This document shows, piece by piece, positions 1-64,000 of a stretch of 64,000 nucleotides of DNA. Location: positions 2,170,001 through 2,234,000 of the forward strand of contig NW_026611618.1 of NCBI RefSeq assembly GCF_028009165.1. Reading direction: 5' to 3'. Source of the DNA: Akanthomyces muscarius. Taxonomy: Eukaryota; Ascomycota; Sordariomycetes; Hypocreales; Cordycipitaceae. The translations under genes were made by a program, and so were the position numbers. Positions within the stretch are counted from its first letter, which is position 1. Each line of letters begins with the position of its first letter. The notes below the pieces were generated by a model. The model saw nothing but the letters and a program-made list of their open reading frames with translations, was not told the DNA's origin and ran no database searches.

Positions 1-183
1 CTTCATATGACTATTTCATTACTCAAGGGTATGTCGCCTCGAAGGCAATCCGTCTGAAGAACAGTCCGGAAAACTGACATAATATCTCCGACCAGCACTC
101 GGAACATGTTCACGTCGCTCGGGAAGGATCACAGATCTAAGCGGCGTAGAATCTCTTCCATATACTCACGTTCATTTTTGCAG

Positions 184-486
184 ACTTCTCCCCCGAGGCT
201 GCCGCGCAGCGTCAGGCCTGGCTTTTTGCTTTTGGAGGCGGCAGTCGCGGGTGCATTGGCCAGTACGCTGCAATGGAGTGTAAGTTCAAATTCGTAGATT
301 TTTTATTCATCCTTTCTCTGTGATGCTAATCCGTGACTAGTGATGAGACTGCTTCTCTGTGGGATCTATACAAATTTCAAGACGACGGTTGCTGATGAGA
401 GCGGGTACCCTGGTGCGAACAAGTTTGTAGGCAGCGACTGTTCCGAAAAGCTGTATATCAAGTTTGAAAAGTTGTCTCAGGAGTAG
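184..486 (+). pseudogene. Cytochrome P450, C-terminal remnant
   Basis: Two exons (184-279 and 341-486, 61-bp intron with a GCTAAT branch point) encode the end of a P450. The first carries the haem-binding loop FGGGSRGCIG, whose Cys is the axial haem ligand, followed by AAME. The second reads LMRLLLCGIYTNFKTT and ends in LYIKFEKLSQE before a TAG stop. This is the usual end of a fungal microsomal P450. Upstream, the expected PERW region cannot be read cleanly. The haem frame has stops at 75-77, 138-140 and 147-149, and a faint match (GKDHRSKRRR at about 120-150) lies in another frame. I therefore infer a decayed or truncated gene, although the window edge also cuts it. Substrate unknown. Confidence 0.7.
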
Positions 487-1642
487 GCTGCAAGGCCAAA
501 GGGTTGGTTACGGTTTTCGTGGTATACTTCAGGTCGGAGATGTCTGCAGTATCGAGTACAGTCTTCTCTATCGAGCCGCTTTTGCGAATTCTCTGTGTTT
601 TGACCACAATGATAATAGCTGTCAGCCAAACGCGGGCCAATTTACCGCTCGGCAGCTCATCACCGTAAATAATGATGATCTTCGCCCAGCCAGCCACACG
701 CAGGGCCAAGACAACGCCCGACCATCACGAGCCCGTGGTTGTATATGCTGGGATCAGCTGGTCACATCTCGTATCCTCTACGTGCCCATCATCATGTCAG
801 CTTGGAATCAGTGTGCATGTAGTGGTACACAAATCTCAACATCTCAACATTCTATTAAATAACGATGTGACTGTTTTGGGTTGCATGTCTAAGACGGCCA
901 AACAACTGTTAGACAAGCACGCTATAAATAAGGCAAAAGCTATCCTGGTCTTGGCCTCTTGGTCATACAATCGTCCACTGACAAGAGATTTCAGGGCTCA
1001 TGTTCACTTTGCTCTTTCAGCTTCAGACGCAAGACCTGTTTTCCATGATTTCTTTGGGCCGAGGTCGATATCTATAATACCTCCAAGCATTGCCTCAGTG
1101 TTGTAAATAGTGCGAGATACCACATGCGAAAGAGAAATAAATCGACCTTGCACTGCGCTACACTGTATACTGGTATTATCGATGAGCTCCAATCGAGCAA
1201 GTCAGAGGTGCGTAAATGTAAATTTATGAAGGAGCGCTAGAAGTGGGCGGAGGCTATTTAAACATGTCTAACAAAACCTCCTATCCATAAGAGCGTTTCT
1301 TTAATTGTCCTACTCCTTGCCGTGATATGCAGTCAATCTGTTTCCGCCCAAGTTTTTGTGCGTTAGCTCCCCTCAGAAGGTAACTGTGAGAAAACTAAGA
1401 CCAATCCTGTATGCCGACTAGCAGCGAGGCGTGCAATGCTAGTATTCTCTTGTCTGATTCATTATGGATTGTGGTACCGTTTCCTCGGGACATCTAACGC
1501 ACTATGTGTATAGAAAGGCTATTCCGCCTTGTCTCCTGCCGCCATTTCCTCACCATTCTGATACTTATCGTGTATAACCACTTGGCTGCTCACTTCCCAC
1601 TAGACACACATAGCTGGCCGACCATTCAGTCATCATTTCAAC
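487..1642. other. Gene-free stretch
   Basis: No convincing coding sequence, RNA gene or repeat. The longest open frames (464-862, 672-1106) have no domain-like composition, no splice continuity with neighbours and no recognisable motif. Confidence 0.5.
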
Positions 1643-2028
1643 ATGCAATTCATAACGCTCGCCGGAGTCGCTGTTCTCTTAGGTATACCGCATAGTATCA
1701 AGCCGGCAGGTATCGTACGCGAGATATCCATGGTCAGTTCTGGGGCCGCTGAAGCAAGATGCACACATGTGTAGTATCAAAAACATGCTACATTGGCACT
1801 GAGTATCGGTGGAACTCTCTTGAAGAGATTCAACTCTGGGGTTCATTGCGCATTTACACATCGCATCCATGGCCTGATAAAACAGGTCGGCGTCGTTTTA
1901 GCTGCCACGTACGACCATCCTACTTTGATGTACAGCACTGTCAAACAAGTCGCGCAGATTCGAAATACTGCGATCCAGAAATCAAATGGGTATTCATAAT
2001 GCATTACATCTCGTCATGTCAAGTATAG
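1643..2028 (+). CDS. Possible small secreted cysteine-containing protein (doubtful)
   Basis: An ATG at 1643 opens a hydrophobic signal-peptide-like start, MQFITLAGVAVLL. Joining 1643-1682 to 1775-2028 across a 92-bp GTATAC...GTAG intron keeps one frame and gives about 97 residues with five cysteines (KTC, FSC, QHC, KYC, SSC) and a TAG stop. The branch point is weak. Without the intron the frame closes after 43 residues. Family not recognised. It ends 26 bp from the convergent tamA-like stop, so it may equally be 3' flanking DNA of that gene. Confidence 0.2.
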
Positions 2029-2053
2029 ATCCCGCCACATGCCCAGCCCCTCC

Positions 2054-4367
2054 TCACATGGGCGTATTGAAGTCGTCCTCCTCCAAGTCATCATCCTCTT
2101 CCCCATCGCTGCCGCTGTCGTCCTCGCTCTCCAAGCTGTGCGGGCTGCTCCTATCCAACGTACTCCCCAAATTACTGAAGCTGCCCTGTAGTGAAAACCC
2201 CCCACTCCCAAGGCCCGAAAATGAGCTCGGCAGCGAGCGGCCCGCAAAGTCCAGCGCGGCGCTCGCGCACCGGCTCATCGACGGCTTCTCCGGCAGCTGC
2301 CGCAGCAGCAGGCCCGTCGACGAGTCGAGCATGTCCATCGCGAAGCCCGTCAGGTACCGCCCCTGCTGCCCCGGCTTGGCGCTGACTGACAGCGTCCAGC
2401 GGTACTCGGCGAGGCGCCGGCGGTACCAGTCGGCCTCCTCGCGGCCGGGGCTCGTCGCCCACAGCAGCGACCCAAACGTGCCGATGAGCGCGAAGCTCGT
2501 CTTGGACGCAAAGTACCAAAACGAGTGCAGGTGGCCGGGCGACAGCCGGTTGACAAAGTCCATGCTCGAGATCAGGCGCGCCTTGGCCGCGCTCCGACAA
2601 ATATGCTCCAGGTACGGGTCGACGGTCGTGGGCGAGGCGCTCAGCGCGCTGATGATGCGTCGGTGCAACGAGATCTCGGCGGCAAAGTACGCCAGGTGCA
2701 GGTAGCCGACGCTCGAGGGGGGGGGCGGCGCGCCGCGTCCAGCCCCGCCAGACGAGGACAGCGACTCGAGGCGCACGCAGGCCGGCAGGTCGGCGTACCA
2801 CTCCTTGAGCTTGAGCTGGATGGGCTTGGCCTGCGCGAGCACCATCTGGGCACCCTGGGCGCCGGCGCTCTCCACCTTGTGCATGGCGGCGAGCGTGTAA
2901 AATGTGTCGAGGATCTCGGTCAGGATGCCGGTAAGCTGGACAAAGCGCATGAAGATGACCTGCCCCGTCTCGGCATCCTCCTTTTGCGCCGCGTTGCCCT
3001 CGTCCCAGTCGACGTCCGGAAAGTCGTGCACCGTCAGCGGGCGGACGGCCCAGTTGGAGGGAGTAATGTGCGAGGGACGACCGTGGACGAGGGCGCCCCA
3101 TTTGTCCTGCATGTAGACGCCCCAGGAGAGGCGCTTACGCATACCCTTCTCCCACGGTGGAATATCCCACCCCGAGCAGTCGAGGTGCAGGCCGAGTTCC
3201 TGCGCGACAGCGACGAGCTGCGCCGTCGATGCCCACTGCGAGCTGCCTGGCATCTGCGCGAGCAGCAACGCGGCCTCGACTGTCGACAGCTTCGGGCGGC
3301 CCATGGCATCGGCGAGGCTGCTGCGGACAAGCCGCTCCAGCGCATCCGTGTCAGGTTTCGACTGGTCGGCTAGCAACGGGCTGTGGTCCCACCAGTTGAT
3401 GGCCAACAGATACACGGTGGCTAGTAGCGGCGGCGTGAACTCATGGTAGTCGCGCTCGTACTTTTCGAGAAATACGTGCTTCTGCACGATGGGAAACGCC
3501 GGGTGCACCCGCTGGAAGAAGAGGTCAATCAGCGTCCGCCCATGCGGCGCGACGAGCCCCTCAACGGCCCGAATGTCCGACTGCTGCTGCGCGTAGCCGC
3601 GCGTAGCGCTGTCCGGGACGAGGAGGAAGCTGTGGCCCGGGCTGACTTTGCGAAGCGCGCCGCGCGACGTCGTGCTCTCGTTCTCGGGGTCATGATCGGA
3701 TAGGTTGAGCAGCGAAGGCTCAAAGTCGGTCGTGTGTCCAATGTACTGGCTGTGGCGGTCGAGCTGCAGACCTAGTGTGCGGCCGAGACTTGTCGGGCCG
3801 CCTACGTTGGCAAAGTCTTCGAGAAGACTGGCGCTGGTGGCGTTGTTCACAAATCTGTTGTTGGGATGCCGTCTGGAGTGCAGATCCGACGTGGAAAATC
3901 TAGACAAAAAAGGTCAGTTACTGTGCAGATGCCACCGGGAATCGCCTGGAAAGGCGTAAAAGTCCCGCTATAGCCGCATTCGGGTCGCGTGAGTCGACTT
4001 ACCCTCTTTTGACGGTACTTTCGCCAAACGGCTCAGCGTGCAGCTTTCTCTTGCGCGACTGCGGGCTCAGCGCGATCAGCGAGCACTCGGCGCCGGCGTC
4101 GAGGCAGGGCGTGCAGCCGTCGCTATCTTCCCTGGTGACGCAGCGAAAGCCCAGCTGCTGACATGCCTGGCAGCTCATGCCAGCCGATGACGACGAAGCT
4201 TCCGCTATGGCCTCAAAGCCTGATCTGTCCTGCAGGCTGGGCGGGCCGACCTCGAAGCGGTTCTGGTACGCGCGGTGGCTCACGGACGCTGTGGCCTGGG
4301 CGGACGGTATCCGTTGGTTATGGATGTTGATGGGCGCGGACGGCTTATTTGGATTGCCAGAAGCCAT
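2054..4367 (-). CDS. tamA: TamA/Dal81-like fungal transcription regulator
   Basis: Two exons (4367-4003 and 3899-2054, 103-bp intron with GTAAGT and CTAG ends) give about 736 residues. Residues about 50-90 hold six cysteines spaced C-x2-C-x6-C-x8-C-x2-C-x6-C, a Zn2Cys6 cluster. The first arm is CQACQQLGFRC and lacks the usual run of Lys/Arg. From about residue 240 a fungal-specific transcription factor domain follows, with the typical VHPAFPI and GRPSHI segments. The C-terminus is Ser-rich and very acidic. Length, cluster and domain fit A. nidulans TamA and yeast Dal81, nuclear co-activators of nitrogen-catabolic genes whose zinc cluster is known to be dispensable. The ATG at 4367 has A at -3 and is preferred; an in-frame ATG lies at 4376. 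Confidence 0.75.
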
Positions 4368-7300
4368 GATCAACATGGAGGGCAAAGCCAGCTGGACAGG
4401 CAGGTCGGTTGTTGTTGAAAGTGGTCTTGGCTGGCGCTGGTCGTGCGACTATGTCACCAGGACTGGCGTGTGGTGAGCTGAATCAAGGTGGCTTGTCGGA
4501 CGAGGCACCTCTCGCTAGTACCGGTGGCTGAGAGCTCTCACCAAGAACCTGGCAACCGGGCACTGAAAGCTTGAAGACTCTCCTGGGAGTCTCTCTAACG
4601 GTTGGGGATCGGATTGTTCTTGGGCACAAACTTCAAAAAGCCGGAGCGAGAGACGCTGCGGCAGAGATGTGCTCGACGGGTGCAGTGGCCCGTGGTGAGA
4701 TGTTGCAGCGACAAAGGACCTAGAGGCATTGACACACAGGAACTGCGATTTACAGCGGGAGAGCACCAATGGGTGAGTTAGGTATTGCGTGCGTATATTT
4801 GTTTTGTGCTAGAGCGTTGAGCATGCGATGCTGTTGAAGAGCATACGAGGCAGCGAGTTGAGGAAAAGTGACTGGTCGCGAAAAGTGGTCAAGTGGCCTC
4901 GTACGTGGTGAAGAAGGAAGAGAGGAATGCAGGATGAGTAACTCGAAGATGAGAAAAGAGGCAAAAACCAATGGGGTGGTGGTGTGTGTGCAGAGTAGCA
5001 GTACTGGTAGTATAAGATGAATGGGTGGCTTGTGGACTGGGGCAGCAGCAGGCCTGATTCGGGCGTTGATGCCGATATAGCGCCGTGGCATGTGCTTACT
5101 TTCCCCAGACGAGGGAGCAAGTGGTGTACCAGTACCGAGTTTCAATAATGACAGGACAATGGCAACAGAAAAACTTGATTCATCGGGCGGCCATCAAGCC
5201 TGTCGGTGTCTCCCTGTCCAGTGGCTGCACGTAGATGGGTGGGGGAGAGACAGACGGCTGGGATTAGTAGGTGTCAGGCTAAAATTAGTGTGGATGAATA
5301 TAGAAATAACAGAGCGTTTTTTCTTTCCCGTCTAGTCGCTGCCGAGGGCGCGGAGGCAATCCTTGCCCTGTTTGGGGTTAGGAGAAGCGGAATTAAAAAT
5401 GTAGGTAGAAAAGAAGGGCCGGCTGCAGTGGTGGTGGATGAGGAGCGACAGGCAGGCATTTGGAGCCATTTGGAGCCATTTGGAGCGTTTTTTTCTTTCT
5501 TGGTGGAGTAGCGCGGTGCGCGGGATGGATGGTCATTGCCCGTCGAGTCGACGACTGGTGGCCGCTGGAGGGTGAAACTGTCCGTACTGGATTCTCTCTG
5601 TCGTTGTGCTTCAATGTCGGTTGGGGTGTGCGTACGATGTGTTGTCCTGGTCGACGGAGCTGATGATGAATGTCTGTTTGACTGTCTGTTGGAGAGACTC
5701 TGGTCCCCGAGACAAAAATGTAAAAGTGGCTTAGTACGTGTGGCGCCACAGCGGCTGGGGTGCCATTCTGCAGACTGCAGCTCGATGAGCTGCCGTCTTG
5801 GCAAACATGTCATGGCTGTCTCTCCAGGACACATGTGTGTGTATGTGTGTGCGAGCAAAGCGACGCCAGCAAAAATGTCCCGCTTGGTAAGCCAAGTTGG
5901 AAGCTACCTTTACATTGAGCATGACCTTCTTCCCAGGGACAAGTTTCACGCCATTGAGGGTTATTTTGGCTACGGCTCCCGCTACTGCAGCCGGCCATGG
6001 CCAGTTGCCTGATTTGGGGTGCATCTCACAGGGCGCTGGGCGCTGTAGCCCGCTAGACTGACAGCAGTGTCTAACGTCGCCTCCTCCCACTGACATCACT
6101 GCCCAATTTTGGCGTTTCCTCCCATTGAGCAGACAAGAGTAATAACAGTAAGGTACCTGTAACTTGGCACTAAATTCTAACCCAACACGCCCAAATGCCC
6201 CCCCATGTCTGTCACCCATCACCATGTTCCCCCCTGCTGCGCTAAAAATGGCCTGCAGGCTAGCCCCCACAACGACCAAGCCAGGTTCCTTATCTACATC
6301 CAGTCGCGGCTCTGTCTTTTATCAGCCCAGGCAGCCTCATGATGACAATTAATAATATATTCTCTTCATGTTCCCTTCTTTTTACCACATCAAGTAAGAC
6401 TCTTGCCGTTTTTATTGAATGAGACGCTAGCAATTCCCGTCTGTCGATTCCGTTCGGGCCTGTCCCCCCGCAAAACGCCGGATCCCATCCAGTGCTTGCA
6501 GTGCAGCAAACAGGGCGCCCAGTCCAGTAATAGGTGACATGGCCCGACAGCAACCCCCGGCCGTAGCCGTGCCGTCGAATCATTACGTACAATGACATGC
6601 AGCTGCAAGCAGCCCTCGGTTTACGTTTGTCAGTATTATTGATATGAATGGCCTGCCAAGTCAGCTCGCTTTTCTCTCCTAAACTTAATTTATCATTTGC
6701 ATGGAAAGAAGCCCGGCTTGGCTACAGCATTGTCGGTCCGTCGGCCAGTGCCGGCTACCTCTGGCATTATTAGCCAACGATTGTTTCTAGCAGCTTAGTC
6801 TAGCTCTTCTAGAAACCACAGATGCACGGAGCTATTTCTTCTTTCGTCTTTTAATCCCTATCTATCCATCTCCCCGGATTTCCTCTGCAGCCAGCCGGCC
6901 TTTGTGGGGTGCATTCACTCTTCTGCCCTTCCCCAACGGACCTTGTCCGCCACAAGACCACCATCCAAGACTTTCTCAATGATGCGCTCCACTCGACGGG
7001 TTTCCGGCCCTCATCTACCAGTGTTTCCTCTTCCCTTTTTCCATCTCATCAATGGATCTCCCACCTCATCTGGGGCTGCCGCATCTCACCTCCCAGAACA
7101 AAGAGCCGGCTTACATGTAATATCCTCCCCCACATGTGCCCTGCCTAATCTCAATGTATCCAGTATCCAAGAATAGCACCCAAACTAGTTTACTTAATTT
7201 AGTTTACTGGCCCCAGATTCAATTCGGGTTAGCATCGGCGAATGGAACACAGAATAGGCATCTGGTCCTGCAAGCTCGGTAAATTATACAAAAAGCAAAG

Positions 7301-8835
7301 CAGCCCCAGAATCCGGGCTCCCCCACTCTCGAATCCTCGAGAGCAACGCCCCATCGCAAGTCATTGGTCCTTTCCTAGCAAGGCATTACCAAATCGAAAA
7401 AAGGCACATGGCTCAGAGAGGCAGCCCTACCGCGACCGATCTCCGCGTCCTACCAGTACGTAAGAGCGCAATATATAACAAAGCAATTAAAAGAAAGGTG
7501 TGGGCTTGCTCATCCGGTTCCGAGCTGTACACGGAAACCCTCTCCCCCCGCCCCCACGTAGTCACAGCTCTTCGGTGCGCGCCGATGATACTCTTACCTA
7601 AAATTACCAGGCCGCTCGGACGGATCCTCACTCTTTTTCCACTCATGGTTCGCTCTCTCTTCTGGAAACGAGCTTGCCCCTCAAGTCACCACTTGACGAA
7701 CTACTGCTAGCAACTCCCCATTCCGGCTGTCCATCTTCCGGAACACCACGTGGACGAGCCCTGGTCACGGTCGATGCCCGTCTCGTCAATTACGAGACTC
7801 TGCCTTTACTCCATCAGAGACACCGATACCCTTGGAGATCATCTCTTTCAACAGCCGAGAGGATCCGCAGAGCCGCCTGTTCTTGTACTGCCAGTGGCAC
7901 AAGCCCCTTCCTCAATCTCTTACACAAGCGGATACATAAACTGAGCCGACTTTTACGTGATGAATATCACCTAATATAACCTTGCGCATGTACATATGCT
8001 TTCGACGGCAATTTTGGGGACAGGCACCGGGAACTGCCGACCTTCCATCCAAAGTACACATTTGCTTCCTCTTTTTGCAAGACTGACAGCCAGTGTAGAG
8101 TTTACTCTCCAATATACCGGTATTGCAATCACCTGAGCTGTGAGCTGCGATAAATTTCTGCCAGCCAACGTGCCGCCCATCGTGTTTATTAGCCCGATGA
8201 CAGAGACGGGTGGATGAGACACCGACAGCCGGGGACCACAAGGCAACTTCGTCTCCTTCCACCGCGAGCTGCTCGATCGCGTGGACCTCAAGTGTCAGCT
8301 TCATCAGTTTTGTCAATCAATTGGCCTGTTGCTGTTAGAAACATGTGATCCCTTTCCAACCCGCTGCGGCACTGAAACTTTGGCCACTTGTCAAGGCCAC
8401 CAATCCTTCCGCCGCCTTCTTGCCTTACTGCACACACGCCACAGTTCCCATCCGCCCCCTTGTGGTTAATATCGTCGCGGCGCCTCCGAACATGACCCTC
8501 CTGACCCATCGGAGGTGCCCGCTCATGCCGCACTCTCTTTGCGTCGAATCATCCATTCCTTTACTACCTTTTGCCACGTCTCGCCACAGACACTCTGACT
8601 TACAACCGACAATTCACCCCGTTTAGAATTGTAAAAAAATATTCTTTGAAAAGATATTTATGTTCCGAGTCTAGCTTACACATTCATTCATCGGCCCCCG
8701 TTGGCTTCCTGCCTAGCCGACTAACTTAATAAGCTTAACATTGGCCGTGACGCCACCAGCTAAAGTTGGCCCTAACGCGAAATCATCGACAGCCTCATCC
8801 CCACTGCCAACGACTAGGCGGGCTTGCCGGCCTCA
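4368..8835. other. 4.5-kb intergenic region upstream of the tamA-like gene
   Basis: It lies between the tamA-like start and the tyrosinase stop, both on the minus strand. The first 1.5 kb is pyrimidine-rich on the minus strand, as in a long leader. It contains a threefold 10-bp repeat at 5458-5486. Short open frames occur on both strands, but none shows domain structure, signal peptide plus stop, or spliced continuity. No tRNA or 5S rRNA was seen by eye. Confidence 0.5.
5458..5486 (+). repeat. Short tandem repeat, unit ATTTGGAGCC x ~3
   Basis: Three direct copies of a 10-bp unit, the last one base short, lie within the presumed leader or promoter of the tamA-like gene. No known function. Confidence 0.85.
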
Positions 8836-10874
8836 TCAGCTTTCCTGGTATGATCGGTTCGCCACTTTGATACCAAAAAATCTGGAGGCTGAGTATTCCG
8901 GAAGCTCAATGTCCGATCGTGGCACTGCCACCTGAACCTGCTCAATTTCGACTTTCAGGCTCGGGACGGCGGCAAGGGACAGCTTCGACCCGTCGGCCTA
9001 AATCGCCCATTAGTACACCACGACTTTCCAGTGTCATAGTGCCAAGACGACTCACTTTGATAATCTCAACTTGTAGCCAAGACTCCAGGGTCTCCAGGAT
9101 GACGCGAGTGCTTTTGCCGCGCAGAGTGCTGCACACAGAGTCCAGGCGGATCTCGCCATAGACAACTCCACAATCAGGCATGGACATCAATGCTAAATTG
9201 CCGACGTAGGTTCCATTCATCGATACTTCAATTGAACTTGGACGTTCCACCTCTGATAGCTCTACAGAGACATGCGCAAAGTACCTGGTCAGCATGTCGC
9301 GCGGCCGATCGGGCTGGCGACTTGCTCGGCGTCCCTTCTTCATTGCAAATGGCGGTTGCAGACCATTCACAATGCGCGTCACTTCTTCCCGCCTTTGATC
9401 GGATGTGCTGTCCCTGGTCTCCAAACCATGATACGAGTATCCAAACTCATGGATGGATAGAACAGTTTCTGATGTATGAAACTCGGTTCTGTCTCGTCGG
9501 AATGGTTGCAGCGGTGAATTCGTGGTAATGGTCGTGTTTCTCGACGTCGCCCATCGGTCTCCCCCGAGATAATCGCCACTGAACAGCTCTTGATCTGGGT
9601 GCAAAGCCTGCCAATACGCCCACAAGCGATCGACGTTGTTGTGATGCAACGTACTAAAAATCTGTCAGCAAGTTCTCTGCTCCGCGCAGCAGCTATATCA
9701 CTTACAATAAAGGATCAAAACCTGTATACTGAAAGCTCAGAAACTGTCCTCCACAAGCCGCATCCCAATGAATGCCCCCATGGGCAGCTTCCAAGCTTGG
9801 TCCCGGGCTTGCCGTGCTCGAAAACTGGTGAAAGTCTGCCGATCTGGTGAACGCATCGTACTGATTATTGTCAGATTTGTTGTCAACCGACTATAATAGG
9901 CTACATACCAGTATGCCTTTGTAATTTTGTGTCTTGAGTTTTTCGTTGGGTGTCCCCGGATAGCTCTCATCCGGTCCGTTACACCGATACATTTGTTTCT
10001 TTTGTTCGTGATTGAATTCGCCGAACTCTCCGAACTCTCCTTCCAGCGCTGCTTGGGGAAACTTGAAAGTGTGAAGTGGATTTTCGACATCCTTTGCTTC
10101 TAGTTTCCCATTCACTGCGACATTGATGTTCAAAGCTTGAGGTACTGTAGCTTCCGGTACAGCTACATCAGCAGCCCAATCCCAGTACGGCGATCTTAGG
10201 GTATCAGCAGCCTCAATATATCGCGCGCGGTGCTCTTCAGGATATGTCATAGCAATTCTCTTGGCGTGGCTAGCCAGTGTTTGCTGTCACTTGTCAGTAC
10301 ACTCATCACTGAATCCATTCGGTACGCACCTCAAATAATGCCGAGTATGCTCTGTGCCACGGGAGAAATAGTGCCTCCTAGGTAGGGTCAGCACAGGTTG
10401 CAGAGTTTGTCTTCGATTCACGTTCGCTTACTGAATGCGGGCAGTAGCCTTGCCAGGAGCCGGTGTTCTGTGGCCCCCCCGTGTGATCGTACTCGATATA
10501 CGGCATTCCATGTATTCCTACGCTGTGGTGTGAGGATTTATATATCGTCGTGGGAATATTCAACGTACCGGAGACCTGAAACCAGGATTCAGGGTCCGTT
10601 AGATTTGCGGCCTGCATAGCTCCGAGTGCTTGGATGTACAAATCCCTACAAGCCAATTTTAGATTCTGACCGGCAGACAAGTCAGAAGTGCTTTCAAAGC
10701 TTACCATTGAGCTCCTCCGTTCGAATGAAGGTCGACAATGCTCCGTCTGGGCGGCACTGATGGCGCTTTGGCGTCGACTTTGACTCCGGTCACGACGACA
10801 GCCGCAGCGGTCGTGGTGACCTGCATCAATAGCAATACTGCAGCAGCAATGAATAATTGATAATGAGGTATCAT
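8836..10874 (-). CDS. Secreted tyrosinase (type 3 copper)
   Basis: Eight exons: 10874-10705, 10645-10569, 10517-10432, 10377-10330, 10283-9909, 9860-9706, 9653-9056 and 8997-8836. All phases agree and give 556 residues. The start MIPHYQLFIAAAVLLLM is a signal peptide. CuA is visible as GIHGMPY, then CPH (the Cys two residues before His that forms the thioether bridge in fungal tyrosinases), then LPWHRAY. CuB is visible as AAHGGIHW and LHHNNVDRLW. FGYSYHG is the Y-x-Y motif before the C-terminal lid domain. The last exon is recovered only by removing a 58-bp intron and ends NRSYQES. The family oxidises monophenols and o-diphenols to quinones for melanin or sclerotisation. Its substrate here is not inferable. 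Confidence 0.92.
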
Positions 10875-11807
10875 GATTGCAAAAGAAATACAGATATGAG
10901 ATGTGCTGGTTTGAAGATGATTGGTTCGAAACAAGAAAATGGTGAATTTGCAAAGTGACAACTTTCTGACTGACTTCTGAGTATAAATGGGCTCCAGCTC
11001 CTGCCGCTTGTGACGTGTAACCAACAGAGCCACCGCCTGCCGGCCGCACGAAAGTTCTGTGCGTCATTGCGCAGAGCAATACCAAGCTTTTTCTGGGAGG
11101 ATTTCCTCCGCCACGGCCATGTCACTGCATGCGCTGAAATGCCGCCTGGTAACCGGCAGATGATCGCCGGCCGATTCGGGCGGCGTGCGTACCTAGCTAG
11201 GTAGGCAGGCGCAAACTCGGAGGGCCGAGATACGCAAGTATCGCTTCAAAGCATGCAAATGATCTCAAAAGAATTATCAGCTCAAGATGCCCTATTATTT
11301 TCTTCAAGTACTTGCGTCTGCGCGTTTCCCTTCCGAGACTCGACTCAAATTCTGAATGTCGTAATCTTCAGCATATGTTGCGTAACAACCAAGCATACAA
11401 TAAACATATCTTGGGACTTCTAACCTCGTGGCCATGCCTGATGTCGTGCATGCACCAGCTACTGCTGTGCAACGCGTCTCATTTCTTGATACGAACATGT
11501 TTACTTCCAAAAATCGGCAGAGCGGCACAAGCTGACCGCCCTTTGGATGCAGGTACGTGCAGTTGCCTTGCATAATGGCTCAGCCGGCCGATGCCGTGTG
11601 TAGCAGATGTAACCGCTCCGTGTAATTGCATTATTCGTAAAATATCCTACAAGAAATGCCAGGCCTTTCGGGCGCCAAACAAATGTTAAAACAGTACTCC
11701 AACGATGCCGGTATGCTATTTCCGCGAAAGAAAGAAAAAAAAGTGCCCTGATGCCTTGACCCGTCCTTTCGCGATACGCCAAGGTCGCACAGCTGTCCAC
11801 GTCCCAA
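10875..11807. other. Intergenic: tyrosinase promoter and mcm10 3' flank
   Basis: Both neighbours are on the minus strand, so this holds the tyrosinase promoter and the mcm10 terminator. A CTAGCTAGGTAGG motif lies near 11193 and one ACGCGT at 11472-11477. No coding sequence was supported. Confidence 0.6.
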
Positions 11808-14136
11808 TCAGTGGATAATCTCCAACTCATCATCGTCATCCTCCATGGCAATCTGTCTGGTAGATAGATCCATACCCAGGCTCTCTCTCCCAGCCTCACG
11901 AACGCCCTTTTCCGTGACAAAGCGCGTCTTCTTACGGACTGGCGAGCGCGACTTTTTCGGCTCCCCGGAACCAGCTGTCTTCATGCTCGTCAGCTTCTCC
12001 CTCAGGTCACTGCCCCAGCCATATGCCGCCGATGACCTGTTGCTACCAGTGGTCACGACGCTGGACTGCGAGCTGCCCATGCGTTTCCGCTTCACTGGGC
12101 TCAAATGAATCTGTCGATCAGCTCCCCCTCGCAACAGATCCAGCGTAGATGCATCTGACGCAGAGTCTGCTGCGCTAGGCCCGGCTCCTGAGGCTTGGCT
12201 TCCACCTGCCTGGGAGTTTGTCGTAGCCTTGGCTCCTGCAAATTTCATGTATTCTCGTCCGGCAGCGCTTCCTACTTGCCCCAGCTTGTTCATGATTTCT
12301 CTCTCCTTTTCTTTCGCCTCCAGGTTCCGCTTCAAAAATTCAGCGCGTTCTTTCCGGTCTCCGAGACTAATGTCTTTCCCATCAATCAAGTCCGCTGAAC
12401 TCATTGAGCGCGCCGCAAACCAATGCGTCTGTGTCTCGCGATCAAAATTATTGTTGGCGTCTTTCCTTGGCTGCCATCGGCCACCTCCGTGTCCCGATCT
12501 TCCACCGCGGTTGTGGCCTCCGAAGCCACTGGTGTTCATCTCTATTCGTGAAGACTTCTGCTTCTTGACCGCTTCGTTTGAGTGATACTCGCAAAATTCT
12601 GTTCGCTTTTTGTTGACCCACGAACCACAGGGGTTGCCGTCTTTCTTGACAGATTTGCAGAATCCCAAATCACGAGCAATTCCAATTTCCAAAATGGTGT
12701 CCTCATCGGAATTAATGACAAGACTAAAACGCCCCGTATCGTGCCTGCCCGGCGGAGGTGGCATAATGTTCGGGTTCAGGATGGCAATAACAGTGCCTTC
12801 GCTTAGTTTCCAGAATCGTTCAAAACCGCTGTTGAATAGAAATAGATCAACCTCAAAACCAAGGTCCACTAGGGTCATGATCATATATTTGCCTCTGTCC
12901 TCGTCCTTATTCTTGCCTGTTCCTGGCTTATGTGAGCGAGGCTCCGATTTCTTCGCCAGAATACCAAACACGACAACATCTTGTTCGATATCGGGCAGAC
13001 TAAAGTCAGGTGCTTTGACAGCACGCAACAAGTCTTTGATGTTGTATGCTTTCTTGCCAGAAACGCCACGAGTGAGGACGTTGTGTGGGAGAATTCGCCG
13101 AGAGAGGTGAAAGTTAGAGTACAGCTCATACGACGGCTGCTCCTCTTCGGACGTAGGAGCTAGGGAAGAGGTTGCGCTGGCATTATTCACCTGTTCGTCG
13201 GTAGCGCCGTATGTAAGTTTGCCAGAGGGCGCTGTGCGGCTTCTTGTCAAAAATTCACCTGTCGATTTCTTGGTCCCTAGAACTTGGTCTCTGGAAAACG
13301 TAGGTGGTGCCAACGGGACATCTGGGATCTCTACAGCATCCTTTTTGTAAACATCCATCTCGTCCCTTCCAATCCCAAAGGCATTGGACCGGACGCTTCG
13401 GATCCTCGCTTGGCGCTCCTTGCGGAATGCCTCCTCCGTTCGTAGCCCTGTGAGGCGCTCATTGAAACTGCTTGCTTGCGGAGCTTCTGACGACGAGGTT
13501 GCGAGCGAGCCAACACCTGATCGCGAACCCACTGCACTGTGCAGACGTTTATGGCTTGGAGCCCGCTTCAGGGAAATGTCTTTGGCCGTCAAGCCCTTGT
13601 CAATACCCAAGAGCACCCGACTAGGCGATGTCTGTAGTTGCGGGGCTTGAAGCTTTCGGACTGGCGATGCGGGGACCTGGATGGCGTTTTGATTGCGTGC
13701 CGGGCTCTTGGGTATTTGTCGGCGGTCCAAGATGGAAGGCGAGGCTGATAGCGCAGTTCTCCCGCCGCTACTACTCCCGGCATCTGTTTTTCCTCTTGCA
13801 TTTTGCAGTTTCTTGAGTCGCAGCTTTGCTTGTATTTCCTGTAGCTTAAGCTGCAGAGTCTCCTCGTCATCTTCGTCTTCGTCGTCGCTAGCGCCTCGAA
13901 TTCCCAGTCCAATACCGGCAGAACTTGAAGGGCTCGAATAGAGGCGACTGCCACGAGAGGGCGAAGGGGTCGGAGAGGTTTGTAGCATTTCGCGGTATCG
14001 TTCCCGGCCTTTGGGGGTGCTAAGAAGCGCTTCGTGTGGGGATCGCGGAGGCCATTGCTGTCCCGGTTCTTTGCCGCCTGCGCTGGGTTAGTATCAGGTC
14101 GAAAAGACAGGAGGTAGTACACATACCTGGAGCCAT
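11808..14136 (-). CDS. mcm10: Replication initiation factor Mcm10
   Basis: Exon 1 is only 10 nt (14136-14127). A 49-bp intron with CTAAC follows, and exon 2 runs 14077-11808, giving 759 residues. The spliced start reads MAPGGKEPGQQWPP and continues through SPHEALLSTPKGRERYREML. The conserved core has an OB-fold with LSRRILPHNVLTRG, then FGILAKK, then VDLGFEVDLFLF. The Mcm10 zinc motif at about residue 475 shows Cys, Cys, Cys and His as CKSVKKDGNPC and FCEYH. Mcm10 loads with the CMG helicase and recruits Pol alpha at origins. The C-terminal third is basic and low-complexity. The gene is divergent from RNase H2B, 542 bp away. Confidence 0.93.
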
Positions 14137-14678
14137 TTTGTTCGGCGCCGGTGTGCCCTGGCAAGGGTGTTTGATGTCAGGCCTGCATGTGGGCTGCGCG
14201 GCACAACTAGTCAAGATGGGCGCGCAACACAAGAAGACAGCCAGGTAGATCCGACCAACACTTGTGCATCTGGTCGCTACCGCCGATGACCTTGATGATG
14301 CTGTAAATGTAAATCGCGGAAGAAAAAAACTAAGGGCGCGAAAGAGGCAAGATGTATGGAGGTGAAACGACAGACGGTGAGAAACAGGCTTAGCGCCATC
14401 GCTACTTGTTCTGGCGCTGATTTTCGTTTGCTGCGCCCGGCTCCGCTGTGCCTAGTTGGCCGCATGTCTGGGGACGCGTAAAGCGCGTTCTGGCTATTAA
14501 AGGTCGGCGCAATTGGGGCTGCACAAGCATCTACGCTACGATCCATCATCCCAGCTTTTCCGCAATTCGCGTCGTTTGCCTTTCTTGCTCGTACGATTTA
14601 CTTTTTGGACTACATTTACGCTTCACAGGGCTTGATTTATTGGATACAGTATTGGACACCCACCCCGAAGCTGCCACT
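14137..14678. promoter_or_regulatory. Divergent promoter shared by mcm10 and RNase H2B
   Basis: This 542-bp region drives two replication-related genes in opposite directions. It contains ACGCGT (MluI cell-cycle box) at 14474-14479 and, on the minus strand, an E2F/SBF-like TTTCGCGCCC at 14343-14334. These are sequence matches; G1/S control is inferred. Confidence 0.6.
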
Positions 14679-15983
14679 ATGAGAGGCACGCGATCCTCGA
14701 AACCTGCCGCGGCCGACGCCCCCAAAGACGCCCCAGGCTCAAAGTCGAAATACGCCGTGTCGTCGAAAACAGGAGAGCCTTCCAAGCTTTTTATCCTGCC
14801 CCGTTCAGCCACAGCAGACGCACGAATCGTCTCCCTCCCACACCCCCGAAGTGGACTGCCGTCGCGATATCTAGTCTGTCCTGAGACGGGCCTCTACGAA
14901 TTCACGAAAGTCGCAGCTCCGAAGACGGCGCCACGCAGCTGGCTTATTGCATCCGTCAACACCGACAAGGAGAAGCAGAGCAGAATTGACAGCGCAGAGA
15001 CGGCTGCCAGCGCAGATCTGTTTGTGGCGACGCATGCCGACCCTCTGTTTCTACTACTCCCTGCATTAATAGATGCCAAGGCAACCAGGCCCTCAACAGA
15101 GCAGAAACGCCTATTTCTCTCCTTCGAAGACTACGTTGACAAGCTGCCGGAAAAGTCGTCAAATTTGTGGGAAATTGCGCGATGGCCGAAGACGAAGGCG
15201 CTCTTGGAATCCAGACTGGCTGCGATATGCGATACTGTGGACGCCGGAGACGAGTCCATGTTCCGGGTTAGCGAGGAGAAGCTGTTCTCTGTAATACTTT
15301 CCAAGGCTACGCGTCTCGCTTCGGGAGGGTTGCCTGCCAGTGTCGAGGAGAAGTTTGTGCAGAAGGCTCTAGAGGCGCCCATCCTGCTGCGCAGTTTGAG
15401 CAGCGTCGCTGGCCCGGCCGCGGGTGTCGCTGCGACCCTCGAAGGTGCAGAGTCTGGAGCTTCCACACCAAAGACGGAGTCCGCGGAGTCTCAATCCAGT
15501 GCCGCAACTGACGGTTCGACCTTGAGCGCGGTTTCACAACCTTCTACCGCGGCGTCCTCGTTTTCAGAAGACGATGTCGCCGTGACGACCGCCATGACGG
15601 CGTCGCCCGAAGTCGTCCAGCTGCAGCGCCTTCGTGTCGCATTTAATTTCATCTGTGCCAGCTACATCCCACAGACTATCGCCGAACAGCTGAAGCAATC
15701 GCTCAGCAACAACGCGGCATGCAAGACGGACTTTGAGCCGCTTGACGCATACATGACCGAGCTCGAGAAGCTACGCAAGGAGACCATGGCGACTCGCCCG
15801 ACTGGCGACTTTTCGAGAAAACGCGTGCGAGATGAGGAGGAGGACGAAGCACGGCTGGAAAAGAAGAGGAAGATGGAGGAGGATAAGAAGCGCAAGGCGA
15901 CTGAAAGCCGAGGCGTAAGAGACTTGAAAAAGGTCAACACGACGGGAATGAAGAAGCTCAGTGCGTTTTTCACGAAAAAATAA
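14679..15983 (+). CDS. RNH202: Ribonuclease H2 subunit B
   Basis: A single exon of 434 residues. The open frame extends 5' to 14448, but the ATG at 14679 (MRGTRSSKPAA) begins the family-like part. The N-terminal triple-barrel region shows LFILPRS, RYLVCPETGLYEF and DPLFLLLPAL; the Ydr279/Rnh202 helical domain shows FLSFEDYVDKLPE and WEIARWPKTKALL. The tail is charged and coiled and ends MKKLSAFFTKK. MKKLSAFF is a PCNA-interacting (PIP) motif at the same place as in human RNASEH2B. The subunit has no catalytic site; it helps form the heterotrimer that removes ribonucleotides and RNA primers from DNA. Nuclear. Confidence 0.87.
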   Translation: MRGTRSSKPAAADAPKDAPGSKSKYAVSSKTGEPSKLFILPRSATADARIVSLPHPRSGLPSRYLVCPETGLYEFTKVAAPKTAPRSWLIASVNTDKEKQSRIDSAETAASADLFVATHADPLFLLLPALIDAKATRPSTEQKRLFLSFEDYVDKLPEKSSNLWEIARWPKTKALLESRLAAICDTVDAGDESMFRVSEEKLFSVILSKATRLASGGLPASVEEKFVQKALEAPILLRSLSSVAGPAAGVAATLEGAESGASTPKTESAESQSSAATDGSTLSAVSQPSTAASSFSEDDVAVTTAMTASPEVVQLQRLRVAFNFICASYIPQTIAEQLKQSLSNNAACKTDFEPLDAYMTELEKLRKETMATRPTGDFSRKRVRDEEEDEARLEKKRKMEEDKKRKATESRGVRDLKKVNTTGMKKLSAFFTKK

Positions 15984-16053
15984 TGGCCCCGGGGGCATGG
16001 GTATCTATTGTAATAAGTGTAATATGATCATGAAGTGCTTCCTTTCAGCATGT

Positions 16054-16806
16054 CTATCTTGTTCCTCGTGACCGTGTGCTTCTCGCAGTTCCTACACCTC
16101 GCCCTATGGCTGAGGTTCCACGACTGCTGGAGCTCGACGTATTTTGTGATGAGTAGCTGGAACCAGCGCCGATGCGCGATCCTGCTCTTGCCCGCGCACG
16201 AGATGCTGTCCCGCGTGAGCTTGATGTTCCGCGGATGGGTCGAGCGCCGGGAGCCAGCCTGCGTTTTGTTTCTTCCTCTTCTCTACGGCGGCGCAGCTCC
16301 TCGCGGCGCTGTTCTTCCTCGCGCGCCCTGCGCTCGGCCTCTTGCTGCCGCTGGAGAGCTTCAGCTTCCTGTTCGGCGAGGTCTTCTGTGGTACCTTTCC
16401 ATCTGGGATCGAGGATCAGGCGCTGGTTGTGTTCTGTTTGGGAGAGAATTCGGGTCCATGTGTTAAGAAGAGTCGACGCGTTGTTTACAGTTTGCGTCAC
16501 GACCTAGATGCCGGGTGCATTAGCAATTGAAAGCGTTTGATGACATGACGGCATGCGAAATGAGTCTGGACATACATCCATGTTACCCGCAGCTTGCTCC
16601 AGGGTGCCAATGAGGCCTTCTATAGCCTCGTTGACATTTTTGACGCCCTCGAGCTCCTTGCGCAGCAGCGCATCGCGATCGGGGCCTTCAGACGCTGGCG
16701 TGCGCGGGGTCCTGGGCGTCTTTGGCGTCTTGGGTGTTTTCGGCGGTCGCGTGTGCTGGGGGGACGCCCAAATGTCGGATTCGGTATACTCTGAGTCGTC
16801 GGCCAT
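16054..16806 (-). CDS. DUO1: DASH/Dam1 complex subunit Duo1
   Basis: Two exons (16806-16576 and 16503-16054, 72-bp intron, phase 0) give 226 residues. The start is MADDSEYTESDIWASP. A tandem run of Thr-Pro dipeptides (KTPKTPKTPRTPRTP) follows. The Duo1 core has NEAIEGLIGTLEQA before the intron and STLLNTWTRILSQTEHNQRL after it. The tail is a long Glu/Arg coiled coil, then Ser/Arg/Gly-rich. Duo1 is part of the DASH ring that couples kinetochores to microtubules. The gene is convergent with RNase H2B (70 bp between stops) and divergent from the unknown gene at 17711. Confidence 0.9.
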
Positions 16807-17710
16807 GATGGCTGGCTTAGGGTGGTTGGATTGGACAATACGGGAATCAACAACAAGAATATCAACAAACATGGGCAAGGGCTGGATGGAGGGTGGTGCG
16901 ACGTGAGGGGGATGTGCGACGAAACCGTGGTGGAGAGGCTTTGAGATGGTGGAGGCTGCTGCTGTGCATCTGTGTACCACTGCCAGTAAGGTAAGGTACC
17001 TCTTACTAGGGTGTGCAAGCTCTGGGCGTGCAAACGGCTGCAGCGGGCAGCCTTGGGTCTCTGCAGGTCACGGTAGGCGGCCACAGCCACACTCAAGGGT
17101 CGCTCGACCACTGTAAATAGAATGACCACTCAGACTGTGAACAGAACCCGCACCGCGCCAATAAGACCACTTTAATGGACCAGACGCCCTTGCGACACGA
17201 GAATAACGCGTCCTACCTCAGAGGACGCGTCGTGGGTGGCCGTTGTGCAGCTTTTTTTCGATAGAGTGGGGCCAGGCTCAGACGCACTGAAGGGGGGCTG
17301 GTCTGGCACCCACGTATCCATGCCTGTGCCCCAGCCTCCTCCTTGTGTCGCCGCACTAGAACATCAACCTCCTGCTCCCACGATTTTGCAACACCTTTTC
17401 TACCCTGCATCACATTACCAAAACAGTGTTTATGGTATTTTACCACGACTACAGCTCAATTCATCCTTGATTCCCATCACATAAATTGCAGCTATCATTA
17501 GTCCTGGGCATTCTACCTGCGTTATTTATCCTCTTACCGCTTTTTCTGCTATTATTGCTTGTTAGCTGTCTTTGTGTCTATCGACCCTCGTCCGGAGCCG
17601 GTGATTCTACCCAAAAGACAGTTGCGCGAGTAGCTCATCTCGTCCGTTCTCTCGTCTCGCAGCCACGCCCCACAGCTTGTGCAGCAATTGCGCTCACAGT
17701 GACACAACAT
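16807..17710. promoter_or_regulatory. Divergent promoter between duo1 and the gene at 17711
   Basis: A 904-bp region with no supported coding sequence. It holds a closely spaced pair of ACGCGT boxes. The part from 17486 to 17710 is open in the frame of the right-hand gene and would encode a hydrophobic stretch, but it has no ATG and is read as leader. Confidence 0.65.
17206..17230. promoter_or_regulatory. Inverted pair of MluI cell-cycle boxes
   Basis: Arms ACGCGTCC (17206-17213) and GGACGCGT (17223-17230) form a perfect inverted repeat with a 9-bp centre. ACGCGT is the MBF (Mbp1/Swi6) site in yeasts. Use by both flanking genes is an inference. Confidence 0.55.
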
Positions 17711-18991
17711 ATGATGGCTTCCAGGATGGCCGCCAGAACCCCGTCGCCGCCGCCGCCGGCAGAGGAAATGCTGGTCCCGTCAGCGCCGCGCTACGGATAC
17801 CAAGACGACTATTTACCCTACCCCAAACCCAGTCGTTCCACGCGAAGCTCGACTCAGCGCAACCGCACACCGTCACCTCCCACGTCTCGCCAACGGCCTC
17901 TTGCCTCACCTCGCGGTGCCAGACGAGCCAACAACCAAAGCAACGCCGCCATGGTCTCTCCAGTCCCCTCGCCCCGCAAGAAGCGCCAGCCTCCTGCCGA
18001 CAGCAGCGGTCGCAGTGTTTCCGGCTCACTTACTGCTCAGAACATTGCAAACGCCGCCGCCGCTCTCGGCCCTTTCGATCTTCCGCCTACCAGCAACCCA
18101 GTGACTTCTTCTGTTCGCGCCGCCTCCTCTCGCTCCGGCGGCATGCTTCCTACACCTTCAAAAACCCCTTCAAAACCTGCCAACAAGAAGACAGCCGCTG
18201 AAATTTCCTCCTTTGCCCGCAACCTGTTCCCTGGCGACGATTCGGCGTTGAGACGAAAGCCCAAGTCATATTCTGGCATCGGGATGGATAGCTTTACCGC
18301 CGACCGGGACGATGAGCCCATTGAGATCTTCACGGATACCAAGGACTCGATTCCTGAAATTGACACCAGCGACGACAACCCGTTTTATACCGGCCCTGCC
18401 AAGCAAGAGACTGAGACCAGCCCACGTCGCAGCCGTAGAAAGGTTGTGATTCCCGGTGAGGGCTCTCAGTCGCTGGAGGACGCTACTCACCGCGAAGACG
18501 GCATGGTTTACGTTTTCCGCGGCAAGAAGTTCTGGCGTAGGTTTGCCGACGAGACTGAAGAGGAAATGGACCAGGAAACTCGCCTTGCTCGGCCCCTTAC
18601 CCGATCTTCCGTCAAGCCACGACTGCTCTTCCCTCCCAAGCAGGCAGAACAATCCGAGATGGACATGGAAGATGAGGAGGCCGCCACTGATGTCGAGGAT
18701 GAAGTCAAGGAACGCATCGCTGGCCCGATCCCCCAAACACCTGTCAAGAGCCACAAGGAGACTGCCAAAACGCCAGAGGCCCCGAGATACGCGCCTGTAT
18801 CTCCGCCCGAAACCAGAAGAACGACCAGATCAACCAACAAGCTCTCGGGCGAAGAAATGCCGATCAAGAATCCCAAGCGTCAGGCCAGCCTGTTCGACGC
18901 ATGGCCACGCACAAAGGAGCACAAGGCGACACCCACCAAGAGAGCTGGCGAGGGCCTCGCCTCGACTCCCGCCAAGCGCACTCGCGCTTAG
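17711..18991 (+). CDS. Ser/Thr-Pro-rich protein of unknown function
   Basis: A single exon of 426 residues. The first ATGs in frame are 17711 and 17714 (MMASRMAARTPS). I do not recognise the family. The N-terminal half is disordered and basic, with many SP/TP sites, several matching the full CDK consensus (SPRKK, TPSK, TPVK, TPTK, TPAK). Islands that look conserved are EISSFARNLFPGDD, KSYSGIGMDSF, DNPFYTG and DGMVYVFRGKKFWRRFA. The C-terminus has KRQASLFDAWPRTK, which resembles but does not match a PCNA-binding box, and ends in basic residues (AKRTRA) typical of nuclear proteins. Its promoter carries paired MluI boxes shared with duo1, suggesting a cell-cycle role. No function is assigned. 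Confidence 0.85.
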   Translation: MMASRMAARTPSPPPPAEEMLVPSAPRYGYQDDYLPYPKPSRSTRSSTQRNRTPSPPTSRQRPLASPRGARRANNQSNAAMVSPVPSPRKKRQPPADSSGRSVSGSLTAQNIANAAAALGPFDLPPTSNPVTSSVRAASSRSGGMLPTPSKTPSKPANKKTAAEISSFARNLFPGDDSALRRKPKSYSGIGMDSFTADRDDEPIEIFTDTKDSIPEIDTSDDNPFYTGPAKQETETSPRRSRRKVVIPGEGSQSLEDATHREDGMVYVFRGKKFWRRFADETEEEMDQETRLARPLTRSSVKPRLLFPPKQAEQSEMDMEDEEAATDVEDEVKERIAGPIPQTPVKSHKETAKTPEAPRYAPVSPPETRRTTRSTNKLSGEEMPIKNPKRQASLFDAWPRTKEHKATPTKRAGEGLASTPAKRTRA

Positions 18992-19572
18992 ACGACTGGC
19001 CGTGACGAAAAGCCTGTCGTTTTGTATCACGAGAATTACTTTTTTTAATGATTCATGCTGCCGCATACACATCTATGCCGCTCAGCCACTCTTTCTTCTT
19101 TTCTGCAAATTCTTCATTTTTTTCACAAGTCTGTTTGTTACCTAGTTAAGAAAACCCAGCGGTGGAGAGAAAGCGAAACGCATCGGGATATTGGGGCGTC
19201 CGGAGGGAGTACATTTTGTTTAAGTACCTGTTTTACTTTACGTTGTAGACTGATCAACTGAGAAATGCATCTTCTCGCAACAATCAATCTTTTTTTTTCT
19301 TGAGGATTTATTGATCCTTGACCCAAGTGAAAACCTCACCCACCAGCAAACAGCTCATCAGGTCGTCACTTGCTTTACTGCCCCACCTCGGCCTCCCGTA
19401 TCGGCGCCTGGTTTTCTGCGGGTTAAAAAGTAGCCCCTCCATCACGAGCTTCTGCCGATTACCTCTTTTGCCAGCAAGTTTACAGCTGCCGCAAGAAGCT
19501 GTCAAGTTCGGGTCAGCATTTTGTTTCAACTGTTTGTGATATAAACCGTCCCAATTGAGACACCGCGCCGCC
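18992..19572. other. Intergenic: 3' flank and pby1 promoter
   Basis: Tandem-oriented neighbours. The stretch is pyrimidine-rich before 19573 and the start sits in a strong context (GCCGCCATG). Nothing else was recognised. Confidence 0.6.
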
Positions 19573-22179
19573 ATGCACATCCTGGTCACCAACGACGATG
19601 GCCCGCCCTCGAGCAAGGCGTCGCCCTACATCCACGCCTTTGTGAAGCACCTTAAAGAAGCCGGCCACGATGTCTCGGTCTGCCTGCCCAACACGCAGCG
19701 CTCCTGGATCGGCAAGGCGCACATGATTGGCCAGACGCTGAAGCCGCTGTACTTTCGCCCGTCAGCCAACATCTACGGCGACGACACCGAGGGCACCACG
19801 AATGCGCTGCCCGACACGTCGGGCGAGGGCGACGAGGAATGGATCCTGGTGGACGGCACGCCGGCCTCGTGCGTTCAGATTGGCCTGAACCACTTCTTCC
19901 ACAGCAAGGGCCCTGTCGACCTCGTCGTCAGCGGGCCCAACTACGGCCGCAACACGACGGCCATCTTCGCGCTGAGCTCGGGCACGCTCGGCGGCGCGCT
20001 CGAGGCGGCCGTCTGCAAGGTCAAGGCGATTGCCGTCAGCTTTGCCTTCTTCTCCCGCAACCACGACCCGGTCATCATCGACGCTGCGTGCCGGCAGGGT
20101 ATCAAGGTCATCGACGGCCTGTACAAGCAATGGCCGGCCGGCGGCAGCGTGGACCTGTACAGCGTCAACGTGCCGCTCGTCGAGGCCGTGGACACGCGCA
20201 AGACCTATCTCACCAAGATGCTGCAAAACTACTGGCAGGCCGGCGGCTGCTTCGAGGAGATTGACGACCCGAGCGCCGTGGACCCCGTCGAGGCAGAGGC
20301 CAGCATCCGCGAGGGAAACTCGTCTGCGACTCCGGCCAAGAATACTAGCGGCACAGGACATAAGCATAAGCACTTCAAATGGGCGCCGAGGTTCACCGAC
20401 GTCTATACTAGCGTCGAGGAGGCTGGGCCTGGCTCTGACGGATGGGTGGTCAAAGAAGGACACACAAGGTATGCTTTGTTGTTTTGATGTTTCGATGCTT
20501 CACTGCTAACATTAGGATTAGTGTTACACCTCTCAAGGCTAACTTTGCGCAAGCAGATGTAGGAAACGGTCTACAGGAGTTGAACTTGTGAGTAACCAAT
20601 TGTGTTTTACACCTCTACGATTGTAATGTGCTTTATTGGTGCTTGTTTCCTTTGAGTTTGAAGTCTAGATCTTCCTGGGTCAGTAGGAATAGATAAAGAC
20701 GGCGGACGGCGTGCATACATTTCAGTGGCATGTAAATTATACGTTCCATCTATAGACGCAATTCTCACCAATACTTCTCTCTATAGTTCAGAGCCTGCTG
20801 TGCGGGAAGAAAGCAACGTATTGGCCGTGAGACGGAAACTGCAAGATAGCACCGCTCCCGACAAGATTCAAGCATTTGTGGCTTACGACGACGAATATGT
20901 ACAACCTCTGATTGTGTCGGCGCTCAAGTCACTGCTGCCAGATGACCTGGTAGACCTAGTCACTGCCGTGGCTGTGACGGACGACGGCACGTTTTCAGCG
21001 TCACGCGCGCTTCCAACGCCCAATGCGCGCGCTCTACAGATTATGCCCTACGAGGCTCTCGACTTTGATCATGCCGCGGCCAGCCCCCGGTCGTACCTCA
21101 TCAACAGCTACATGATCCGCAAGGCGCTGATCCGCAAGCACTACCTCTCCACGACGGTCGAGCACTGGGTGGCCAAGAGGCCAGAGTCGGTGCTCAAGAC
21201 GCACGTGCAGCGCAGCGAGGCGTTCGAGGTCGACTATGCCGAGTTTTTGGACGACGCCCTCGTTGAAGCATTTGATCTTCGCGAGAGCCTTGCTCGCAAC
21301 GATGCGCTGGGCGTGGAGGCGCCGCCGCAGGACAGGCAGTGGTGGATTCTGAAGCCCGGCATGAGCGACCGCGGCCAGGGCATCCGTCTCTTCAGCACCA
21401 TGGACGAGTTGCAGGCCATCTTTGACGGGTGGGAGGAGGACCAGCCCGACACCGACGACGAGGAAGACGACGCGGACGACGAGCAAGCGCCCCGCGGCGG
21501 CGGCGGCAGCGAGGATGTCGAAAAGGACTACATTACGACTTCGCACCTGCGGCACTTTGTCGCCCAACCGTACATTCACCCGCCGCTGCTGCTCGCCGAC
21601 GGCGGCCACAAGTTCCACATCCGCACCTACGTCCTCTGCGCCGGCAGCATGCAGGTCTACGTGTACAGGCACATGCTCGCGCTCTTTGCCGCCAAGCCCT
21701 ACCGCGCGCCGTGGGACGCGCCCGACGACATTGAGTCCTTCCTGACCAACACATGTCTGCAAGCCTCACCGCACGAAACCACAGTGCAGCGCTTCTGGGC
21801 GCTCGAAGGGATAGCGCAGAGGACCAAGGAGGCCGTCTTTGGGCAGATTTGCGCCGTGACGGGCGACTTGTTCGAGGGCGCGGCGCGCGCCATGCCCGTC
21901 CACTTCCAGCCGCTGCCGAACGCGTTTGAGGTGTTTGGACTGGATTTCCTGGTGGACGCCGAGGGCTGCGCGTGGCTGCTCGAGGTGAATGCGTTTCCGG
22001 ACTTCAAGCAGACGGGCGGCGACCTGACGGATATTGTGGCCGGCTTCTGGAGGGGCGTGGTGAGGGAGGCGGTCGTGCCGTTCTTTGGGGTCGGCGAGGA
22101 GAGGCTGCTGGGTGGCGGGAGTGACGAGGAGCGAGGGGACATGGTGCGTGTGCGGGATGTCGGCTTGGGGAGAAGGTGA
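19573..22179 (+). CDS. PBY1: SurE phosphatase - tubulin-tyrosine-ligase-like fusion (Pby1 type)
   Basis: Three exons (19573-20468, 20516-20587 and 20787-22179) give 786 residues. The N-terminal SurE domain starts MHILVTNDDGPPSS, with the metal-binding DD, and has SGPNYGRNT. SurE proteins dephosphorylate nucleotides. The C-terminal half is a TTL-like ATP-grasp domain: SYLINSYMIRKALIRKHYL, WWILKPGMSDRGQGI, FHIRTYVL and WLLEVNAFPDF. The same order occurs in yeast Pby1 (about 750 residues), a P-body-associated protein. The TTL part has no usable ATG of its own, and the linker intron (199 bp, GTGAGT to CTATAG) restores one frame. If that intron is retained, translation stops at 20589-20591 and gives SurE alone. 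A further exon hidden in this longer intron cannot be excluded. Confidence 0.85.
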
Positions 22180-24013
22180 CGTGACGACGTTGGCGACTTT
22201 TGGCATGGGGAATCTGAACCATGTCGCAACTTAATCTTGCGATGTGATGGATCTGCAGAAATACAGGGGAGCGATGGTGTTGAAATTTTAAGTCGTCTTT
22301 ACAAAATACAGATACCGAAATATGAAACCGTGTTTTTGTGTAATTTCCCACCGATCAGCTCCACGGACATGGGTGTTTTTGATCTTGCTGGGAGGCCTCC
22401 AAAGAGCCCATGGATCTCACTGATAGACTACTTCATCTAAATCACAATCGTGCAATTTCCCAGCGCAATGAATTTGAAGCTAGTATTTACCTGAAATTAC
22501 CTGCGTTGAAAGACCCCCTTGTTTTAGTGGCTCGACAGAACAAGCTTAAATGTTGCGTGTGGGGAAGGGAGCTGAACCGGTTTGCTTGCATGACAAAAAA
22601 CTTTTTTGTGCAGCATCCTCGGGCAGATTGCGTAAAAAACAAACAGGATTGAGGCGTAGCACTTTATCTCTTGGCCAAACAGGAGTACAGTGCCGAGAGA
22701 TGATGAGCTCTGTGTACAGCCCACATCGTCTGCTTCTTCTTGCTGCGTCCCCGGGCTGAGGCTGGCCGGTCGGAGCCTTGCCGGCACCCCACGGCTCCCG
22801 GCATCTACAAGACACCACCGGCGCAAGTCGAAAAAGTCTTGCGCTTTTCTTTGCACAGCCCCAATGCCAACTTATCTATTCACGGCCCGTTGAAAAAGCC
22901 TCCGGACGCCGTGATGACGGGCACGATCCCTCTTCGAGAAGGTGTATGTGTGGTGGCGGGTTTGCTAGGCTCTTCTTTGCGCAAGCCATGGACCGGCGCT
23001 GGCGCCAACTAAGTGTAATCCCCCGAGACAAAGCACACCACCGCACGGATCAAGCAAAAGATCATGACGCTTCCAAGCCGCGGCAATTTTCCGATTCTGG
23101 CTCTGTGCCCTTTATTCTCCATTTACCTTCTGGGATCTGACATGGGAGTGAGGTTGCTGTTAGTAATGACGCCGTTTCGACAACCGTTGCTCCAGTTCCG
23201 CTGTTAGCTCGTGAGTGAGGCTGTGCAAAAGGTAGAGGAGGGGGAGAGCAGTACGGATGTACAAATGGGGAAAGTGAGGTCAAAGGACAGCTATGGTAGT
23301 TTGTGTTTGTCGATATTGCTTCAAAGCCGGCGCCATGGCTCGGTAGACGCCGTTTGTAGAAGCTTTGTACTTGATGTGGGTGTGTACGTAGAAATGTCAC
23401 GATGAGGCAGTGCTCGTGGATGGGAGGAGCAGTAAGTTAGCCTACTTGTGGATAAGGACAGAACTGTCATGAGGGCAAGTGCGGTGTCGTATCCAGAGGA
23501 TTGTGTGACGCGGGCAATGAATGGTTGCTGGATGCGGAAACATTGGGCGAAATATCCATGTCTTTGAGACGTGCATTAGGAACTCTGGTCTTGTTGTTGG
23601 TCCTGAAACCTCGGTTTCTGTATTGATATCCAGCATTCTTTTTTTCCCTGTCCAAGTGGCCGGCCATGTGGCATGTTGGCCAGTCCTACATATGTACCAG
23701 TGAGAAAGGACTTCTCCTCTTCCTGTCTCCTCCATTGTCTCCAAACAGCACCACCAGCCTTGCGGTCCTCCTCTGTCCCAATTCGTTCTTCATTACATCA
23801 TTAATGGCATCGATGAAAAAAATCAAGAAAAAAAGGAAAACATCAAACCAAAAATGATGTCTGCCGCTAAAAAACAGACAAGAAATCCATGTTGATAATG
23901 TCCTTGTGGTTCCGCCCTTTTCCCCCTTCACTTTTTGTGTCCTCTTCCAAAACGCAATCTATCTCTCCCCCATATCTGTCTCTGCTTTTTCTGTGCGTTT
24001 TATTTTCTTCGAT
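22180..24013. other. Convergent intergenic region, 1.8 kb
   Basis: It lies between two 3' ends. Open frames such as 22524-22856, 22778-23140 and 23062-23400 show no domain or signal features. No RNA gene was recognised by eye. Confidence 0.5.
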
Positions 24014-25183
24014 TTATTCCACACGACGGCGCCAGTCCCGCGAGGCAAAGGCCCTGCTCGGCGAGTCGGCCGCACCAGCAGCCGCGGGCGACTCTGCGCC
24101 GCCGCTGTTGTTGCGCTGGATGTCGTGGCGGAAGCTGCTGGGCAGCGTCTGCTCGCGCTGGCGGCGGGCGGTGCGCACGGTGATGGGGGTGCCGTTGAGC
24201 TCGATGCCGTCGAGGGCCAGGCGCGCAGTCTCGGCCTCCTCGCGCGTGTCAAAGTCGACAAAGCAAAAGTTGCGGTTGCCGCTCGCGGGCTTGCTCTCGT
24301 CGGGGCGGGCCGTAATGCGCTTGCCAATGGCGGCACTATAGTAGCTTTTTGTTAGCTTGCAATCTATTTTTCCGCTTCTTCTTTCCTTTTTGTATGTTCC
24401 ATTTTGTCTTTTATCCGCGCCCGCGTTGATCGCCAAGGTCTCATCTCGGCTCACGGGGACAAGTTGACAACACACGTGAGGCTTAGTGCATGAAACTTAC
24501 GGCTTAAAGTCTGCAAAGACGGCCTCCATCTCGACACGATTGTGCTCCTGGTCAATCATCTTGCCCAGACCACCGACAAAGAGTCTGCGGCCGTCCTCCT
24601 GCATGTTCTCGTCAAAATGGCTCGAGGCCGCGCCGGGACCCTGTCTGTCGGCGCCGCCGCGCTGCTGGTCGCGGCCCGAGCCCCAGTCGCCCCAGCGGTT
24701 GAATCCCTGGCCGTTTCCGGCACCGCTGCTGCTATTGTTTGTCGTGCTGGTAGCGGTGGTGGTGCGGGCAGGCGAGGAGGAGGCAGAGTCGGCGCCAGCC
24801 TCGCGACCCCAGCGCGCGCCACCGGTCGAGGCACGCGGCTTCTTGGGCTCGCAGGGGCGGACCTTGAGTGGACGGCCGCCAATCGAGACATCGAGCGTCT
24901 CGAGAGCGCGGTCGGCCGAGGCCTTGTCGGGGAAGTCGACGAAGCAGTAGCCCGGGTTGCGGCCGCTGACAGGGTCGACAGAGATGTGAATCTTTTCAAA
25001 GTTGCCAAAACCGCCCTCGTGGAGCATCTCCTCGATCGTGCCGGGCTTGACCGAGTACAGGAGGTTTCCTATATTGTAAGTCAGTAGGGAGTATCAATTT
25101 TTGGAGGCGAGGCTCGTACCAAGGTAGATGCGCTTGGAGGTAGCAACGTCCTCCTGCTGTGGTTGTTGGCTAACGTCTTCCAT
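24014..25183 (-). CDS. RNA-binding protein with two RRM domains
   Basis: Three exons (25183-25120, 25068-24501 and 24335-24014) give 317 residues. RRM1 shows RNP2-like RIYLGNLLYSV and RNP1-like NPGYCFVDF. A Gly/Ser/Asn-rich linker with RWGDWGSGRDQQRGG follows. RRM2 shows RLFVGGL and NRNFCFVDF, and the tail is basic (RDWRRRVE). Aromatic residues needed for RNA stacking are present in both RNP1 motifs. The domain layout suits a nucleolin-like or hnRNP-type protein acting on RNA, but the ortholog was not identified. The second intron is long (165 bp) for this window. Divergent from the Ca2+ ATPase across 4.7 kb. Confidence 0.88.
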
Positions 25184-28100
25184 GATGTCTTCTGTGTGGA
25201 AATGATTCGTAGAGATTGCAAATGCGAGCTAGTGGAGGTTGTAGATATAAATCAAGAAGAAAGAAGAAAAATAACTGCTGTGAAGGCTCTTCGAGGTGAG
25301 TCGCGCGATGCTGCACCAAAAGAAAAAAATATCTGGTGGGGTGTCAATATGCGCCTGTCCGACCCCACCATAGCTCCTCTATTTAGCGGCGTTGGCGGCC
25401 ATCAATGCGATTTCATCGACTTTACCATGTTGGAGCTGAGATGGGATGATTGACTGATTGTGCGAATTAAAGCTGGATCTGGAATTTGAGCGTCATACTC
25501 AACTACCGGCTCGTCTTTCGCGCACCTCATCTTGTTGCCCCGTAACTTATGCTAAGGCAAGTGACGACGTTGAGCGGTTAATTGGATCAGAGTTGTCGGT
25601 GTGGTGTTTGCGGTTTGCTTTCTGTGACGCCTTGCATTTATGTTGGTAATAATTTCCGAGTCTTAATGCGGCGAGTGAGAAAATGTTCGAGACGAGGCTG
25701 AAAATGCAAAGATGGCCTACGGTTGTTTTGCGCGAATCTACGTTCGCGTTTGTCCAATGCGGCTGTACAAACAACCCTAAGAAGAACAGTCATGCCCGTA
25801 CCAAGAAGCGTAGTAAGCAGAAACAAAGCACGGTATTCAATATATATTAAAAAATGGTAAGTGAAACTCGCCTAATCAAAATATTATCTGAAAGTCGGCC
25901 TGACTTGGCGATACAAAATCCCATCCGCGCGGTATAGGGTAGCAACGACCGCTGTGCAAGACACAACGACACCAATGTTACAGTAGTCAGAGCTTGCACC
26001 AATTAATCTACATGCACATGTCAATAACCTGATGCTGACTACGCAAATGCACAAAGCACAAGGCATTTGCCGTCACCACACCTACAAGGGCCTGGCCGTT
26101 TGGCCGCAACGGCTACACCAGAGCGGTACCACAATAGTACTTGCAGATGCGAACCCTGGCTCAAGGGGGCTGTGTAGATGCAAAAGACCCAATAGTCTGC
26201 AGTCGCCAGGTAGACCCCCGCTCGTTGGATGATATCACATTCAGAGTGACGCGATCTGGCCCAGACAGCATGAGTCTTTTACAGCGATGTACCAGCCATC
26301 GCTCAAGAGGACCAAGGAACAGGAAAAGGCAAGGGGATAATATCATGCATTGCGCGTGAGCATAGCCTGCGAACGCCGAAACACTCTCAAACAAAAAAGG
26401 AGCCCACTTGATCGAAATCTGTGACAAACCAGGAGACGGTCGAGACGCGCGAAGGGAAAAGACAGGGCTGCGGGGCGCACAGACGGAAAAAGCCTAATTT
26501 TTTGTTTTGCCACTGGCTGCTCATTCATTCTGCTTTGGTTACCACGGTGCCTGAGAGGCTGATGGGTGTTCAGCTCGCGGGGTTTTGGACGGGTCAGTGG
26601 CTGCGGCTCCGCAGACCTCGAGTGACATTGGCTTCCATAGTGCAGGAGATTGTTACCAGTACAGTAAGATAATAATGAGCACCTGGCTAAGCATCGATCA
26701 AGGTAAACGCCGACCCGTGTAATTGGAAAAACCAGACGGATCAGGGTCAAAGATTGAGATATAGTTTCTCCACGGCCAATGTCGACTTACAGGACAGAAC
26801 CACAGCCTCGCGCCGTGTAGGTCCTCAAATCGGGAGAGCTTATTGAAGCTACACTCGGTTGTTTTCAGATGTTCGAATAGCGATGACATGATACACAATG
26901 ACAGAAATGAGGTTTCCATACCCGCCACCTGAGCTTTACCAGTAATCTCATTTTGATAGTCGGTGGCTTCGGACGCTATTCTCTGGCCACCTTCCTAACT
27001 TGGTAAGAGGAAGCCTCCGTCCGCGATCGTCTGAATTTTGAGGCCACAGCGACGGCGTCCCTTTGCCAGCCGCGACATGACACACGGATACTAACCATTT
27101 CCGTGTTTCCATGTGGCAATAGCTTGGTTGCTTCGCCTCAAAATTTGGGGAGCTGAATGACGGCGCTGTGGGACGTGATAGGCGAGCCAGTGCTAGCCGG
27201 GCCCTGCCAGCCAAGGCGACTTGTACAAAAGGACGCTCAAACGAGAGCGGTTGGGATACTGGGGTCAAGCTTAGTTTCGGCGACGAGAATGACCGTAGCA
27301 AAGTGTCCGTGTCGAATCTGGTGTAAGCGCAGATCGACAGGAATGTCCAGCAACAGGCAGGATTGGTTGTTATAACCATAGAGCGGCAATATGATGTATG
27401 GGAGGCCGCCGAGTCTGGTACGTAGTAAGTTGGTAACCAATACGAGAAGCTACGCACGCAACAGGGCAGAAACAACGCGGTTGGGGATGCACTGCCACTA
27501 CATGCTAGTCAGGCGGCTACATACAAGAGGGCCACGATGTTCGAGAGCAGCGCAAATGCGAGAATCATCGTATGGACCAATGCTGGACGTGATAAAGTAA
27601 CCCTCTGGCGTGAGTGTGGACTGGGGTCCGGAACTAGCTTGAGGGTGCAGATGCCGGCTGCAGTACCCCATCAGGACCAGATGGTCAACCCTTGTTTACT
27701 GGGCAGGAAGCTGCTCATCAAATCGCAGGCCACTAATTGTCTTTCTTCCTGTGGCTTTTTGTTATGCCAGTCGAAGGTGGAGAGCGCTAGAAGCATGCTG
27801 TGGAAGGATCAAAGCCGAGCGCTAAATACCAGCGTCGATCGCCATGCGCAGCGAGTAGTGAGGACTTTTTGGTGGTGAGGAATGCCGAGGGCAATGTTCG
27901 GGCCAGGATGCCAGGGCTGCGTGCCATGAGGGCCCAAGGAGAAACTTTGGGAGAAGAGGAAAACATGATCTCAAAGGCATGATGGCTGATAGGAGGGAAA
28001 TGCAGCCAAAAAGCAAGTTTTTGGGCAGCGTGGCATTGAGATGCGATGCCAGATCGAGCGTGGTCATGTGTGTTGGCATAAGTTGGGCCGCCCGCCCGCA

Positions 28101-29923
28101 TTGCAGCAGCACAAGGTTAACGCTGGCAGTGCAGTAGTGACGTTGTTTGGTGCGACGCCACGCCATTCGAGATGGGGTGATGGAAAGTATGGTGATTAGG
28201 CTCTTCGGGCTGTGTCAGTCTATTAGATGCTGTGAACTCAAAGCGCTTGCTCTGAAAGCAAGACGAGAGAGGTCTGCAGGCAGGATGAAGAGCACGCCCT
28301 GTATCCAGAACGCACTCCTGTGTGTGTAAACAGCCGGGGCCTGATGACGGCGCTACGCACAACTCGGGCGTACAATCAACGTACAAGCAATGCCCCCGTA
28401 CGGCTATGGCCATGGCGTGGAGCAAAAGTGCCGACAGTAGCCAGCCGTGTGAGAGAGCGGGAAAATTTTATCAAAGGATGCAGCAAACAAGCAGAGTGTA
28501 ATAAAGAGTACCTAGGAGGGTGGTGGTGGGCAGATGCCGGCCGGTGCCAATGAAAACGAAGCGGCTGATTGCAATGGTACCAGTAGAAAGGACTGGGACA
28601 ATGACGGTTAAAAAAAAGAAATTCAGAAAATAAGAAAGTCCTTGGTCAGCACCCCTGTTGCATCAGATTACGGGGCCGAGCTTAATGAATAAAGAACAAG
28701 ATTGAGAGGAGAGTCGTCGTCGAAGAAGTTGACCCGTGTTTGTGTCAAGAATACGGATACCACGTAGGAATAAGCTGCTGGCACCAGTAAATTAATAATG
28801 AGCGGGAAGGGTATTAGTGGGTGATTGGGGCAGATTTCAGTGGGACAGGGGCAGCGGACAGCGGACGGCGCACGGCGCTGCTGGTACCAACAGGTGATTT
28901 GGGGGGACAGATGGTAGGATGGTGCAGAGTTAACAGGTGCATTACCGACCTGGCGCAGTCATCCAACCACTGTACCTGTCTCCTGAGGTGACTGTCGCTG
29001 TCCTACCTACCTGGGTAGGTACCTACAGTGATATCGCCCCCATCTCCCCCCAAGCCCTGCACCTGGTCCTGTCCGTCACGGCCCCCCCACAGGCTGGCTA
29101 CCTAAAAACCCGCCGGGCCACAGCGGCATGCACAGGCCCGCTAGCCCACCCGCTGCCAATCACAGGTCAGCACGAGGCGCAGCACTGCCACACGCTAAAC
29201 CGTGAGCGTAACCTGTCCTGGACAGGCCCTGCGTCTACGACTCTGTTTGTCTGCCTCTGTCTTGGCTGCTGCTTCATGGCTGCCCGTTGCTGTGCTGGTA
29301 AGGTAGGTAGGGTAGGTGTGCCACTCCTCGGCCAGTGCCCAGTCCCAGACTTCACACCACAAACAATCCTTTGCCTGCCCATCATCACCCGCAACTCTAC
29401 TTACTCGTGCCAAACACCCATCAACAAGGTTTCTCCCGCTTGGCCTTGCCTCTCTGCCTCGCCCTCCCGCAAAGCCTCTTTTCCTCCTCTTCTTCTTTTA
29501 CTTGTCGCCAAACCATCACCAGCGCCAGTGCCCGCCCCTCAACCTTCCACTCCACCAGCGCCCACGCCCCCCCGGCTTTCCCTTTCCATAGCCCATCTCC
29601 ACTGCCAATCCAAGCTACGCCAGGTTTCTTGGCTTCAGCATTTCAACTCTCGCCCTCCCGCTCACCCTCCATTCTGGTCTTCCCATCTCCTCAGATTTTG
29701 TACCGTCTTGGTTTCCGGTCGCCATGATTGCCTAGGACGTCTGCCGCCGATATACTCTCTCCTCTTTAACCCAGCGCCCCGACAGGGCCTCAATACTGCT
29801 TCCATTCCTTGCTTGTGTATTTTCTTAATCCTTTCTGCTCTCCTCTCCTTCAACCAATGACCCTCGCCACCAAGAACCGACGATTCAGTTGCATAGCCTC
29901 TCTCCATCAAACCTAGCTGCACC
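25184..29923. other. 4.7-kb divergent intergenic region
   Basis: No gene was supported between the RRM gene and the Ca2+ ATPase. The right end (from about 29,000) is C/T-rich and probably contains the ATPase leader. An open frame at 28937-29860 there has the composition of a pyrimidine tract read in one frame. TACCTACC/GGTAGGTA motifs occur at 29004-29021 and near 29300. No tRNA, 5S rRNA or transposon relic was recognised. Confidence 0.5.
29004..29021. repeat. Near-perfect palindrome TACCTACC/GGTAGGTA
   Basis: TACCTACC and GGTAGGTA arms around a central TG, about 0.9 kb upstream of the Ca2+ ATPase start. Related runs (GGTAGGTAGGGTAGGT) occur near 29302. Function unknown. Confidence 0.6.
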
Positions 29924-32900
29924 ATGGCTGAACCCAGCGACAATGAGCCGCCACCACCGCCCGCTGGTAGGCGCAGAGCGTGCGTACCCTCGGCTCGCCA
30001 CACGGGCTACCTCCCTCCCGCTGCATTACTTTAAGACTTTTGTCTTCATATAAAATCTGCGCAGTACGCCCGACATTATTTCCATTTACTAACGTGATCC
30101 CTGCTGCAGACCTACCATCACCATTGATACCACTGCAGTCAGCCCTGCTGCCAGCGCTGTCGAGATGACCCAGGACCAAGACAGCCAACCCGCGCAAATC
30201 GTCACTTCGCCGCCCGACGACACCATCTCCCCGACTGCTCTGTCCGCCGAGCCCTCTGGCTCCTTCACGCACCGTGTCGGACGCCCCGATGTCCGTACCG
30301 ACACCTCCTTTGACAGCCGAGACAGTCGGCCTACGAGTCCGCACAATGTCTCCAGCCCTGTCCTCGGCTTCGGCGAGCGAGGCGCCGGCTTTCTCTCAGT
30401 CCCCTCGGGTGACGCTCGCCCCCGTCAAAATTCCCTTGAGTCTGAAGACGCCGCCAGATCAATACATTCATATGGCGAAACTACGGTAGTCGCTTCCAAT
30501 TCGACCCAGACTGACAAGTACAAGTCCTCATCGCTGAGTAACGAGAAGATCATGAAGGATGAGTCCGGTCTGAAGCCCGATGTCGGTACCGAAAAGGATT
30601 TTGAAGTCGAAAACAACCCTTTCGCCTTTGCTCCGGGCCAGCTCAACAAAATGTTCAACCCCAAGAGTCTCACGGCTTTCTACCAGCTCGGCGGCCTCGG
30701 CGGCCTCGAAAAGGGACTTCGTACCGATCGCAAGGCCGGCCTCAGCCCCGACGAGAGTCGCCTCTCCGGCCACGTCTCTTTTGAACAAGCCACCGCTACC
30801 GGCAAGAATATCAAGGAACACACCGAGAGCTCTACCTTCGCGCCAGTGGAGCGGACCGATACCCGCGCTAGCAGAGCCAGCAAGGCCAGCAAAGCCGACA
30901 ACCAGTTTGCTGATCGTTATCGCGTATTTCGCGACAACCGCCTCCCCGTCAAAAAGGGCAAATCGCTTCTCCAGCTCATGTGGATCACCTACAACGACAA
31001 GGTTCTGATTCTGCTGTCCATCGCCGCCGTCATCTCGCTTGGTGTTGGCCTGTACCAGACCTTTGGCCAGAAGCATGCGCCTGGTGAGCCGAAGGTCGAG
31101 TGGGTCGAGGGTGTCGCCATCATTGTTGCTATTGCCATTGTCGTTATTGTCGGCTCTCTCAACGATTATTCCAAGGAACGCCAGTTTGCCAAATTGAACA
31201 AGAAGAAGCAAGATCGTCTCATCAGAGTGGTTCGTGCAGGAAAAACAACGGAAATTTCTGTCTTTGATGCCATGGTAGGAGAGGTCATTCATCTCGAACC
31301 CGGTGACCTCGTTCCTGTCGATGGTGTTTTGATCGAAGGTTTCAATGTCAAGTGTGACGAATCTCAAACCACCGGTGAATCCGATATCATCACGAAGCGC
31401 TCCGGCGATGAAGTCTACAATGCCATTGAGAATCACGAAAGTCTCAAGAAGATGGACCCCTTCATCCAGTCTGGCGCTCGAATCATGGAAGGCGTCGGCA
31501 CATACATGGCCACCTCGACTGGTATCTACTCCTCATACGGCAAGACTCTGATGGCCCTCAATGAAGACCCCGAAATGACTCCCCTGCAAGCCAAGCTTAA
31601 TGTTATTGCCACTTATATTGCGAAGCTTGGTGGTGCCGCTGGTTTACTCCTCTTCATTGTCCTCTTCATCGAATTCCTCGTCCGCCTTCCCCGTCTCGCT
31701 CCCTCTGTTACTCCCGCCGAAAAGGGCCAGCAGTTCCTCGACATCTTCATCGTTGTTGTCACCATCATTGTCGTCGCTGTGCCCGAAGGTCTTCCATTGG
31801 CAGTCACTCTGGCACTCGCCTTTGCCACCACCCGAATGCTAAAGGATGCGAACTTGGTTCGTCATCTCAAGGCTTGCGAGGTCATGGGCAACGCTACCAC
31901 GATTTGCTCCGACAAGACTGGTACCTTGACGCAAAACAAGATGCAGGTTGTTTCTGGAACGATCGGTACTACCAACCGCTTCGGTGGGGCCAAGCAGCAT
32001 GACGACAGCGACCCCGATTCCCCAGTTGAATCACAAGAGGACTCTAGCGCCGACATTACTCCCACGCAGTTTATTGGCATGCTCAGCGAGCCCGTCAGGG
32101 AATTGCTGCTCAAATCTATCGCGCTAAACTCGACGGCCTTCGAGGGCGATGTCGACGGCGAAATGACCTTTATTGGCTCAAAGACCGAATCGGCTCTGTT
32201 GCTCTTTGCCAAAGACTTCTTGGGCATGGGCCCGGTTGCCGAGGTTCGTGAAGGTGCCACGACTATGCAAATGATTCCCTTCGACTCTGGCCGCAAATGC
32301 ATGGGCATCGTTGTTCAGCTGCCAAAGGGCAAGTTCAGACTCTATGTCAAGGGTGCCTCGGAGATTCTCCTGGGCCAGTGCAAGACAACTCTGTGTGACC
32401 CCGCCACGGATGACTCCGTCACGACCTTGACCAAGAGTAACTTCCAAGCCATTAGCCGCGTTATTGAGAGCTACGCCAACCGATCCCTTCGCACCATCGG
32501 CCTGTGCTACCGCGACTTTGATGTCTGGCCTCCCAAGAATGCGCGCCGCGGTGATAGCAATGAGATCAACTTTGAAGATATCTTCCAGGACATGACCTTG
32601 CTTGGTATTGTCGGTATCCAAGACCCTCTCCGTGAAGGCGTCTATGAAGCCGTCAAGAAGTGCCAGCACGCTGGCGTCGTGGTCCGCATGGTCACTGGTG
32701 ACAACAAGTTGACTGCTCAAGCTATCGCCAAGGAATGCGGTATTCTTCAGCCCAACAGTCTGGTAATGGAGGGACCTGATTTCCGCAACCTCAGCAAGCA
32801 GCAGCAGACCGAAATCATTCCCAAGCTTCACGTTCTTGCCAGATCTAGTCCTGAGGACAAGCGGATTCTTGTCAAGCGCCTCAAGGAAAGGGGCGAGACT

Positions 32901-34199
32901 GTCGCCGTTACCGGTGACGGTACCAACGACGCTCCGGCTCTCAAGACTGCCGACGTTGGCTTCTCTATGGGTATTGCGGGCACCGAGGTCGCCAAGGAGG
33001 CCTCTGCTATTATCCTGATGGACGACAACTTTACCAGTATTGTCAAGGCCCTCAAATGGGGCCGCGCTGTCAATGATGCTGTGAAGCGCTTCCTACAGTT
33101 CCAGCTCACTGTCAACATTACTGCCGTCGTTCTTACCTTTGTCTCGGCCGTCTCCAGCTCTACAGGAAAGTCTGTGCTGACGGCTGTACAACTGCTCTGG
33201 GTCAACCTCATCATGGATACACTTGCTGCCCTCGCCCTGGCCACCGACCCACCTCAGGAGAGCGTCCTCGACCGCAAGCCTGAGCGCAAGGGCTCGTCCA
33301 TCATCTCTGTCACCATGTGGAAGATGATCATCGGACAGGCCATTTACCAGCTTGTTATTACCTTTGTGCTGTACTATGGAAGCCCCAAAGGGATTCTGCC
33401 ACTGCCCGGGCCCGATGACATTCCCCCCCTGGACGAGCAAGCGACTCTTGTATTCAACACGTTTGTGTGGATGCAAATTTTCAACCAGTGGAATAACCGT
33501 CGCCTGGATAACAACTTTAACATCTTTGAGGGTCTGAGTAAGAACTGGTTCTTCATTGGCATCAGCGCCCTTATGTGCGGTGGCCAGGTCCTCATCATCT
33601 TCTTTGGCGGTGCGGCGTTCCAGATTGCTGACAACCAATCGCCCACATTGTGGGCCATTGCCATTGTTCTCGGCATCATCTCGATTCCCGTCGGCGTCAT
33701 TATCCGCCTGATTCCCGACTCGCTGTGTGTTGCCCTTGTACCGAATTTTCTCAAGAACCGCTCCAACAAGATTCCTGGCGTGACCATTTCCGACGAAGAG
33801 ATGGAAATGTACCCGGAGCCTCTGGCTGATGTGCGCGACGAGCTCAACTTTATCCGTCGCATGAAGGGTGGTCGCCTCAACAATCTCAAATTCGCCATGC
33901 AGCATCCCAAGGAGATGCTGATCCGCTCGCGCAGCCCGTCACACTCGCGCTCCAACTCTGTGAATGCACCGCAGACACCCGTGCGCGAGGATAGCTTCCC
34001 GTATCCCCCGACACCAGAGTCGAGAAACAGATCGAGATCTAACAGATCACGGTCGAATTCGGCGCTGGGAGCCCCGACTGTCATGGCGGGCATCGTGGCT
34101 GCAGGCGTTGCTGCAGGTTGGCAGCCGATGGGCAGACCATCCGTTGAAGAGCGAGAAGAGGCGGAAGCCACTGCGAATAATGAATCCAATAAGGACTAA
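29924..34199 (+). CDS. PMC1-type calcium-transporting P-type ATPase (type IIB)
   Basis: Exon 1 (29924-29979) is joined across a 130-bp intron with TACTAAC to exon 2 (30110-34199), giving 1381 residues. The splice creates AGRRRAPTITIDTT; starting at 30165 alone would lose 37 residues. P-type ATPase landmarks are present: first membrane pair near residue 317 (KVLILLSIAAVISL), VAVPEGLPLAV in M4, the phosphorylated Asp at about 620 in CSDKTGTLTQ, nucleotide-binding KGASEILL, and VTGDGTNDAPAL near 953. N- and C-terminal extensions are long, with an SR-rich C-terminal tail. The family pumps Ca2+ into the vacuole or out of the cell and is typically calcineurin-responsive; neither location nor regulation can be read here. 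Confidence 0.95.
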
Positions 34200-37100
34200 A
34201 GCGGGGTAATACATAGAAAATGAAACCGGAGGATCAAGGCGTTTGTATCATAACTACTCTTTACCGGCTCACAATCGTTTAATGTTTTTTGGAGGTGGTT
34301 TTCTTTTCATATTGAGTGCGGAGTAAAAAAGACTTGTTGGATTACGCCAGCAATAGTCTCTTGTTTTTTTTTCTTCTTTTTTTTCAAGATTCACATATTT
34401 TACTGATAAACGAACCAAAACAAAAAAAGGAGAAACAATACCACAACAGAATATCTTGAAAAGAAACTGCCGCAGCTGCAAACGTGACTAAATCATTTGC
34501 GGGGGCCGGGGGGGGGGGGGGGGGGGGTATCGTCGTCCATCTACGTCGGCTGCGTCTGGCAAGTCAGAATCAGCCCTAAAGGGAAGAGAAGTGCTGTGTA
34601 GCGAAGCAAGAAGGTCTCATCTCGAGGTACTTGATGATGATGGACGCACGGCAAGGAAAACCGCAAGCTCAGTTGCCAGCGAGGTAAGCAACCCTTTGCC
34701 TTTTCCTCTCGGGCTTCTCAGCAGGGTCCTCGCCGCGGGCTCTTGCCGCTAGATACATGTGGCTACTGGCTGGTCTTAGGTGAGTGAAGCTGCCACTTAC
34801 TCAAGTCACCGAGTTCACAGCAAAGAGCTGCCCACCTACATGGTGCATCTGCCCGGCGACCATGGCTTTCTACCGCCAACTACAAGGAGAGAAAAACAGA
34901 CAGTGATTGTGGCTCTCCCAAACAAGAGGCTGGCGGTAGTGTAGAGCTTGAGGAACGTGATGTGCATATGATTAAAGTCGTCTTGCGCGTGCTGGTGACA
35001 GGGTGATTGTGTGTAGGTGGGTTGGTGCACAGGCGTGTGTGGTCGGGAGCAGCCTGGGAAGGGGAAGTGGTGCGCGGCCGTTGGGGCGGCCATGGACGGC
35101 GCCATACATACGAAAATGGATATATGGTGTCGACTGTTGGACTATGCACATGTATCGCATTCTTATCATCGACGAATTGTTTTGACAAAGCGGTAGTAAT
35201 TTACGAGTGTCGAGTTGTGGCCGTGTGTAGGCTTCCGCGGCTTCCAGTCACGATATTTAGAAAGAAAAAAACGACCTAGATTATTCTCGCCGTGGTAACT
35301 AGGTATCTCTCTTGAATCATGCAGATAACTTGAAGATAGCCATGCTCCTGTGCATTTTCTCTTCTTTTGGGGGCGCTTGATGTATTCTCGTACGAGTTCT
35401 CGTCCACCAGCTGGTCCTGATGGCGGATGTCTTGGTAGGATTGCAACGGTGCGTCCTGGATTGGTCTCCGCAACAGGAACACCGGATGGGATTTTGTGTT
35501 CAAGTAGGATGTCAATGCGAGATAACAAATCAGCCAGCTATCCATTAGAGTTATCAAGATGCGAGGCATAGCGCCGTGCACCAGGTGATGGTTGTGTGAT
35601 GACTGGCCGAGTTTCAGCGCGAAAGTTGGCGGGAATGTTTTCTGGTTCATGGATGAACATATTCAAGAAAGAAGAACAAAATGTCCATTGCAGTCGGTGC
35701 CGTGAATCAGAGGTTTTTATGACGACGCCTGAGGAACCAGTCATGGTGGCCCAACTACTCGCCAGTCTAGACCGGACCGCCGCCACCTGCAAGTGTACTG
35801 TAGTTAGATAGGTATTGAGGGGCGGCGCCGCCGGTTCTGGCTCTTGTCTTTTGTTCGTTCTCTTTACCACTGCAGTTGTTCCACACGCTGCCCTGTCTTT
35901 CTTGCCGTTTGCACCTCGCATGCTAGGACAACTGGTTCTCACGAGCGGCTTTCCTCTTTTTTCAATCAACTTGGCTGCGTTGGATCCAAACAAGTTTCCT
36001 TCTAGAAGTACCGTGTTTTGAAAGCACGACGCATTGTCCGTGATACCCCCACGCGGTCTGGCGGGGGTTCCTTCTTGGTCTGCCCACGAATGAGACGGGC
36101 TCAATTCATATCAACGGGTATAGCCGCCTAGCACAAAAAAAAAGAGAGGCAAACGACATTTCACCCCCCTCGTCACCTTTTCACCGACCAGAAAAATCCA
36201 AACGGCTACGAGAGTGTTGGACACCGCCTATCAAGAAAAAAGAGTTGACAAACACTGCCGCTAGAAAAGGGCTGGCGCACATCACATCACATCGATCCAT
36301 CCCATCGATCCATCCAGCCAGCCAAATTGGCGAGTAAACGTTGATAAAATTGCCAAGTGGATGGGCAAGCACCGTAACACACACAGACGCACACACGCCA
36401 GAGCCAAAAAAAAAAGTAACCTTCGCCTCTCTGCCTCGTCTCGCTACTTGTCTTCCCTCTCTTTCTCTCTCCGCCTTTTCTAGTCTGACCGTTTTTGTTT
36501 GCCACAGAAGAAGGAAAAAAAAAACACACACAGAAGACGACGCATTACGGGCTGACAACCTGGCATCCGCCTGTGGTGAGACAAATACCAACCCTCACCT
36601 GGCTATAATACCCGACTCGGCCAATTTCTCTCAGATAACTACGCGGTTGATTGAGGCGGCCCCAGCTTCCCCCCAACACCCGTTGCCAAACGCAGCACTC
36701 TTCTCTTCTCTCACAAGACAAAAGAGCCGGTTTACACAAGCCAAACCAAGCCATCCTGAGCCACGCTCGCAGGCACTTTCTTATTCAGACCCCCGGCAAC
36801 TCATCCTCCAGCCCGCCTCTCTCCTGCTCGATACCAAGCCACGTTCTTCATCTCTGTCCCGCCCGATATCCAGTTCCTGCAAAAGGGCCAAGGACATCTA
36901 AAAAGGCCCGAGTCGCTGTCTCCTCGTCTTTTCTTCTTGACAGAACCTTGGCCTTGCTTGCTTGCTTGCCGCCCACACAGTTGGACACTGGCGCTTGTTA
37001 GCCCGGTCGTCTCATCCCTTCTTCACCCGGCCACTTTTATCGACCATTTGACACAAAAACTCTATACCCAACACACGCTCGCCTTGGTCTTTTTTTTTGG

Positions 37101-37265
37101 TTGCTCATTCAACCACAGTCCACGCAGGAACCAAACCCTAAGCCTACGCACTTACCGGGTCGTTTTTGCACTTTGCCATCTACAGCATCTCTTTACGTAC
37201 AACTGCCGCTCCTCGTCGTCGTTGCGCTTCAGCCGCCCCCCAACAGCTTCAGCTCCTCAGCTCCC
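34200..37265. other. 3-kb intergenic region
   Basis: It lies between two plus-strand genes. It contains the ATPase 3' end, a G homopolymer at 34508-34527, and from about 36,400 a C/T-rich stretch that is probably the long leader of SIR2. Open frames (35538-36104 minus, 36341-36901 plus) lack domain features. Confidence 0.5.
34508..34527 (+). repeat. Run of 20 G
   Basis: Twenty consecutive G, preceded by GGGGGCC, about 310 bp after the Ca2+ ATPase stop. It could form a G-quadruplex, but homopolymer length is also a common sequencing or assembly error. Confidence 0.8.
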
Positions 37266-38993
37266 ATGAGCAGCACCAAGCGTGGCGCCGCGAGGGGCGT
37301 GAAGCTGCCTCGTCGCAGAGCCCATGCCAACGTGCTCGAAAAATTGCCCCCTGCGCCGACGGCAGCGCAACTCAAAGATGCCGCCATTGAAGTGTCGCTC
37401 GCCGATCTGGAAGAGCGCGTGGCCGATGTGCGCGACTCGTGGGAGACAGACTCGCTCTTTGAAGACACATTTGAGGCTATCGCCGAGGAGAGCTCAGCTT
37501 CCTCATCCACGTCTAGTCGTGAGTTTTCCCCCTTGCAATATTTTTTGTTTTAGTTTTCTCCCCTATCTGCCCATGTTGCAAGCACGGCAGATGCCTGGCA
37601 ACATTTTCACACATCTGGTCGTCACCACCCTCCTAGGCCAGTCGACCCCGCTGACCGACCACCCCTTGTAGACAGCAGCGACACTTGCACGCCCGACGAG
37701 GCGAACCGCATCCGCAGAGAACTTCGCGAGCAAGGTCCCGCCGTCTTTTGCCAGCGGACGGTGGACGCCGGGCGCTACACGGCCAAGAAGCTGCTCTCGG
37801 CTTTTGGCATCAAGCCGCCCGCCTTCCTCGAGGGTGAGCCCGACGAGTCGTACTACAGCCTGCTCTCGCTGGCCATCACCCGCGAGCTCTCCAAGCGTGC
37901 CAAGATTGCGCGCTACAACAGCGTCGAGGACGCCGTCGACCTGATTGACCGGAGCTCCAACATTATCCTCATCACCGGCGCCGGCATCTCGACGTCGCTC
38001 GGCATCCCCGACTTCCGCTCCAAGGGCACCGGCCTCTACTCCAAGCTCGCCCACCTGGGCCTCAGCGACCCGCAAGAGGTCTTTGACATTGACGTCTTCA
38101 AGGACGACCCGTCCATCTTCTACTCGGTCGCCAAGGACATCATCCCCGCCACAGAGCGCTACACGCCCACGCACAAGTTCATCGCCATGCTGCACCAGCG
38201 CGGCAAGCTCCTCACCAACTACTCGCAAAACATTGACAACCTCGAGGTCAAGGCCGGCGTCCCCAAGGACAAGCTCATCCAGTGCCACGGCTCCTTTGGC
38301 ACCGCCTCGTGCGTCCAGTGCGGCTACCAGATCCCCGGCGAGCGCATCTTCCCCGACGTCCGCGCGGGCATCATCCCCAAGTGCCCGCGCTGCGCCCAGC
38401 AGGCCGCCGCCTCGAGCCGCGCCTCCTCGTCGGCCAAGCGGCGACGCACCGCCGACAAGAAGCGTCGCCGCTGGTCCGCCGCCGACGACGACAGCTCCGA
38501 CGACGACCACTCGTCAGCCTACGACGTGCCCGGCACGGGCGTCATGAAGCCCGACATTACCTTTTTCGGCGAGGCCCTGCCCGACGAGTTCTCGCGGCGC
38601 CTGACGGAGAATGACCGCGACAAGGTCGACCTCGTCATCGTCATCGGCACCTCGCTCAAGGTCACGCCCGTCTCGGAAATCGTCAGCTGGCTGCCCTCGC
38701 ACATCCCCCAGCTCTACGTCTCGCGCCAGCCCGTCACCCACATCAACTTTGACATTGACCTGCTCGGCGACTGCGACGTCGTCGTCGCCGAGCTGTGCCG
38801 CCGCCTCGGCTGGCCCATGGACCACGAGATGGTGCCCCCAGACCAGCGCATCGACGTCGCCACCGAGACGGGCTCCCCAAGCCAGCACACTTTCAGAGTG
38901 CGGGATCCCGCCATGGCCGGCGAGGACAAGAAGGAGACCGAGGACGTTGACGATGAAGAGAATGGCAAGCCCACCACGCCATCCTCGGTCTGA
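37266..38993 (+). CDS. SIR2: Sir2-family NAD-dependent histone deacetylase
   Basis: Two exons (37266-37518 and 37672-38993, 153-bp intron) give 524 residues. The N-terminal extension ends in the helical Sir2 segment with LLSAFGIKPP. The catalytic core has GAGISTSLGIPDFRS near residues 187-201 (NAD binding), TNYSQNIDNLE, the catalytic His in QCHGSFG near 290, and GTSLKVTPV. Zinc is held by CVQCG and CPRC. Just after the second Cys pair is a strongly basic then acidic insertion (KRRR, KKRRR, then Asp/Ser runs) that could be a nuclear signal. This fits the yeast Sir2/Hst1 class used in heterochromatin silencing. The C-terminal tail is acidic. Confidence 0.94.
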
Positions 38994-39551
38994 TTTTTCC
39001 CTCAGAGGCTAGATTGTTTTTCTCGCAGACTGTTCGTTGTTGTTGTTGTTGTAGTTGTTGTTGTTTTCTGAGCGTTTCTTCTTTCTTTTCTTTCCATCTT
39101 GTTAGCATACATTTACAGTTGTTTCTCATCGTCCCCGCTTCTCTCTCTTTTCTTCACTCAAGGTCTCTTCATTTGAAGGAAAACAAAGCCGCCTGATGAA
39201 TGGCCTTGGTTAACTTTCCTTTTTCTTTTATTAAGCTGCCAACTGATTCGAGTTGTGATGGACATTACATTGCCAGAGTAAGAGCGTCATTTATGTAGAA
39301 ATCATTATAATGAAACGAAAAGAGCGTCACCATGGTTCTGTCTCAACTTGCCTCTTCCCTGCGAGATGTGCACAGCACAATAATTTGAATCCTTTTTTTC
39401 AAGTTTACAAATACCCATAGTGTGCAAAAGTGCAACCACCACCCTTCCTTCAATATGTGCACATGCAAACATGAGAATTCGAATGCTGTTATTTTCATTG
39501 ACACATCGAGATGTGCAAGTGTAATTACCAAACCCAAGCTATTTGAGTCAT
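38994..39551. other. Convergent intergenic region with GTT microsatellite
   Basis: It holds the 3' flanks of SIR2 and the SCY1-like gene. An interrupted GTT repeat lies at about 39036-39065. No gene was seen. Confidence 0.6.
39036..39065 (+). repeat. GTT microsatellite
   Basis: About ten GTT units with one GTA interruption, in the presumed SIR2 3' UTR. Confidence 0.85.
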
Positions 39552-42500
39552 CTATATCAGGCTTTGGTACTTGTCCAACCCGCTCTTTGACTGGCCCGTC
39601 GCACGAGCGTTTGCATTCACACCGCTACTCGTCGTACTGGCGCCGCCCATGCCACCGCCGCTCAGCGTCCTTTGCTGCTGCTGCTGCTGCTGGTGCTGGT
39701 GGTGGGCCATCATGCCACCCATAGTACTCCCGCTCCCGCTGTTAGCCCACGACGAGGCACTGCTCGGCTGTATGCCCCCAAACGCCGCGGGCTTGCTCGC
39801 CCCGCCCCCTGGTGGTGGCGGCAGCGAAAATGAGCTTGACTGGTTTGGCAGTGACGGCCGCTGCGGCTGGTTTCCGCCCATGGACATGCTGGCCATGGAC
39901 GACGCCATGCTGCTGCTGGCGCCGCCGCCCGCGCCCATGCCGCTGTAGTTGGGCGTGCTGGGACCGCTCGGCGAGGACCAGGGATTGGGCGTGGCCGCAG
40001 CCGCAGAGCCCCAGTTTAGGGAAGAGGACGTGGACTGTGCTGTAGCTGCGTTGGTAGGCTGTGCAAAGCCAGACGACGAGGGCTGCAGCGGCTGACTGTA
40101 TTGTGTCGAGGATGGCGCCATGGGCTCGAAGCGCGCAAGGTCCGGCGTCACGGTACGGAAGCTGGCTTGCTGCTGCTGCGAAAACGACGAGCGGCCGGCC
40201 GACGCGGCAGGGCTGATGGGGGTCTGCGTCGACCAGGCAAAAGCGGGTGCTTGCGGGCTGACGGGAGATTTGGCGGCGGCAGCGGCGGCGACAGGGTTGG
40301 TCTGGGGCGCATCCCAGCTCGCGAAGCCGTTGCTGCCCGGGTTGGGGCTGCTGGTGCTGGCCTTGCCCTTGACGAGAGCCTCAAAGTCATCGGCCGTGGC
40401 GCCGTTGGCGGCGCTGTCAAACGCGGTGCCGGTGACGCCGCCAAAGGCGAGAAAGTCCTCGTTGGGCGCTGCGGTGGCGCCGTTGGAGGTGCCGGCCAGC
40501 TCCTGCAGCTTGCGCGTCTGCTCGTCTTCGACGCGGCGCGAGAGCGTCTTGATGAGCGACATGAAGGCTTGAAACTGCTTGAGTTCGAGCAGTGGACCGA
40601 GGCTCATGCTCCACAGGATGGGTAGAATGTCCATGGCGACAAAGTCGGCATCGGCCACGTCGCCGACGATGCCGAGCACGTTGAGGGACGCCATCATGAC
40701 GGCGGGCTCCTTGGTCTTGATGACCTTGATGAGCGGTACAATCTTTTCCTGCATGGTATACTTGTCCAGCGCGGTAGACGAAGACGTCTTCTTCTTTTCT
40801 TGCGTGAGGCCGCTGAGACCGTCGTCACCGGTGGGCCCTTCGTTGGAGCCGCCGCATAGAATGACAAACGACTGCAGACCGCGGACTTTGATAGCCAAGC
40901 TGTTGGTCTTGCTGAAGACAGCCGCGACGATAGGGAACAGCTCGTTTCTGATTGTGCTAAAGTCGAGAGCAGGTAGGACCACTGGTAGACTGCGGAGAGC
41001 TGCGTCGACTATGGACGGTGTAGGGCATTCAATCGCAGCAACGACAACAGGCAAAATATCTAGCTCGGCTGATTAGCGGTCGTCATTCGAAGAGTCAGTC
41101 AATACTAACCGTCTTTGAATTCTTTGCCATTGCAGTTGTTGGCTGCGGAAGCCAAGTTTTCAAGGAATACCATAAGACCAGCATCTCGGGCGGCATCCTT
41201 TTCTTGTGTTTGCTTTGCGTTTGTGACGAAGATGTCCTTCAGCGCTGGACGGACACGCTCGCTAAAAGCTCGACGCGCCGAGGGGAGGAGGTCGACAATT
41301 TTGAAGACATTTTGAAGAATCAAAGACAGCAAGTCCTTGTCTTTTAGCTCATCCAGGAGAGCTGGCAGGATCTTCTTCTCCATGACGGACTTGGGAAACG
41401 AGGGCAGCACCTTGTTCAGACCGCGCAGGAACTGGGACTTCTCATTCGGCGTCTTGGCCGGAAAGGAATCAAGGAATCGGATTGTCGACACGAGGATATT
41501 GTCAAAGTACTCGCTCTCTTGGAACTCGCGTGCTGTCATCCGCTGCGCAGGTCGCCGCGTGATGAGGCGCGGCAGGACGTGATTGGCGAGCTCCTTTGGC
41601 AGCGGCCGTGAGCTGAGAAAGCTGTTGGACCCCGATGGGACGGTCGATGAAGACGAGAAGAGACGCTTGTACGTGGAAATGCTGCCATGGCTCTCGAGAG
41701 GCGATCGGTGTGGGGAGTTGTATAGGGCCACGGATAGCAGGCCCAAGGAGAACATGTCAGCGGAGGATGTCAGGTTGTTGTCCATGACAAAATCGGGGGA
41801 TGTGTAGTCGAGATTGAGCTGGACGTATTTCGGCAGCCGAGGGTCCAGGTTGAGGACCTCATGGAGGCTGATGCCCTGTATCGATGTTGGCTTGTTGGAG
41901 CCGTCTGCCGGGCTGCAGAAGGAAAGGCCGCTTACTTTCCAATCGGACTGTCGAGTGTTAGCTGTTGCTGTGAGAGGCTCAAATCTGGTTGACTACCTTG
42001 GAGTTGACGAGAATGGCATCAGGTGTGAGATTGCCATGGACAAGCCCTGCATTCTCGTGGAAGAATTCCAGAGCTTTGCTGACTTGCAAGAGACCTTTTT
42101 GAATCTCGAGCTCATCAATCTCGAGCTCCCTCCTGCGACGCACGCCGTCCGAGTCCTCGGTTACGTAGCGACTCGAGCGACCACCCGGGCCACCGGACCG
42201 TTCTTGCTCATCTTTTTCTTGCAGCAGGCTTGCTAGCGACGCCGTGATAGGCTCTGTCACAAACTGCAAGCCACCGCCTCTCGTCTCCTCCACAGGCTCA
42301 ACGAGCTCGAGAATGTTGGGGTGCCGCAGCTTGGCCAGACTCGAGGCTTCCTTCTTCAAGCGCTCCACAACCTCTTCGACCGTCTTCTTGAATGACGTGG
42401 CACTGGAGCGACCTAGAGAGCTGCCGTGGGCGTCGAGCGACTTCTTGTCAAAGACAAAGACGCTGTAGGGCTTGCCGGTCGACTTCTTCTTGGCATCGTA

Positions 42501-42599
42501 GATTCGCCACGGGCCAGCCGTCGATGTCGCGTTGGGAGAGATTGTGTAGTTGCCGGTGATGTTGGTCGCGGAGATCGACTTGAGCGCGTTCGAAAACAT
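39552..42599 (-). CDS. SCY1: SCY1-like (SCYL2-type) pseudokinase
   Basis: Three exons (42599-41997, 41947-41110 and 41059-39552; introns 49 and 50 bp) give 982 residues. A protein-kinase fold at the N-terminus shows LRHPNILELVEPVEE. The catalytic HRDLKPEN is replaced by HGNLTPDAILVN, and no DFG is present (the site reads WKVSGLSF), so it should be catalytically dead, as expected of SCYL proteins. Helical HEAT-like repeats follow (FPKSVMEKKILPALLDELKDKD, LPVVLPALDFSTI). The C-terminus is Ser/Gly/Pro-rich with a His/Gln tract (HHQHQQQQQQQ) coded by CAG-type repeats. SCYL2 relatives work in clathrin-dependent Golgi-endosome traffic. Convergent with SIR2. Confidence 0.9.
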
Positions 42600-43463
42600 T
42601 GTGTCGTGTGCTTGTCTGGGGCGCGGGCTATGTAGAGTATTACAGCATGTCGGTTCAGGTCGCAATCACGAGTCTCGCTCAGGGGAGACCCTCGCACGGG
42701 CTTTGGATAGAGCGATGCGCAGGATGAAAAAACCCGATGGACGTCTGTGTGCGTATGAAACTGCAGAGACAGAAAGAGGCCACCAGCGTTACGGTAAACA
42801 CCGCCGTGGTTATGAGGTATGTGATGTTCAACTTGCGACTGGCGATAGCTTGAGCATGGGTGGCTAGCTTGACGGCTTGTCACCAAAGCGAGGCGCAGGC
42901 TGTTGGTGCCACGTGTGGCGCATGCAGCCGCATTTGTGTCGGTCCACGGATATTACTGGCTACAGTGAACAGGTATGTAGAGGAGCAAAACAATGATAGA
43001 AATAGTTACAACGAGACAGGTAATCCAATGGGCTAGAAACTCGGAATACAGAATATAATTGTAACAAGACCTAATATTATTCATCTTCAGGGCGGCCTAA
43101 GATCGGACCCTCGAGTCTGTCGCAATTAGACCGAGACTGGGGTGCTCAGCCGCCCGCCGAGATAGGGTTCCAGCGGGTAGCGGCGGCCCTTCAGGTGCTG
43201 TAGGCCGCTAAATGTGAATCACTGGCTGCCTGTCCAGCGCGTCCAGGAGCTGCGCGCCCTGCCAGACCGGCTCCGGTACCGCATCGTGCCATTTCGAGAG
43301 CTCCGTCGTCAACCCTCCACCGCGAATATTTCTTGACCGCAGCCCCCGTACCTGTCCCCCGGCCGAGCACCCCGTCAATCGCCTCACTATTGTCGATACG
43401 GATATTCTGGCCAACGATTAGCCACACGCACGACCACACGACCATACACACTACACTACTACG
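42600..43463. promoter_or_regulatory. Divergent promoter, SCY1-like gene and BAT
   Basis: 864 bp between two starts with no supported gene. No specific element was recognised. Confidence 0.5.
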
Positions 43464-44730
43464 ATGCGGTCCGCTCTGAGAATGCGCTCGGCGCTGCTCG
43501 GCGCCGCCCGCATGCAGCGAACGATGCCAATGGGCCGCTTCTACAGCCAGGCTTCGCAGCTTCCCGGCCTCGATGCCTCGAAGCTCAGCATCACCAAGAC
43601 GCAGAAGCCCAAGGCTCTGCAAAAGCCCGAGGAGCTTGTGTTTGGCAAGGAGTTCACAGGTTAGCGGTCAGCCAGCACGCCACAGACGCGACCAACAGCT
43701 AACGGCCCAAATAGACCACATGCTCGCCATTGAATGGAACCAGGAGCAAGGATGGCTGGAGCCCAAGATCATGCCGTACCAGAACCTCTCCCTCGACCCC
43801 GCCACGTGCGTCCTTCACTATGCCTTTGAGTGCTTCGAGGGCATGAAGGCCTACAAGGACAAGAACGGCCGCGTCCGCCTCTTCCGCCCTAAGAAGAACA
43901 TGGAGCGCTTCAACAAGTCCTCAGCCCGCATCGCCCTACCTACCTTTGACTCGGAGAGCCTGATTGAGCTCATCTCCAAGTTTGCGCAGCTCGAGTCACG
44001 CTTCATCCCCGACCAGCGCGGCTACTCGCTCTACCTCCGCCCGACCATGATTGGCACCCAAAAGACGCTCGGCGTCGGCACGCCCGGCTCTGCCCTCCTC
44101 TTCGTCATTGCCTCTCCTGTCGGCCCCTACTACCCCACCGGCTTCAAGGCCGTGTCCCTCGAGGCCACCGACTACGCCGTTCGCGCCTGGCCCGGCGGCG
44201 TCGGCGACAAGAAGCTCGGCGCCAACTACGCGCCTTGCATCGTGCCCCAGCAGGAGGCCGCCAGCCGCGGCTTCCAGCAGAACCTGTGGTTGTTTGGCGA
44301 GGAGGAGTACGTCACTGAGGTTGGCACCATGAACATGTTTGTCGCCATCAAGGACAAGGCCACCGGCCAGAACGAGCTCATCACCGCGCCGCTCGACGGC
44401 ACTATCCTCGAGGGTGTCACTCGCGACTCGATCCTCGGCCTTGCCAGAGAGCACCTGGCACCCGCCGGCTGGAAGATCAGCGAGCGCAAGTACACCATGC
44501 AGGAGCTGTACGATGCTGACCAGGACGGTCGCCTTCTCGAGGCCTTTGGTGCTGGCACCGCTGCCATTGTCAGCCCCGTCCGCAAGATTTCCTGGAAGGG
44601 AAAGATGGTCAACTGTGGCCTCAAGGAGACGGAGGAGTCGGGTGAAATTGCTCTCAAGATGAAGGACTGGATCGAGAAGATTCAGTATGGTGACTTGGAG
44701 CACGAGTGGAGCTACGTTACTCCCCAGTAA
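43464..44730 (+). CDS. BAT1: Mitochondrial branched-chain amino acid aminotransferase
   Basis: Two exons (43464-43659 and 43715-44730, 55-bp intron) give 403 residues. The start (MRSALRMRSALLGAARMQR) is Arg/Ser/Ala-rich without acids, a mitochondrial presequence. Fold-type IV motifs include FECFEGMKAYKD, YSLYLRPTMIGT, the PLP Lys near 233 in KKLGANYAP, EVGTMNMF, and GTAAIVSPV in the phosphate-binding loop. The enzyme transfers the amino group between Leu/Ile/Val and 2-oxoglutarate, in the last step of synthesis and the first of breakdown. Length is usual for the fungal mitochondrial form. Confidence 0.95.
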
Positions 44731-45053
44731 GCGTGCAAGTAAGACGGAACCAGAAGAAAAGCTGTACATAGACGTTAGTTATTGGCGATAGACTGGAATA
44801 GCAGACAGATTGGTCCAAATGCGTATGCAAGTCGGCAGGAGCAGGTCAAAATGTGTGAGAAACGAAATCAGGGTTCTATTTGAAACCATTGATGGAATTT
44901 AGTCTTTGCGACACAAAGGAAAAACAAGAAGCTTGAAATCATGTACAGTGCTTATGGCTACGTCTGGCCCAAGTCAGTTTGGACCGTAGCAGCCTCTATT
45001 TCTCAACCGAATGCCGTGTCCCCCTCTATACCTCAACGCAGCTTTCACTTCTT
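44731..45053. other. Short convergent gap
   Basis: 323 bp between the 3' ends of BAT and the complex I subunit gene. Nothing else seen. Confidence 0.6.
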
Positions 45054-45605
45054 GTTCTCAGACGCCTCGGGGTCGGGCAGAATACCCTCGGCCTCTAATC
45101 TTCTGCGAGCCTCCTCAAGAGCCCAGGTAGAAACGCTGTGCAGGCAGTTAGCATCGATCATACATGTCTGGCTGAAATAACGCAGGGTTCGCCACGCCTC
45201 CACACCGCGCCGTCCTATCGGGATTGGAACTCCAGAATTGGTACTAAATCCCCCGAAGTTGGATTTATATGCACCTTTTCCACGTCCAGTACCAAGATGT
45301 GAATTTGTGCTGAGCCCTCCCTTGTCGAAAACTTACCTCGTGTCGGGCTTAAAGGCAAGCGCCACACCGGCCACAAGCAGGCTGCCGCCGAAGATATACA
45401 TGGGCCACTCCCAACCCTCGGGCTCGGGCTTCTCGCCGGGCTTAATACCCCAGAGCCAGCCGCTGGGGGGTTCAAACTGGGACTCGTTGCCGTGGCCACC
45501 GCCGCGGCGGTTGGCGGTGACGGTGAAGCTGCGCATGGCGGCGGCGGGCTGGCGGGCGCATCGCACCGCGCGGAGCGGCGCTATCGAGTGACGGAGAATA
45601 GCCAT
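45054..45605 (-). CDS. Complex I accessory subunit ESSS (NDUFB11-like)
   Basis: Two exons (45605-45337 and 45135-45054, 201-bp intron) give 116 residues. The presequence MAILRHSIAPLRAVRCAR is amphipathic and basic, as for mitochondrial import. A Gly/Pro/Glu-rich stretch (PPSGWLWGIKPGEKPEPEGW) leads to one membrane segment (WPMYIFGGSLLVAGVALAF). The short matrix or intermembrane tail (STWALEEARRRLEAEGILPDP) comes from exon 2. Length, single helix and tail fit the ESSS/NDUFB11 subunit of the proximal membrane arm of NADH:ubiquinone oxidoreductase. Without splicing the frame would run into the intron. Confidence 0.85.
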
Positions 45606-46130
45606 CGTGGGGGTCTATGATTCGTGAATGGGATGGTTCGGCGTCGCTGGCGCTCGGGGACGTCGATTTGCGGCGCCAATGGCTAGGAATTTTGGAGATG
45701 CGAATTTGGTTTAATGCTCGACTCGTCTGGGTCATCACGGCGCCTTGGGGGGACATACCGGGTCCTTCAAGTCACGTGCAGCGTGCGCGTGCCAATCAGC
45801 CACCACAACCTTTGAGACCTGACCCACAGTTTGCCTCTTTGATGGGAACGCTGCTTTCTGACGTCAAATTAGAGCTTCAATGTGCATTTGGTCAAACAAC
45901 AAGCCGCTATCTCGAGGAAGCTGACCGCCGTCTCAACTCTCGCAGAATGTCCTGGCCTGTGATTCATTCATGTGCGAACAGACCACCGCCCATTTCAGCT
46001 CCCCCAAAGACCTTACTTGCCGGCCCTAGCCCGAATCTGGACTGTCGCTGTGGCCTGTGAACGTATCACAATGATTTGTGTACCTAAATCTTAGACCAAT
46101 TCTAATTGCCAGGCACGCAGGTCTATTAGT
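45606..46130. promoter_or_regulatory. Divergent promoter, complex I subunit and ArAE-like gene
   Basis: 525 bp with no supported coding sequence. No specific regulatory element was identified. Confidence 0.5.
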
Positions 46131-49100
46131 ATGATCGGACAGTCGTCGAGTTGTCAAGATGGCAATAATGAGCGCCACGCCGGCCATGGCCTCGCCTCGA
46201 CCCCAACTAGCCCGCTCAGCCCTGTGATACCGTCAAGCTCGGATGAACATGACAGCTCGCGGGAATCTCCGTCCGTGTCACCAATAGAACGCAAGAGGCC
46301 AGGCTTCCGCGGTGGTACACCTGGTCTCGGCAGTCGAACGAGCTCAACCACTAGTATTCTCAAGCTGAACCACTTATTGCCCAGACTGGAAGATCACGGC
46401 GCCGATACATATGGCGTGCGCGAGGTGCGCGATGGCTTCTTTGATGCAGTGTTTCTCAAAGCACCGCGCCTGCCGTCTCAAGATGGCCTGGAGGCGCTCA
46501 AAGCTACCTTGCCCGCTGCCTTTGACAAGCATAATCCTCTCACCGTCAAGCATTTCCTCCCAAACCAGTGGCGCGAGCTGAAAATCGTCGTTCGATGCGT
46601 CTTTAGCACACAAACAGGAATTAAGCTGCTCAAAGCGTTCGTGGCCTATTTCGTCGCTTATGTCCTTTGCCTCGTGCCGGTGGTACGTCACTGGCTGGGC
46701 CACCAGCACTACATCATGGCAGTATCTGTCATCATCAACCATCCTGCGCGAACGGTCGGCGCTCAACTCGACGGCGTCGTATTCACCATCCTGGGCACTG
46801 CCTTTGGAATAGCATGGGGTGCTGTCGCACTGCTCTTGTCCACATCGACACTGGCAGCAAGTGCTGGATATGGTGGAATTTTGGCGCTGTTTCTCGTTAT
46901 GTTCGTCTCTAGCATTGCTTGGGTTCGCGCATTCTTTGTCAGATTCTATCAAGCAGTCTTAACTGCCGGTATTGCCATCATATACACGACACTCTCCGAA
47001 ACACATAGAACTACAATCCCGTGGCCGAAACTGCGAGGCTTTGCTGTGGCCTTTCTCCTTGGTCAAGCAATTACATTCGCCGTTAATGTTCTGATTTGCC
47101 CTGATGCAGGGTCCCGGCCACTTGCCATGACATTGCATCAATCCCTTCAACTCATGGAAGAAGCCCTAGAAAGTCCCCATACAAGGGACCCAAGACTTCG
47201 AAGGCAGCTGTCAAAATCCTTTGTGGACTTGTCGGAAGCATATCGCGACATGGCCATTGACAGTACCATATCACGTTTTCGGCCGGAGGATGTGCTCGAA
47301 CTGCGAAACCTGATGCAGGCCGTTTTAAGGGCCCTTTTATCAATGGACACAGAAACTACCCTCTTCGCCAAACCACACAATAACACCGACAACGGCGAGA
47401 AAAACCAGCAAGAGTGCAACAGCGGCCAAAATGGACATGCAGAAGATTTAATGGAAACTCTAGCGACACCGACAATGGCTCTTGTAGTGAGCATGCGTGA
47501 GAGTCTTGCCCGATGCGACGCCGCGCTGTTGGATATTTCCGGGCACAGGAAATCCATCGGCCCGTCCGCAGACATCTCATCCGACACATCAACTCTGAAG
47601 ATTCGTCTCGTACAGAGCATCGCAGACTTTGACAAGGTCGAGTCCTCTCTCCTGCAATCGGGCAGCCTCCCCGATTCCGCGGTCCACGATTCCGAAACTG
47701 TGCAGCTGTTTGTCTTTGCGCGACACGTACGCGAGGCCGCCGCCACCGTGCAGCGTCTCCTTGACCACGTTGGCGAGATGCAGACCGTGCCCAGCCGGCC
47801 GCGAGTGCGCCTACCGTCTTATCCCCTGTCCAAGGCCGTTTACCGCACAAATGCCCAGATCCGGCACGACAGGGGCGGCGTCGTGGCAGGGTCCTACGAG
47901 GTGACCTTTGGCGATATTGCACGACTCTTGGATAAGATCAAGTCTCGCGTTCACAATCCAACCGCACGCGCTGATGATGATGAACCGGATTCTCGTCTGA
48001 AACCGGAAACGTCCAACACTACCGGCACGCAGACGGTGAACGATGACGGAAAGCCAAAGACCAAGACCAAGGTCAGATATCGGGTATGGCGCGGCTTGTA
48101 CCGACTGCAAGGCTACGAGAGCAAATACGCGCTCAAAGCGTGTATTGTTGTGTCACTCCTCGCAGTGCCCTCCTATCTCGATCAGAGTAAGTGGTGGTGG
48201 GATCGGTACGAGGCGTGGTGGGCTGTCGCCATGAGCTGGGTCGTCATGCACCCGCGCGTTGGCGGCAACCTTCAGGACTTACTCAACCGGTCCTGCCTGG
48301 CCGTCCTCGGCGCCGTGTGGGCGGGCGCCGGCTACGCCGCGGGAGGCGGTAATCCCTACGTCATGGCCGTCTTTGCCGCCGTCTACATGGTTCCCATGCT
48401 GTACCGCTACACGCTCAGCGCCCACCCACGCTCCGGACTCGTCGGCAGCCTGTCCTTTACCGTCGTCTCTCTCGGCCTCCTCGACGACTTCCGCGAGACG
48501 AGCCCGGCCGTTTTCACCGCCTGCAAAGGCCTCGTCTTCTTTGTCGGCACCGCCGCGCCGATCCTCGCCAACTGGCTGCTGTGGCCGTTTGTCGCGCGCC
48601 ACGAGCTGCGCGCCGCGCTCTCCTCGTTCCTCTTCTTCCTGAGCGTCACCTACCGCAGCGGCCTCGCCACCTACGTCTACTTTGAGGCCGGCGGCGCGCC
48701 CACCGCGCACGACGTCCAGCGCTCCGAGCTGCTCGAGGGTCGCCTCCGCGAGGGCCTCGTCCGCATCCGCCAGCTGCTCGTGCTGACGCGCCACGAGCTG
48801 CGCCTGCGCGCGCCCTTTGACCCCCTGCCCTGGGCTGCGCTCGCCGAGGCCTGCGAGCGCTTCCTCGAGCACCTCATCGCCGTGCGCCAGTCGGCCCTCT
48901 TCTACAACACGGGCACCATCCGCGACAGCCCCGCCGCCGCCGAGCGTCTGCTGCCACACCGCCGCGACGCCGTCGCCACGGTCCTTGCCAATCTGTACAT
49001 CCTGGCTGGCGCGCTGCGCGCCCACCGCAAGGTGCCCCGGTACCTGCCCAGCGCGGCGGCCGCGCGCAAGGCCCTGCTGGTGCAGTCGGACAAAGTCGAG

Positions 49101-49366
49101 GCGGAGCTCATGGCGCAGGAGCATGATGATCATGGCGGCGGCGGTGCGCTGCGCGAGGCTCACACGCACCGCAAATGGAGCGACATTTACCGCTTCTCGT
49201 ACAACCAAAGCCTGACGGGCTGCATCGTGCAGCTCGAGGAAATGGAAAAGTACACAAAGCTCATTGTGGGCGAGCAAGGGTACGTAACCTCGCCGGAGTG
49301 TGCTTGTAAACGCAGTGCAGCTTTGCTTACGGTGGACACAGATTCGATGACCAATTTAGCATCTAG
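46131..49366 (+). CDS. Aromatic acid exporter-like (ArAE/FUSC) membrane protein
   Basis: Exon 1 (46131-49279) plus a 25-nt last exon (49342-49366), separated by a 62-bp intron, give 1057 residues ending GEQGFDDQFSI. Without that intron the frame reads 31 more unrelated residues. A disordered Ser/Pro-rich N-terminus of about 130 residues precedes the first membrane block (LKAFVAYFVAYVLCLVPVV through VAFLLGQAITFAVNVLI). A cytosolic helical region follows, then a second block of about six segments (ALKACIVVSLLAVPSYL, PYVMAVFAAVYMVPMLYRYTL, LVFFVGTAAPILANWLLW). Two such halves are typical of fungal proteins related to fusaric-acid-resistance and aromatic acid exporters. The transported compound is unknown. 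Confidence 0.87.
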
Positions 49367-49752
49367 CGAAATCACACAGGATTGGAGTTGTAGATCTTAA
49401 TTGCTCTGCCGCTTCTAGTAGTTCTCAGGATGCTTGTGTTAGTTGACCTTACGGTCGCAGCAGCTATCGTGGGTGTTGACCAACCTCACGCAGGTAGGCC
49501 CATGAACGCTCGTTGCGGCAGCAATTTGGAAGAAATGAGTATCTTGTCTTTTTCGCAGTTTATACCCTATCAAGTCTGATATTCCAAATAATGCCCCGAG
49601 AAAACAAAATATATATGCCCAAAATTGAATACTCCAATACTTGCGCTGATTCTGACTTCTCACAAAAAAAAAGTCAATGTCCTAAAAAGAGTATAAATAA
49701 AAGCAGAACAAACCCCGAGAAAAGGAAATCACCAAACACCGGTATTTATGCT
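49367..49752. other. Convergent gap
   Basis: 386 bp of A/T-rich 3' flanking sequence between the ArAE-like gene and dna2. Nothing else seen. Confidence 0.6.
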
Positions 49753-52700
49753 TTAATATGCCCCATTCGTCATTTCATTGAGGATATCCCTCGTAATCAG
49801 CTTATCCTTGAGCAGCGCTCTCTCACCAATGCGCGCTGTCCTGGGCGATGGTCGCCGGTTTTCTTTTCCGGGTGCCGCTGCTGGAGGCTTCTTTGGCTTA
49901 TGGGCCTTCTTCTTGTGGCTCTGTGGCGACACAGCTTGCGTACCGCCCATGCTAGTCGCCTGCGTGCCGAGCTCTTCAAAATAGTGGCTATCGAGCGCAT
50001 CGGCAGGCAAATTGTAGATCCAGTCGCGCTGCTCCATCAGAGCAACAAAACGACTGAGCATGTTCTCCTTGTTGTTGACGTTGCTGCCGCTCAATGTGCT
50101 CTTGCTTCCAATCACAAGAAGCTTGGTTTTGGCACGGGTAAAGGCAACATTGATTCGCCTCCAGTCGCGAAGCAGTTCACCAATGTTGCACGCGTCGTTG
50201 CTGCGCACCAAGCTCAGCACAATGACCTCTTTGTCACGGCCTTGGAATCGATCAGTCGTGTGCATCTCCACGCCAGGGTAACCCCTTAGTTTGTCCTTCA
50301 GCAGAAATAACTGTGATCTGTAGTGCGTCATGACGCCGACTTCGCTCGCCGGAATGCCAACAGTCAGCAGACTCTCGACTAGCTGAGATACAATACGAAT
50401 CTCCGCTGAGTTGACGATGCGTTTCCCATGCGCCTCTTCGCGGACAATCGGCTTGATAGTGTCGGTGTTGACGAAACGGACGCGGGCTTCACTTTTCAGA
50501 AGATCATAAAGCCAGCATTGGGACGGCGCGGCGCCTTTGCAGAACGATCGAGGTGTTCCAGGAAGCAGCACGGTTGAAGCGTTGTGATGTCGCTGCGTGA
50601 GGGCCCTCATATTCGGCACATGAAGTTTCTTCTTTCGTAGTTGTTCCGTGCCACAAACGAGTTTGCCATCGTAGATAAGGGTGTTGCTCAGCGTCATAAT
50701 GTCTTCGCACATTCGATATTGATGTGCAAGGTTGACGACAGAATCAGGATGGCTATCTGAAAGCAATTTGAACAAGCTCACGTCAAGGCCACCTTGGCGT
50801 GCTGCTTCATTCTTCACAACTGGCGGGAGCTGATTGTGGTCGCCGACAAGTACAAATGTCTTCGCCATGCGAATCGGTCCTGCACAAATGGGCAGAGTAA
50901 TCTGAGAAGCTTCATCCACAATACAGTAGTCAAAGGCGCGCTCTTGGAAAACAGGATGATTGATGCCCAGGCAAGTGGTTGCGACAATTGGTGTACCATG
51001 CCAAGCCTCCTTGATTTCTTCGAAAGTCTTCATGGGCTGACCCGCGAGAGTTGCAAATTCCTGCACCTCGGGGTGGACCTTGGCCGGTGCGCCAAGCCGC
51101 AGAATCTTCATCTTGTCAGATTTGAGCTTCAACAGAATGTTGTCCACCGCAGTGTGTGTATGCGATGTAAGAAGAACACTCTTGCCCTGGGAAGTGAGAG
51201 CTCGAATAATGTGCGCAATTGTCGTAGTCTTTCCTGTTCCTGGCATGCCCAAGACTAGTGCATAGTCCTGTGCACTCATAACCTTTTCAATGGCTTTCTT
51301 CTGGTCGACGTTCAAGCTTTCTTGTGAGGAGATGGTGTACTGAGTTGGAATGTACTTGAACCGGGGGGTTTCGAGGTCCACGACGAGCTCTCTGATGCGT
51401 CGTGCTTCAGGGAATTGATTGCTCATGATCTGTACAATATTGTTCCTCACGGTAGCCATGCCATTACTGAACTCGTCTTTATCAAGGCGATATCGGATCG
51501 GTGCCTCTTTAATTCGCCCTTGGCTCTGCTCGGCGGAAGCGCCTTCCGGAGCGACTTCCATGATGCTGGCAAACACTTGATTATCAAGTTCATCGAAACC
51601 AGCTTGGCGGATTCGGCTGTTGTGCAGTCTCCTGTCAACAGCGACACTGATTCTTTGTTTGCGCGCCGCTGTGACGTACCCAATTGCCAAGGCGAAGTGG
51701 CCTTCCTCATCAGACACCACAATCGGCTCGCCAACAGCAATCTCGGATTCCAAGAAAGAGAACCCAGGCTCGAGGTTTCTTTTGGTAAAGGTGTAGTGAA
51801 AACGATTGATACGTGGCGTGTCAGAGTCTACCGAAGCAGTACCCTCTTCGATGATGACATCTGCGAAGCATCGCGACTTCTTTTCTCGCTCATTACTAGT
51901 CATTGTCCATAATTCTCGCTTTGTCTTTTGGCTTTCTTTCTCTTCCATTGTAAGTAGATTCTCCCATTTGACAAAAAACTCTTGATGGCGTGGAGTGAGG
52001 TGCTTCACAAGCTCGTCGAATTTTTCGTCCATTCCGCTGGACTCGCCGTCGCCGTCATCTGCCAGACGATGATATATAAAACAGGACGGTTTGGCGTAGC
52101 ACCGCCCGCACATGTGCTTGCTCTTCAGCATCGGCGGTAACTGAACACTTCGTTCGCGAATGTAGCCGGCGAGCTGGTTTCTTTGCATAATCATGTGGCG
52201 TAGCTCGTGTCGGACGGCGGGGATTCGCATAGTCTTTGAAGTCTCCATGTAGTAAAGAACCCCGTAGGCAATATCAATGTCATAACGATCCGATAGTAGC
52301 AAGGTATAGAGCGCGGTCTGTGCCATGTGGCTGCTGCTAGCATTTCGACCCGTCTTAACCTCGAATGGGACTGTTAATGTTCGTGATTGCTTGCCATCCG
52401 TCATGTTCACCTCAACGGTGGCATCAATGTTGCCTTTGAGGCCGTACATCGGTGACCACACGTGCTCTTCGACGTCGAGCAGTTTCGTTACAGCCATGAT
52501 AGCCTTTTTGCCGTTTCTGTCCTCCACAACCGCATCATTCTACCATGTGTCAGTAAAAGACTCTGGTCGGTAGAAGCATACTTACATTGGGTTGCGAGGA
52601 AACAAATGACTTGGCCCAGTAGCTGAGTTCCAACATTTTGGATTGCAGGTGCTCACGTGCGCTAGGCAGGCCGACCTTGATAGTGTATAGCTCTTCGACG

Positions 52701-54679
52701 TGCTTCTCCGTGATTTTCTCAATCAACTGAGCAAGGAAAGGAAGATCCCATCTATTCGCGAGTAAAGCGTCCTGGAAGATCTCATGAAGAATTGTCCCGT
52801 ATACCAAGGGCGCAGATGCTTCGCTAGTGGCTTTGACTCGATCTTGTAACACTGCACGGCGCATGCAGCCAAACGAGTCGGCAACCACGGTAGCGGAGAC
52901 CAGTTGGTCGGGGTGAAGAATGAGCAGATTTTGAGCATCGTCCACGATGCACTGTCCTTTGAGAGAGAACTTGCCAATGACATGCACGTAGGACTGGGCA
53001 TGAGCTGGCGTGTCGTACCATGCACCTCGAAGATGAACTTGCCGTGTAATTTTGGAGCCATCCGCCATTATTAAAAGTATCTGCTAGTATTAGTGTCGGA
53101 ATCAGCGCTTAAAAATCGACACTTACCTTTTCCGGCCGTGTAATTTCGTACTGGTCGATGTATTCACCGTCCAGTACGTTGGTAATTAGGTATCGCTGTA
53201 TAGTCTTGTCCTTCTTGCCGCGCTACTTATTCACTTAGTGGCTGAGATGAAGACGGCTAAGAATTGTACTTACACCAGCACCGGCCTTGGCCTGTTGAGC
53301 AGATTGTGTCGCGGCTAACTCGACGGCCTCAAAGTCTATATCTTCCGCAAAATCATCGTCGAATTCGTCGTCAAGATCTTCATGAACTACTGCTGGCTTC
53401 TGTTGGACAGCCTCGCTTTTGGTCTGCTCAGCTGTCAAAACTGGTTGCTGTGATAGCCGGACCAGATCTTCATTTTCGAACAGCTCGTCATCCACATCGT
53501 CGAAGTCTTCCGATGTTGATTTTACCGGGACAGTAGCGGCTGGTTTGCTCATCCGAGGTTTTATCGGCGTTTCCTGGGTCGCGGAGCCAGTGGTGGCAGT
53601 TAACTCGAGCTCCATGAGCGCGTCGTCGTCAAACTCGTCGTCGCCATAATCTGAGGAATTGCCGGAAGCTTCTTTACCATTCGCTTTGCAAGGAACGTAG
53701 GCGGGAGACGCCTCTACTGTGGCTTGCTTCTGTTTCCTCGATGAGGGTGACTCGATAGCTAGATGGGCATCATCGGAGATATCCTCTTGCAAACTGCTGG
53801 TGACTGTGCTCAGTAGCGCCGACACAAGAGACGATTTGGACGCGGCTTCGAGGTCGCGCTGGCCTTTTCCAAGCTGGCTTCCTGATTTGGACTTTTCGAG
53901 CTTTCTTCGTTTGGGCCAATTTAGTCCGCAACTGGCAGCGCGACGCAAATTGATGCTTCCTGACTGCGAGACTGGGTGTTTGTTTGGCTGCGGAGAAGAA
54001 GAGACCATGAGTTGTGCGAGTGCGGGATGGGCAATTGGACTCTTTTGGCTGGCAGGGCTGGCGAGGGAAAACCTGTCCCAGAGCTCTAGCGTCGGATCGG
54101 GGTGAGGGGATCGTAGAGCTTTGGTTAGCCTTTTGATGTTGACAGCAGGAGCAGTCGGTCTATCAGCAGCTGGAGACGAGGTCGGAGACGAGCTTCTAGC
54201 ACGCTTCCTGCCCTTGCGACCAAGCATTGGCGATAAGCCGGAGCCATAGCTGCTGCTCTGCTTGTTGTCCCAGAGAATTCGGTCATTTGGAGATACATCC
54301 TTGTCGTTGTCCTCTGCATTGGCTAGGGGCTCCAAATCGCGCCAGTTCAGTCTCGTCACAGGTGTTGCCAGGTCGGCGAGGTCAGGTCGGGGTTGAGGCT
54401 GGTTGGCGTCATCGTCAACGAGTGGTGATTTGTCGTCAGCCTGGGCCTCGTATCGGAATTTGCTGAGCTTCGATTTTGTGGCCTCGGATGGAGGAATCGG
54501 CGGTTTCGGCTTTGGGGTGTGGTACCCGTCTGGATGGCTATGTGATCTTTGCCATGGTGACCGATTATGCTATTGAGCATCACGGTTAGAAAGCGGAACT
54601 TGGTGGTGAGTGCCATGAAAGGTGCCAGACTTGCCTTTGCTATGCCTCGACTGTCGGAATAGGATTTTTGAAGCGGCAT
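49753..54679 (-). CDS. DNA2: DNA replication helicase/nuclease Dna2
   Basis: Five exons (54679-54635, 54569-53274, 53222-53127, 53080-52586 and 52539-49753) give 1572 residues in one frame. The N-terminus is disordered and acidic. The nuclease domain has CMRRAVLQDR (first Fe-S Cys), LVYGTILHEIFQ, metal-binding NIDATVEV and FEVKTGR near 704, and CGRCYAKPSC for the remaining Fe-S cysteines. The SF1 helicase has Walker A GMPGTGKTTT near 1075, DEASQ, GDHNQLPP, TDRFQGRDKEV and INVAFTRAKTKL. Dna2 cleaves long Okazaki flaps and resects double-strand breaks. Intron 1 uses a GC donor (GCAAGT) with CTAAC and TAG. An ACGCGT box lies 126 bp upstream of the start. Confidence 0.95.
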
Positions 54680-55715
54680 GATTATTGCAAAACATGACCG
54701 TGCATCAATGGAGAGAAGCGACAGAATTTAGGTCGATAAATGGATAGATGTCATGGCAAGACTTGCTTGACAAGGCAATCTGTAGTAAGTGGAAACAGAG
54801 TAGGACGCGTTGAAGCGGCCTGGAGCGCGACTTGCCTAGCAACCACGACGCGCACCCCACAGAGTGGTAGTGTCAACGGCCAGCCACAAGTAATTGTCCT
54901 CGAGTACGGATTCAATAAAATACCATGGGAAACGGGGCGCCAAAAATGATGCAGACTTCAAATAAAATAAATCTTCTTGGGCTTTCTTTTGAAAACTTTG
55001 AAAAATTCAAGGCTACGCGTAAAATACTGACGCGAAAGTGGCCTGTATCGTTAGTACTCTGCACAACGCCACTTGATACTTGTACTCACCACTGACACAC
55101 CAAGCGCCCAAATCGGATATTGCATGCCAGCTAGCACATGAGTTGTATTCATGTGACATAGTGTTGGCTTCTTTTCATAGACAAAATTGCACAGAATCTC
55201 ATTGCAACTTTTATTTCCATTGTCCCCTTTCCTCCCTGCTCTGCCATCACTCATGTTTGAAGGGATATGTTCCGTCCTATGTTGTCCTGGCTTATCTAAA
55301 TACCGGCCACAGAAGGAATTATTTTTACGCCTTGAAAACTATTCACAGGAACTTCACAAACAGCGGCTAGACGTAGTACTCGTAGGCGAATCCACATTCA
55401 TAAGTGTGAGCGGAAATTGTCGCTTATATTCTAAGTTGAGACGATGTAATGATAACAACAATAATGATATATCAGCACAATACTTGCCCAGGAAATCCGT
55501 CGTCTGAGAAAAAGCCCCTACAAGAGAGGAGCGTGCAGTTAAAAGCAGTGCATGGCCAAAAGTGTATTCGGCTCGTTATGCAACTCCGTCCATGAAACCG
55601 TAATAATAATAAAAAGCTCCATTACTCCCAAACATCAGATAAAACTTCCGACACTGACCTTCAGTCGGACCAACTGACCGTAATCCCAAGTTTGACATCA
55701 GAGTTCGCTTGTATC
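54680..55715. promoter_or_regulatory. dna2 promoter and ubc8 3' flank
   Basis: Both neighbours are on the minus strand. ACGCGT boxes lie at 54805-54810 and 55015-55020, with a related GACGCGAAA at 55029-55037. No coding sequence supported. Confidence 0.6.
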
Positions 55716-56764
55716 CTATACGTCGTCCATCTGGCCGGCGGGTTCTTCGTCGTCGTCCTCGCCAAAACTGGCCACGGAGGACATGTCGTCGTCGTCTTCG
55801 CTCTCGGCGCCGGCCTCGTCGGCAGCGTCCTTGTTGGCGTACTTTTGCACGTATTCTATTTTTCGCTCGTTAGCAGGCACAGCTGAAACGCAGTCACAAA
55901 CGTACCCTTGACTTTGGCGTCGTAGCTTTTGGGCTCGCGAATCAGGAGAGCGGCGGCCTCGCCGTTGAGAGGATCCGTCGGGTTTGGGTATCGCAGGAGC
56001 TGCGGCAGGAAAACTTCGAAAATGTTAATCATGTCGAACATGGGTGACCACGTCTGATTGATGACGTCGAGGCAGACAGAGCCAGAGCTGGGCGCAGTCA
56101 AAGTCAGCGTATTCTCCAAGGCAGTAACTTGTTGAGAGGAAGCGAGGGCCACGTACAGCTCGTCAATGTTGGGGTGAAAGATTCGATTCACGAAACCGAT
56201 GCTGGGTGATTTGTACGGGTAGGCATCGGGCAGCTCGACATGGACTTTCCAGAGGCCACCTTCAAATGGCGCTGTTTTGCAATTGGTCAGCGAGCGGGCC
56301 ATGGCCAGATCGAGGATCTTTTTCTTACTCTCGGCAGGTCCCTTGAATCGGACAAAAAATTCTTGCCTTGAAATCGTGTTAGCATGGCTCGCGCGTTGCA
56401 CACGACGCCGAGTAGCACACGTACACTGCGAGATGGGTTAGCATTGGGCGGTGCGGGGTGTCGCGGGGTTATGGCGAGATCGTCTTACTGTTGTCGTTGA
56501 CCAGAGTGACCTCGTAGTCGCTCATGAGCCTGTTAATGTTAGTATCGCCGGCCGAGCCGTAAAAGGGTATATTCGATCGGTCTCGTACATCCTGCAGCTT
56601 GTTAGCACCAAGTCGCGTTCCTCGGGCACGGCTGCTGGGCAGTTTGTCCATACTTCATGACCTGGATGGACACCGGCTGGTTAGCAAAGCAGAATGAGAA
56701 TCGCAAGTTTCTATCAACGCAAAACACCTACATCAGTCTCGATACGCCTCCTGGGACTACTCAT
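55716..56764 (-). CDS. UBC8: Ubiquitin-conjugating enzyme E2 Ubc8 (UBE2H class)
   Basis: Nine exons give 186 residues: 56764-56732, 56661-56654, 56591-56589 (3 nt), 56529-56489, 56425 (1 nt), 56366-56329, 56271-56157, 56087-55906 and 55855-55716. The spliced start reads [12 protein letters not shown], then MKMLMSDYEV and NDNMQEFFV, matching the Ubc8 family end to end. The UBC core has [19 protein letters not shown] and the active-site Cys in [14 protein letters not shown]. The tail is acidic ([10 protein letters not shown], ending GQMDDV), as in yeast Ubc8. In yeast Ubc8 works with the GID/CTLH ligase to degrade gluconeogenic enzymes. The two micro-exons are needed to keep both frame and conserved residues. 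Confidence 0.93.
56425..56425 (-). other. UBC8: Single-nucleotide exon of ubc8
   Basis: Transcript base T, between a 63-nt intron (56488-56426; GTAAGA donor, GCTAAC branch point, CGCAG acceptor) and a 58-nt intron (56424-56367; GTACGT donor, GCTAAC, TTCAAG acceptor). The preceding exon ends with A and the next begins with G, so the three exons together spell the ATG of conserved NDNMQEF. Skipping it would shift the frame. Confidence 0.85.
56589..56591 (-). other. UBC8: Three-nucleotide exon of ubc8
   Basis: Transcript bases GAT, between a 62-nt intron (56653-56592; GTATGG donor, GCTAAC, CTGCAG acceptor) and a 59-nt intron (56588-56530; GTACGA donor, ACTAAC, AACAG acceptor). Inclusion gives VMKMLMSDYE; skipping leaves the frame open but loses one residue of a segment whose length is fixed in Ubc8 proteins. 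Confidence 0.8.
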
Positions 56765-58302
56765 TTTGGCGGTGTCGGTTCTATATGTCGTAGAGACGAA
56801 TGGTGGTTGTCGTGCGTGGTCGAGAGGACTCGTGAGCGCGGTGGCAGCGGGACCCTGCGACGTCACTGGGAAAGCGGCGGCTGTCTGTGGGCTTCCGGGG
56901 TTCAACGCGGCAAGTCGGAGGAGGGCAGGGCGACTGAGCGGGCTATCGACGGGGGAAGCTGCGGCAGGGTGCGAGAATGGCACTGGGGTCGGATTGGACT
57001 TTTGGAGCTGGCAGAACTAAAGAAGAAAAAATTGTATACGGGAGCGAGTATGTACAAGAGGAGAAAAGGCCAGTCTTGGACAGAGTGATGAGGGGCAGAG
57101 GCAGCGTACAGAGTCACGAGGCAGTTCAAGGTTGGGCGAGAATGAGACGGCGGCAATGCTACACCCACTGTAGGCACAGCGGGGTTGGGGCCTGGAGATG
57201 GGGTGGGCTTGCGGTGATTCGGCGCTGTGGATGCGCTGTGTCTTGTGGAAAGGTTGTACAGCAGTGGGTGCCAGCACTTGTAGTGGGCTCTGACTAGGTG
57301 CCCCAGTGCGCTGAGCTAAGATGGACTGGCTGACTCCATTGAGGCAAATGCCGCAGAATGATGCAGCAAATATGCAAGAAAAATTAATGCTATTAACAGT
57401 GAAGACGGCATGTCGTTTTTTTTTCTTTGAATTTTCAAGCTTCTTCCGTCTTTTCCCTTCAGCCATGCTTGCTGCAGAGGTAGATCCTGCTCAGATGTCT
57501 GTCAGTATCAAACAGTCATGATGATGCCTTGCACCGGTTCCTGTCTCGCCGCTGTGGCACTGTTTGCTTCGCTTGAAACAAAGAAAATTCAGTCTATTAC
57601 GCAATATCGTGGTCAGCATCAGCATCAGCATCCTGACCGTCGCCAGCCTCCAGTTCGTAAGCCTTGACGCTGATGGGTGTGCCGGACCGTCGCGCCTCAG
57701 CCACAGGTTACAGTTTATGGTTACGCCACAGCTGCAAGCACCACCCCAGTGCCTCGGTCCGGCGTCGTCGACACAGAGCCATTCCAAGACACCCCAACAA
57801 ATGGCCCGGGCTGCCCGGACAGGTGTGTGTGGGTGGCACGACTGCCCGTGTTGTGCAGGCTTATTACTCCGTACAGGCGACAGCTAGCCGGCGCCTGGGT
57901 GCTTGCAGCCTGTGTACCCCGGATCCGTTGACCTCAGGACAAGGCTGTGGCGCATGCCGAGGACCAGAGCAGGGAGTCCCCACGCGACCTCTCCTCTCAC
58001 CACCAAATCCAGAGATGCTCATTTCTACAATGTAAAAACCATCATGACCACCAATGTTAAAAACAATTTTTCCCGCCCCAGATCAGTACAATCCAACTCT
58101 TTTCCTTCTTCATTCCAAATCCACCAATCTTGCTTTTCTTGATTGAAATTTTACTTTGCAAGATTTTTTTTTATCTTTCAATAACTCCTACACTGTCCTG
58201 CATGCACTCATAGCCCATTACCCTTTTTTTTAATCCCCGTTGCCGACCGCTGCATATTCCATCCCACCTGCACCACACAGCACTGGTAGGTACCCAGACG
58301 TC
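56765..58302. promoter_or_regulatory. Divergent intergenic region, ubc8 and panB
   Basis: 1.5 kb between two starts. It becomes pyrimidine-rich before panB. Open frames here have no domain features. No RNA gene recognised. Confidence 0.5.
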
Positions 58303-59480
58303 ATGCCGGCGACCACCACTGCCCTGGCCAGATCTGGCGTCCGGTCCCTGGCACGTGCCACCCGCAGCACCAACACCACCAACACACTCTTGAACACATC
58401 TCTTCACCACCACGCTTCTTCTACCTTTCTCCTTACTTCCTTAGCATCAACATCTGCGCAGCTCCTCCGCCATGGCCACCAGGTGCGCTGCTCGTCCCAC
58501 TCGCCCATGGGCGCCGCCGCCGCCAACCCCCGCAAAAAGGTCACCATCAACACCCTGAGATCGCAGCACAAAAAGGGCGATCCCATTACCGTCCTTACGG
58601 CGCACGACTTTCCGAGTGCCATGGTTGCGGACCACGCTGGCATGGACATTGTCCTCGTAGGCGACAGCCTGGCCATGGTCGCCATGGGCATGGACGACAC
58701 GAGCGAGGTTCTGGTGGAAGAGATGCTCTTACACTGCCGCTCCGTCGCCCGTGCCACGAAATCCGCCTTTACCGTACGTATACACCTTGACACAATTTGC
58801 CTTTTTCTTAAACATTTCTTTTCAAAGACTTCTTCTTTCTTTATCAGTTCTTTTGCTAACATTCTCAGATTGGTGACATGCCCATGGGCAGCTATGAAAT
58901 CGCCCCCGAGCAGGCCCTTGGCACCGCTATCCGCTTCATCAAGGAGGGCCGCGTGCAGGGCGTCAAGCTCGAGGGCGGCCGCGAGATGGCGCCCACGATC
59001 CGCCGCATCACCGCCTCCGGCATCCCCGTCCTCGGCCACATCGGTCTCACCCCGCAGCGCCAAAACGCCCTCGGCGGCTTCCGCGTCCAGGGCAAGACGG
59101 CCGACGCCGCCATGGCCATCCTCGACGACGCCCTCGCCATCCAGGACGCCGGCTGCTTCGCCATGGTCCTCGAGGCCGTCCCGGAAGACGTCGCCGCCAT
59201 CATCACCCAGAAGCTCAAGGTCCCCACCATTGGCATCGGCGCCGGCGCCGGCTGCTCCGGCCAGGTCCTCGTCCAGACCGACATGACCGGCTACTTCCCG
59301 CCTGGCCGCTTCCTGCCCAAGTTCGTCAAGCAGTACGGCAACGTCTGGGCCGAGTCGATGCGCGCCATCGAGCAGTACAGGGACGAGGTCAAGAGCCGCC
59401 AGTACCCTGCGCCCGAGCACACGTACCCAGCTCCGAAGGCGGAGATTGAGGCCTTTGCCAACGCGGCCGAGAAGCTTTGA
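58303..59480 (+). CDS. panB: Ketopantoate hydroxymethyltransferase
   Basis: Two exons (58303-58773 and 58869-59480, 95-bp intron with GCTAAC) give 360 residues. The N-terminus (MPATTTALARSGVRSLARATR) is basic and hydroxylated, a likely mitochondrial presequence. The TIM-barrel core has VTIN, LTAHDFPSAMVAD, VLVGDSLAMVAMGMDDT, GDMPMGSYE, VKLEGGREMAP, HIGLTPQ, LEAVPEDVAA and PTIGIGAGAGCSGQVLV. These cover the Mg2+ and ketopantoate sites. It transfers a one-carbon unit from methylenetetrahydrofolate to 2-oxoisovalerate, the first committed step to pantothenate and CoA. It is convergent with atg12, 161 bp between stops. Confidence 0.95.
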
Positions 59481-59641
59481 GTTGTCGAACGACGGTGTGT
59501 TGGCTCATTTCGGTATATATGTTTCCTCGAGTAGATTCCGTGCAGTGAGCGGTTCATTTTATAGATGGCATATGCATTTGTCGGCTTTTTGTTTTCTTTC
59601 TCCTTGTTTCCACATCATAAAAACACATCCATAGTCTCACT

Positions 59642-60230
59642 TCAGCCAAAGGCTGGCGTCATTGAATAAGCAACAACCAGTTGATCCTGACCGCTCTTAA
59701 AGCACTATGCGCATGACACGTCAGCTATGCCTCCCATGGACTTTCTAGCATCCCGCGAGCGGGGACTGGGTGTCTCGCCTTACCTGATGCAAGTTGCCCA
59801 CCACCTCGTCCAGACTCGGCGCAAACGCGCTATTCACGTACAGGAAGACGCTGTCCGTGTCCTTGCACCGCAGCTTCCGCCGCAGGTACCGCACCACCTC
59901 CTCGAAGCGCCGCGCCGCCGATATCTTGCACACGTCCTGCGCCAGCTGCGGCGCCGACCCGACCGCCTTGAACCTCACCACCACCTTGCGCTCCGCCTGC
60001 GGGCCTGTCGCCGCCGCTGTCTGCTCCAGCGCCGAGACCGCCGACTGCGGGAGGTCCGCCAGCACCACCGACGCGGCCATGGTCAGCGGAATATCCGTCT
60101 CCTCCTCCTCCCTTTCGTTGCCTTCCTCTGCAGGGGACACGTCCTCGCTAGCGGGCAAGATGCTGGGCGATGAGGTGCCTGATGTCGCGGCGGCTGCCTG
60201 CTCGGGCGCGGTCGGCGCTCTGCTGGCCAT
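59642..60230 (-). CDS. ATG12: Ubiquitin-like autophagy protein Atg12
   Basis: Two exons (60230-59784 and 59704-59642, 79-bp intron, phase 0) give 169 residues. The N-terminal third is disordered and rich in Ala, Ser and Glu. The ubiquitin-like fold has [35 protein letters not shown] and DEVVGNLHQ. Exon 2 adds [20 protein letters not shown] and ends with the Gly that is joined to Atg5. This exon is too short to be found as an open frame. Atg12-Atg5 with Atg16 forms the E3-like complex that lipidates Atg8. No processing is needed, since Gly is the last residue. Confidence 0.95.
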
Positions 60231-61175
60231 GGCTACGGGAAGCGGGCTTTGTTTTCAATCGTATGCGCAGCTGCAGAAAGAAATTTGTATCCTGGTAATG
60301 AAAGAAATATTCTTCTTACACGCGCGCTGAGGCGATATACACAGCTGTTTATTCAAGAGATGAGTTGGAACTGTGTCAGTACGGTTCCGCATGTGGGGTG
60401 TGCCCAAGGAATTAGCTAACCACGCCCACCTGCGTCTTACATGTCACATTCAAAGCGCCTCACTTATGCCAACAAAAGTATCCTTGAATGTTTATGCATT
60501 TATATCATGCAAGCTACATATACAATGAATTAGTTTGTATATGTACAGTCTGTCAGAAGCTATGGCTCTGATTCAGATAGTCCACTCGGCGGCGGCCTCT
60601 TGTTTGTCAGCTGCTGCTCCAGTCCCTCTACCGTAAAAAACAAGTCCGAAGACCTCATCCCATCGTCTGCTCCAACCATGCTGTGGTAAAGTGCCAATGA
60701 CAAAAACGCCGCTGCGACATCGCAGTCCAAGAAATAAAAAGAATCAAATGTGAAAAAAATGCCAAAATCAGCCATGCCGCCTGCGCTCTCATCTCGCATG
60801 CAGTGCGCTATAGCAAAATAAGTGTGAAAATGATGGAATCTCAAGAGGAAGAGAGAAGTGAAAATGTAAACAAGAACGCGAAGTGTGCTCAATCAGAAAA
60901 TGCCGCTAAACGTTTCTCTTCCATTGCCGAATGAAAAAGTCAATAAACAACGTGGTATCTCGTTTCGGGTCTATGTCGTCGCGGGAATTCGATTGAGATG
61001 AGCAGTATTGAGCCTGGCCGAGGGTCTCATTCCCTCGCCACACATAAATTTCATGAACTCGCGGTTGAAAGGGAATATATCTTTGTCGAATCGTTGGTGT
61101 GGAAGTATGGGTGTTCAATGGGAAAAGCGCGTGCGAATGACGCTGCTGCCGCAGCTTCGGTGTCGCCATGTCTTC
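60231..61175. other. atg12 promoter and dbf4 3' flank
   Basis: 945 bp between two minus-strand genes. The left part is A/T-rich. No gene or specific element seen. Confidence 0.55.
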
Positions 61176-63195
61176 TTAGTATTCTTCAGAATCCATGGAT
61201 GCAAATCGGGGCGGACGCTCCAGCTGGGACAGCAGAGCATCCAGATCGGTCCAATTGTCGTTGTTTTCAGCAAACTTGCGGTGCTTGCGCGACAAAATGT
61301 GCTCATCAAAGTCTCGGAACTTGTCCTGGCAGTTCTCGCAGTAACCAGGTTTAAGGTCCTTCTTGCTCTTAAGCTGCGACGTGGGTTTTCTTTCCCGAGT
61401 CTCGGCAGCTCTTTGGCTGTCATCCTCTCCAGTCGCCACGACCTTTGAGTTCTGTCGGCTCATGGTAGTCGATCTGCTAGATGCGACGTCCATAGAGATT
61501 TCTCCCACACGCCGCGAGCTCAAGTCATGAGAGGCCGGAGTAGCTTTCTGAAGCACCTTTCTTTGCAGACCGTGAACTTCCTTACTCGTGCCAGCCTTTG
61601 CTCCGTTGATTCCAGAAGTTGACGAAATCATCTGCGAGCGAATTGCGGATGTGATGTTGGAGGCTTGCAGGCCTGACGCGACGGGTTCGCCGGCAAACTG
61701 GCGTCCCATATCCGCACGGCTAATGAATGCATTTTGCGGACGCATCTCGCTTTGCTTTCCAAGAGCAGCCTTGGCAGGATTGAAGACTTCTGTCGCGGAA
61801 GCGCCGCGTAGTCTGTTATGGCCATCTTCCATCTCGCCCAGGGATCGTTTTCCCGTTACTGGCTTGGGCAAAGGGTTCTCCGGAGGCTGCAGAATAGTGA
61901 CTTGCTCCTCTCGCTTGACAACACGAGCCTTTTCACGCTCGCGGGTCTTGCGGTGGTCTCGCTCAGGCAAATCAAGCTCCTCAACAAAAGGGCAGCGGCC
62001 GTTACCGACACTACGGAATTGAGGCCAATCGCCATCAGTCTTGTTGACAACCTTGGCATATTCACGGACCATGATGGGCTTTTGCTTTTCGTCCATGTCC
62101 CAAACGTAAATGTAAGGACCCTTGAACAAAGCGAGCTCCCTGTTCATAGCTGTGGGGTCACGGTCCGAAGGTCCATGGATGCGTTCGTTGTGAAGCAGCT
62201 GCAGCAGATTGGGCTCGTGGGCTCCCTTGTTGGCGCCATATTGGCTTCGGGCGCTGGCAACGCGTGATCCATATGAAGCTTGCTGTGGTTCTGATTCCAG
62301 CAGTACAGAGAGCATAGTCTGAAACTTGTCCAGCGACCAGATCTTCTTGCCCATGTCACGAGCCTTGTGCAAAACATCGTTATTGCGGACACCTCGGCTG
62401 CGTCTGATGAGATCATCTTGCTGTTGTGATTGCATAGGTGCTTGGCGGAATTCGAAGAGAAGCTTTCTGCGGGCATCACTGGGTCTATCCAGCAACAGAG
62501 AAGGGTTGATGGTCTGAGGTTGCTCCTCAGCATGGCCGCCTTGCCCGTGATCTATAGCGTCTGCTTCATCCGTGTTGGACTTTTCGACGGGGATCGATCG
62601 CGTGGTAACGACGTGCGTTACGTCAATCGAGAAGAAGGGCTCTTGGCGCTGCAGGTGATCGTCAGTAAGCGAGAGAATGAAATAAATGGATAGGAGAGGT
62701 AGCAAAACGTACAGCGCCGAGATATGCGACTCTCTTGATGAGCTTTGCTCGAACGTCATCCGGTATGCTTTCGAAGTAAAAGACCATCTTGGGAAACTTG
62801 GCACGGTGGTGTCTTTTCCACACTTCCTTTTCATTTTCAGCATCATGAGGCTTGGACGTGGGAACAGGTCTAGCTTGTCGATCACGGACGACGGGACGCG
62901 TGATGGCGGCAGCAGTGCCCCGGGACATGGTCTGGGAGCGTGGCAGCTTCGAGGGAGAGCGGATAACGCGTGCAGAGCCATTATCAAGAGCCTGCTTCTT
63001 GGCAGGGGGAGCTTGGCCATAAGGTTCTTCACGTTGAATCGTGGCGTGGGAGCGTTTCTGCTTTGCGTAGGCAGCTAGAGCGGAAGCTCCACGAAGCGGC
63101 GAGTTGGCGACATTAGGGTTGTTCGAGAGAGGAACTCGTCGCGAAGCCATGGCCGCAATGGAAGCTGGCGTTGGAGATAGAGATACGGTTGCCAT
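61176..63195 (-). CDS. DBF4: Dbf4-type regulatory subunit of Cdc7 kinase
   Basis: Two exons (63195-62713 and 62648-61176, 64-bp intron, phase 0) give 651 residues. Motif N is not sharply visible; the region HHRAKFPKMVFYFESIP begins a BRCT-like segment that continues across the intron with PFFSIDVTHVVTTRSIP. KGPYIYVWDMDEKQKPIMVREY fits motif M, which contacts Cdc7. The C-terminal Dbf4 zinc finger (motif C, near residue 590) is PGYCENCQDKF with DEHILSRKHRKFA. Dbf4 activates Cdc7 to phosphorylate the MCM helicase at origins; the Aspergillus counterpart is NimO. The open frame also runs back to 63032 in a different frame, which is a shadow. Confidence 0.9.
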
Positions 63196-64000
63196 AAACT
63201 GCCTCAGTCAACATGCTCCGGGTTGCTAAACCAGAAGCTTGTTGCGGTGGTTGACGGTTGGTGTGGGAGGGGTCAGAGGGCAGAGGGCGGGCTGTGGCTC
63301 TGCACGCGACGTGTAGGCGACACGACAGCAGACACGAGAACACAGGCTGGCGAGGTAAGGATGCTAACAAGACATTGGGCGGCGGGATATGAGCAGATGC
63401 AAAAAGATGAAGCAAGATGAAGAAACGGCAAGGCAAGCTCGAGCTGCGAGGAGTGATGTTGTTGCGTGGCGGCAGCTAGCAGGCGGTCGTCTGGTGAAAA
63501 AGAAAGCGTGTGTTGGAGACGAGAGAGGTGTTGATGGAGACTTCGCGCTAGGCATAACAGCGCTATACCTGGTTGGGCAAGGCTGCCAAAAACACGCACG
63601 GGCCAACCCGCCGCACCAGCAACGGGATGGGCGACGAACGCCTCGCTGGCGCTACAGTGCACAAGTCGCTCGCAATTCAGCGCTGTTTGCCGGCACAGAG
63701 GACGGGCACCACAGCGGCCACTACCTACAGCGGTTCACCGGTCTTCCGCAACGGCAGCCAGCCGGCCAACCAGCATCCGCATCCGCCATCAACACAGCAC
63801 AGCTCCCCTGCCACAGCAGACCTCGGTGGCGGGTGAGCATAACTCGTCCCCGCTCCACAGTTCAAGACGCCCAAACACCCACGCCTAATGTGCATGCCGT
63901 CGCTGCACAACACCTGCACAGTCAGCCATCTGCACGCCAAAAATACCGCTGTAGAAATTTTATGCACTCCCGCATAGCTTGTGTCGAACACCGCAGCTTC
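63196..64000. promoter_or_regulatory. dbf4 promoter region to window edge
   Basis: No supported coding sequence. A TTCGCGC E2F-like match lies at 63542-63548, about 350 bp upstream of the start. Open frames in this stretch lack domain features. Confidence 0.5.

Follow-up and report, generated by a model that had tools for sequence, protein, structure and literature searches.

Does the T at position 56425 of a fungal ubc8 gene form an exon by itself? The question arises in a 64,000-nt window (the whole stretch of DNA analysed), on the minus strand of which ubc8 runs from an ATG at 56764 to a stop at 55716. With the T included, the gene model has nine coding exons (33, 8, 3, 41, 1, 38, 115, 182 and 140 nt from 5' to 3') and eight GT-AG introns, and the resulting coding sequence of 561 nt encodes a predicted protein of 186 aa with no internal stop. 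The introns are 50 to 70 nt long (n = 8), and all eight contain a CTRAC branch sequence (CTAAC or CTGAC), the last base of which, itself counted, lies 9 to 19 nt from the intron end. The features are as follows, with the basis of each in brackets.

55716..56764, minus strand: ubc8, predicted Ubc8/UBE2H-type ubiquitin-conjugating enzyme, ATG at 56764 to stop at 55716 (assembly, PDB-chain alignment, Pfam)
56732..56764, minus strand: exon 1, 33 nt (assembly)
56662..56731, minus strand: intron 1, 70 nt, GTAGGT...CTAAC...CCAG (assembly)
56654..56661, minus strand: exon 2, predicted 8-nt microexon GTCATGAA (assembly, enumeration and shuffles)
56592..56653, minus strand: intron 2, 62 nt, GTATGG...CTAAC...GCAG (assembly)
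56589..56591, minus strand: exon 3, predicted 3-nt microexon GAT, supplying residue x of VMKxLMSD, between K and L (assembly, enumeration)
56530..56588, minus strand: intron 3, 59 nt, GTACGA...CTAAC...ACAG (assembly)
56489..56529, minus strand: exon 4, 41 nt, last base the A of the split ATG codon (assembly)
56426..56488, minus strand: intron 4, 63 nt, GTAAGA...GCTAAC...GCAG (assembly)
56425..56425, minus strand: exon 5, predicted single-nucleotide exon T, middle base of the Met29 codon (assembly, enumerations)
56367..56424, minus strand: intron 5, 58 nt, GTACGT...GCTAAC...CAAG (assembly)
56329..56366, minus strand: exon 6, 38 nt, first base the G of the split ATG codon (assembly)
56362..56366, minus strand: GCAAG, alternative downstream AG giving the in-frame single-intron product NDNKFF (enumerations)
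56272..56328, minus strand: intron 6, 57 nt, branch sequence CTGAC (assembly)
56157..56271, minus strand: exon 7, 115 nt (assembly)
56088..56156, minus strand: intron 7, 69 nt, branch sequence CTGAC (assembly)
55906..56087, minus strand: exon 8, 182 nt, with the Cys of SGSVCLD (assembly, translation)
55856..55905, minus strand: intron 8, 50 nt, branch sequence CTAAC (assembly)
55716..55855, minus strand: exon 9, 140 nt, acidic C-terminal tail and stop (assembly)

A domain search of the 64-kb window found three DNA-replication ORFs in addition to ubc8, and an ORF of another kind near it:

49753..52527, minus strand: ORF with Dna2/AAA helicase domains (domain search)
61176..63032, minus strand: ORF with Dbf4-type domains, Dfp1/Him1 and zf-DBF (domain search)
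11808..13988, minus strand: ORF with an Mcm10-type domain (domain search)
58240..59286, plus strand: ORF with a ketopantoate hydroxymethyltransferase domain (domain search)

By alignment, the ubc8 product is assigned to the Ubc8/UBE2H-type E2 enzymes, the UBE2H-type chains matching it best over the entire core. Among the best 60 of 283 matches in a search of PDB chains, the five highest were UBE2H-type chains (187 to 239 bits), and the next E2s reached at most 97 bits. The alignment with 8pmq_E, which we take to be yeast Ubc8, was gapless over residues 1-178 of the query (E value, 4e-70), and chains named E2 H came next; 2z5d and 8pjn are presumably the human (UBE2H) chains. The translation contains both a Pfam UQ_con domain (132.7 bits) and the cysteine of the SGSVCLD stretch, which we take, by E2 family, to be the active-site Cys. 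No second close copy of ubc8 was found among the best candidates in the 36.2-Mb, 12-contig genome (15 matches scored); three of these matches were exons of ubc8 itself, and the other 12 were partial matches with 30-46% identity. A search of the genome with the 5.8S rRNA family gave no match. None of four candidate stretches in viral contigs was a eukaryotic relative; in prokaryote contigs, 3 of 90 candidates were obtained, each from an archaeal or bacterial record and with 29-35% identity, and these were not used.

The original prediction placed an exon end at the A of position 56489, the start of the next exon (G CAA GAA TTT) at 56366, and introns of 63 and 58 nt with a T between them. Base-by-base comparison confirmed each of these points: T56425 is flanked by two complete introns, 56488-56426 (63 nt) and 56424-56367 (58 nt). 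Joining exon 4, the T and exon 6 yields ...NDN-M-QEF..., which aligns without a gap to yeast Ubc8. Omission of the T leads to loss of the frame and a stop after 68 aa, so the claim that the flanking exons cannot be joined directly stood, but it overlooked a single in-frame intron from 56488 to 56362. Retention of intron 4 leads to a stop after 34 aa and retention of intron 5 to a stop after 43 aa. Inclusion of T56425 thus restores both the reading frame and the family sequence, although a gapped in-frame alternative also exists. The genomic letters at the edges of exons 4 and 6 are, as assembled, ACAACAGTAAG and TTTCAAGGCAAG, and the junction predicted in cDNA across 56529-56329 is GACAACATGCAAGAA / ATGCAAGAA.

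Every one- and two-intron GT-AG solution across 56529-56329 was enumerated, with introns of at least 40 nt and the upstream 3-nt exon assumed. Of 110 combinations, 22 were in frame and free of stops, and the solution with the 1-nt exon ranked first against yeast Ubc8 (score, 109; next, 97). In a wider enumeration, donors could be GT or GC, acceptors were AG, introns could be as short as 38 nt, and a product could take one or two splicing steps, nested, stwintron-like routes included. Among its 131 distinct in-frame products, NDNMQEF was given by the product with the 1-nt exon alone, in either order of intron removal. The model with a 1-nt exon is the best-supported model for ubc8, and T56425 is very probably a constitutive single-nucleotide exon between two introns that are recognized by intron definition and removed in succession. 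The assembled letters show directly where the bases and splice signals of this model lie, that the frame is kept and how the protein aligns; from these, we infer that T56425 is used in RNA and would be included constitutively.

The gapped in-frame alternative is a single intron of 127 nt (56488-56362) with an acceptor 5 nt downstream, in which case T56425 would be intronic; its product, NDNKFFVRF, two residues shorter and with the cDNA junction GACAACAAATTTTTTGTC, might also be a minor isoform alongside the product with the 1-nt exon. This intron keeps the frame and has a GTAAGA donor, a CAAG acceptor and a branch sequence 17 nt from its end. For scoring against the five UBE2H-type PDB chains, the competing proteins were truncated after residue 156 to remove the C-terminal tail. 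The scores in bits for the 1-nt exon and the 127-nt intron, respectively, were 230.9 and 218.3 for 8pmq (a loss of 12.6 against yeast Ubc8), 225.0 and 224.1 for 2z5d, 219.3 and 218.4 for 8pjn, 209.0 and 200.7 for 2onu (a loss of 8.3), and 187.1 and 180.5 for 1yf9 (a loss of 6.6). The loss was 0.9 bits against human UBE2H, and 7.3 bits against Pfam UQ_con (125.4 compared to 132.7). The model with the 1-nt exon scored higher than both of its rivals at this exon against all five chains and was the highest of four protein models against four of the five.

The 127-nt intron would also remove M-Q-E, the E (or D) of which is present in five of the five chains. It is about twice as long as the 50- to 70-nt introns of ubc8, and it leaves without explanation an internal set of branch point, acceptor, T and donor that appeared in 0 (strict) or 8 (lenient) of 20,000 shuffled gaps. 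We consider it unlikely. As the original prediction stated, A, T and G together restore the Met of NDNMQEF, but the further claim that this Met is conserved in the family did not hold: among the five chains, it is found in yeast Ubc8 only, and its place is taken by L in both human chains and by T and V in the remaining two. The two human chains align with a one-residue gap near Met29, which indicates that length in this region is not rigid. Given the 0.9-bit margin of the 1-nt exon against each human chain and the restriction of the Met to yeast Ubc8, the protein evidence for the exon can be regarded as good but short of absolute.

The solution that ranked second in the one- and two-intron enumeration has a 7-nt exon, TGTACGT, in place of the single T. 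It is in frame and yields NDNMYVQEF; it inserts two residues, scores 7.0 bits lower against yeast Ubc8, and depends on a weak donor, GTGCTA, located 6 nt from the strong GTACGT, which makes it exceedingly improbable. A missing base in the assembly would be another explanation of the frame break, as a single T inserted at the edge of either exon 4 or exon 6 would presumably restore the ATG and leave the 122-nt gap as one ordinary intron. Because codons are in frame up to the junction on both sides (NDN plus A; G plus QEFF), such an error is only possible at the junction itself. It would need to fall precisely on the splice junction, where there is no homopolymer run, and the internal splice signals would then be coincidence. 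We therefore regard an assembly error as very improbable. An error in the T6 homopolymer of exon 6 was ruled out: QE, ahead of the run, shares its frame with FFVRF, beyond it, and a run downstream of in-frame QE codons is not the cause of the frame break.

Two adjacent introns in a gene of filamentous type also bring to mind stwintrons, which are known in such fungi and in which one intron lies inside a splice element of another, external one, so that removal takes two steps and no exon lies between. Of all the one- and two-step routes, no nested one led to NDNMQEF, and the gapless product needs two tandem introns around the T. In addition, [D1,2] stwintrons begin with two Gs (PMC5639578), whereas the ubc8 pair begins with GT after A. 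The genomic sequence contains both intron 4 and intron 5 in complete form, and the chance that they form a stwintron seems negligible. Tandem duplication was also rejected as the origin of the pair, as introns 4 and 5 were no more similar to each other than shuffled sequences (198 of 500 shuffles reached their score); none of the 28 pairs of ubc8 introns stood out in similarity (lowest, 28 of 500 shuffles).

The frequency with which such a configuration arises by chance was evaluated with patterns that were all chosen after the locus had been seen. The 122-nt gap between exons 4 and 6 was shuffled 20,000 times; only its interior was dinucleotide-shuffled, and the first 6 and last 25 nt stayed unchanged. 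The strict set for a 1-nt exon (CTAAC, YAG, one base, GTANG) appeared in 0 of the 20,000 shuffles and the lenient set in 8; any frame-restoring exon of up to 25 nt appeared in 4 (strict) and 46 (lenient). The lenient set was also scanned, for exon lengths of 0 to 15 nt, on both strands of 264 kb of sequence comprising the 64-kb window and 20 sampled 10-kb stretches. A YAG requirement misses the 1-nt exon because its downstream acceptor is AAG; for the scan, the last acceptor was relaxed from YAG to HAG and the spacing from branch to AG from 4-22 to 4-24 nt, again after the locus had been seen. Four matches were found at three acceptors, all in ubc8: exons of 1, 3 and 8 nt, and a 5-nt reading of the acceptor of the 1-nt exon. 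The 200 kb sampled outside the window contained none. However, the totals for the 264 kb were not above those of a reversed-sequence control, either with a GTRNG donor (4 forward compared to 6 reversed) or with a bare GT donor (64 compared to 108), so that only the location of the forward matches, all in ubc8, supports the 1-nt exon. A strict two-branch-point pattern was found once in the 36.2-Mb genome, at ubc8, and the reversed control also contained one. By these tests, the configuration is rare and three cases of it lie in one gene, which does not imply that it is actually used.

The original prediction made no mention of the other two very short exons of ubc8. The gene seems to need both a 3-nt exon (56591-56589) and an 8-nt exon (56661-56654) in addition to the single base. 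With the 1-nt exon assumed, 496 solutions kept the frame with no more than three introns from the ATG to the end of exon 4; the best was a three-intron solution with the 8-nt and 3-nt exons (score, 127), followed by one with a score of 115, and the solution that skips the GAT scored 114. In 20,000 shuffles of the 124-nt gap, a 3-nt exon appeared once under the strict set and 18 times under the lenient set, and an exon of any multiple of three up to 24 nt appeared 8 and 110 times, respectively. The splice signals of the 3-nt exon are of the same kind as those of the 1-nt exon. Inclusion of GAT gave higher scores than skipping against four of the five PDB chains; the opposite was the case for 1yf9 (187.1 compared to 189.1 bits, a difference of 2.0), and the gain against Pfam UQ_con was just 0.7 bits. 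Because omission of GAT also preserves the frame, and in view of the 1yf9 result and the small Pfam gain, protein evidence fixes the 3-nt exon less firmly than it does the 1-nt exon. Predicted cDNA with all three microexons reads GTCATGAAGATGCTCATG and GACAACATGCAAGAATTT, and that with the 3-nt exon skipped reads GTCATGAAGCTCATG.

Five of the eight ubc8 introns are located within the first 86 coding bases (56764-56366, minus strand). The density of this 5' pile-up would fit 3'-biased intron loss. A cluster of 8-, 3- and 1-nt exons is unusual. It is conceivable, though somewhat doubtful, that the three form a constitutive cluster with a set order of removal, in which the intron-5 donor becomes stronger once intron 4 has been excised.

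The original prediction had proposed intron definition with sequential splicing for the single base, and this was a reasonable suggestion. Introns 4 and 5 are each short and would be self-sufficient, each with its own donor, GCTAAC branch point and AG, so that intron definition could recognize each of them. Across the one-base exon, the intron-4 acceptor and the intron-5 donor would overlap sterically; we infer that they could not be bound simultaneously, which would make removal of the introns successive. Removal of intron 4 first may be favored but would not be required. The consensus for U1 and the donor is CAG|GTAAGT. The donor of intron 5 matches this consensus at five of nine positions before removal of intron 4 and at seven of nine after it, because the exon bases CA take the place of the acceptor AG; CA-T before the donor would be the better match to U1 and might favor the intron-4-first order. 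Either order of removal would yield A-T-G, Met29 and an intact Ubc8/UBE2H E2 core. Intron definition with sequential removal is the most likely mechanism, possibly with intron 4 first. The same mechanism has been proposed for Arabidopsis APC11 (PMC4674806), and intron definition is reported for filamentous ascomycetes in work on stwintrons (PMC5639578). In a potato invertase, the second intron was reported to be lost first (PMC4674806), an order that would count against the intron-4-first order assumed here.

Single-nucleotide exons are already on record, and the suggestion that ubc8 was new beyond plant APC11 fails. A single-nucleotide exon was described in February 2026 for CYP621A, a cytochrome P450 of Fusarium (Nelson and Syed 2026, PMC12940212); it is common to 20 Fusarium orthologues (24 genes in the discussion) and is supported by 18 SRA reads from two species, and its authors call it rarely expressed (PMC12940212). 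As in ubc8, the CYP621A exon lies between fungal introns, forms the middle base of a codon, is essential to the frame and was found via an uninterrupted homologue. It is a G in AG-G-GT, whereas the predicted ubc8 exon is a T, and ubc8 is an E2 gene that carries 3-nt and 8-nt exons as well. The 1-nt exon of APC11 is constitutive, and its authors favor intron definition, with the introns removed successively (Guo and Liu 2015, PMC4674806). APC11 thus resembles ubc8 in its exon and in the proposed mechanism and is, by chance, another gene of the ubiquitin system; unlike ubc8, it is a plant gene with a 422-nt intronic stretch and proof from cDNA and mutant constructs (PMC4674806). A 1-nt microexon like that of ubc8 is conserved in VPS55 of land plants and, in the plants studied, is absent from the reference annotations (2022; PMC8831610); in contrast to ubc8, this is a plant exon that some lineages include alternatively, with evidence from RNA-seq and RT-PCR (PMC8831610). 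According to the same paper, soybean APC11 reads were not mapped correctly by STAR unless the 1-nt exon was supplied as annotation (PMC8831610).

Other systems resemble ubc8 less closely. Stwintrons of Pezizomycotina, like the ubc8 pair, involve neighboring U2 introns, consecutive removal and intron definition, but no exonic base lies between their introns, whereas in ubc8 a base is kept and both introns are complete alone (PMC5639578, PMC6616335). Xlr2 of Trichoderma virens also has a microexon in a filamentous fungus, but that microexon is regulated by glucose and switches between two protein forms (PMC11121469), whereas the ubc8 exon is taken to be constitutive. A one-base exon is reported in placozoan mitochondrial cox1 (PMC5436844), and the term also appears in the fungal mitochondrial literature. 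A literature search, which most subscription papers fell outside, found no published 1-nt exon or microexon for ubc8. Because 1-nt exons have been published for APC11, VPS55 and CYP621A, ubc8 joins a known class; it would be a further gene with such an exon and, as far as the search shows, apparently the second fungal nuclear one.

Automatic annotation would probably get ubc8 wrong. If confirmed, T56425 would be among the very few known nuclear single-nucleotide exons, in the gene of a conserved enzyme. With exons of 8, 3 and 1 nt stacked in one short gene, ubc8 would be a compact substrate for tests of intron definition and splicing order, and the cluster, if it is conserved, would offer a natural system in which to study how the spliceosome copes with exons without room for exon definition.
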